This document shows, piece by piece, positions 1 to 39,761 of a DNA stretch of 39,761 nucleotides (positions within the stretch are counted from its first letter, which is position 1; the number at the start of each line of letters is the position of its first letter). The position numbers were made by a program, and so were the translations under genes. The stretch lies in NCBI GenBank assembly GCA_003154775.1, contig PMES01000076.1, forward strand, positions 1 to 39,761. The letters are read 5' to 3'. Source of the stretch: Acidobacteriota bacterium. GTDB lineage: Bacteria > Acidobacteriota > Terriglobia > Acidiferrales > UBA7541. The notes under the pieces are model-generated. The model ran no database searches and had not been told where the DNA came from. It was given only the letters and a program-made list of their open reading frames with translations.

Positions 1-106
1 CCTATAAAGACGGGGCATTGCTTAAGGGTGGGAATAAAGATACCTGTCTGCTTCCCGGGTATAGCTGCGCTGCCGAAGCGATATATCTGCTCAATACGGG
101 TAGTAC
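1..106 (+). repeat. Leader-like direct repeat, copy 1
   Basis: This stretch is nearly identical to 6675-6779, with a handful of substitutions and one indel near position 57. Copy 2 lies directly upstream of the TonB-receptor gene; this copy lies about 100 bases upstream of the dehydrogenase small subunit. Weak likeness continues past the repeat: both copies are followed some 30-50 bases later by 'atgcatgcg'. The indel and the lack of a shared frame argue against a coding repeat. The window starts exactly inside or at the edge of the repeat, so its left limit is unknown. It could be a shared regulatory leader or the footprint of a segmental duplication. Confidence 0.8.
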
Positions 107-204
107 CGGGGGAGCGCCCCTGCCCGGAAATTGCGCGATGCATGCGAAATGGTTCTAAGGGCAGTTTGCTGAAGCGGCGAAATCAGCGCTGAGGATGTTC
201 GCTC

Positions 205-771
205 ATGAAAGTGAAAAATAGACTCAAGCGACGGGAGTTCATGTGGTTGGCTGCGAGCGCCGTTGCAATTGGCTCGAGTATTTCCTGTGGAGAGGTCGTG
301 AGCCCCTGGCGTTCACTCACTACCGACGAAGCTGATAGCCTCGCAAGCCTCTGCAACCAGATCATCCCCGAGGATCAAGATCTCGGGGCGGCTTCAGCGG
401 ACGTCGTGAACTACATCGACGTGCAACTCTCGAGCCGCCTCAAGAGAATGAAGAAGGTTTATCGTTCGGGGATTGCTCAACTCAACGACCTCTCCTTCGA
501 AAGGTACGGGAAGAAATTCATCAGCTTATCGGATCAACAGCAGGTTGAGTTCCTGACCGCAATTGACCGCGACAAGGCGTGGAAGGAAACCACGTTGCAC
601 AAATTCTTCCGAATCGTTGTTGACCACACCATGCAGGGCTTCTACGGTGACCCCCGCCACGGCGGCAACCGGAACCGGGCGAGCTGGGCCATGCTGAACT
701 TACCGTATCCCCCGATTCGAGGAAGATTTCACGGGGACGCCAACGCAACCAACAATTCCAAGGTGAGCTGA
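205..771 (+). CDS. Gluconate 2-dehydrogenase subunit 3-like Tat protein (small subunit of GMC dehydrogenase)
   Basis: The 188-residue protein has the length and pattern of gluconate-2-dehydrogenase subunit 3 family members. It begins with a basic stretch, a twin-arginine-type motif (RREFMWLAAS, residues 10-19) and a hydrophobic segment ending at Cys28, so it may be a Tat substrate, perhaps lipid-anchored. The family hallmark GFYGDPRHGGN lies near residue 147, after an 'LCNQIIPEDQ' helix near residue 50. In known complexes this subunit carries the Tat signal and brings the signal-less flavoprotein across the membrane as a hitchhiker. The next gene starts 15 bases downstream and encodes just such a flavoprotein. 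The substrate cannot be read from this subunit. Confidence 0.88.
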   Translation: MKVKNRLKRREFMWLAASAVAIGSSISCGEVVSPWRSLTTDEADSLASLCNQIIPEDQDLGAASADVVNYIDVQLSSRLKRMKKVYRSGIAQLNDLSFERYGKKFISLSDQQQVEFLTAIDRDKAWKETTLHKFFRIVVDHTMQGFYGDPRHGGNRNRASWAMLNLPYPPIRGRFHGDANATNNSKVS

Positions 772-786
772 GGAGAAATTGGCTTT

Positions 787-2445
787 ATGGCGGCGAAAAA
801 TGTAAATGCCGTTGTGATCGGCGCCGGTGCAGGCGGCGGCATTGTTGCGAAAGAACTTGCCGAAGCCGGTCTGACAGTTCTGCTTCTGGAGCGCGGAAAG
901 TGGAACACACCGTTCGACGATCTGAAAGACGATCTGAGGAACCAGCGAGTTTCTGTATTGGGCGCCCCATTTGGCCCTGATGACGAACGAAATCCACGGG
1001 TCGTGGTTGATGCGCCGGGGCGGGAGCGCATTGTTCTTCCCAGCGACAGCGAAATGGAATACAACAATAATGCTGCTTGCGTTGGCGGAGGCACGGTTTC
1101 CTATGGCGCCATGGCCTGGCGTTACATGGAACAGGATTTTCGAATGCGTTCCACCTACGGGTCCGTCGAAGGCAGCACGCTCGACGATTGGCCTATCAGT
1201 TACCAGGATCTCGAGCCCTATTACGAGAAAGCAGAATGGGAAATCGGCGTTTCGGGAGACGATTCAAACAACATCTTTCGTGCGCCGCGAAAGCGCCCTC
1301 TTCCCATGCCTCCTCTTCCGCCTAATCGCGAATACACAATCCTAAAGCCCGCAGCCCAGCGCCTAGGTTTCCATCCGTTCGACATTCCAATGCTGCGAAA
1401 TTCAGTCCCGTACGGGGGCAGAGTGCCTTGCATGCGCTGTCGTTGGTGCGTAGGGTTCGCCTGCGAAGTGAATGCCAAGAACGGAACGCAAAATACGGTC
1501 ATTCCAAAGGCGCTAGTTACGGGCAACTGCGAACTCAAGACGGACTGCATGACGAAAGAGATTTTGACCGACGCCAGGGGCCGCGCAACAGGAGTCGCCT
1601 ACTACGACGAAAACGATCATCTCCAGGAGCAAACCGTGGACATCGTCGTGGTATCGTGCGGAGCTAATGAGTCCGCACGTCTCCTGCTGAATTCAAAAAG
1701 CTCGCTGTTTCCTAACGGTTTGGGGAACCGCTACGATTGGGTTGGGAGGAACTTGCAAGGCCACGCGTACACGGGCGCTTGTGGGTTGTTCGATTTCGAG
1801 GTCTACGACGACATCGGACCAGGAGCTTCCATCGCGATTTGTGATTTCAACCATGGCAACCCAGGCCTGGTCAGCGGCGGGATGCTCGCGAATGAATTCA
1901 TAAGGCTCCCGATCGAATTCGTCGGTCAAGACCAGCCGGTTGTGAAAGATTGGGGACGTGAGCACAAGGATTTCATGCGCCAATGGTTCAAGCGGAGCAT
2001 CGTCGTCTACGGGCCCGTGCAGGAGATGCCTGTTTTTGACGCGCGGGTACAAGTGGACCCTGTCGTAAAGGACCACTGGGGTATTCCTGTTTGTCGACTT
2101 TCAGGGAGGAGGCACACCAACGATATTCACGTAGCTGAATTCCTATCCACCAAAGCGGAGGAATGGCTCAAGGAAGCGGGAGCGATCAAGACTTGGCCTC
2201 AGTTGCCTGACTCGCGTTTGAGCGGTGGGCAACACCAAGCCGGCACTTGCCGCATGGGGAATGATCCAAAGACTTCTGTAGTGAACAAAGATTGCCAGGT
2301 CCATGATGTGGACAACCTGTTCGTGATTGACGCCAGTGTGCATGTCACCAACGGCGGATTCAATCCTGTACTGACTATCATGGCGAACGCATACCGCGCC
2401 TCCGACATTCTGGTCAGGAACTGGAAAGGAACGAAGTTCCGATAG
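787..2445 (+). CDS. GMC-family FAD-dependent sugar/polyol dehydrogenase (gluconate dehydrogenase large-subunit type)
   Basis: This 552-residue flavoprotein opens with an FAD-binding Rossmann motif (VIGAGAGGG, residues 10-18) and the E-R-G strand end near residue 37. The GMC C-terminal domain carries the likely catalytic pair His483 (in QHQAGTCRMG) and Asn526 (in GGFNPVLT). A Cys-rich segment near residues 217-228 (CMRCRWCVGFAC) is typical of the branch related to gluconate, fructose and glucoside-3-dehydrogenases. In the iron-sulfur members of that branch such cysteines hold a cluster; here this is only suggested. There is no signal peptide, so export would depend on the Tat-signal subunit encoded just upstream. 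Electrons would go to the cytochrome encoded next. Substrate is unknown: gluconate, glucose or a glucoside (C3 oxidation) are possible. Confidence 0.9.
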   Translation: MAAKNVNAVVIGAGAGGGIVAKELAEAGLTVLLLERGKWNTPFDDLKDDLRNQRVSVLGAPFGPDDERNPRVVVDAPGRERIVLPSDSEMEYNNNAACVGGGTVSYGAMAWRYMEQDFRMRSTYGSVEGSTLDDWPISYQDLEPYYEKAEWEIGVSGDDSNNIFRAPRKRPLPMPPLPPNREYTILKPAAQRLGFHPFDIPMLRNSVPYGGRVPCMRCRWCVGFACEVNAKNGTQNTVIPKALVTGNCELKTDCMTKEILTDARGRATGVAYYDENDHLQEQTVDIVVVSCGANESARLLLNSKSSLFPNGLGNRYDWVGRNLQGHAYTGACGLFDFEVYDDIGPGASIAICDFNHGNPGLVSGGMLANEFIRLPIEFVGQDQPVVKDWGREHKDFMRQWFKRSIVVYGPVQEMPVFDARVQVDPVVKDHWGIPVCRLSGRRHTNDIHVAEFLSTKAEEWLKEAGAIKTWPQLPDSRLSGGQHQAGTCRMGNDPKTSVVNKDCQVHDVDNLFVIDASVHVTNGGFNPVLTIMANAYRASDILVRNWKGTKFR

Positions 2446-2487
2446 AGACACTGCTGTGCAAGGTTTTCAGGCCACAGCGGAGTAAAC

Positions 2488-3903
2488 ATGAGAATTGCGT
2501 GCTCACGTTCGGGTCGTGTGTACTTGGCGCTTGGTATCGGGGTGCTTGTCATTCTTTGTATACCCGGAGCGAGCCTATACTACGAAGCTTCCGGTGGCAG
2601 GGCGTGCGCGCGGTGCCACGAAATCTGGCAGCTTTACGCTGATTGGCATACATCCGCACACCGCAATATCAAATGTACGGAATGCCACGGACACGTCTTT
2701 ACCCTTGATGCCGGATTTCACCTGAACAACATGCGACGCGTTTTCACACACCTGCAAGGTGATGCCCGGGAACGGGTTCGCATCAGGGAGCGGGACATTC
2801 CCAAGATCATGGCCAATTGCCAGAGATGCCACCAGCAGGAATACGCCGATTGGCAGGCCGGACCGCACGGCGTTTCGTATCGGGACATCTTTCTTGACAA
2901 GACATTCAACCAGAAAAACATCTTGATGGACGACTGCTTGCGATGCCACGGAATGCATTTTGAAGGATCTATTCGCGAACTCGTGCAACCCATTACCACC
3001 ACGGGCCCATGGTCGTTAAGAGATCGCTCGCTCGCCGATCACCCCGTGATTCCGTGCCTCACATGCCATCAAATTCACAAGGAAGGAGTGCCGCTTCAAA
3101 GGTCGAGGCTTGGCGTGCGGGCGTCCGGGCCGGAGCAGGAGATCATGCTCCCCTCCCTGGCTCTATTCGATCGCCGGGAAATGGAATCGGTTGCTGTCAG
3201 CCGCTTAAGCCTGCTCGAAATGAAAGACGGCAATCGCTTGGTTAAGACCAGTTCTGATCCGCGGCAGGCGCTTTGCTACCAGTGCCACGCGCCTCGCGCA
3301 ACCCAGCAAGTTGGATCAGGTGACGACCGCACTCCAACCGGAGTGCACGAAGGCCTGAGCTGCCTTGCATGCCACCTTAAACACGGCCAGTTGACACGCG
3401 CTTCCTGTGCGACGTGTCATCCTCGTCTCTCCAATTGCGGACTGGACGTTGAAAAAATGGATACAACCTTCAGATCGCCCAAGAGTCCGCACGACATTCA
3501 CTTTGTGAAGTGTGAAGACTGCCACGCCAAGGGGGTGCCGAAGAAGGCCCACCGCGAAGTTCACTTCCCAACCTCAGCAAACGCTCCAGTTAAGCCGTTG
3601 CATAGCGACCGACTTCGATCCTCCGAAGAGTTGTCCCGGGCCAAAATGTTATCCGGGGTGAATGCAGCTAGCGTCACCAACATTCAAGAAGAGGAAACTG
3701 AAGTCACGATACTGAGGCGACCAGAATGTTACAATCTTACATTGCGTGGTAAACGGCCAAATGGAGTTTCTACTGACCACATGCCTCGCCCGCTGGCACA
3801 CGTGCAAAATAAATCCACAATCGATGTTTTTGTTGACAAGAAAACGGCGGATGGAAATACCGCGCGTTCTTCAGCATTGGCGCAGATACGTAGCGCCAGG
3901 TAA
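2488..3903 (+). CDS. Nine-haem membrane-anchored cytochrome c
   Basis: The protein (471 residues) has one N-terminal membrane segment (about residues 11-31) followed by nine CXXCH haem c sites. The first three are at residues 40-44, 63-67 and 111-115 and the last at 342-346. Spacing of the first sites and the single anchor recall NapC/NirT-type quinol-cytochrome proteins, but the haem number is larger. GGAG about ten bases before the ATG supports the start. Its place 42 bases after the GMC dehydrogenase suggests it is the electron acceptor, replacing the triheme cytochrome of classical gluconate dehydrogenase. The last ~125 residues hold no haem site and look compositionally different; they could be a lineage-specific tail or out-of-frame sequence after a mutation. 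Confidence 0.85.
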   Translation: MRIACSRSGRVYLALGIGVLVILCIPGASLYYEASGGRACARCHEIWQLYADWHTSAHRNIKCTECHGHVFTLDAGFHLNNMRRVFTHLQGDARERVRIRERDIPKIMANCQRCHQQEYADWQAGPHGVSYRDIFLDKTFNQKNILMDDCLRCHGMHFEGSIRELVQPITTTGPWSLRDRSLADHPVIPCLTCHQIHKEGVPLQRSRLGVRASGPEQEIMLPSLALFDRREMESVAVSRLSLLEMKDGNRLVKTSSDPRQALCYQCHAPRATQQVGSGDDRTPTGVHEGLSCLACHLKHGQLTRASCATCHPRLSNCGLDVEKMDTTFRSPKSPHDIHFVKCEDCHAKGVPKKAHREVHFPTSANAPVKPLHSDRLRSSEELSRAKMLSGVNAASVTNIQEEETEVTILRRPECYNLTLRGKRPNGVSTDHMPRPLAHVQNKSTIDVFVDKKTADGNTARSSALAQIRSAR

Positions 3904-3958
3904 CCTGGTTCCATTGATGTAAGACAGCCCCGGCAAAGTCTTTTGCCATAGGAAGATT

Positions 3959-4111
3959 ATGACGATCCCCAATAGCGTGAGGGTTGAGCGGGCGTGTTGC
4001 GGTGGTTTCCGGGGAGACCCAAAGTGGTTCAACAGCGAGATGGACGGGGCGAGTAAAGTACTGGATTTTCTGAGTGTCTTGATAGTGACGAAAAGAGGAT
4101 TAATGAAATGA
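3959..4111 (+). CDS. Possible 50-residue ORF overlapping the next start
   Basis: An ATG at 3959 is preceded by AGGA at 5-base spacing and opens 50 codons ending in TGA at 4109-4111. The stop overlaps the ATG of the isomerase gene at 4108 in an ATGA arrangement typical of translational coupling. The predicted peptide has no signal peptide or family I recognise, and includes an adjacent Cys-Cys pair. It may equally be chance reading of a leader region. Evidence is limited to the ribosome site and the overlap. Confidence 0.25.
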   Translation: MTIPNSVRVERACCGGFRGDPKWFNSEMDGASKVLDFLSVLIVTKRGLMK

Positions 4112-5034
4112 CGAAATCAAGAAGAGAGTTTGTCCAATGGATGACCACTGCAGCTATCGGCACTGCTTTCTTTTCAAAAAGTGCGGGGCTCTTGCATGCT
4201 TATCCCCTTGAACTCCCACCGGGTCTGCAACTTTGGAGCGTTAGGGATGAGTTGGCGAAGAATCGTGATGCGACCTTACGTATGATTGCACAAATCGGGT
4301 ATCGAGAAGTGGAGCTTTTCGAGTTGCCTAAATCTCCCTCTGAGTTCCGGAGAAAGTGTGCCGACGTGGGATTGAACTGCGTGAGCGGTCACTTCTATCT
4401 CGATTCCTTGAAGAGCCAGAAGACGATCGATGCTGCGAAGGAGTTGGGACTGCAGTACATGATCGTTGTTTTCCCGACACTCCGGTCCTTGAGTGGCCAA
4501 GATATTTCGAATATGAGTGTTGACGCTCTCACCCCGCTGTATGAAAAGATCTCACTAGACGACTACAAATGGAATGCCGAGCAGTTTAATAAGTATGGTG
4601 ACATTCTGAAACGCAATGGGCTGCAACTTGGATATCACAACCATGCTGTCGATTTGAAAAAGTTCGGAAATGCGGTCGCGCTTGATTCGCTCATCGAGTC
4701 GACGGATCCGAACTTAGTCGTGTTTGAGATGGACTGTGGGCACATGATCCATGCTGGATCCGATCCGATCGCTTACCTGAAAAAATATCCTAGCAGGATC
4801 GGCTTGCTTCATCTGAAGGATCTCAAACTCGGCTTCACGGTCGCCACGTCGCTTGATACAGAGGAAAAAGATACTGACGCAGAGATCGGGTCAGGAGTCA
4901 TTGATTGGAAGCGCCTATTCGAAGTGGCGAAGCAGGGAAGGGTGAAGCATTGCTTTGTTGAGCATGAAGGGAAAATGGACCATCCTCCGCTTGAAGCCAT
5001 TGCGATCTCATACAAGTATCTCCAGCAGTTTTGA
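4108..5034 (+). CDS. Tat-exported sugar phosphate isomerase/epimerase-like TIM-barrel protein
   Basis: This 308-residue protein starts with a Tat signal (SRREFVQW, residues 4-11, then a hydrophobic stretch to about residue 32) and continues as an AP-endonuclease-2/xylose-isomerase-like TIM barrel. Family motifs are visible: YHNHAVD near residue 178, EMDCGH near 208, LLHLKD near 234 and FVEHEG near 288. These hold the probable metal ligands Asp, His and Glu. AGAGGA upstream fixes the start. Its closest relative in the window is the gene at 15821. Members of this fold isomerise or epimerise sugars, and some cleave 3-keto-glycosides by beta-elimination. The nearby dehydrogenase makes the second role worth testing. 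The substrate is unknown and the periplasmic location is inferred from the signal. Confidence 0.85.
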   Translation: MTKSRREFVQWMTTAAIGTAFFSKSAGLLHAYPLELPPGLQLWSVRDELAKNRDATLRMIAQIGYREVELFELPKSPSEFRRKCADVGLNCVSGHFYLDSLKSQKTIDAAKELGLQYMIVVFPTLRSLSGQDISNMSVDALTPLYEKISLDDYKWNAEQFNKYGDILKRNGLQLGYHNHAVDLKKFGNAVALDSLIESTDPNLVVFEMDCGHMIHAGSDPIAYLKKYPSRIGLLHLKDLKLGFTVATSLDTEEKDTDAEIGSGVIDWKRLFEVAKQGRVKHCFVEHEGKMDHPPLEAIAISYKYLQQF

Positions 5035-5226
5035 GGCTGAAATACAACATTTGCATGGCAGAGCGGCCGACGCTTTTCCTCGCCAAAATCTCATTCGCGT
5101 CGAAAATGGTGCTACTCCCTGCCGGGAACATTTGAATCCGAACTGCGAATTGAACCAGGCATGCTCTGCCGATTGCAAGTTTCTGCATAGCAATCCGTCA
5201 GCAGGCCCGGCAATTCACAAGGATGG

Positions 5227-6326
5227 AGTTCGGAGGTGCGGTTTCAGAACCACACGCCTGGGGTGAGGTAGCCCGATCGTGACGATCATGGCGCCCGCCG
5301 AGTCGCGCGTGAGAAAGAATACGATCCGAGGCGATGGAACGCGGTCGCTTGTTCGGCGTTCTCTTCCCGAGTCCAAGATGCGTGCGGTCTTTCAGGCAGC
5401 AGCGGACGCATTCAGGGAGCAATCGCTTCAGATAACGTTCGTCGAATGAGATGAGGTGATCCAACAGGTCACGACGGCAATTGCCTACCTTACGCTCCAC
5501 AACTCCGTTCTGCCAAGGACTGCGCAGTGAAGTGCGGGCACATTTGATTTTCATCGATCGCATGGCGGCGGGGAGCTCTGCCCCATGCCTGGCATCCCGA
5601 TCGAAGATGAGAAACCTGGGTGCCGACCCACATGGAAATGCCTCCCGTAGCTGTCGAACGATCCGACTGCTCCTCGGGTGCCTCGTGAGGTTGGAGTGCA
5701 GGGTGCGCCGGCGGTCGTGACCGATGACGAAGAAACAATAGAGCGCGCTGAAGGGGATCGTTGGAACCGCAAAGAAACCCATCGCCCCAATGGTTTCTCG
5801 GTTGTTGCACGAAACGCAAGCCAGCGCTTGGCTGGGGTCAGGATCCCTCGGCGCTCGTTTCATGTAGCGGAGGATCGTTCGCTCCGAGACATCAAAACCA
5901 AGCATGAGGAGCTCGTCATGTGTCCCGGGCGCGCCCCAGGTTGGATTCTCAACAACCACCAGGAAGATCAACTCCCGAACCTCGTTTGAAACTCGTCTCC
6001 TCGCTACCGGCTTATGGGCTCCCGAGATCAAGCGCCAATAGAAGGGGAAGCGTGTTCGATGCCAGCGAACCATCGTCCCCGGTGTGACGATGATCAAAGC
6101 TTCTTTCCAGGTGGACCAGAACTGATAGGCAATGACCCGGAACAGAGTGTCGAACAAATCGAGCGGTGGCCGCGGCTGTCGACATTCCAGAACAGCAAAC
6201 TGTTGCCGAAGCCCGAGAATCTCCGACACAAGCTTCCCGCAGTTACGAAAAAGGCGAATGAGGACCCCGAACCAAAGCAAAAAAAGTGCACATGGGCCGG
6301 GGTTATGGCAGGCACACCTCGGAACT
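5227..6326 (-). mobile_element. Insertion sequence, ~1.1 kb, with imperfect terminal inverted repeats
   Basis: The ends carry matching 14-base inverted repeats: AGTTCGGAGGTGCG at 5227-5240, and CACACCTCGGAACT at 6313-6326, which reads AGTTCCGAGGTGTG inward. Between them one integrase-type transposase reading frame fills the minus strand. I see no convincing target duplication in the flanks. The right end directly abuts the surviving 3' piece of a TonB-receptor gene, while the left flank shows no receptor sequence. A simple insertion would leave receptor sequence on both sides, so deletion must have accompanied or followed it. The boundaries rest on the repeat match alone. Confidence 0.7.
5265..6300 (-). 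pseudogene. DDE/integrase-core transposase, probably inactive
   Basis: The minus-strand product shows, in order, a leucine-rich N-terminal 'LRQQFAVL' segment, a helix-turn-helix part ending in NPTWGAPGTHDELLMLGFDVSER, and an integrase core with FLIFDRDARHG and SPWQNGVVER. These match a transposase family common in Acidobacteriota and Verrucomicrobiota genomes as I remember them. In that family the first catalytic Asp sits in an 'AMDFF' context. Here it reads AMGFF, with the Gly codon at 5777-5779, a single base from Asp. Several other usually conserved residues are also changed (YVRYYHED appears as CVRCCLKD). The frame is free of stops and stays open to 5198-6403, but loss of an acidic catalytic residue should abolish transposition. 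Confidence 0.65.
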
Positions 6327-6337
6327 AGGGCCGTAAG

Positions 6338-6604
6338 TTGCTGATTCTTCCGCCTGGGAACATTTTGGCGACTACAGCCCTCTATGGGCCTCCGCAGAGA
6401 CACCTAGATCTTTCGCTTTTCCGCCAGATCCCGCTGAACGAGCGGGTCCAGCTGCAATTCCGCGCCGAGTCGTTCAATCTCACCAATACGCCGAGTTTCG
6501 CCGCGCCTGATTCCGGCTTAGGGGACCCTGGCTTCGGTGCCATTTCTTCGACCGGCAACGCTAACTCCCGCCAGCTCCAGTTCGCCCTCAGACTGTTGTT
6601 CTGA
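6338..6604 (+). pseudogene. C-terminal remnant of a second TonB-dependent receptor
   Basis: The last ~80 codons match the end of the intact receptor downstream almost residue for residue: LYGPPQRHLDLSLFRQIPLNE here against LYGPHQRHFDLSLFRDIPLNE there. A shared 'NTPSFAAPDSGLGDPGF' block and a terminal aromatic Phe typical of outer-membrane barrels follow. No signal peptide, plug or most of the barrel remains. The IS right end lies just upstream at 6326, so the rest was lost by an IS-associated deletion. DNA of the two tails differs at many third positions, so this was an older paralogue, not a recent copy. The open frame could still give a short peptide but not a receptor. Confidence 0.85.
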
Positions 6605-6674
6605 TTCGAAGATCCTGACCTGCACGTCTCAAGAAATTCTTCTACTCTGTCATTAAAACTCAATCTCAATCGCT

Positions 6675-6779
6675 CCTATAAAGACGGGGCATTGCTCAAG
6701 GGTGGGAATAAAGATGCCTGCCTGCTTCCCGGCATAGCTGCGCTGCCGGAGCGATATGTCTGCTCAACACGGGTAGTAC
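6675..6779 (+). repeat. Leader-like direct repeat, copy 2
   Basis: Near-identical partner of 1-106. It lies 71 bases after the receptor remnant and ends about 60 bases before the start codon of the intact receptor gene. A short inverted repeat CCGGCA...TGCCGG (6729-6734 and 6744-6749) is present here, but the equivalent bases in copy 1 do not pair, which speaks against a conserved RNA hairpin at that point. It may contain a shared promoter or leader. Confidence 0.8.
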
Positions 6780-6841
6780 TGCGGTGGCTCCGTCTCGAAA
6801 GGCAGAGTTTTGTCAGCAATTTATGCATGCGGAGATACTCT

Positions 6842-9800
6842 ATGAAAATAACCAGGGGCGTTCTTTCTGTTGTTCCAGTTTCGAGGCCGGTGCGAGTTCT
6901 AGTCAGAATTATGCTTCCTGTCCTGTGGGCATCTCTCCTTCTTACCCTCGGCTCGAGGGCCCAAGTGACCACGGCGGACGTCGTGGGGACCGTAACCGAC
7001 AGCAGCGGAGGGGTAATTGTAGGCGCTCGGGTCGTGCTAGAGAATCTGAGGACGGGTTCAACGCAAACCGCCATGACGGGCCAGGCGGGAGAGTATGTCT
7101 TCACATTGCTGCCTGCTGGACATTACAAGCTCAACGTTGCTGCTAGCGGCTTCAAAGGATTTATTGTGTCTGATTTTGCCCTTGCGGCTGGTGATCGAGC
7201 GCGTGTAGATGCGCGCATGGACATCGGCCAATCTTCCCAGTCGGTTGAAGTAACGGCAACACCGCCCGCGCTACAAGCCGAAAGTTCTACGATCAGCTCG
7301 ACTGTCACGGAGATGTCTGTCCAAGATTTACCTCTGAACGGTCGAAACTTCATCAGTTTAGTGCAGCTCACACCTGGGGCAAACGAAGGCCTGCCGCAAG
7401 GGCTTACGAGTGGTAACCGCCCTGATGATCGACGTCAGTCCTCTGCTGTAACCGCGAACGGTCAGGGCGACGTTTTTAACAATCACATTATCGATGGAAT
7501 GGATAACAATGAGCGGGCTATCGGTACCATCGGTGTACGTCCTTCGATTGATGCTATTTCCGAAGTCCACGTGCAAACCAATGAGTACACGGCCGATGTT
7601 GGCCGTACAGCCGGCGCTGTGATCAATATCATCACAAAGTCAGGGACGAACGATTTTCACGGTTCACTATACGAGTTCCTGCGCAATGACAAACTGGACG
7701 CGAGGAATTTCTTCGCAAATGCCGGGTTGAAGCCTGAGTACCGCCAGAATCAGTTCGGTGGCAGTTTGGGGGGGCCGATCAGAAAAGACAAGGCTTTCTT
7801 TTTCGCCGATTATGAAGGGCTGCGCGTGGTTCAAGGAGTTACTTCACTGACGACGGTGCCGACTGCACTAGAGCGCACTGGAGATTTCTCAGAACTGCTG
7901 CCGAGCACTTTGATCTACGATCCGACAACCGGGCTCCCTTTTCCGGGCAACAAGATTACGAATGTTAGCCCGATCGCCGCAAACTACATGACGCTGTATC
8001 CTCTACCGAACCTGCCTGGACTGTCTAACAACTACTCCAGCACGCAAAACAGAACGCAGTTCAGCCACACCGGCGATGTCCGGTTCGACGAGCATTTCAA
8101 CGACAATAATCTGTTCTTTGCGCGGTACACGATCAACGACGTTGCGACATTCACTCCCGGACTCTTTCCAGCGGTGGATGGAATTCAGGGTGGAGGAAAT
8201 CCCAGCAGTTATCCGGGTCCCGCGCAGGAGCGCGCTCAAAACATCCAACTAAACTATGTACACGTCTTTACTCAACATCTGCTTCTGGAATTGAAGGCGG
8301 GTTACACCAGGGTCAATATCGCCTCAAATCCCTTAGCTGATGGACTGAACCTTAGCGAAAAGTTCGGATTGACTGGAGTTAACGTTAGCGGGGTTTCGGA
8401 GTTGTCTTTGATGGGGCCGGTCGGCTATGCAGCCCTTGGTGATGCTTATTACCTGCCGATCAATTACATCGACAATACCTTCCAGTTGGACGGGGCCGTC
8501 ACCTACGTAGTGGGAAGACACACGCTGAAGGCTGGAGCCGCATTAATTCAGCGTCAGGTGACTGATTTTCAATCCGACTTTGCCGCGGGCTATTTCACCT
8601 TCGCGGCTGCGCAAACTGCGAACCCGACCACTCAGACAGGGGGGGACGCAATGGCATCGTTCCTGGTAGGAATTCCCCAAGAGACACAGCGCATGAACGA
8701 ACTAGTCAGGCCGACTTTCCTGATGTGGGAGCCGAGCGTTTACTTACAGGATAACTGGAGAGTGAAGCCCTGGCTAACGTTAAACCTCGGCGCGAGGTAT
8801 GACGTCTACACTCCCTACACTGAGAAGCACAACTACCTGTCTAACTTCGATACGAGTACTGGGAAGGTTATCGTGGCAGGCCAAAATGGGGTGTCCGATA
8901 CGGCCGGTGTTGCGACGGATTACCGCAACTTCGCGCCGCGCGTCGGTTTTGCCGCGACGTTGAGGGGCGGTGTCGTGCTTCGTGGTGGTTATGGGCTAAC
9001 TTTTTTTCCGGGGAATCTCACTTCGGCAGCTGCTTTGATCAATGCCCCATTTGGTTTCTCGTATGGTCCCGTTTCAAACGTGCCGCTATCGGCGGGACTG
9101 CCGGTGCCGATGCCGGGCGATCCCAACAATCCGAGCGGTTTTTTGACTGCGGAGGCGAAAGATTTCCGGTCAGGCTATCTGCAACAATTCAATCTGAACC
9201 TACAGAAGGCGATCGGCGCGAACGTGTTCAGCGTCGCCTATGTTGGGGAACTTGGGCGCCATCTGCCACAGGAACTCCCAAACTTGGCTCTGCCATTGCC
9301 CTGTCCCGACCCCTACCCTTGCACACCGATACCGTATTCATCAACGGTTCCAAACGTGTCTGCCATTGGATGGACACAAACTGAAGGTGCATCCAGTTAC
9401 AGTGCGATGCAGATTTCATTCGTGCGCCGCTATTCCAATGGTCTAGATGTAAGTTCGAACTACACATGGGCACATGGAATCGACGATACCTCAACTATCA
9501 GCAACAATTTTGCGTCAGGAATCTATCTGGTTCCTTCCAAAATAGCGACTTACGATCGGGGTAACAGCGATCTGGACATGCGTCAACGTTTTACCGTGGC
9601 GGTAAACTACCAATTGCCCTTCGGCAAGGGACTTGAGGGGGTTGCAAAGAAGGTTTTATACGGGTGGCAGGTTAATGGAATTTTAGTTTGGGAAACCGGG
9701 CAGCCTTTCACAATAGTAAACCCGAACAACCCGCAGATTAACCTTGGCCCCTCTATCTATGCAGACCGGCCGAACCAGACAGAGAGCGCAAGCCTGTCAA

Positions 9801-10108
9801 ACCCAACGATTCAGGAGTGGTTCAACACATCGGCATTTTCAGTGCAACCTTTTGGCACTCTGGGTGACGTGGGACGCAACACGCTCTACGGCCCTCACCA
9901 GAGACACTTCGATTTGTCGCTGTTTCGTGACATTCCTCTTAACGAGAAAGTTAAACTTCAGTTCCGCGTTGAGTCTTATAACCTGACCAATACACCGAGT
10001 TTCGCGGCACCTGATTCCGGATTGGGTGACCCCGGATTTGGTGCGATCTCCTCAACGGGAAATGCTAACCCACGCCAACTGCAATTTGCTCTCAAGTTCC
10101 TGTTCTGA
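6842..10108 (+). CDS. TonB-dependent outer-membrane receptor with carboxypeptidase-regulatory N-domain (Oar-like)
   Basis: The protein is 1088 residues from ATG 6842, chosen over more upstream in-frame starts because GGAG (6831-6834) precedes it and a signal peptide follows (hydrophobic stretch about residues 22-38). Next comes a carboxypeptidase-regulatory-like domain (about 40-120, with VVGTVTDSSGG), a plug with PLNGRNF near residue 164 and INIITKSGTNDFHG near 262, then a long beta-barrel ending in Phe. This architecture is abundant in Acidobacteriota and usually serves uptake of large or complex carbohydrates or peptides powered by TonB. The GH3 gene follows after a terminator. The ligand is not predictable, though the context suggests glucosides. 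A truncated paralogue sits immediately upstream. Confidence 0.93.
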   Translation: MKITRGVLSVVPVSRPVRVLVRIMLPVLWASLLLTLGSRAQVTTADVVGTVTDSSGGVIVGARVVLENLRTGSTQTAMTGQAGEYVFTLLPAGHYKLNVAASGFKGFIVSDFALAAGDRARVDARMDIGQSSQSVEVTATPPALQAESSTISSTVTEMSVQDLPLNGRNFISLVQLTPGANEGLPQGLTSGNRPDDRRQSSAVTANGQGDVFNNHIIDGMDNNERAIGTIGVRPSIDAISEVHVQTNEYTADVGRTAGAVINIITKSGTNDFHGSLYEFLRNDKLDARNFFANAGLKPEYRQNQFGGSLGGPIRKDKAFFFADYEGLRVVQGVTSLTTVPTALERTGDFSELLPSTLIYDPTTGLPFPGNKITNVSPIAANYMTLYPLPNLPGLSNNYSSTQNRTQFSHTGDVRFDEHFNDNNLFFARYTINDVATFTPGLFPAVDGIQGGGNPSSYPGPAQERAQNIQLNYVHVFTQHLLLELKAGYTRVNIASNPLADGLNLSEKFGLTGVNVSGVSELSLMGPVGYAALGDAYYLPINYIDNTFQLDGAVTYVVGRHTLKAGAALIQRQVTDFQSDFAAGYFTFAAAQTANPTTQTGGDAMASFLVGIPQETQRMNELVRPTFLMWEPSVYLQDNWRVKPWLTLNLGARYDVYTPYTEKHNYLSNFDTSTGKVIVAGQNGVSDTAGVATDYRNFAPRVGFAATLRGGVVLRGGYGLTFFPGNLTSAAALINAPFGFSYGPVSNVPLSAGLPVPMPGDPNNPSGFLTAEAKDFRSGYLQQFNLNLQKAIGANVFSVAYVGELGRHLPQELPNLALPLPCPDPYPCTPIPYSSTVPNVSAIGWTQTEGASSYSAMQISFVRRYSNGLDVSSNYTWAHGIDDTSTISNNFASGIYLVPSKIATYDRGNSDLDMRQRFTVAVNYQLPFGKGLEGVAKKVLYGWQVNGILVWETGQPFTIVNPNNPQINLGPSIYADRPNQTESASLSNPTIQEWFNTSAFSVQPFGTLGDVGRNTLYGPHQRHFDLSLFRDIPLNEKVKLQFRVESYNLTNTPSFAAPDSGLGDPGFGAISSTGNANPRQLQFALKFLF

Positions 10109-10112
10109 GAGA

Positions 10113-10152
10113 CAACGACCGCCGACGGTACTTGAGCCTTCGGTGGTCGTTG
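10113..10152 (+). terminator. Terminator-like hairpin after the receptor gene
   Basis: CAACGACCGCCGA (10113-10125) can pair with TCGGTGGTCGTTGG ending at 10152 (one G-U pair), forming a stem of about 13 pairs around a loop of roughly 14 bases. It starts five bases after the receptor stop. The following TTATTAG is only weakly T-rich, so termination may be partial, letting some transcripts reach the GH3 gene. Confidence 0.6.
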
Positions 10153-10186
10153 GTTATTAGGGTAAGGATGGCGAGAGGAGAGAATT

Positions 10187-12946
10187 GTGAGCTGCTTGTA
10201 TCACAGTATGGGACGTGGAATCACCGCTAGCAAGTACATGTCCCTCGGGCTCATGGCCTTGTTCTTCGTTGCCAGCGTTGCGTTGGCGCAGACGGCCGCC
10301 CCGACACCGGTCGTGACGGGAAATGCCAGAGTCGATAAACTTCTCAGCCAAATGACTCTGGCGGAGAAGATCTCCATGATTCACGGCGCACCGGAAGATC
10401 CGTCCACAGACCAGGGACAGGCTGGCTACCTGCCGGGCTTACGACGGTTGGGGATTCCGTCTTTGCGACTCGCCGACGGACCGCCAGGGGTGTTAACGAT
10501 GCACCCGTCAACGGCAATGACGGCAACCATGGGACTGGCTGCCACGTTCAGCCGCGAGGACGCCCGCCAGAACGGGGTGGTGATCGGTCGCGACGCTCGC
10601 GCCCTGGGCCAGGACGTGGCTCTTCAACCGTACATCAACGTGTTCCGGGACATGACCTGGGAGCGGTCCTACAACATGTACGGTGAGGATCCGCTTTTAA
10701 TCGGGCAGGTCGGAGCCGGAGTTATCACCGGAATTCAGAGCCAGGGCGTAATGGCTCAGGCCAAGCACTACATCGCTTATGACAGCGGGCACGGAGAAGA
10801 TGCGCCTGACGTCTTTGTCGATCCGCAGCCTCTGCACGAGATCTACGTCGCGCCGTTTGCGGACGCAGTCGATGCGGGGGTTTCCTCGATCATGTGTTCC
10901 TACAACAAAGTAAACGGCCCGTATGCATGCGGAAACTCCGATACGCAGAATACGATCCTCAGAGGCGAACTGGGGTTCAAGGGATTTATAACCTCCGATT
11001 GGGGCGGCAATCACGCCAGTGACTTCATAAACGCTGGGCTCGACCTGGAGATGCCCGGGATTGTTCTTGATGACGCGGAAGCCTCCTTAATGCCATCCTA
11101 TTTCAGGCCAGATCCGCCGCCGCACTCTAAGCCTTGGGCGGCAGACGTTTCCCCAGATGTCTTTATCGGCGGAATCCCGGAAGAGCCCCGCCAAAGATTC
11201 TCTTTTTCTAGTCCCGACGGCACGTTGACGAACGGAATGCTGGCGGCAGTCCAGGCGGGCACGGTGAATGAACTGACGATCACCCAAGCCGTGGCGCGGA
11301 TCTTGCTTCAGATGGATCTCTTTGGGCTGCTGGACGACAAGTCGAACCATGGCGTGACAACTGTGCCGGTCGACGAAGATGCCAGGGTCGTCCAGAAGAC
11401 GTCCGAGGATGCGGCGGTGCTGCTGAAGAACGAGGGTGGCGCGTTACCCCTTAGGCAAAGTGATCTCAAGCTGTTGGCAGTAATTGGACCGGGCGCAGGG
11501 CAGACGATTGCCATCGGTGAATCCCGTGAAAAAGGTCTCGGCTTCCCGTCGAGGCAGGTCTCACCGTTGCAGGCGCTGGAAGAATACACGGCTGATGTCC
11601 CGAACAAAAACATCACGTACGCGGTTGCGAATGATATGACTGGGACGCCGGTTCCCGCGACTGCGCTCTCGCACCAGGGAGCTCCGGGGCTGCTACGCAC
11701 GGACATGAAGACTAAGCAGATGCGAGTGGACGCACAACTCGACTTCACGAAGTCGAACGGGCAATATCTGCTCGCCAGCACTTCCTACACCTGGACCGGG
11801 ACCCTCACCGTGCCGAGTGAGGGATCCTACTTGATTTACCTGCAAGTTCTTGGCGCGTCGGGAGACCTGGTTTTAGATGGCAAACAAGTCGGCCAGACTG
11901 CCGACCTGTTTGAGCACGGGAACGTCCTCCATCCCTCGCAGGATAACGTACTGCCTACCACCGACAACCTCGACAATGTTCGTGCGCGGATCCAACTGGC
12001 AGCCGGGGAGCACACTCTGGCAGTGTCAGTGAAAGGCGAAACAGATGGAAACCCCGTCCAGGTTCGGCTGAACTGGGTAACTCCTGAACAGCAGAATGCC
12101 AATTTCGAGGCCGCCATCACTGCCGCCAAGAAAACCAGGACCGCAGTGGTCTTCGCCTGGGGCAGGGGCCGTCCTGCCTTCGCGCTTCCCGGAGACCAGG
12201 ACAAATTGATCGCGGCGGTCGCGGCGGCAAATCCCAACACGATTGTGGTGCTGAACACAAGTCAGCCCGTAGCGATGCCCTGGCTCGCCAAGGTGAAAGC
12301 CGTGCTGGAGATGTGGTATCCGGGAGACTCGGGCGGACCAGCTACAGCCGCTATCTTACTGGGCCGTCGGAACCCCGCCGGCCGACTGCCCTTCACCTGG
12401 CCACAGCGCCTTGATCAGTGCGTAGCCAATGATCCGGCGCACCCCGAACGTTCTTCCAGCGGGGCCAATCACAAAACGTACTACTCTGAGGGTATTTACA
12501 TAGGATACCGGTGGTTTGACAAGCAGAATCTCGAACCCCTCTATCCCTTTGGCCACGGCCTGTCATACACGAGCTTTCAATACTCGGCGCTGAAGGTTGC
12601 ACACGCCCGCGACGGCGGACTTGACGTCAGCTTCCGCCTCCACAACGTAGGCAAGAGAGACGGTGACGAGGTTCCTCAGGTGTACCTGGGAGCGCCAAGC
12701 GAAGGGCCGAGCGGTGTGCAGTTTGCGGTTAAGGCGCTCGCGGCTTTCGATCGAATCAACTTGACTCCGGGCCAGTGGAGGGATGTCACGCTGCACGTAC
12801 CACTGCGTCGACTGCAATACTGGTCCAAGACGGCCAACAATTGGGCAATGGCCACGGGCGCTCGCAAAGTTTACGTGGCCGCCTCCTCGCGTGACATACG
12901 CTTGCAGGAAGATATCAGCATGGCCGTTGCTCCCGCCGCGCAATAA
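10187..12946 (+). CDS. Exported GH3 beta-glucosidase with PA14 insert
   Basis: The protein has 919 residues from a GTG start preceded by GAGGAG at 6-base spacing; an ATG at 10208 is an alternative. A signal peptide ends near ALAQT (about residue 35). The GH3 N-terminal barrel carries the nucleophile region GFITSDWGG (Asp271) and the KHYIAYDSG substrate-side motif. The second GH3 domain is split by a PA14-like module (about residues 500-635), as in Kluyveromyces BglI-type enzymes, where it restricts the active site to short glucosides. A fibronectin-III-like domain closes the protein (about 820-905). It probably removes terminal beta-glucosyl, or possibly xylosyl, residues in the periplasm from substrate admitted by the receptor encoded upstream. 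Confidence 0.92.
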   Translation: MSCLYHSMGRGITASKYMSLGLMALFFVASVALAQTAAPTPVVTGNARVDKLLSQMTLAEKISMIHGAPEDPSTDQGQAGYLPGLRRLGIPSLRLADGPPGVLTMHPSTAMTATMGLAATFSREDARQNGVVIGRDARALGQDVALQPYINVFRDMTWERSYNMYGEDPLLIGQVGAGVITGIQSQGVMAQAKHYIAYDSGHGEDAPDVFVDPQPLHEIYVAPFADAVDAGVSSIMCSYNKVNGPYACGNSDTQNTILRGELGFKGFITSDWGGNHASDFINAGLDLEMPGIVLDDAEASLMPSYFRPDPPPHSKPWAADVSPDVFIGGIPEEPRQRFSFSSPDGTLTNGMLAAVQAGTVNELTITQAVARILLQMDLFGLLDDKSNHGVTTVPVDEDARVVQKTSEDAAVLLKNEGGALPLRQSDLKLLAVIGPGAGQTIAIGESREKGLGFPSRQVSPLQALEEYTADVPNKNITYAVANDMTGTPVPATALSHQGAPGLLRTDMKTKQMRVDAQLDFTKSNGQYLLASTSYTWTGTLTVPSEGSYLIYLQVLGASGDLVLDGKQVGQTADLFEHGNVLHPSQDNVLPTTDNLDNVRARIQLAAGEHTLAVSVKGETDGNPVQVRLNWVTPEQQNANFEAAITAAKKTRTAVVFAWGRGRPAFALPGDQDKLIAAVAAANPNTIVVLNTSQPVAMPWLAKVKAVLEMWYPGDSGGPATAAILLGRRNPAGRLPFTWPQRLDQCVANDPAHPERSSSGANHKTYYSEGIYIGYRWFDKQNLEPLYPFGHGLSYTSFQYSALKVAHARDGGLDVSFRLHNVGKRDGDEVPQVYLGAPSEGPSGVQFAVKALAAFDRINLTPGQWRDVTLHVPLRRLQYWSKTANNWAMATGARKVYVAASSRDIRLQEDISMAVAPAAQ

Positions 12947-13019
12947 CTGATCAGCCTGGTTGCGGCTAGGATTGGTCCGCAAACAGACGACAAATTGACG
13001 CTCGGCAAGGAGGATACAG

Positions 13020-13354
13020 ATGGCATGGTCAAGAAGAGAATTGCTGTGGCGGAGCGGTACCGCTTTAGCCGCAACTGCGCTTTCGTTCGACAAACATTTC
13101 GCTCTGCTCGGCGAACCGTTGGAGCGGCCGGCACGAAACGGGCCGCATTCATCCGGTCGCATGCGTATGCTGTTTCACGGGCGATTGCGGAAGGCGTGCC
13201 GGTCAGGGGTTATTTCTTTTGGTCGTTCGTCGACAATTTCGAATGGACGGACGGCTTCGCTCCGCGGTTTGGTCTCTACCACGTGGATTACACAACGCTC
13301 GATCGCCACCTTGCCGCCGGTGCTGAGGAATTCATCGAGTTGGCACCCCAATAA
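13020..13354 (+). pseudogene. Chimeric remnant: Tat-isomerase start joined to a GH1 beta-glucosidase tail
   Basis: The first ~37 codons from ATG 13020 (AAGGAGG just upstream) read MAWSRRELLWRSGTALAATA and closely match the Tat signal of the gene at 15821, through 'GEPLERPA'. From about 13128 the recognisable sequence is in a different frame: TKRAAFIRSHAYAVSRAIAE, then the GH1 signature FFWSFVDNFEWTDGF and RFGLYHVDY up to TAA 13352-13354. These are the last ~75 residues of a family 1 beta-glucosidase; the acid/base and nucleophile motifs are missing. A deletion has apparently fused two neighbours out of frame. Translation from 13020 would give a 115-residue exported nonsense tail. The strong ribosome site survives. 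Confidence 0.8.
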
Positions 13355-13523
13355 GGAGATGAGGTAAACGATACAGTACAAGTCGTCTGGGGTGCTTACT
13401 TAGTTTTCGCGCCTCCAAAATAGGCTGCGGGATCAGTTGTGCCGTGTTGTGACGGTGTAGACAGGAAAAGGCCTTTTACCGATGGTAGTGTCAAGGCATT
13501 CCAGATCGGGCAAGGGAAAAGTC

Positions 13524-14672
13524 ATGCATGGACCATTAAGAGTAGCGGTTCTGGGAACCGGTTTTGTCGGTCGCCAGCATCTCGAAGCCCTCAGCCGGTT
13601 GGGTGCTACGACTCAAGTCTGCGCTCTCGCCACTGCCGATATTGAGCAAGGTAAGAGGCTGGGGAGTGAGTTCGGGATAGACAAAATTGTGTCTTCCTAC
13701 TCCTTCTTGCTAGATGACCGTTCACTTGACGCCGTGCATGTATGCACTCCAAATTCGCTACATTTTTCCATGGTGCAGGATGCGCTACTCGCAGGTAAGC
13801 ACGTACTCTGTGAAAAGCCGTTGGCAACCTCCGCGGAGGAGGCGCAAAAATTGACGGAGTTAGCGTGGGAAAAGGGGTTACGGAACTGCACTGGCTACAA
13901 CCTTCGTTTTTACCCGTTAGTCCAACAAATGCGGAGCATGTGCCAGGAAGGCGATTTGGGAGAAATCCTAGTCGTGCAAGGTACGTATTCGCAGGACTGG
14001 CTACTTTTTGAGACGGATTGGAACTGGAGAGTTGACTCAAGAGAGAATGGCCCGAGCCGAGCTATGGCCGATATTGGTTCGCACTGGTGCGACATGGCCG
14101 AATATGTCACCGGAAGGCGGATAAGCAGTCTATGTGCCGATCTTCAGACCTTTCACAAGAAACGCTTTAGACCAAAAGGATTTGTCGAAACTTTTTCTGG
14201 GAAGACGCTTGTGCCTGCAGATTATCAAGAAGTTCCAGTAGATACGGAAGACTTTGGCGCAGTTATATTTCGCATGGGTGAACGTACGCGGGGAAGTTTC
14301 ACCGCAAGTCAGGTGGCAGCGGGCCGCAAAAACTATCTCAGTATAGAGATTTATGGCACGAAGTCATCGGTCATATGGGATGCGGAATCTCCAACCCAAC
14401 TTTGGATCGGCAACCGGAACGCGAACAATCAAATCCTGGTCAAAGATCCCACTCTGATGAAGCAATACGCCAGTTACTATGCTGAGTTGCCTGGCGGACA
14501 CGTTGAGGGTTACAACAGCACGTTCAAACATCTTTTTCGGCAGTTTTATCGCTCAATTGCTGATGGCCATTCGCAGCCAGAGTACCCGCAATTTAGTGAC
14601 GGCCTGCGACAACTCACGATCGTAGAGGCGGAGCTAGCCAGTAATCGTTGCCACGCCTGGGTGGAGGTCTAG
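13524..14672 (+). CDS. Gfo/Idh/MocA-family oxidoreductase, cytoplasmic
   Basis: I chose ATG 13524 (382 residues) because AAGGGAAAAG precedes it and the Rossmann motif VAVLGTGFVGRQH follows within ten residues; an in-frame start at 13482 would add 14 unsupported residues. The NAD(P)-binding half includes the family signature CEKPLAT near residue 95. The C-terminal half contains the characteristic DIGSHWCDMAEYVTG segment with the conserved His near residue 191. No signal peptide is present, unlike the second family member at 16806. Family enzymes oxidise or reduce a sugar or cyclitol hydroxyl. With the TIM-barrel isomerase gene 114 bases downstream, the pair resembles the oxidoreductase plus isomerase/lyase couples of keto-sugar and inositol catabolism. 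Confidence 0.9.
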   Translation: MHGPLRVAVLGTGFVGRQHLEALSRLGATTQVCALATADIEQGKRLGSEFGIDKIVSSYSFLLDDRSLDAVHVCTPNSLHFSMVQDALLAGKHVLCEKPLATSAEEAQKLTELAWEKGLRNCTGYNLRFYPLVQQMRSMCQEGDLGEILVVQGTYSQDWLLFETDWNWRVDSRENGPSRAMADIGSHWCDMAEYVTGRRISSLCADLQTFHKKRFRPKGFVETFSGKTLVPADYQEVPVDTEDFGAVIFRMGERTRGSFTASQVAAGRKNYLSIEIYGTKSSVIWDAESPTQLWIGNRNANNQILVKDPTLMKQYASYYAELPGGHVEGYNSTFKHLFRQFYRSIADGHSQPEYPQFSDGLRQLTIVEAELASNRCHAWVEV

Positions 14673-14786
14673 GTACGTGTGCGTTCGCACCGGAACAGAC
14701 AGGAGTATTAGCAGCTAATCCGAATTTAACACGGAGGGAGATTGTTTGCTCAAGGCGCGCTTCTTGACCCGACATGAACTTACTTT

Positions 14787-15752
14787 ATGAAGCTAGGGAT
14801 TTTTACGCCCGTGTTTGGGAAGTTATCGTTTGACGAAATGTTGGCAAAGGTGTGTTCCCTGAGTGGCGTCAATGCGATTGAGCTAGGCACCGGCGGATGG
14901 CCTGGGTGCAGTCACATTCGGGTGGATTCTCTGCTAAGTGACACACAGGCAGCACGTGCATACCGAAATCGCGTCCAGGATACGGGCTTGACGATAAGTG
15001 CCCTCTCATGCCATGGCAACCCGCTCCATCCCATTCAAACAATCGCTCGCGATTATGACGAGGTTTTTCGAAAAACGGTGCGCCTCGCAGAAATACTCGA
15101 GGTTCCCGTGGTTGTAACATTTTCGGGCTGCCCTGGCGATGGCGATGAAAGCAAGCACCCCAATTGGATTGTCACGCCGTGGCCCCCAGAGTTCTCGGAG
15201 ACCCTGAAATGGCAGTGGGATGAAAAGGTTATCCCCTACTGGCTCGAAGCCGCCAAGTTTGCCGGGAACCATGGGATCAAATTGGCGCTTGAGCCACATC
15301 CCGGATTCGTCGTTTATAACGTAGAAACATTCCTAAAATTGCACGAGGCAATAGGCAAAACCATCGGCGTTAATTTCGATCCCAGCCATTTCTTCTGGCA
15401 AGGAGTAGATATTTCTCTTGCGATTCGAACGCTCGGAGAAACGATCTTCCATGTGCATGCGAAAGATATCGCATTCGACAGCTGCATTGTGGCTCGTAAC
15501 GGTGTACTGGATAACAAGTCCTACAGTCGCGTGGCGGAACGCTCTTGGCTATTTCGCACGGTCGGCTGGGGGCATGATGAACTCGAGTGGAAACGAATCG
15601 TCAGCGCTTTGAGGTTGATTGGATATGATTATGTGCTTTCCATAGAACATGAAGATGCGCTGGCGTCGGTGGACGAAGGTCTGACTTCTGCTGTGACGTT
15701 CCTTCAAAGAGTGCTTCTCTCAGAGCCGCGGCCTGAAGCATGGTGGATCTGA
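14787..15752 (+). CDS. Sugar phosphate isomerase/epimerase (cytoplasmic TIM barrel)
   Basis: The 321-residue protein starts directly with the first barrel strand (MKLGIFTPVF), so it is cytoplasmic. All four expected metal-site motifs of the xylose-isomerase-like superfamily are visible: Glu in LALEPHPG, Asp in NFDPSHFFWQG, His in HVHAKD and Glu in SIEHED. In-frame TGA at 14775 forces the ATG at 14787 although no clear Shine-Dalgarno sequence precedes it. This branch is commonly found beside Gfo/Idh/MocA genes. It could isomerise the keto-sugar made by the oxidoreductase encoded upstream, or cleave a 3-keto-glycoside by elimination. Exact substrate unknown. Confidence 0.9.
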   Translation: MKLGIFTPVFGKLSFDEMLAKVCSLSGVNAIELGTGGWPGCSHIRVDSLLSDTQAARAYRNRVQDTGLTISALSCHGNPLHPIQTIARDYDEVFRKTVRLAEILEVPVVVTFSGCPGDGDESKHPNWIVTPWPPEFSETLKWQWDEKVIPYWLEAAKFAGNHGIKLALEPHPGFVVYNVETFLKLHEAIGKTIGVNFDPSHFFWQGVDISLAIRTLGETIFHVHAKDIAFDSCIVARNGVLDNKSYSRVAERSWLFRTVGWGHDELEWKRIVSALRLIGYDYVLSIEHEDALASVDEGLTSAVTFLQRVLLSEPRPEAWWI

Positions 15753-15820
15753 CTAGGATCAGAACGCAAGGGTGTGCGAGTTTTTGTCGAACAACTAACG
15801 ACTTATAAGGAGAGAAAACA

Positions 15821-16732
15821 ATGGCATGGTCACGACGAGGGTTTTTACGGCAGAGCGGTATAACACTGGCAGCGACCGCGCTTGCGATCGACAAACATTT
15901 GGTTTTGCATGGCGAGCCATTGCAGCGGTCGGCGGGATTGCAGCTTTTCGCAGTAGCGGATGAACTTCAGAAGGACTTTGACGGTACTCTCCAACGGGTT
16001 CACGCGATCGGATATAAGGAAGTTGAGATGGCAGGCTTTTTCGGTAAGAAGCCCACTGAAATAAAGACGTCTCTCGACAACGCAGGTCTGCATTGCGCCA
16101 GCGTTCATATCTTCGATCCGGGCCCGGCTACCGACACCATGGATTATGCGGTGGCAATCGGCGCGAAATATGTCATAACTGCGCTCTATCTATTGAAACG
16201 CGAGCCCGATGACAATGCCTATATAACTATGGTGAAACGCCTCACCCTTGACGACTACAAAGCCATGGCGGAGCAGTGTAACCGCCTGGGGGAACAAGCA
16301 AAAAGTCGCGGGCTGCAATTTGGTTATCACAACGAAAATGTAGAGTTTAGGCCTTTACGAGGAGGCACTGGATATGACGAGTTGCTACTATCCACGGACC
16401 CCGAGCTTGTCAAATTGGAACTTGACTGCGGATGGATGGCAGCGGCGGGTCAAAACCCAGCAGCCTATATCACCAAATATCCGGACCGATACCGACTTCT
16501 GCACATAAAAGACTTTAAGTACAGGGCTAAGCCATCTTACGGCGGTTGGCCTGGTGAGAGTCCGGAACCAACTGAATTGGGCCGAGGACATATCGATTAC
16601 AAGCCAATTTTTGATGCTGCGAAAAAGAGTGGCGTCGAATGGTACTACGTCGAGCAGGAAGCGCCATTCACGGATATGCCGGTAATGGAGGCACTCAAAG
16701 TCGATTACGAATATGTGCACAAGCTACTCTAA
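15821..16732 (+). CDS. Tat-exported sugar phosphate isomerase/epimerase-like TIM-barrel protein
   Basis: The 303-residue protein begins with a Tat signal (SRRGFLRQSG, residues 4-13, then a hydrophobic stretch); TAAGGAGAG six bases upstream fixes the start. The barrel motifs YHNENVEF, KLELDCGWM, LLHIKDFK and YVEQEA correspond to those of the paralogue at 4108. One clear change is YHNE in place of the YHNH seen there, which may alter metal or substrate contacts. The start of a third paralogue survives at 13020. Being exported, it would act in the periplasm, where it could process oxidised sugars from the GMC dehydrogenase or from the exported oxidoreductase encoded next. Function beyond fold is inferred. 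Confidence 0.87.
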   Translation: MAWSRRGFLRQSGITLAATALAIDKHLVLHGEPLQRSAGLQLFAVADELQKDFDGTLQRVHAIGYKEVEMAGFFGKKPTEIKTSLDNAGLHCASVHIFDPGPATDTMDYAVAIGAKYVITALYLLKREPDDNAYITMVKRLTLDDYKAMAEQCNRLGEQAKSRGLQFGYHNENVEFRPLRGGTGYDELLLSTDPELVKLELDCGWMAAAGQNPAAYITKYPDRYRLLHIKDFKYRAKPSYGGWPGESPEPTELGRGHIDYKPIFDAAKKSGVEWYYVEQEAPFTDMPVMEALKVDYEYVHKLL

Positions 16733-16805
16733 TGGCCTAAACTGCTTAACCTAGATTTCCAATTTGAACTCCACTAAACGAATCCCGACCATTTTGGAGA
16801 AAATC

Positions 16806-18155
16806 ATGAGCAGAAATCCGATTTCTCGCCGTCAGTTCCTGCAAACCAGTGCCGTGACCACCGGCGCCTTGATGACCACCGGCCGCATTGCCCTCGACCC
16901 GGCTCGCATTCCTTCCTCGTGGGAAGTCCCGCCGAGCGACCGCGTTCGTTTTGGCATCATTGGCGTGGGTATGCAAGGCAGCGGCCTGCTCACCACGGCT
17001 GTAACTCTTCCAGGCGTGGAATGCGTGGCCGCGAGCGACCTCTACGATGGCCGCCACGCTCTCGCGAAGGAGATTGCCGGCGCTAAAATCACTGCGACGC
17101 GGCGTTACAAAGAACTGCTCGACAACAAGGAGATCGACTGCATCATCGCCGCCGTTCCCGATCACTGGCACAAGCAGGTCTTCGTGGACGCGGTCAGGGC
17201 CGGCAAGGACATCTACTGCGAAAAGCCGATGTCGCATGGCGCGGCCGAGGGAATCGAGATGGTGAACGCTGCAAAGGGCACCGGGCGCATCACGCAGATC
17301 GGTTCGCAGCGCGTCAGCTCCGTAATTTGCGCCAAGGCCAAGGAGCTTCTATCGCAGAGCATCATCGGGGACTTGAATCTGGTCGAAGCCTCGCTGGGGC
17401 GCAACGATCCCACCGGGGCGTGGGTGTATCCGGTCCCGCCAGATCTTTCAACGCAAACCTTGGATTGGGACACCTGGCAGGGCACGGTGCCGAAACGCCC
17501 GTTCGATGGCAAGCTCTTTGCCCGCTGGCGCTGTTGGAGGGAATATGGCACGGGTCTTGCTGGCGATCTTCTAGTGCATCTCGTCAGCGGCATGAACTAC
17601 ATGCTCGGCTGGAACGAGCCGCCAAAGCGGGTCACGTCCATCGGCGGCATTCTCCGATTCAATGATGGACGTAACATGCCTGACGTGCAGGCCACGCTGT
17701 ATGAGTACGGGAAGTTCCCCGTGTATGTCCGCCTGAACCTGGGTTGCGAGACGCCGGAGGTTTACCGCTTCCAGGGATCGAAGGGAATTCTGGAAGTGAC
17801 GGAGTTCACCATTACTCACTACCCGCAGACGGGGGAGGATTCGGCACCCAGTTATTATGCCTTCAGTTTTCCGCACGACCTGCGCGAAGCGTATATGAAA
17901 CAGTGGCACGAACAGCACGATCCCTCTCCGGGAAAGGAACCCCTGGCCGAAGGCTTCAACTACAAGGGCGATTCGTGGGACGACTTGCGGCCGCACCTCT
18001 GGAATTTCTTCCAGGCGGTGCGTACCCGGAAGCCTGTGACCGAAGATGTGGTGTTCGGACACAACGCGGCGCTGGCCTGCCACATGTCCAATGAATCGTA
18101 TTTCCGGAAGAGCACGGTGACGTGGGACGCCGCTTCCAGCCAAATCAAGAGTTGA
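16806..18155 (+). CDS. Tat-exported Gfo/Idh/MocA-family oxidoreductase
   Basis: ATG 16806 (449 residues) is preferred over 16764 because GGAG (16796-16799) precedes it and the Tat motif SRRQFLQTSA follows at residue 7. After the signal come a Rossmann motif (FGIIGVGMQGSG, near residue 54), the YCEKPMSH signature near 138, and a C-terminal domain with GDLLVHLVSGMNYMLG. Exported members of this family, such as Zymomonas glucose-fructose oxidoreductase and GH109 glycosidases, fold with bound NAD(P) in the cytoplasm and recycle it within one catalytic cycle, which fits a Tat route. The gene follows the Tat isomerase by 73 bases and the permease gene comes next, suggesting one pathway. Confidence 0.9.
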   Translation: MSRNPISRRQFLQTSAVTTGALMTTGRIALDPARIPSSWEVPPSDRVRFGIIGVGMQGSGLLTTAVTLPGVECVAASDLYDGRHALAKEIAGAKITATRRYKELLDNKEIDCIIAAVPDHWHKQVFVDAVRAGKDIYCEKPMSHGAAEGIEMVNAAKGTGRITQIGSQRVSSVICAKAKELLSQSIIGDLNLVEASLGRNDPTGAWVYPVPPDLSTQTLDWDTWQGTVPKRPFDGKLFARWRCWREYGTGLAGDLLVHLVSGMNYMLGWNEPPKRVTSIGGILRFNDGRNMPDVQATLYEYGKFPVYVRLNLGCETPEVYRFQGSKGILEVTEFTITHYPQTGEDSAPSYYAFSFPHDLREAYMKQWHEQHDPSPGKEPLAEGFNYKGDSWDDLRPHLWNFFQAVRTRKPVTEDVVFGHNAALACHMSNESYFRKSTVTWDAASSQIKS

Positions 18156-18308
18156 TCCTCGCGGGAATTTGCGGCTTGGATTCCTGGAGAAGAGGGCTGA
18201 AACTCTGCCCGCCAATTTCGAGGGTAACTTCGTTGATAACACCTTAGAGTTTAACCCATAAGTGCGGCGGCGAGACGAAAGTTCCTTTTGTTGGAAAGGT
18301 CGAGGTAA

Positions 18309-19550
18309 ATGCGATTCCAGATGAGAATCAGGCTATCGGTGATGATGTTCTTGGAGTATTTCATCTGGGGAAGTTGGTACGTCACGCTAGGAACCTGGTT
18401 GGGCCAACAGCTGCACTTTTCCGGCGAGCAAATTGGCCTTGCCGCAGGCACTACGGCGCTCGGAGCAATATTTTCGCCGTTTCTGGTAGGCCTTATTGCC
18501 GACGAGCTGTTCGCCACGCAGCACCTTCTTGCGATGCTTCATGCTATGGGCGGCCTTCTTTTGTTATACACCTCGACGCGCAGCACTTTCGGTACCTTAT
18601 ATGCGCTACTGTTGCTCTATGCCCTTTGCTACATGCCCACGATGGCATTGACCAATTCGTTAGCCTTCCGGCAAATGAAAGACCCTAGAGTTGACTTCGG
18701 TTCCATTCGACTGCTGGGCACCATAGGATGGATAGTAGCGGGGTTGTTCATTGGGTTTCTGCGGTTGGAAGCAACCGCCCTACCGATGCGGCTTGGGGCG
18801 TGTGCATCGATCCTCATGGCAATTTATTGCCTGACTTTGCCCCATACACCCGCATTGGGCAAGCGCTCTGGTTTTGAGTTGCGGGCCGTCTTTCCCGCCG
18901 AGGCAGTCGCTTTGTTCAAAGACAAATCGTTTGCTATGTTCGCCGTGGCTTCCTTTCTTATATGTATTCCGCTGCAGTTCTACTATGCATTCACCAACCC
19001 CTACCTGAATGAAATTGGCGTGCACAACGCAGCCGGCAAAATGACAATGGGCCAGATGTCGGAGGTACTATGCATGCTTGCAATTCCCTGGTTTTTCCGT
19101 CGTCTCGGGGTCAAGTATATGTTGGTCGCCGGCATGCTTGCCTGGGTAGTCCGTTATGTTCTCTTTGCCTTTGGAAATAGTGGTCCACTCGTCTGGATGC
19201 TGTATCTGGGTATTCTCATCCATGGCATATGTTATGACTTCTTCTTTGTCATTGGGCAAATCTATGTGGACCGAAAGGCACTTCCTCATCTCCGCGCTGC
19301 GGCACAAGGTCTGATCACATTCATTACCTACGGTATGGGCATGTTTCTCGGGGCGTGGCTTTCAGGCAAAGTGGTAGACCTTTATACGAATTCATTGTCT
19401 TCTGGACAGTCCCACCATAATTGGCGCTTGATCTGGTTGGCCCCAGCTTTCGGTGCAGCCATCGTGTTGTTGCTATTCTCGCTCGCGTTTCAAAGTGATG
19501 AGGGCGGGGTGGGTGAGCGCTCAGTTGTTTCTGCAAAGAGGAGTGTCTAA
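18309..19550 (+). CDS. MFS permease, nucleoside:H+ symporter (NupG-like) family
   Basis: This 413-residue protein has about twelve hydrophobic segments. It begins with RLSVMMFLEYFIWGSWYVTLGTWL, the typical first helix of the nucleoside:proton symporter family. A charged central loop near residue 195 separates two six-helix halves. GAGG shortly before ATG 18309 supports the start. Family members were characterised as nucleoside importers, but relatives sitting beside sugar isomerases and oxidoreductases in soil bacteria probably import sugars. Here it is the only inner-membrane carrier in the carbohydrate region and may carry the product of the periplasmic enzymes inward. Confidence 0.85.
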   Translation: MRFQMRIRLSVMMFLEYFIWGSWYVTLGTWLGQQLHFSGEQIGLAAGTTALGAIFSPFLVGLIADELFATQHLLAMLHAMGGLLLLYTSTRSTFGTLYALLLLYALCYMPTMALTNSLAFRQMKDPRVDFGSIRLLGTIGWIVAGLFIGFLRLEATALPMRLGACASILMAIYCLTLPHTPALGKRSGFELRAVFPAEAVALFKDKSFAMFAVASFLICIPLQFYYAFTNPYLNEIGVHNAAGKMTMGQMSEVLCMLAIPWFFRRLGVKYMLVAGMLAWVVRYVLFAFGNSGPLVWMLYLGILIHGICYDFFFVIGQIYVDRKALPHLRAAAQGLITFITYGMGMFLGAWLSGKVVDLYTNSLSSGQSHHNWRLIWLAPAFGAAIVLLLFSLAFQSDEGGVGERSVVSAKRSV

Positions 19551-19630
19551 ACCTCTCATCTCAGATTTCCTTTGTGAATCTGGCGTAAGTCACAGCGCTT
19601 TCTTGATCATGAATCACAGTGGGTTACCGC

Positions 19631-19735
19631 ATGACCAGCAAGCGTGCCTTCGGTCTATTTGGTTGCCCGGCCAAGACCAGAACAACCTATCCGGAGTTTG
19701 ATTACGATCCCGCTCTGCGCGAGGTAGGATTATGA
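19631..19735 (+). CDS. Possible 34-residue ORF coupled to the next gene
   Basis: ATG 19631 opens 34 codons whose TGA (19733-19735) overlaps the ATG of the following gene (19732) in an ATGA junction. The peptide ends in YDPALREVGL and contains one Cys. No ribosome site is obvious, and an in-frame stop lies at 19610. No family recognised. The overlap is the only support. Confidence 0.3.
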   Translation: MTSKRAFGLFGCPAKTRTTYPEFDYDPALREVGL

Positions 19736-19992
19736 GCAAGGAGACGGAACACCAGGGCGAACATCTGAGAGTTCTTGAATTTCTTAGAGAAAAGCAACAA
19801 GAAACTGATGATCTATCGGAAAAGCAGCGGATTCAGAGTTTGCTCGATGCCGAAGCGGACAGCCAAGTCATGGCAGAACTCATCAAGAAACTAAAGACGG
19901 AACCAGCAAAGAGACTTGTCAACAGGGCTGTTTTGCCCTTCATCGTAAAACACATCCTCAATCTAAGTGCCGAACTCAAAAACATTAAATAG
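19732..19992 (+). CDS. Small charged protein of unknown function
   Basis: The 86-residue protein is preceded by GAGGTAGGA, a good ribosome site. Residues about 10-45 are rich in Glu, Gln, Lys and Leu (LEFLREKQQETDDLSEKQRIQSLL) and probably form a helix or coiled coil. The C-terminal third is more hydrophobic (AVLPFIVKHIL). There is no signal peptide and no cysteine. I do not recognise a family. It follows the permease gene after a 181-base gap and may be the last gene of the accessory region before the tRNA-like remnant. Confidence 0.55.
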   Translation: MSKETEHQGEHLRVLEFLREKQQETDDLSEKQRIQSLLDAEADSQVMAELIKKLKTEPAKRLVNRAVLPFIVKHILNLSAELKNIK

Positions 19993-20481
19993 GTGCGTAA
20001 AAAGGGCCGCTGCATCTCCAGGATCTCTTCATATTCCTCGCTCAGGAGCTCGCCCCTTGTGGTGCCGAAGTCCAGATTTTCATTCCAGCAGGATTTGGGA
20101 TGTTTTTGTATTCCTTCTCAACTTTTCGTGTTCGTACTGAAAAAGCGACTCAGAAAATCGGAAAAAGGGTCAGCGGTATCGAGTTCGATGCGAACTAGCC
20201 TGTCCAAAGCATGCAACCAAACCGCACCGGGGCGCGCCGTTGAGATTCCGCAGTCGCTGATTCAGAGATAGCGAACTAAGATTACCAGCACAGCGCGAAC
20301 ATTTGGGCTGGTGGGTTGTCCGATTCAGCCCATAACCTGAATCAAACACCACCCACAAGCTGTGCAAATCGCAGACGACTGTGCACGAACTGTGTACGAA
20401 TCCAACGTTTTCATTCCATTCGGGTTACTTTTGAGCGAAAAGCAGATTCCCCGATTTATTGGAAACGTTAGTAGTTAGAAG
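19993..20481. other. Gene-free stretch with one strong hairpin
   Basis: No convincing reading frame is visible on either strand. Apart from the inverted repeat at 20311-20356 nothing stands out. It lies between the carbohydrate region and the degenerate tRNA. Confidence 0.5.
20311..20356. repeat. Imperfect inverted repeat (hairpin)
   Basis: GATTCAG (20322-20328) and CTGAATC (20337-20343) pair perfectly around an 8-base loop. GTGGGT (20311-20316) and ACCCAC (20351-20356) extend the stem beyond a small internal loop. No T-run follows on either side, so it is not an obvious terminator. It could be a palindromic repeat element or part of a small RNA. Confidence 0.5.
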
Positions 20482-20554
20482 TGGTCGGTGGAGTTGTTGG
20501 AGTCGAGTTGCGTGCGCCCAAGGCAGGCGCGCTACCAGGCTGCGCTACGCCCCG
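20482..20554 (-). pseudogene. Degenerate tRNA-Pro(UGG)
   Basis: Read on the minus strand, the first ~40 bases are a normal tRNA-Pro: acceptor CGGGGCG, D-arm GCGC-AGCCTGGTA-GCGC, and anticodon arm CCTGC with loop CTTGGGC (anticodon TGG). After GCA the sequence departs: the expected GTTCRA T-loop is missing, and the 3' side before the terminal ACCA pairs poorly with the acceptor strand. Total length to the CCA-like end is 73 bases, about four short. This is most likely a remnant whose 3' half was replaced or decayed, possibly at an integration site. Confidence 0.7.
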
Positions 20555-20706
20555 ACAAGTGTAGACAGTTATTCTAGCGTACTTTCCGACATTGCTCCTA
20601 TCGCGGGTCAGATTGGTTGCGCCATCACGTTTCGCCGATTCGTACAGGTCAAACCCGCCAACTGCACCACGAGAGCGTGAGGTATTTTCCCGTATCGCGC
20701 TGGTGC

Positions 20707-21659
20707 TCAGGGCTTCGCCGCGAACTCCGCGAGGCGCTCCAGGCTTTGCGTCCAACCCTGCTCCATTCCGCCCAGGTATGCGGCTGCATAGGCGATCACG
20801 GCGACGGCGCGCGTTTCCAGCGTGAGTATCGTCTTGCCGCCGCGCGCTCGGCGAAGGTGACGGTTGTGAGCCCGTCGAGGATAAGCTTGCCCTCCTTGTC
20901 CGTCGCGATATTGGTGAATACCAGCCGCTCTGGCTCCACGACCTCTCGATACACACCGCCGCATGGATATGCGGTGCCGTTGGGGGCGCGCATAACGATA
21001 TGCCAGGCGCCGCCGACCCGCACGTCCAATTCGCACACGGGGTTGGTGAACCCCTTCGGCCTCCACCACTGCGCTATGTGCTTCGGATCAGTCCACGCCT
21101 TGAAGACCAGCTCCCGCGGCGCATCAAACTCCCGCGTGATCACTATCGCGCGCTCGGGCAAATCGTTCGCGCCACGATTTCCCGCTGCGGCCATGCTTGC
21201 CAAATGCGCCACCAGGCGTCCCAGTGTCTGGTGCAAACCCTCGACGGCGCCGTGTTCCTTGGCCGTTTTGTCGCGCAACGCGGCGGATTCAAAGACCATG
21301 CGCATGGAGATCTCCGTCTTGCCTCCCAGGCCGGTGAATGTCGCGGTCACTCGAAATGCTGGAGGGGAAACGTGGTCGTAGACAATGCGCTCGTGCTTCA
21401 CCACTTCGACGTAGACGATCTTGTTCTGATAGTCGGTGCCATCCAGGCAGTGCATTACGTGCCGCCAAACGCCGCCCGGCCGCACATCCATTTCGTAGGT
21501 CGTGGTCGTAAAGCCATTGGGTCCCCACCATTTCGCGATGTGTTCCGGCTGGGTCCAAGCCTTCCACACGAGCTCGCGTGGCGCGTCGAATACACGCGTG
21601 GCGGCGATCTCCCGGTCCGCGGTGTTGGCGGCGCTAATTCCTTGCTTGCTTGCGGCCAT
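20707..21659 (-). pseudogene. Tandem SRPBCC/AHSA1-domain protein with a frameshift
   Basis: The start ATG 21659 has GGAGAAGA upstream and overlaps the end of the arsR-type gene by 26 bases. Two AHSA1/START-like domains follow: the first begins ATRVFDAPRELVWKAWTQPE, the second ITREFDAPRELVFKAWTDPK. Each continues with an H-I-A-x-W-W motif. In the second domain, after LTTVTFAE, the frame runs into unrelated sequence, while the expected continuation (GGKTILTLETRA to GWTQSLERLAEF) is in another frame ending at 20707. The slip lies in the GC-rich run near 20830-20850; two extra bases or one missing base would explain it. It could be a real mutation or an assembly error. ArsR plus AHSA1 pairs are a common two-gene unit; the ligand is unknown. 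Confidence 0.8.
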
Positions 21660-22008
21660 GTTTCTTCTCCTTATTTTTCGATTCATTGTTTTTCAACTCG
21701 AGCAGATAGTTGTCCAGGCGACCGAAGCTCTGTTCAAAGAAGCGCCGGTAGTGCTGGACCCAGTCGGCGACGTCCTTAAGCGGAGCTGCCTTCAGCCGGC
21801 AAGGCCGCCATTGCGCGTTGTGCCCGCGAGAAATCAGGCCCGCGCGCTCCAGCACCTTCAAGTGCTTGGAGACGGCGGGCAGGCTCATCTCGAATGGTTC
21901 GGCCAGTTCCGTCACGGAGACCTCGCCGGAGAGCAGACGAGCCAGGATCGCGCGCCGGGTGGGATCGGCGAGCGCGGAAAAGGTGGAGCTGAGGCGGTCG
22001 GAGGTCAT
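21634..22008 (-). CDS. ArsR-family winged-helix repressor
   Basis: The 124-residue protein has the typical ArsR layout: STFSALADPTRRAILARLLSGEVSVTELAEPFEMSLPAVSKHLKVLERAGLI covers the winged-helix DNA-binding core, with a recognition helix around SLPAVSKHLK. The tail is very rich in Lys and Asn. The usual metal-binding ELCVC motif is absent, so it probably does not sense arsenic-type metals; it belongs to the branch paired with SRPBCC proteins. The SRPBCC gene overlaps its 3' end. A palindrome overlapping its own promoter indicates autorepression. Confidence 0.9.
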   Translation of the reverse strand: MTSDRLSSTFSALADPTRRAILARLLSGEVSVTELAEPFEMSLPAVSKHLKVLERAGLISRGHNAQWRPCRLKAAPLKDVADWVQHYRRFFEQSFGRLDNYLLELKNNESKNKEKKHGRKQARN

Positions 22009-22012
22009 CTCG

Positions 22013-22034
22013 TATTTAACCTACAAGTTAAATA
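22013..22034. promoter_or_regulatory. Palindromic operator of the arsR-type gene
   Basis: TATTTAAC (22013-22020) and GTTAAATA (22027-22034) form a perfect inverted repeat with a 6-base spacer, four bases before the start codon and covering the -10 box. Its position fits autorepression by the ArsR-type protein. Confidence 0.75.
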
Positions 22035-22057
22035 CAACACCGCGCTTCCCCTGTCAA
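22029..22057 (-). promoter_or_regulatory. Sigma-70-type promoter of the arsR-SRPBCC unit
   Basis: On the minus strand TTGACA (22052-22057) and TATTTA (22029-22034) are separated by exactly 17 bases. The -10 box overlaps the palindrome. The predicted leader is only about 12-15 bases long. Confidence 0.75.
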
Positions 22058-22103
22058 GCCCTCTCTTCCCCCCGGGAACGGCAATCTCCCGATTGGCGCC
22101 CAG

Positions 22104-22129
22104 CAAAACGCCATTCAGGAGAATGGCGT
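22104..22129 (-). terminator. Hairpin with T-run between the methyltransferase and arsR genes
   Basis: ACGCCATTC and GAATGGCGT (22108-22129) form a perfect 9-base stem with a 4-base loop. Read on the minus strand the stem is followed by TTTT. It lies downstream of the minus-strand methyltransferase gene and just upstream of the arsR-type promoter, where it would insulate the two units. Confidence 0.55.
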
Positions 22130-22393
22130 CCCCGCCCGCAAACCATGAACAAAGCAGGAAGCACAGCCGACCATATTGACCCTGCGGTGCAAGGCGGGTG
22201 CCACACCTTGACGGCAGATGTCCGGTTATCAAACTGCAGATTCGTCGATGTGACGCAACCCTTCCCTCTGTCCACTATTCCGCAGAAGCTCAATGAGAGG
22301 TCTGCCAAACCGCGCATGGGATTCCTGCATCTCGGACAGGTCGATGAGCGTGCCCTTCGCACGCCTTAGCACTGACGATCTTTGAAATAAGCA
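22130..22393. other. Gap with no supported gene
   Basis: Short open frames occur on both strands but none has a ribosome site together with a plausible protein. Nothing else is visible. Confidence 0.4.
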
Positions 22394-23443
22394 TCACTCG
22401 CTGATGATTCCGTACTTTCGAACCGCGTTAACCATTGCCTGCAAGTTTTCAGGAGGAGTGTTACGGCCCAAGGCGCACCCCGAGCTCAGAAACAACCCGC
22501 GTCCGCCTGTTTTCCTGATGACCTCCTTGACTGCCGCGGAAGTACTCTCCGGGGTGCCCAAAACAAGCGGGTCACTCGGATTTACGTTGCCCATCAGAAC
22601 GGTGTTGTTTGGGACAGAACGCCGAGCAAGTTCCATGTCGAGCTGCCAGTCCACCTCGAGAATGCGGGCTCCTGTTTTACCCATGTCCGAAATGATCGAT
22701 GCGGTATTTCCGCAGATGTGAATGGAGAGAGGGATGCCAAAATCCTGCACCTCCTTCGTCAAAGCAGTTTCAGGCTGCAGAGCAAATTTTCGATAGAGTA
22801 CAGGCGAGATAAGGCTGGGGCCGGCAAAGGCATCTCCGATGGATGTCGCGTGTGCACCGGTTTCTTTCTGAGCTTTAGCGAAAGCCGCGCAAGCCTTGCG
22901 GCAATAGTCAATCAACGCATGGATAGGGGTGGGATCTTCTTCGGTTAGCAGGTCCATCATGAATTGCTGTGGGCCACGCAACATACAGGCTAAAGTGAAG
23001 GGTCCCTGGTCAGCCCGGCCCATGATGAAAGCACGGTCACCGACGCGCTGCGCGATGATCCGGGTGGTCTCCAGCCATATGGGCAGCCTGCCGTCGTTCC
23101 AAGGGTCTGGCACACGCAGAGAATCCACCGCGCTCCAGTCTTTGACCACGAGATCGGATTCGTCGACCACAACCGGATCGTTTTCGCGGAAAATTACTTT
23201 CGCGCCACAAGCCTCGGCAAGCGTCGCAACGTCAAAGTCAATCACGCATCCGTCGTATCCAAATTGGTCCATGCCGTGGATCAATGCATCGGCCATCTTG
23301 GCAGGGTTGTGAACGACATCCGCCATCTTCATCCCAGCGTTCTCGATCGCGAACATAAACGTTTGCGGAATCACTGGGACACAGTCAGGAAGTTCGCCGT
23401 TCAGTACTGCCATACACCTCTCCAACGAACTCATTTTCCTCAT
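22394..23443 (-). CDS. Uroporphyrinogen decarboxylase-fold methyltransferase (MtaA/MtbA-like)
   Basis: This 349-residue protein has the UroD-type barrel (ERCMAVLNGELPDCVPVIPQ at the start; FIMGRADQGPFTLACMLRG mid-protein). It also carries the zinc-site pattern of methylcobamide:thiol methyltransferases: His242-x-Cys244 (HICGN) and Cys323 (SSGCALG). True haem-pathway HemE enzymes lack this Zn triad, so a corrinoid-dependent methyl transfer or O-demethylase role is more likely. No corrinoid protein gene or activating ferredoxin is nearby, which leaves its partner open. Gene neighbours give no pathway. Start ATG 23443 has a GGG at 7-base spacing. Confidence 0.82.
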   Translation of the reverse strand: MRKMSSLERCMAVLNGELPDCVPVIPQTFMFAIENAGMKMADVVHNPAKMADALIHGMDQFGYDGCVIDFDVATLAEACGAKVIFRENDPVVVDESDLVVKDWSAVDSLRVPDPWNDGRLPIWLETTRIIAQRVGDRAFIMGRADQGPFTLACMLRGPQQFMMDLLTEEDPTPIHALIDYCRKACAAFAKAQKETGAHATSIGDAFAGPSLISPVLYRKFALQPETALTKEVQDFGIPLSIHICGNTASIISDMGKTGARILEVDWQLDMELARRSVPNNTVLMGNVNPSDPLVLGTPESTSAAVKEVIRKTGGRGLFLSSGCALGRNTPPENLQAMVNAVRKYGIISE

Positions 23444-24068
23444 CGAAGCGCCCTTTCGCGCGGTTTATATTTGTGTGTATCCAGAACCCAGCGGCCGGTG
23501 GCCTCGCGGATCCAAGGCTCGCGCTTTTCTATCGGGCAGCTGGCATTGGGGCCTGCCGGACCCCGGCGTTCCAGGCGCCGACTGTCACGAGCGCGCTAGC
23601 GCGCGTGGCGGGTTGCCGTTGAGAACTATCGCGGCAACGAAGAAGAATCCGGGAAGCCACCGGAACATTGCCTGATATTAGAATTGTGTTACCCGAAATA
23701 CAAGTGACCTCAGGCGAGGATTGCGTAGCTCCCGATTGAAGCGTAAACCGGACGAGTGAATTTCACAATGCCGAGCGGCCGATCAGTTCACGGCTGCTCG
23801 CGGGTTGAGTCTGCGATTCCGATGCTTTAAGAATGAAGTTGCATGGTTGGTGTAGGTTCGATGCGCAGCTTGGCAAGAGCGCAGTCTCACGCCGTAGCTC
23901 TGGGCCGACAATCTGAAGAGCACGAAGCAGAGCCGCTTGCGACACGCGGGGCTGATTACAGATGAGGCAGGGCGGAGCGGGGGTTGCGTTGCAATCTCTT
24001 GGTGATTCGCTACCATAGAAACACGAGGCGATCACTCAGGCGCCACTCAAACTGGAAAGGAAATTTGG
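23444..24068. other. 625-base gap without a supported gene
   Basis: Several short frames exist on the minus strand between 23763 and 24035, but they overlap each other and show no family features. A perfect 14-base palindrome GCGCGCTAGCGCGC lies at 23591-23604. The promoter of the lipoprotein gene at 24069 is presumably at the right end. Confidence 0.4.
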
Positions 24069-24569
24069 ATGAATCGCGCATTTCTCGCTGCTCTGCTGGG
24101 CGCAAGTCTGCTCTTTGCCGGGGCCTGCAAGTCCAAGGTGGATGACAAGGAGGCGATCCGCTCGGGGATCATCAAATATCTGGGGTCGCTGAACACGCTG
24201 AACGTGAGCGCGATGGACATCAATATCACGGAGGCCAGCGTGAACGGCAATCAGGCCCAGGCGCAGGTGGAGATCCGGCTGAAGAATAGTCCGCCGGATG
24301 GCGCGAGCATGAAGCTTTCCTACAATCTGGAAAAGCGCGGCGAAGAATGGGCCGTGGTGAAAAGCCAGCCGGCCGGTGGCACAATGCAACATCCCGCACC
24401 AGGAGAAATGCCAGCGGGCGGATTGCCGCCAGGGCATCCGAACGTGAATGGCTCGGCGGGACAAGCTCCGGCGGGGCATCCGGATTTCAATGGGATACTG
24501 AAGTCGGCGCAGCCTCCGGCATCGCAGGCGCCGGCGGCGTCATCCTCAACTGGGGCTACCAAGCCGTAA
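24069..24569 (+). CDS. Small lipoprotein with proline-rich tail
   Basis: The 166-residue protein has a lipoprotein signal: a short basic start, a hydrophobic stretch, and lipobox LFAGAC with Cys at residue 20. A compact domain of about 80 residues follows (DDKEAIRSGIIKYLGSLNTL and an AQVEIRL strand), resembling small NTF2-like or DUF-type lipoproteins, though I cannot name the family. From about residue 95 the tail is Pro-, Gly-, Ala- and His-rich with the near-repeat 'PPGHPNVNG ... PAGHPDFNG', so it is probably disordered. An AGGA stretch shortly before the ATG supports the start. Function unknown; location likely periplasmic and membrane-anchored. Confidence 0.75.
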   Translation: MNRAFLAALLGASLLFAGACKSKVDDKEAIRSGIIKYLGSLNTLNVSAMDINITEASVNGNQAQAQVEIRLKNSPPDGASMKLSYNLEKRGEEWAVVKSQPAGGTMQHPAPGEMPAGGLPPGHPNVNGSAGQAPAGHPDFNGILKSAQPPASQAPAASSSTGATKP

Positions 24570-24617
24570 GATCAGCGATCAGATATCAGTTAGCAGATAT
24601 CAGATATCAGCGATCAG
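24570..24617. repeat. Short tandem-like GATCAG/GATATCAG repeats
   Basis: The units GATCAG and GATATCAG recur about six times in 48 bases right after the lipoprotein stop. Similar low-complexity runs are frequent in intergenic DNA of such genomes as I remember them. No function evident. Confidence 0.7.
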
Positions 24618-24766
24618 GAACCAAGATCGAGCGGACAAGCTGCCCTTCACGGGCTCGCGGCACTGTTTCATGCTCTCTATCCCCCAAGTGTGCGAACTCA
24701 GATTGTTGGTGGCCAATCAGGATTCGCCGCATTACTTGAAACTTAAAACTGATTACTTATAACTCT

Positions 24767-26629
24767 TCATTCCCCTTCGTAATCCTGCAGATCATCCGTG
24801 GGGAGTGCCACGCGCACGGCGTTGAGCACGGCGAGCAAATCGATCAATTCCTGTCCGATGGCGCCCCAGATGGGCGGCAAGAAGCCGAAGGCAGCGGCGA
24901 TCATGCCGAGGATGCTGGCGGCCATCCCGCCAAGGGCGCTTTGCAGGGCGATGCTCCGCATGCGCTGGCCGATGTGCATGAGCTCATCAATTTTGCCGAG
25001 GGCCGTCTCCAGCACAACGGCGTCGGCGGCTTCGGTGGTGATGTCATTCTGGGTGCCAAACGCCACGCCGACCGTGGCGGCCAGCAGCGCCGGGGCATCG
25101 TTGATGCCGTCGCCCACAAAAAGCGTGCGCGCTTTTGACGTTTCTTCCTTCACGATGGCTACTTTTTCTTCGGGGCTCTTCCCAGCGTGTACTTCCGTGA
25201 TGCCCACGCTCTCCGCAAGGTATTTCACCTCGGACTCGCGATCGCCGGAGACCAGAATCACTTTTCTGACGCCGTGTTTTGGCTGCAGGTGCTGGATGAA
25301 GGAAGCGCTGTCTTTGCGCGGGGCATCGTGGAAGCGAATGGCGGCGGCGTATTTTCCATCAATGAAAATGAGGCATTCGAGGCCGCTGGAAAGCTCCGGC
25401 AAGGGCAGAGACTGCGCATGCACCTTGTTGCGGCCGGTGATCTGAACGGAGTGGCCTTCGACGTTGGCGAACACGCCTTGTCCCGGGCGTTCGCTGATGT
25501 GCGCCACGGAAAGGACATCCAGTTGCTCCTGTTTGGCCGCGGAGACAATGGCGCTGGCCAGCGGGTGCTTGGAGTATTGCTCGACGCTTGCGGCAAAGCG
25601 CAGCACGCCGGTGCGATCAAATCCTTCGGCGCAAAGAACTTCGGTGAGCTTCGGCCTCCCGTAAGTTAGCGTGCCGGTTTTGTCGAAGATGAGTGTGCGG
25701 CACTTCTCCAACTGCTCGAGGATGGCGGGATTCTTGATAATGATGGCGCGGCGCGCGGCCAGGGAGATGGCGCCGATGATGGCGGTTGGAATGGCGAGAA
25801 GCAGCGGGCAGGGCGTGGCAATCACAACGACGGCGAGAAAGCGCTGAGGGTCGCGGCTGAGGAGGGCGGCTACGACGGCAACAGCGAGGGCCAGCGGCGT
25901 GTACCACGCCCCGAGCTGATCGCCCAGGCGGCGCAGCTTGGGGCGCTGCTGCTCCGTATCGTGCATCACCTTCATGATGCGGGCGTAACGCGAATCTTCC
26001 GCCACTTTTTCCGCGCGGATGAGCAGGGCTTGTTCTCCATTGATTGCGCCGGAAATCACCATGGACCCTGGCGTTTTGGAAATTTCGTAGGGCTCGCCAG
26101 TGAGGTAGGCCTCGTCCATGATGCCGTGACCTTCGAGGACGGTGCCGTCCACAGGGCAAATTTCGTGGGGCAGGACGGTGAGTTGGTCGCCGATGCGGAT
26201 GTCGGCCAGCTTCACGTCCACAAGGCCACCGGGTTCCTGGCGGTGGGCGGTGCTGGGCATGCGGCGCGCGAGGGCATCGAGCACGGAGGAAGCGCGGGCG
26301 GTGGCGAATTCCTCCAGCGCTTCACCACCGGAGAGCATGAGCACCACGATGGTGGCGACAAGGTATTCGCCCAGTGCGATTGCCGTCAGGATGGAAACGC
26401 CGGCGAGAAGATCGGCGCCGAAATTGCGACGAAGCAGCTTTTTCAGGAGCACCCAGACGAGAGGTATGCCGCCGATCAGGAGCGCGACAAAGAGTGGTGC
26501 ATTTGAGGGAAGGGCAGGGAAGTGCAGGATGTACCTGAGGACGACATGCAAAGCTATTGCAAGAAGCGTGAGTCCGGCGATGTAGGTTTCTTTGGAAGGA
26601 ACAAATCCCGGCTTCGCGGGAGACTTCAT
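24767..26629 (-). CDS. Heavy-metal P1B-type ATPase
   Basis: The 620-residue protein has the full P-type ATPase core: TGEP in the actuator domain (LTGEPYEIS), phosphorylation motif DKTGTLT with Asp316, SKHPLA in the nucleotide-binding domain, and [10 protein letters not shown]. The membrane metal motif reads TPCPLL (Cys274-Pro275), so it has CP but not the second Cys or His of CPC and CPH pumps. No N-terminal metal-binding domain precedes the first helices. Substrate specificity (Zn/Cd/Co or another cation) is therefore uncertain. No regulator gene is adjacent; the ArsR-type gene lies about 2.8 kb away and is associated with another operon. Confidence 0.9.
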
Positions 26630-26808
26630 TAGGACTATTTATCGCATAGGTAATTCACCAAGTCAAAGATGCAAACATCTTGCGACAGCGAAAAGTGAGG
26701 GAGAATCAGGTGCTGCAGTGCGTGCAAGCAAGTCTATGCGGGCGGTGGGAGACGGGAGTTTCGCAGACGCTGTAGCCAGCAGCCGACCAGCGAGGGCGTT
26801 TGGGGCGC

Positions 26809-28215
26809 TCAAAGGCCCTGGCCGAGGCTCTTTGCGTAATGGCGGTCTTTGACCCAACTGCAGACGAAGGCTGTGGCGCAAAGGGCAGCCAGCCATGCCA
26901 CGCGGCTCTGGTATCGATCGAACACGCCGGAGAAAGTTGCACAGACTGCCGCATTGATCAGGAGAAACGCCATTGCCGCATAGAAAAACTGGTTCAGGCG
27001 TCCCATGGCCTTGATGCAACTAAATGCCAGGCAAATTACGACGCTCAGCCAGAAGGTAACCGTGTCAATTGCCGCAGCGGCATTGGCCCACGGAAGAAGT
27101 TGACCGCGAGTTTCCTTGGAGTTTAGGAATGCCGGGAAGTCGCGGGGAAATACTTGCGCGACCGCGTCCCTGTTCCACTCTTTGGCATGATAAGAGCGAA
27201 CTTCGTCTCCGGTGCGCAAGGCCGCCAACTGGAGGAACGTTTCTTTAATGCTACTGGTGAGAAATCTCAGCTTGTGGGTTGAAAGGGTTCCATGCACGAT
27301 CTCATCCATTTCGTCATTGTGTTCTACCATCTCCTCCAATAACGGATGATTCTCGAATAGGAATTCCAATTGTGTCCGAGGCAATTGGGAGAGATAGTCG
27401 CATGCAATCAAGGGCTGCTTGGGGCAGTTATCGCGAAGAAAGTCCGCCGCAAGGCCGTCAGCAAACAGCCTGGACAGCATGAAGATTTGCCCTGACGGCG
27501 AGAACTTGAAACCCAGATGCATGCGGTAATTCAGCGTGGCCGTCGAAAGTCCACCGGCGATCAGCGGCACGACCAGCGAAGCGAGCACGGCCCCGCGCAG
27601 AGTCGCTGCCCTCCGCAGGCGAACGACAAGTTTAATGATTATCAGCAGAGCGACGAATAGTGCCGCAATGGGGAGCAGTGACGTATGCACGCCCGTGGAA
27701 ATCATTAAAATCGCAGCCAGGGATATGCGGCTTCTTGCGGGCAATTGGTCATTGAATGCCAACAAAAACGATGACAGGAAGACGATGCCCGCGAACACGT
27801 CAGGCATAAGTTGTGATACCAACCAGGGCAGGCTTGTAAGGGCCCCTAAAACGGAAACTGAGGCAAGCAAGCAGATCTCGCGGTTGCGGCGCTCGTTGCC
27901 CATCAAGTACTCGCAGGTTTTATCCAGCACGTAGACGACGATGATTGCCTGTACGCCGATTACCAGCCAAGCGCTAATCCCAAGGCTCGTCAATTTTGTG
28001 AAGATGCTGTATCCGGGGGAGCGGAATGGCCAATGTGCAATGAAAGTCAGACCGGTGAGAAGGTAGCTGGCGGTATCCGAGAAAATGATCGGATAACCGT
28101 TGAACAAGGCGACCCAAAGAAGCGCGCAAACCGCCGCTGAGCGAACCAGCACGGAGCGAATGACAAGGAGATGCGGGTTGGCCGGTGGCTGTGACCTGGG
28201 CTCAAGATCCGTCAA
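26809..28215 (-). CDS. Polytopic membrane protein, possibly GT-C-like
   Basis: The protein has 468 residues and about ten hydrophobic segments. The start is TTG 28215, preceded by GGGAGGG at 7-base spacing. After the first helix an acidic loop reads FSDTASYLLTG, a layout that recalls GT-C glycosyltransferases with an Asp in the first periplasmic loop. A large non-membrane region (about residues 230-370) contains FADGLAADFLRDNCP. I do not recognise a defined family. The neighbouring cassette contains glycan-synthesis genes, which makes a glycan role plausible but unproven. Confidence 0.7.
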   Translation of the reverse strand: MTDLEPRSQPPANPHLLVIRSVLVRSAAVCALLWVALFNGYPIIFSDTASYLLTGLTFIAHWPFRSPGYSIFTKLTSLGISAWLVIGVQAIIVVYVLDKTCEYLMGNERRNREICLLASVSVLGALTSLPWLVSQLMPDVFAGIVFLSSFLLAFNDQLPARSRISLAAILMISTGVHTSLLPIAALFVALLIIIKLVVRLRRAATLRGAVLASLVVPLIAGGLSTATLNYRMHLGFKFSPSGQIFMLSRLFADGLAADFLRDNCPKQPLIACDYLSQLPRTQLEFLFENHPLLEEMVEHNDEMDEIVHGTLSTHKLRFLTSSIKETFLQLAALRTGDEVRSYHAKEWNRDAVAQVFPRDFPAFLNSKETRGQLLPWANAAAAIDTVTFWLSVVICLAFSCIKAMGRLNQFFYAAMAFLLINAAVCATFSGVFDRYQSRVAWLAALCATAFVCSWVKDRHYAKSLGQGL

Positions 28216-28567
28216 CGTTGACCCTCCCCTAGATGCCAGACGCTAAAGCTCGACGTTCCCGGAATAACCAGTGGACGGCCACTCTTGTACTGCGTTTTGG
28301 GGCCAGTTTCAGAGGAAGCAACTCCGTAGCGGCTGCATCCATTTGGCTGACAGAGAAAGAGCAAGTCCGAATCGAAACGCCACCAGACTAGCACAGGCCA
28401 GGGAGTATCGTTCTCACGCGAGAAGTGGCATGTTCAATTGCTGAACGGCGCGAGATATGCGCTCGCGCTCCAACGACTTGTGAGTGAATCGCCGTAACTT
28501 ATCTCGCCGGTTGCTCAAGTGCTAACCGCACACCGCAAATTAGACTCCGAATGCAGCGCGAACTCGC

Positions 28568-28733
28568 TCAATTCGTTATGTCGGCAGCGCAGCAGAGCTT
28601 TTCCGGTTCGCACTCCAAGCACTTGGGTTTGCGGGCGGTTCAGACGCGGCGGCCGTGGCAGATCGGCTGGCGGCAAAACTTGATGCAGTTGTCCGGGGGA
28701 ATGATCGCTGCAACTCCCAGTCAATTTTATTGG
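28568..28733 (-). pseudogene. Decayed copy of the nth 3' end
   Basis: Minus-strand translation gives TARKPKCLECEPEKLC up to a TGA at 28568, matching the C-terminal iron-sulfur loop of the intact endonuclease III gene (CAARKPKCAECNLETLC). The codon for the first cluster Cys is now a TGA stop. DNA likeness to the nth region extends from about 28508, below the stop, where both copies share TGCTCAAGTGCTAACC, to about 28733. The rest of nth is missing. This is either the far end of an insertion at the nth 3' end or the remainder of an old duplication. Confidence 0.8.
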
Positions 28734-28948
28734 GGGCTGTGTGCCGCTGTACTCCGTGGCCGGCAGTCCAAACAGCCTGGTTATGAGTAACTCAAGATTC
28801 GCAAGGAAGAGCATCTGACTTGACATTGATTGGTGGAGAGCAAAACACTTGGGAAAAAGCGGAACGACGACGCTATCTCTGTCTCCGGCGGATGTTTTAC
28901 GATACCGCTGGGCACCTGCGAATTAGAACTAAGAGCGGTGAGATTAAC

Positions 28949-29578
28949 ATGAGCTCTGAAGCCCATTCGCCGACAGATTTGCAGCAACTCTATGAGACCC
29001 GATTCGCCGGGCGATCTGGATATCGCAAACGCGTGTGGGAGGTTCTTTGCCGATTTTTCTCGCGATGGATTTCAGCGGAGGGGGATGTTCTGGATTTGGG
29101 ATGCGGGTGGTGTGAATTCATCAACGCAGTGCCTTGCCGCCGCAAGTTTGCAATGGACCTGAACCCCGATGCTGAGCGCCACGCTCTCCCCGGGGTCAAG
29201 GTGCTTCAACAAGATTGTGCAGAGAAGTGGCGGCTTGAGGATGAAAGTCTAGATGTAGTGTTTACGAGAAATTTTTTCGAGCATCTGACTTCAAAATCCG
29301 CCTTGGGAAAAACATTACTTGAAGCTCATCGCGTTCTAAGAACCGAAGGCCGATTGATAGCCATGGGGCCTAACATCAAGTATCTTCCTGGGGCGTATTG
29401 GGATTTTATCGACCACCATCTGCCGCTCACAGAGCTAGCTCTTCTGGAACTCATGAAAAAATGCGGTTTCGATGCCGAGTTTTGTGCCGGCCGCTTCCTG
29501 CCTTACACCATGTCGGAGGGCCGGCAATACCCCATCTGGACACTACGGCTCTACCTTGCCGTTCCCTTTGTATGGTGA
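28949..29578 (+). CDS. SAM-dependent methyltransferase, truncated by an in-frame stop
   Basis: The start ATG 28949 (209 residues) has GGTGAG upstream; an in-frame start at 28820 would add 43 residues without family likeness. The class I methyltransferase pattern is clear: motif I VLDLGCGWCEF near residue 47, DLNPDAE after it, VFTRNFFEHL near 110 and HRVLRTEGRL near 130. The frame stops at TGA 29576-29578 after LAVPFVW. The same frame continues with FWGKQFLVVGRKK to TAG 29644, which is how this family normally ends. One C-to-T change in a CGA codon would explain it. The core fold may survive, so activity is uncertain. Confidence 0.82.
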   Translation: MSSEAHSPTDLQQLYETRFAGRSGYRKRVWEVLCRFFSRWISAEGDVLDLGCGWCEFINAVPCRRKFAMDLNPDAERHALPGVKVLQQDCAEKWRLEDESLDVVFTRNFFEHLTSKSALGKTLLEAHRVLRTEGRLIAMGPNIKYLPGAYWDFIDHHLPLTELALLELMKKCGFDAEFCAGRFLPYTMSEGRQYPIWTLRLYLAVPFVW

Positions 29579-29749
29579 TTCTGGGGGAAACAGTTCTTGG
29601 TGGTGGGTCGCAAGAAAAAGCGCCAAGTTGGACAGGTGTCGTAGGAACTGAGTGCTGGAATAGCTGCTGGGCCGCCTAACCCCCTAGCCACGATCGGAAC
29701 GCAACGTCACCCGAAGAATAAAGACAGCGACCGGGAATGCCGAACGAAG

Positions 29750-30520
29750 TCACTGCTTATTGAAGTCGCCCCGGCTGAAGTATTTCTCCAGCCAGCAATA
29801 GAGAGCGATGAACAAGTAGCGGCTCCCCATTTCCTTGACTTTCAGCTTGGATTCGCCAGCCCGGCGGTTGCGCCAGGTGATGGGCGTGACGGTCCAGGAG
29901 TAGCCGCGAACAATCGTCTTGAGCGGCAGTTCGATGGTGATGTTGAAATGCGGCGAAAGGAACGGACGGCAGCCTTCGATAACGGTGCGCCGGTAGCCCT
30001 TGAACGCGTTGGTGAAGTCATTCAAGGGAACGTTGAAGAGAACGCGCAGAAAAAGATTGGCGAGACGGTTGATGTACAGCTTGAGAACCGGATAATCAAT
30101 GACGCCGCCACCCTTGATGAAGCGGGAACCGAACACCGCATCCCACCCTTCGTTGAGGATATGCCAGTAGCGCACCACATCGCGGCAGTCGTCGGCTTCA
30201 TCCGCCATCATCACCACCACCGCGTCGCCGCGTACATGGTCGAAGCCCAAGGTGATGGCGCGGCCGATGCCATGCCGGCCGACATTCTGTAGCGGGGCGA
30301 GCGCGTGAACTCGATTCTTGAGCTCGCAGAGAATGCTCCAGGTGGCATCCGCACTGCCGTCGTCAACCACAACGATTTCGTGGGCAATGCCCTGCAAACG
30401 CAACTCCAGGTCCAGGTGTTCGACCGTCGCGGTGATGCAGCCCTCCTCGTCGCGTGCCGGGATCACCACCGACAACAACTGGAGCGGTGGCCGGCCTTCC
30501 TGTCTCGCAGGGGATTTCAT
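29750..30520 (-). CDS. GT2-family glycosyltransferase (dolichol-phosphate-mannose-synthase-like)
   Basis: ATG 30520 (256 residues) has GGAG upstream and overlaps the stop of the epimerase gene (ATGA), so I prefer it to an upstream in-frame start at 30718. The GT-A fold shows LLSVVIPARDEEGCI near residue 15, IVVVDDGSADAT near 49, the acidic MMADEADD near 100 in place of a DXD, and GSRFIKGGGV near 122. There is no long C-terminal membrane tail. It would transfer a sugar from a nucleotide donor to a lipid carrier or glycan. Coupling with the epimerase gene suggests that enzyme supplies its donor. Confidence 0.87.
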   Translation of the reverse strand: MKSPARQEGRPPLQLLSVVIPARDEEGCITATVEHLDLELRLQGIAHEIVVVDDGSADATWSILCELKNRVHALAPLQNVGRHGIGRAITLGFDHVRGDAVVVMMADEADDCRDVVRYWHILNEGWDAVFGSRFIKGGGVIDYPVLKLYINRLANLFLRVLFNVPLNDFTNAFKGYRRTVIEGCRPFLSPHFNITIELPLKTIVRGYSWTVTPITWRNRRAGESKLKVKEMGSRYLFIALYCWLEKYFSRGDFNKQ

Positions 30521-31584
30521 ACTCCGCTCCGTTCCAGCCAGTCCGGATGCCGTTCGGCGTGCTCGGCGATCTCGCGCAAGGTTTCGCCAAGGCTCACAGC
30601 CGGGGTCCAGCCGAAATCGAGCCGGGCGGCGGAATTGTCCATGATGATCCAGGGAATGTCGTAGGGCCGCGGGCGGAGGTCGCTGGAGGGCTGACGTGCT
30701 CCGAACCGGGCATCGCACCAGTCGTTCAACTGGCGGAGCGACATTGCGTTCGCCGGGCCGCCTCCTGCCGTGTAAATGCGACGGCCACCCTTCTGCTCAG
30801 TCCGCATCTGCTCCCGTAAGAGTACAGAGAGATCACGCGGATTCAGCGCGTCTCGTACCTGTTTACCCTTGCCGTCGAAGCCGATGTACTTTAATGGACG
30901 CTGCCGCAAATGCGCGTTTACCCAGAATGCGAAAATGCCCTGGTCAGGCGTTCCGAACTGGCCCGCGCCCGCCAAGACACCGCAGCGGTTTACCCATACG
31001 GGAAAGCCAAACGCCTCGCCACACTCGAGGGCCAAAACTTCGCAGGCCAGCTTGGTGCTTCCGTAAAGCGAGATGGGAGCCTGGGTCGAAAACTCCGGGC
31101 CAACTCCGTTGCACGAAACGCCCCCCGGCAGCGCGCCGGAATCATCCAACTCGAAGGCTTTCCCGTTGTCCCGCAAAGGCAGCGCGGCCAGTGCGGAAAT
31201 GGAATAAACGCGGCTGCTGCTTAAGAGAACCAGCCCGGCCCTGTGCCGTTTGCAGTATTCGAGGACATTAATCAGGCTCGCCAGATTGTGCTCGAGCAAT
31301 TGGCGGCTGGTGCCTCCCGACCCGACTCCAGCCAGCACACTGGGGTTGGCGGCTGCGTCGATCACCCAATCGACTTGCGGCAGAGTCTCAAAATCACTTG
31401 CGGAACGGATGTCGCCGTGGGTGAACTCCACGCCGAGCTTGCGCAGGCGAGCCCGGTTCGTCTCTGAACCTGGACGCATCAGGTTATCGATCCCGCAAAT
31501 CGTGAGGCCTTCCTGGCCCTCCAGCAGGGACTCGGCCAATGCACTCCCGGTGAATCCGCAAACGCCAGTAATTAGAAGCTTCAT
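30517..31584 (-). CDS. NAD-dependent epimerase/dehydratase, CDP-paratose 2-epimerase-like
   Basis: The 355-residue short-chain dehydrogenase has the Rossmann start MKLLITGVCGFTGSALAE and the catalytic YGSTK motif, with Ser-Ser in VLLSSSRVYS. The segments WVNRCGVLAGAGQFGTPDQGIF and YIGFDGKGKQVRDALNPRDL are typical of the CDP-tyvelose/paratose 2-epimerase branch. It probably epimerises a nucleotide-activated sugar for a surface glycan. Its TGA overlaps the ATG of the GT2 gene. AGGAG just before ATG 31584 gives a good ribosome site (TCCTCA on the + strand). Confidence 0.87.
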   Translation of the reverse strand: MKLLITGVCGFTGSALAESLLEGQEGLTICGIDNLMRPGSETNRARLRKLGVEFTHGDIRSASDFETLPQVDWVIDAAANPSVLAGVGSGGTSRQLLEHNLASLINVLEYCKRHRAGLVLLSSSRVYSISALAALPLRDNGKAFELDDSGALPGGVSCNGVGPEFSTQAPISLYGSTKLACEVLALECGEAFGFPVWVNRCGVLAGAGQFGTPDQGIFAFWVNAHLRQRPLKYIGFDGKGKQVRDALNPRDLSVLLREQMRTEQKGGRRIYTAGGGPANAMSLRQLNDWCDARFGARQPSSDLRPRPYDIPWIIMDNSAARLDFGWTPAVSLGETLREIAEHAERHPDWLERSGV

Positions 31585-31830
31585 GAGGAGGCTAATCTCT
31601 CCGGATGCGACATTCGTCTTTCGGCAATCCCCTCAAAAATGTCATCCAGTTTTCTTGTGATGGCCCAGGTTGAGTATGGCACCCGCGTCTTCCGCGGCTC
31701 GCAGTAATTCGGGAATCCCTTTTTGATCTCGAAAACGGCACCATAGTACACCCGTCGCGCGTGTTCGCGACACTGTGAAACGACTCGCATCGATAGCATC
31801 CCCGATTTTATTGCGCGTGGAACCTTGGTT

Positions 31831-33453
31831 CTAGCGCGTCACGAGCACAACACGATGGAAATAGTCGTTCATCTCTCTGGGCCGCACCGAAACGTTTTGC
31901 AGCTTGAATCCATCCTTTTTCAAACGGCCAGGCCACCAGTCGCCGCCCAAACCGCCCCCGCTGGAATAAACGAGGAAGGCGGGATGCTCCGCGAGAAACG
32001 GCTGGAAGTCATAAATGGGCAGCGTCGTGTACCGGCGTAGGATTGCCAATTGCTTGTCCGCCGTATCATTGCCGGCATAGACGACGGCTTGCGATGGATC
32101 GAGCACAGAGACGAATCGCTTCCGCCAACCAGGGTCGCAGTAATGCAGGAGTTGCAGGAAATCATGGGCATCAGAAACGACGACAGGCAGGTCTGCATGG
32201 CCGCCAGCGGTCACGAACTCCTCCACAAATGGCGCGGGGGAGATAAACTTGCCGTTATAGGTCGACCAGAATTGGCGCTCTTGCGGCACGATCATAAAAA
32301 GCAGCAAGGCGGCGGAAACAGCCGGCAGAAGAAAGCCCCAGCGCCGCAGCCTCGGAAGGCTGAAGCCGAGTGCGAGGGGGAAGCCAAGCAAAGACGGCAC
32401 CATATACTTGGCAGTCATGGCGCCGTGAGCGAGTGCTGCAACCGCAAAGCCCACCAGCGGCAGACTGAGGAGGCCGAGCACGAGGGTCAGCTCATGGACC
32501 GGCGCACCTGCCGGGCGTTCACCGCGCGATGTTTTTCTCACGGCCGCGAGCATGGTGAAGAGAACTGCGACACCGGCAATCGCTGTCAAGTACAGGCCCG
32601 GTTTCTCCTCGGGCGTCAGGAAAAACCAACTGTAACTCCCCAGGGCTAATTGCAACGTGGGCCTCGCCCAAAAATGCGGGCCCATATACTTTTGCATCGC
32701 GGAGAGCACCGGCCAGAAAAGCGCCAGCGGCACGAAGCCGCTAAGAAGCGCGAGCCAAACGCCCCGGCGCAATTGACGCGTCAAGCCAAAATGCGCGGCC
32801 TCGGCGAGAAAAAACGGCAGGAACGCGAATACCGCAAAATAGTGGAAGGATTCCGCAAGCACCAGGCTCAGGCCCAACAGAATCACCCAGCGGCGCGCCG
32901 GAACGCGCTGGTAACAAACGATCGCGAAAGCAATGCAAGCAACCAGCAGACTATAGGGCCGCGCTTCCACGGAAAGCATGTCGAAAAGAATGGTAGCCAG
33001 TGGAATCGCGGCGCACACTAAGGCGATAGCGGCGCCCTTGCGCGTTCTGATCGCGACAAATAGACACAGAAGAGTTACGGCAAATCCCAGGATGGAAACG
33101 CCACGGTAAGCCAGATTTTCGTTGCGGATAAAGGCGGCCGCGGCGCGTTCCAGTAGGTAAAAGGCGAGCGGTTGACCGTCGGCGCCGAGCGCGACGGCTT
33201 GCCACAACACGGAAAGATGTTTCTGCTGGGCTATAAGCAAGGTGCAGATTTCGTCATACCAGAGGGGCTTGACCAAAGCGTGGCAGATGTTGCGTGCCGT
33301 GGCATAAATGACCAGGGCCGCCAGTGCAAACAGTGCAAGCTTTTCGGCGAGCGAGCTGCGTGGCGCCGGTGATGGCGGTACTACGGGCGCCAGGGAGAAG
33401 CCACGATCCTGCAGAGGAAGCCCTGCTGATTTTTCTTCAGTGAGTGCACGCAT
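31831..33453 (-). CDS. GT39/ArnT-like polyprenyl-linked glycosyltransferase (GT-C membrane protein)
   Basis: This 540-residue protein has an N-terminal cytosolic stretch and about eleven to twelve hydrophobic segments. The first extracytoplasmic loop contains PLWYDEICTL near residue 70, the W-x-D-E signature of GT-C/PMT-family transferases. Family members move a sugar from a polyprenyl phosphate to protein or lipid at the outer face of the inner membrane. The C-terminal ~130 residues form a soluble domain. No strong ribosome site precedes ATG 33453. It lies between the glycan cassette and nth and has the same strand as both. Confidence 0.82.
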   Translation of the reverse strand: MRALTEEKSAGLPLQDRGFSLAPVVPPSPAPRSSLAEKLALFALAALVIYATARNICHALVKPLWYDEICTLLIAQQKHLSVLWQAVALGADGQPLAFYLLERAAAAFIRNENLAYRGVSILGFAVTLLCLFVAIRTRKGAAIALVCAAIPLATILFDMLSVEARPYSLLVACIAFAIVCYQRVPARRWVILLGLSLVLAESFHYFAVFAFLPFFLAEAAHFGLTRQLRRGVWLALLSGFVPLALFWPVLSAMQKYMGPHFWARPTLQLALGSYSWFFLTPEEKPGLYLTAIAGVAVLFTMLAAVRKTSRGERPAGAPVHELTLVLGLLSLPLVGFAVAALAHGAMTAKYMVPSLLGFPLALGFSLPRLRRWGFLLPAVSAALLLFMIVPQERQFWSTYNGKFISPAPFVEEFVTAGGHADLPVVVSDAHDFLQLLHYCDPGWRKRFVSVLDPSQAVVYAGNDTADKQLAILRRYTTLPIYDFQPFLAEHPAFLVYSSGGGLGGDWWPGRLKKDGFKLQNVSVRPREMNDYFHRVVLVTR

Positions 33454-33537
33454 GGGTCAAAGGAAAGAATCACCTTGCCGGATAGGATGATTCTCGCAGC
33501 TTAGCACGGGCGAATTTCGAATTTGCGGCAGTGGCCG

Positions 33538-33765
33538 GCATCGTGCTCAAGTGCTAACCCGAGGCGCGCATGATTCCAAAAATGCGGCGAGCGGCGGGCG
33601 GCACGCACTCAAACCGTTTTGTCGGGTGCGTAGCAGAGCGTTTCCAGGTTGCACTCGGCGCACTTGGGTTTGCGGGCGGCACAGACGCGGCGCCCATGCC
33701 AGATCAACTGGTGGGAAAACTGAATCCATTTGTTCCGCGGGATGACGGCGATCAGGTCCTGCTCG
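33538..33765. repeat. Partner of the decayed nth 3'-end copy
   Basis: This block covers the last part of nth and about 70 bases beyond its stop. It matches 28508-28733 in the same orientation at roughly two thirds of positions by eye, including the non-coding TGCTCAAGTGCTAACC. The two blocks bracket the glycan cassette. Confidence 0.7.
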
Positions 33766-34367
33766 ATCTTTTTGGGGTCATCGTTGCGCGTCAGGTCCAG
33801 GCGCTGCGAGAGCCGAAGCACGTGCGTATCCACGACGATGCCGCTGGCGATCCCGTAGGCCGTACCCAGAACGACGTTGGCCGTTTTTCGCGCCACGCCC
33901 GGGAGCGTGAGTAGTTCCTCCATGGTGCGCGGCACCTGTCCGCCGAATTGCTCCACTATGGCTTTGCTCGCGCCCATCACGGACTTGGTCTTGTTGCGAA
34001 AAAAGCCGGTGGGGCGAATCTCCTTTTCAAGATCAGCGGGATTGGCGAAGGCAAACGCTTCCGGCTTCGTATATTTCTTGTAGAGCTTTTGCGTAACCTG
34101 ATTAACGCGCACGTCGGTGCATTGCGCGGAGAGGATGGTGGAGATCAGCAATTGAAAGGCGCTCTCGTGCTTCAGTTCGCAAGTTGCGTTCGGATAGGCC
34201 GCGTCTAGCTTCGCCAGAATAGCCGCAACACGCTGGGTATCCGTGCCAGCGGAGGAGCCGGCCTTGGCGGAAGTTTTTTTCACAGCGATAACTTTTTTCG
34301 CGGCACTTTTGCCCCGCTTTGCGGGCTTCGGTGATTTCTTCTTGCCGGATTTTTTCCTGGTGGCCAT
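33609..34367 (-). CDS. nth: Endonuclease III (DNA glycosylase/AP lyase)
   Basis: The 252-residue protein has a Lys-rich N-terminal extension of about 40 residues, then the HhH-GPD glycosylase core. The helix-hairpin-helix LPGVARKTANVV contains the catalytic Lys161, and Asp180 in VVDTHVLRL is the second active-site residue. The C-terminal iron-sulfur loop is complete (C-x6-C-x2-C-x5-C in CAARKPKCAECNLETLC). It removes oxidised pyrimidines from DNA and nicks the abasic site. It is 35 bases downstream of rdgB, which also guards against damaged bases. Confidence 0.96.
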   Translation of the reverse strand: MATRKKSGKKKSPKPAKRGKSAAKKVIAVKKTSAKAGSSAGTDTQRVAAILAKLDAAYPNATCELKHESAFQLLISTILSAQCTDVRVNQVTQKLYKKYTKPEAFAFANPADLEKEIRPTGFFRNKTKSVMGASKAIVEQFGGQVPRTMEELLTLPGVARKTANVVLGTAYGIASGIVVDTHVLRLSQRLDLTRNDDPKKIEQDLIAVIPRNKWIQFSHQLIWHGRRVCAARKPKCAECNLETLCYAPDKTV

Positions 34368-34402
34368 GGCAACCTCTTTTGACTCCGCGTGGAGCTCTTG
34401 CC

Positions 34403-35014
34403 CTACGAATCCAACGCTTCCATCAACCGGTGAAACGCTTTGCCGCGGTGGCTCCGGGCATTCTTCTCATCCGCGGGCAATTCCGCAAACGTTTTTCCCA
34501 GCGCTGGAAAGTAAAACACGGGATCGTACCCAAATCCACCGCTGCCGCGCGGCGCTTCGGCAATCTCGCCGTCCACTTTGTCTGAAACGACGGCGATCAC
34601 GCGCCCCATCTGCGCCACGGCAATCACACACACAAAGTATGCAGAGCGCTCCGCGCCTTTTTTGCCGCGCAACGCCGCCAATAATTTCGCAATTTTCCAA
34701 TCGTTACTGGCCCCTGGGCCGGCATAGCGCGCCGAATGCACGCCAGGCTCGCCGCCGAGAGCTGGCACGACCAGCCCCGAGTCATCCGAAAACACCATGT
34801 CCGCGCAGGCCCGAGAATAATACAGTGCTTTGCCCGTGGCGTTTTCGGCAAAGGTTGGCGCGGTCTCCGGGAATTCCGGAAGCGAGGCGTATTGCGGGAG
34901 CAATTCCAGCTCCAAGTTGGAATGTGCCGCGACGGCCAGCGCGCGGAATTCCCGCAATTTTCCCGCGTTTCCTGAAGCAAGATACAGCTTCCTCGACGCT
35001 TGCACTGAAGTCAT
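34403..35014 (-). CDS. rdgB: XTP/dITP (non-canonical purine NTP) pyrophosphatase
   Basis: The 203-residue protein has the Ham1/RdgB features: LYLASGNAGKLREF near the start, the FPETAPTFAENATGKA stretch with conserved Glu, FSDDSGLVVPALGGEPGVHSARYAG, and GSGGFGYDPVFY. It hydrolyses dITP, XTP and related nucleotides to monophosphate plus pyrophosphate, keeping them out of DNA. It sits 51 bases after rph; rph-rdgB adjacency is widespread. Confidence 0.96.
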   Translation of the reverse strand: MTSVQASRKLYLASGNAGKLREFRALAVAAHSNLELELLPQYASLPEFPETAPTFAENATGKALYYSRACADMVFSDDSGLVVPALGGEPGVHSARYAGPGASNDWKIAKLLAALRGKKGAERSAYFVCVIAVAQMGRVIAVVSDKVDGEIAEAPRGSGGFGYDPVFYFPALGKTFAELPADEKNARSHRGKAFHRLMEALDS

Positions 35015-35065
35015 CGCTGCGCTTTTTCCGTGATCATGGTGTTGCCGTGCGGATCGATCTTACTT

Positions 35066-35803
35066 TCATCGCCCGCGGCCAAGGAAATGCTCGGGCAAGA
35101 CCTCGCGCTGCTCTTCAGCCAGGCGGCGAATTCCCGCGGCTCCCAGCGCAAGCAAATCCTGCATCTCGCCGCCGGTGAAGGGACGCCCTTCGGCGGTCGC
35201 CTGAATCTCCACGAAATCGCCGCGGCCGGTCATCACTACGTTCATATCAACTTCCGCGCGCGAATCCTCTTCATAGCATAGGTCGAGCAGGGCCACATCA
35301 TCCACGATGCCGACGCTGATGGCCGCCACGGAATCGATCAGCGGAGAGCGTTTGAGAATCCCCGCCGCGACCATGCGCTCCATGGCGAGCGCCAGAGCCA
35401 CGAACGCCCCGGTAATCGAAGCGGTGCGCGTGCCGCCGTCGGCTTCAATGACGTCGCAATCCAGCATTACGGTGCGCTCTCCCAGGGATTCCGTATCGAT
35501 CACCGCGCGCAGCGAACGCCCGATCAGCCGCTGAATCTCCAGCGTGCGTCCTGTTTGCTTGCCGCGGGCAGCTTCCCGGGGCGTGCGCTCTTCGGTGGCG
35601 CGTGGAAGCATGCCGTATTCGCTGGTCACCCAGCCTTTGCCGGAACCTTTCAGAAAGCCGGGCACGCCGTCGTCAACGGTGGCGGTGCAAATCACGCGCG
35701 TCTTGCCCAGCTCGATCAAGACGCTGCCCTCGGCCTGCGAGATGAAGTCGGGCGTAATTTTCAATGCGCGAATCTGTTCGGCACTTCGTCCATCAATCCT
35801 CAT
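35066..35803 (-). CDS. rph: Ribonuclease PH
   Basis: The 245-residue protein matches RNase PH from end to end: [48 protein letters not shown], and [12 protein letters not shown], followed by [17 protein letters not shown]. It is a phosphorolytic 3'-to-5' exoribonuclease that trims tRNA 3' ends. The full length and conserved phosphate-binding region suggest it is active, unlike the frameshifted rph of some E. coli K-12 strains. Confidence 0.97.
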
Positions 35804-35860
35804 CTTCCACGCCCCTTTGCCGGGCCTCTTGTGTTCTCTTTACCCACGGGGGAACTCCGC

Positions 35861-36553
35861 CTATCTCTTCACCGCATTCTGAACCCTTTCCACGGCCTTC
35901 TTGATCGGAGCAGTGATCGCCGAAACGGGAGAGGGAGCCTGTCCCTCGGGCGCCCCCGCCACCCTTGTATTCACTCGGAAGGTTTGCGTCAGATCAATGT
36001 GACCCGCCAGCGTTTCCACTTCCTGGCCGTGAATGAGGATTTTGAGGCGCTGCACCTGGGGCACATCAGCTTCCAGAGTGCGCGCAATCGAATCGACCGC
36101 CAACTGTTCGCTCTGAATTCCGGAGGGAATCGAAGCGCCCAGCGCTTCCGAAAAATCCGCAACCGCCGTGCCATCGGGCAAAATGTAAAAAGCCAGCAGC
36201 GCAGCATCGGGCGGCAAGGTGCGCGCTTCCGGATCGACGGGCCCAGCCAGCAGCGTGTTCAGGACTTCCTTGGCGCGCAGCACCGGATCATTCGAGAGCG
36301 GGAGCTCCACGGTAACCGGCTTGAGCAAGCCATCGTCATTCCCCGATCCCCAGAACATCTTCACCTTCACTTTTGGCTCACTGCTCGCCGTGGACGTGAC
36401 CGGCAACAGTTCGCGGCGCGCCTGCTCCGCGGTTTTCTCGGTGACTTGCGCAGCCCTGCGCACTTGCTGGCGTAGCGCCGGAAAATAAAGCGCAGCAGCA
36501 AAAACCGCGGCAAGCAGGGCGCCCGCCAGCCAGACGCGCGATTGCGGGCTCAT
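35861..36553 (-). CDS. GerMN-domain protein with N-terminal membrane anchor
   Basis: ATG 36553 overlaps the stop of the amidase gene (ATGA), so I prefer it to a start further upstream inside that gene. The 230-residue product has a membrane segment at about residues 8-24 and a GerMN (sporulation/germination) domain around residues 65-185, recognisable by VKVKMFWGSGNDDGLL, VLNTLLAGPVDPEARTLPPDA and AVADFSEAL. In Bacillus subtilis gerM also precedes rph and an rdgB homologue. GerMN domains are associated with cell-wall functions, which fits coupling to an amidase. Confidence 0.85.
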   Translation of the reverse strand: MSPQSRVWLAGALLAAVFAAALYFPALRQQVRRAAQVTEKTAEQARRELLPVTSTASSEPKVKVKMFWGSGNDDGLLKPVTVELPLSNDPVLRAKEVLNTLLAGPVDPEARTLPPDAALLAFYILPDGTAVADFSEALGASIPSGIQSEQLAVDSIARTLEADVPQVQRLKILIHGQEVETLAGHIDLTQTFRVNTRVAGAPEGQAPSPVSAITAPIKKAVERVQNAVKR

Positions 36554-37458
36554 GGCTGTGTGCCTCCTGAGGTTCCTGGCGGCACAGGCAGGACGTAGGA
36601 CGGCTTGAAGGCTACGATGCCGTGGGCGATCGCCTCGGCAACACCCGGCACCATGCGGTCGAGATCGGCGCGTTCCTGCACGGACACACTGGAAATCTCC
36701 ACGGCGATCGCGGGAGCCGCGGTGGTTCGCAATTGGCGCACCGGCGCCACCTGCACGCTCGTGGGCGAGCCCTTGAAGCGCTTTTCCAGTTCCTGTTGAA
36801 CGAGGTCGCCGAGCTGGTGGCTCAAGCCGACGAACGGCCCTTGCGCGCGGTCCCACGGAATCAGTCCCGTCGTGTCATTCGATGGCGGAATGTCCGGCAC
36901 GACGTAGACCCTTGCGGTGCCGGCTACGCCCGTGGAGGCGATGTGAAGGGTCACGAAAACCGCGCCGTGCTGCGCATTGGCGCGTGCCGAGCGGTCGTCA
37001 AACGATGGGTTGTCGTTGCCCTCGCGGGTCATCACGACCTGGAACCCTTGTGCCTCAAGCGCCTTGCGCACTTCGGCGGCGAAGACCAGTACGACTTCGC
37101 TTTCGCGGATGCCTTCGGTACCCCGCGCGCCCAAGTCGATCCCGCCGTGCGCGGGGTCGAGAACGACGATGTTGAGTCCCCCGCGCGGAACAAATTGCGT
37201 TTGGCTCGGCGCGGGCGCGGCGGATTGAGGCGTTGCAGAAACAGGTGGGGGGGTTGCCGCAGCGGACGGAGCCGAGGCCGAATTCGCAGGTGAGCCTGGC
37301 GATTGCGGTTTGCTCTGGCTCGCTGCCATGACTGCCAGGGCAAGCCCCGCACCCAGCAGCGCCGCCAGTAAAGTTGTCCGGTACTTCAAACCATCTCTCA
37401 CGTGGAGCAGAATACCAAATCTAAGCGCCTTCCTGCGGCCCACGATTTTTTTCGGCAC
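36550..37458 (-). CDS. N-acetylmuramoyl-L-alanine amidase (Amidase_3)
   Basis: The protein has 302 residues from GTG 37458, with GAGG about ten bases upstream. A membrane or signal segment (about residues 29-46) is followed by a Pro/Ala/Ser-rich linker and an Amidase_3 domain from about residue 95. Zinc-site motifs are visible: LDPAHGGIDLGA (His), IRESEVV (Glu), VTLHIAS (His) and AVEISSV (catalytic Glu). It cleaves the amide bond between muramic acid and the stem peptide in the periplasm, probably in cell separation or wall turnover. It is the first gene of the amidase-GerMN-rph-rdgB-nth run. Confidence 0.88.
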   Translation of the reverse strand: MPKKIVGRRKALRFGILLHVRDGLKYRTTLLAALLGAGLALAVMAASQSKPQSPGSPANSASAPSAAATPPPVSATPQSAAPAPSQTQFVPRGGLNIVVLDPAHGGIDLGARGTEGIRESEVVLVFAAEVRKALEAQGFQVVMTREGNDNPSFDDRSARANAQHGAVFVTLHIASTGVAGTARVYVVPDIPPSNDTTGLIPWDRAQGPFVGLSHQLGDLVQQELEKRFKGSPTSVQVAPVRQLRTTAAPAIAVEISSVSVQERADLDRMVPGVAEAIAHGIVAFKPSYVLPVPPGTSGGTQP

Positions 37459-37514
37459 GAAAGAGGGACCTCACATCCGGCGATAGGGTATCGCACCTAC
37501 GGGTGTCGCAGACG

Positions 37515-37546
37515 CAAAAACGCCCGGCTCATGAGAACCAGGCGTC
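37515..37546 (-). terminator. Intrinsic terminator of the APC permease gene
   Basis: On the minus strand ACGCCTGG pairs with CCGGGCGT (one G-U pair) around a 10-base loop and runs into TTTTT. The stem begins about 50 bases after the permease stop and separates it from the amidase operon. Confidence 0.85.
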
Positions 37547-37596
37547 TTGAACAAGAATTGCGGCCAATCTTCCGATAGTCTGACAGGGCTTGGCTC

Positions 37597-39120
37597 TTAT
37601 GCCGCTTCGGTTGCTTCCGGCGCGATTTCAGCAGCGTACTTCGCGCGCAACGCGCCGGTGGCAATGTAAACGGCGAAGCCCGCCAGAATGATCAGAACTC
37701 CAAACAGGAGCGCGTTCATGCCCAGGATGGATTCATGGTCGCTCTCCACCATGGCAACAATCAGCAGTGCCAGGGGGAAGAGGCCACAAGTGACCGCACC
37801 CGCCATGCCGCCGGGCACGCGGAACTCCCGCCGCAGCTTCGGCTCGCGCATGCGTAGCGCCACGAGGGTCACGAACTCCAGCATGAGCGCCGCCCCGTAC
37901 AACATAATGTCCAGGGTAACCAGTCTCTGGAAGCCCAACACCAGGCAGGGCATCCAGCAGACTGCGCAGACGATGATCGAAACCCACGGAGTTTCCGTCT
38001 TCTTCGTGACCTTGGCAAACACCCGCGGCAACATGCCGTCCCGCGCCATGGCAAGGGGCAGGCGCGAGTAGCTCAGCACCAGCGCGTTGAACATCCCGAA
38101 CGCGCTCATCACCCCGCCGAGCGTCACCATGAAGCGCAGCCATTGGAAGCCGCCAATCGAGCCGCCCAACGTGCCTGCAATCGTGGCCCAGGAGCCCTCC
38201 GCGTTGAATGCAGAGGCCGGGGTTCCCGTGAAATAAACAGCCAGGAAGGGAAGGATGTAGGTCAGCGAGACCAGGATCACCGCCGCGATCATCGCTCGCG
38301 GATAGGTTTTCCGCGGCCGTTCCACTTCTTGCGCAATCGTCGAAGCGTTATCCCAGCCCATGTAATTCCACATGGCCACCAGCACCGCACCCAGCAAACC
38401 TACGCTGGCGCCCGTCGATACCGCGTGCGGGTCCGCATAGGCCCCGGTTTTCACGGGAGACAGGAGCACGATCAGGGCGAAGGGCAGCGACAGCAGGAAG
38501 AACAGCCAGACCGAAGTGAGCCCGACGACGCGAATGCCCGCGAGGTTCAGCGCCACGCAAGTCACGACCACAAACAAGGCGGCCAGCAGTCCGTGGTTCA
38601 GTGTAACCATGCCGCCGAGGATTTCGTAGTGACCTTCCCCAAACCACGGCACCATCTGTTTCAGGTAAATCGTGAACAGCGTCGGGTAAATCGCCATGTC
38701 AAAGATGCTCGCGGCCAAGCTCAGCCAGGCTTCCTGAAAACCCCAGAAGTTGCCCAAACCCCGGCGCACCCAGGCGTAGTAACCGCCTTCGGCAGGCAGA
38801 GCGCTCGAGAGTTCACCGATCATGAAGGCGGTCGGCAGGCACCAGAGAACCGGAAGAAACAGCAGGATGAGAATGCCATGGCCATAACCCGCACCGGAGA
38901 TGATCGCTTCCGTCCCATACGTACCCCCAGACACCATGAAGAAGGTGGCGGCAACAAGCGGCCAAAGAGTCAACTTGGCGATTGCTTTTTTCGCGGTGGG
39001 AAGCGCTTGGGAAGGAATTTGTGCGGGGAGCGATACAGTGCTCAATTTTTTTCTCTCTTCCTCCTTGGAGTGACGCTCACTCTCGACGCGCTTGAGCGAG
39101 GTCGCATTTGAAGAATACAT
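37597..39120 (-). CDS. APC-superfamily amino acid/polyamine permease
   Basis: The 507-residue protein has twelve hydrophobic segments after a ~50-residue cytosolic N-terminus. Helix 1 contains the unwound Gly-rich motif FMVSGGTYGTEAI, followed by LPAEGGYYAWVRRGLGNFWGFQEAW, a pattern shared with polyamine/amino-acid (PUT/LAT-like) transporters. Helix 6 reads WNYMGWDNASTIAQEVERP. It probably imports or exchanges an amino acid or polyamine with protons. The ATG at 39120 has no strong ribosome site; a start a few codons later cannot be excluded. It is transcribed alone and ends in a good terminator. Confidence 0.88.
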   Translation of the reverse strand: MYSSNATSLKRVESERHSKEEERKKLSTVSLPAQIPSQALPTAKKAIAKLTLWPLVAATFFMVSGGTYGTEAIISGAGYGHGILILLFLPVLWCLPTAFMIGELSSALPAEGGYYAWVRRGLGNFWGFQEAWLSLAASIFDMAIYPTLFTIYLKQMVPWFGEGHYEILGGMVTLNHGLLAALFVVVTCVALNLAGIRVVGLTSVWLFFLLSLPFALIVLLSPVKTGAYADPHAVSTGASVGLLGAVLVAMWNYMGWDNASTIAQEVERPRKTYPRAMIAAVILVSLTYILPFLAVYFTGTPASAFNAEGSWATIAGTLGGSIGGFQWLRFMVTLGGVMSAFGMFNALVLSYSRLPLAMARDGMLPRVFAKVTKKTETPWVSIIVCAVCWMPCLVLGFQRLVTLDIMLYGAALMLEFVTLVALRMREPKLRREFRVPGGMAGAVTCGLFPLALLIVAMVESDHESILGMNALLFGVLIILAGFAVYIATGALRAKYAAEIAPEATEAA

Positions 39121-39353
39121 TCTCTACAAGTACGCGCAACAAGAAAATGCATGTGACGCAAATTTTTTTCAACGCGGCAACCGTACTTTCGTACAGCCGG
39201 CGAGCACCGCGTGCCGCCTTCGGGCAGTGCGTCCGCGCGACCCGGCACTTTGAGCGGCCCCTTTCTCTGCTTCCCTCACACAGCCAGGTCGCCCAGTTGT
39301 GCTAAACTCACGGGTTTGTTCTGCACTCATTCTTTTGTACTGGAGTCATCGGT

Positions 39354-39761
39354 ATGAAGCTTCGTCTGGTGGTGTTGCTTCTGGCAATCGGGGCAGGGGG
39401 TTCTATTACCGGCGCGCAGCAGTCCGCGGCACTTCGGCCGGTCGGCGTGGACGACCTTTTCGGGTATCGAGAGGCACACGATCCGCAAGTTGCTCCCGAC
39501 GGGCAATTTGTCGCCTACACGATGTCGTCCAAGTCTCTGAAGGACGATAAATCGGAGACACGGATCTACATGGTGCCTGCGGCGGGCGGCGAAGCCATCG
39601 CACTCACGGCCGAAAACGTCTCTTCCGAGTCTCCCCGGTGGTCGCCCGACGGCAAATTCCTGGCATTCCTCTCCGAGCGGAGCGAAGGGAAGACCCAGGT
39701 TCACCTACTGAACCGGATGGGCGGGGAAGCGCAGCGCCTCACCGACACGGTTCAGAACGTG
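39354..39761 (+). CDS. S9-family (prolyl oligopeptidase/acylaminoacyl peptidase) exported protein, 5' part
   Basis: The reading frame runs off the window after 136 codons. GGAG eight bases before ATG 39354 marks the start. A signal peptide is evident (MKLRLVVLLLAIGAGGSITG, cut probably near GAQQS). It is followed by the beta-propeller start typical of S9 peptidases: VGVDDLFGYREAHDPQVAPDGQFVAY and WSPDGKFLAFLSERS, the TolB/PD40-like repeats. The catalytic Ser-Asp-His domain would lie outside the window. It probably degrades peptides in the periplasm. Confidence 0.85.
   Translation, partial: MKLRLVVLLLAIGAGGSITGAQQSAALRPVGVDDLFGYREAHDPQVAPDGQFVAYTMSSKSLKDDKSETRIYMVPAAGGEAIALTAENVSSESPRWSPDGKFLAFLSERSEGKTQVHLLNRMGGEAQRLTDTVQNV

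Follow-up and report, generated by a model that had tools for sequence, protein, structure and literature searches.

How might a flavoprotein dehydrogenase pass on its electrons when the gene in the place of a three-haem cytochrome encodes a protein with nine haem-binding sites? The question is raised by one end of a contig (PMES01000076.1, assembly GCA_003154775.1) from the Acidobacteriota, a phylum that is common in soil and mostly uncultured. The whole stretch of DNA analysed, 39,761 nucleotides long, is referred to below as the window; it begins at base 1 of the contig, and whatever precedes position 1, on the 5' side of the first gene of interest, encoding a small subunit, is therefore unreadable here.

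The fructose dehydrogenase of Gluconobacter and the gluconate and 2-ketogluconate dehydrogenases share a three-part plan with the proteins encoded at this locus and differ from them in the cytochrome, which carries three haems in gluconate dehydrogenase. An excerpt of PMC9727119 also gives fructose and 2-ketogluconate dehydrogenases a three-haem cytochrome, and presents three-part flavocytochrome dehydrogenases as glucose-sensor enzymes that deliver electrons straight to an electrode. A natural nine-haem version would offer a new electron-transfer subunit to test.

An earlier note on this DNA had described, at 787-3903, a GMC dehydrogenase gene paired with a nine-CXXCH cytochrome gene. Both frames (787-2445 and 2488-3903) are present, with Pfam matches over cut-off, and the features of the locus are as follows.

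1..106, + strand: upstream element; second copy at 6675-6779, 92% identical, before the gene of a TonB-type outer-membrane protein
205..771, + strand: Gluconate_2-dh3 small subunit gene; 188 aa; PF13618 at 95.2 bits; twin-arginine signal and lipobox-like Cys28
787..2445, + strand: GMC flavoprotein catalytic subunit gene; 552 aa; PF00732 and PF05199 (GMC_oxred_N, GMC_oxred_C) over cut-off
2488..3567, + strand: conserved part (residues 1-360) of the nine-haem c-type cytochrome; nine CXXCH; NrfH-like start
3568..3903, + strand: 3' extension of the cytochrome frame (residues 361-471); unconserved; drop in GC3; single copy in the genome

The three genes thus follow one another in one direction between 205 and 3903, and the whole cytochrome frame (2488-3903) spans 471 aa. 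The source genome has a further trio on a different contig (locus L034), with 44% identity to the window in the small subunit, 70% in the GMC subunit and 59% in the cytochrome, the latter being 364 aa long with nine CXXCH sites. No similar DNA was found in a plasmid collection, and a search of positions 1-12000 against Rfam at the gathering threshold gave no match.

Sequence sets

A scan of 84,980 species genomes with the cytochrome alignment yielded 140 relatives; the analysis covers the best 80. At the level of the class, profile searches covered 299 genomes, with up to five cytochrome and up to four GMC candidates scored in each. Loci L002-L004 were excluded as redundant, L030 as a fragment and L031-L033 as short NrfH-like matches to other proteins. 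Trees were computed from the 70 of 82 loci in which both proteins were long enough. Flanks of up to 8 kb around the 80 loci were scanned for three-haem cytochrome frames, defined as at least 100 aa with three CXXCH; 68 of these loci offered at least 2.6 kb upstream.

A conserved and jointly inherited cassette

The best 80 of the 140 relatives belong to the Acidobacteriota, together with three Opitutia/Opitutae records. The GMC gene stands directly upstream of the cytochrome gene in 77 of these 80 loci, the other three ending at a contig start, and the small subunit gene is found in 72, the remaining eight having less than 1.3 kb upstream, which is too short. The stop of the GMC gene and the start of the cytochrome gene overlap by 4 bases in 36 of the 77 loci, and by any length in 54. 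All nine CXXCH are kept in 76 of the 80; of the remaining four, three are cut and one, the L090 cytochrome (a 482-aa frame), lacks two sites. The retention of nine sites and the position of the GMC gene both recur more often than chance would allow. Within the class, and among the matches listed, a cytochrome match above 280 bits occurs in 26 of 299 genomes and a GMC match above 800 bits in 28, which include all 26 cytochrome-positive genomes. All 27 class-level cytochrome copies examined have a GMC gene directly upstream. In 25 of them, the two copies of the source genome included, nine sites fall at equivalent positions; L028 and L029 are broken frames. Phylum-wide, four of 297 genomes matched, source genome counted.

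One genome (G152) has a close GMC gene with no cytochrome, on a contig that stops inside the gene, and another (G185) has the cytochrome fragment L030 with no GMC gene beside it and a distant GMC (44%) as its only one. A third (G520) carries a divergent nine-haem gene (L178, 39% identical) on a 4.7 kb contig devoid of a GMC gene, as well as a linked cytochrome copy elsewhere. G010 is a genuine exception to the linkage: it has the small subunit gene and a GMC gene whose product is 74% identical, and the 1.6 kb downstream of the latter contain neither a match to the cytochrome nor any frame bearing two CXXCH.

The GMC and cytochrome trees, built on 70 loci, have 24 of 67 splits in common, against at most 3 after shuffling the labels (n=200). 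The cassette is conserved and its GMC and cytochrome genes are inherited jointly. The claim that a nine-haem cytochrome occupies the place of the three-haem subunit is borne out, the same trio recurs in other genomes, and the objection that homologues might reveal an unlinked cytochrome finds no echo among the relatives.

The other objection raised in the earlier note, a separate three-haem cytochrome serving the trio, was ruled out for frames of at least 100 aa by the flank scan, which saw none around the 80 loci; in the window itself, any such upstream gene would lie beyond the contig start. Besides the nine-haem genes, the flanks contain 31 frames with CXXCH, of which 29 have one or two sites and two have six, namely L057 (matching cytochrome c and FixO models) and L095; no CXXCH flank frame is conserved among loci. 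A search for a conserved partner gene among groups present in at least six loci, trio and antisense frames excluded, found that no group adjoins the trio in more than 15 of the 82 loci. For the group reaching 15, at about -3.2 kb, a Pfam scan of a single member (L046) was negative.

The catalytic and small subunits

The solved chains nearest to the GMC subunit are those of glucose dehydrogenase (6a2u and 8hdd), followed by fructose dehydrogenase (7w2j and 8xcm); the match to 6a2u has an E-value of 5.9e-54 and covers residues 6-544. The His of QHQAGT and the Asn of GGFNP align with the positions of what we take to be the GMC catalytic pair. The oxidation of a sugar, as advanced in the earlier note, agrees with these nearest relatives, and sugar itself remains a putative substrate.

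A CX2CX2CX4C motif (C215, C218, C221 and C226 in the window) is present in 70 of the 72 loci where the GMC match spans the motif region. C215, C221 and C226 align with the Cys-rich region of the FAD-dependent glucose dehydrogenase (FAD-GDH) of B. cepacia, whose cluster ligands are presumably Cys212, Cys218 and Cys222, and C218 is an additional Cys. Met216 occupies the place of B. cepacia Cys213, a residue of the Fe-S region that forms a disulfide with Cys152 of the small subunit, according to an excerpt of PMC9727119. The nearest sister GMCs, at seven loci and 57-62% identical, have no adjoining multihaem frame yet possess CX2CX2CX4C, so that the motif is a trait of a wider GMC group, independent of the nine-haem partner.

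The small subunit gene falls just outside the range 787-3903 covered by the earlier note. In 23 aligned homologues of its product R9 and R10 are invariant and Cys28 is kept in 22, the exception being L096 from Opitutia. Across 72 small-subunit frames (70 loci, L034 and the window), the twin-arginine pair occurs in 70 and a lipobox-like Cys, detected with a loose pattern, in 67. These residues suggest that the small subunit is a lipoprotein; the lipobox-like Cys sets it apart from that of B. cepacia FAD-GDH. No PDB chain matched its sequence in a search to E 0.1. The structure model (pLDDT 82.1) gave a best PDB structural match of E 1.9 among the matches listed, which is not meaningful, and the absence of the B. 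cepacia small subunit from the 50 listed structural matches excludes nothing.

The nine-haem cytochrome

The nine CXXCH of the cytochrome start at residues 40, 63, 111, 150, 190, 263, 292, 307 and 342, and all are invariant across 36 aligned homologues. The same alignment contains further invariant His residues, e.g. H58, H88, H127, H197, H287, H299 and H338, which could act as distal haem ligands. Pfam matches over cut-off were obtained for Cytochrome_C7, Cytochrom_c3_2, Mtrc-MtrF_II-IV (40.9 bits against a cut-off of 30) and Cytochrome_C554. Residues 1 to about 100 are NrfH-like, and the remainder is similar to short models of cytochromes c7/c3 and c554.

In its N-terminal hydrophobic stretch and the first of its haem sites the protein can be aligned with NrfH/NapC (2j7a, 2vr0), and a profile match to 2j7a has an E-value of 4.4e-6 over profile positions 14-114. 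The cytochrome differs from these proteins in having nine haem sites and in scoring below the family cut-off (TIGR03153, NrfH: 48.1 bits against 134.2). As for the NapC/NirT-like anchor claimed in the earlier note, the similarity to NrfH and a single N-terminal hydrophobic stretch (residues 11-29) were recovered, and membership of the family was not. That stretch may be either an uncleaved membrane anchor or a cleaved signal peptide. When the cytochrome profile is aligned to NrfH, the positions of Lys82 and Asp89, which we take to be its quinol-site residues, are not retained, and a quinone site in the cytochrome is on that account putative.

The predicted structure is weak (pLDDT 65.8, pTM 0.52) and a haem path consequently cannot be drawn through it. 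With this weak model, Foldseek returned NrfH alone at E 0.16, plus one chance row, and a structural comparison with six chains gave Z 6.1-6.2 for NrfH (rmsd 6.3, 133 aligned). A profile search of the PDB with the cytochrome, to E 0.1, matched no chain of the three-haem cytochrome of B. cepacia.

Comparison with known enzymes

Like the trio, B. cepacia FAD-GDH (6a2u, 8grj, 8hdd) combines a GMC subunit bearing a Cys-rich Fe-S region, a Tat-exported small subunit and a c-type cytochrome; its cytochrome has three haems where that of the trio has nine, and the two also differ at Met216 and C218. At the level of the genes, the trio has the GMC subunit, the Cys-rich region and the Tat-exported Gluconate_2-dh3 subunit of the FAD-GDH/GADH/FDH plan and lacks the three-haem cytochrome that is a defining feature of these heterotrimers. 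To judge from the sequences, the plan of the catalytic and small subunits is a known one, and the nine-haem partner would be the new element.

A different cytochrome partner has a precedent in the glucoside 3-dehydrogenase of Rhizobium radiobacter, which uses a one-haem c-type cytochrome acceptor, CYTc, according to an excerpt of PMC9915066; this enzyme and the lactose 3-dehydrogenase LacABC of Caulobacter, FAD-dependent or membrane-bound sugar dehydrogenases, were compared with the trio by description only. Among the open-licence PubMed Central papers listed, judged by title and opening of the abstract, none concerned a GMC enzyme paired with a cytochrome of nine haems or with any other multihaem protein. 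The missing three-haem feature and the lack of a description among these papers together argue for the novelty of the nine-haem variant. The trio would then illustrate the recruitment of an unrelated cytochrome by an established enzyme plan, and it suggests a hitherto undescribed respiratory oxidation in the Acidobacteriota.

Proposed electron route

The trio probably encodes a periplasmic flavocytochrome dehydrogenase, built on the plan of the FAD-dependent glucose, gluconate and fructose dehydrogenases with a different electron-transfer subunit, and feeding the respiratory chain. Assuming that the three proteins assemble, as we infer, the small subunit would export the GMC subunit by the Tat route and anchor it to a membrane through its lipidated Cys. 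A sugar, glycoside or polyol would be oxidised at the FAD of the GMC subunit, from which electrons would pass to an Fe-S cluster bound by the cysteines of the CX2CX2CX4C motif and then to the nine-haem cytochrome. The haem chain of the latter would lead them to its N-terminal part, which resembles NrfH and would face the membrane. They would next enter the respiratory chain, through either menaquinone or an oxidase served by a soluble cytochrome c. By analogy with the known enzymes, this order, i.e. substrate, FAD, Fe-S cluster, cytochrome and respiratory chain, is the most likely one.

In the source genome, three matches to the COX1 family, which also covers NO reductases, exceed the cut-off, and no match to MtrB/PioB (PF11854) was obtained, in a search that lacked a positive control since 14 control genomes gave none over cut-off either. 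On these two grounds, the respiratory chain appears a likelier destination than an extracellular acceptor; a multihaem network within the periplasm might take part.

Alternative explanations

Another reading, possible if rather unlikely, takes the trio as a glycoside 3-dehydrogenase whose periplasmic 3-keto-sugars would be taken up by an MFS permease and processed by neighbouring Gfo/Idh and xylose-isomerase-like proteins. In its favour, the window trio is followed on its 3' side by genes for three TIM-barrel proteins (AP_endonuc_2), two Gfo/Idh proteins, of which one has a Tat signal match, a GH3 protein and an MFS permease of the Nuc_H_symport family. The trio also has in common with the TonB-type gene at 6692 the 106-base upstream element, which exists in only two copies in the source genome and gave no match in 30 other genomes of the genus. 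LacABC-type 3-dehydrogenases are, moreover, known in 3-keto-lactose use, according to an excerpt of PMC9007349. Against it, when the loci are compared with the window's own proteins, Gfo or TIM matches lie near only five of the 80, with L096 added by a Pfam scan. A GH3 group is found near six of the 80 (Pfam on L048) and a PQQ-dehydrogenase group near 12 (Pfam on L036, L058 and L106), and the other trio of the source genome (L034) has no TIM match and neighbours that look unrelated by eye. A general substrate rule drawn from the neighbours was dropped, keto-sugar genes being present in few loci.

It is improbable that the operon is conserved in the absence of a physical complex, the GMC subunit using another acceptor and the cytochrome another donor. 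The G010 locus, the sister GMCs devoid of a cytochrome and the one orphan cytochrome (L178) would fit such an independence; on the other side stand the linkage in 77 of 80 loci, with genes often overlapping and spread over Acidobacteriota and the three Opitutia/Opitutae records, and the joint inheritance of GMC and cytochrome.

We likewise assign a low probability to an arrangement in which the lipid of the small subunit keeps the dehydrogenase on the outer membrane, while the nine-haem protein has its anchor in the inner one and bridges the periplasm to carry electrons inward to the respiratory chain; if true, it would place sugar oxidation at the outer edge of the cell.

Least probable of all is the idea, going back to the earlier note, that the nine-haem protein feeds a multihaem network in the periplasm together with an acceptor outside the cell instead of the aerobic respiratory chain, since the match to MtrC/MtrF-like domains II/IV and a haem number that would suit long-range transfer are outweighed by the COX1-family proteins of the genome, the absence of an MtrB/PioB match in the uncontrolled search and the lack of a conserved multihaem partner adjoining the trio.

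The C-terminal extension of the window's cytochrome

Some 110 residues at the C-terminus of the window's cytochrome (about 361-471) are missing from its relatives, whose nine-site proteins (n=76) measure 329-401 aa. In these 76 relatives, the C-terminal end comes 12-51 residues past the start of the last CXXCH, as compared with 129 in the window's copy. GC3 falls from 0.63 in the cytochrome core to 0.48 in the extension, and the 3' extension, which occurs once in the source genome, probably lies outside the ancestral cytochrome.

Repeated and mobile-like sequences in the window

The trio (small subunit, GMC flavoprotein and nine-haem cytochrome) and the gene for a TonB-type outer-membrane protein are each preceded by one copy of a 106-base element. 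These two copies are the only ones in the window's genome, and a search of 30 further genomes from the genus did not find the element; it may be a control region common to the trio and the TonB-type gene. The contig itself starts with copy 1.

1-106 and 6675-6779: 106-base element, copies 92% identical
3568-3903: 3' end of the cytochrome frame, an unconserved extension
5198-6403, minus strand: frame with integrase-core similarity
13020-13132 and 15821-15933: 113-base direct repeat (74%)

Residues ~375-440 of the cytochrome extension have weak matches, interrupted by stops, in three further genomes of the same genus (G142, G150 and G174), and the extension is perhaps old mobile or repeat sequence. 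The minus-strand frame, judging from its weak rve_3 match (23.7 bits, under the cut-off of 26.5), is likely a transposase remnant; it lies with the trio region on one side and the sugar cluster on the other. As for the direct repeat, its second copy forms the start of a TIM-barrel gene, while the first is located between scanned genes.

The trio and its cytochrome in other genomes

Three Opitutia/Opitutae records (L096, L097 and L105) carry the trio to the extent that their contigs cover it. In L096, the GMC protein and the cytochrome have the same close acidobacterial relatives (loci L070, L084 and L095), as if both genes had been transferred jointly.

In 12 loci the trio has, at most 8 kb away, a member of one group of PQQ-type dehydrogenase genes, the identity being Pfam-confirmed for three members (L036, L058 and L106).

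A divergent nine-haem cytochrome occurs without GMC on L178, a 4.7 kb contig whose genome carries a GMC-linked cytochrome copy elsewhere.

L178, 3254-4306: divergent nine-haem cytochrome (39%)

It is preceded by a REP-type-transposase-like frame and a glycoside-hydrolase-like gene, both labelled by eye only.
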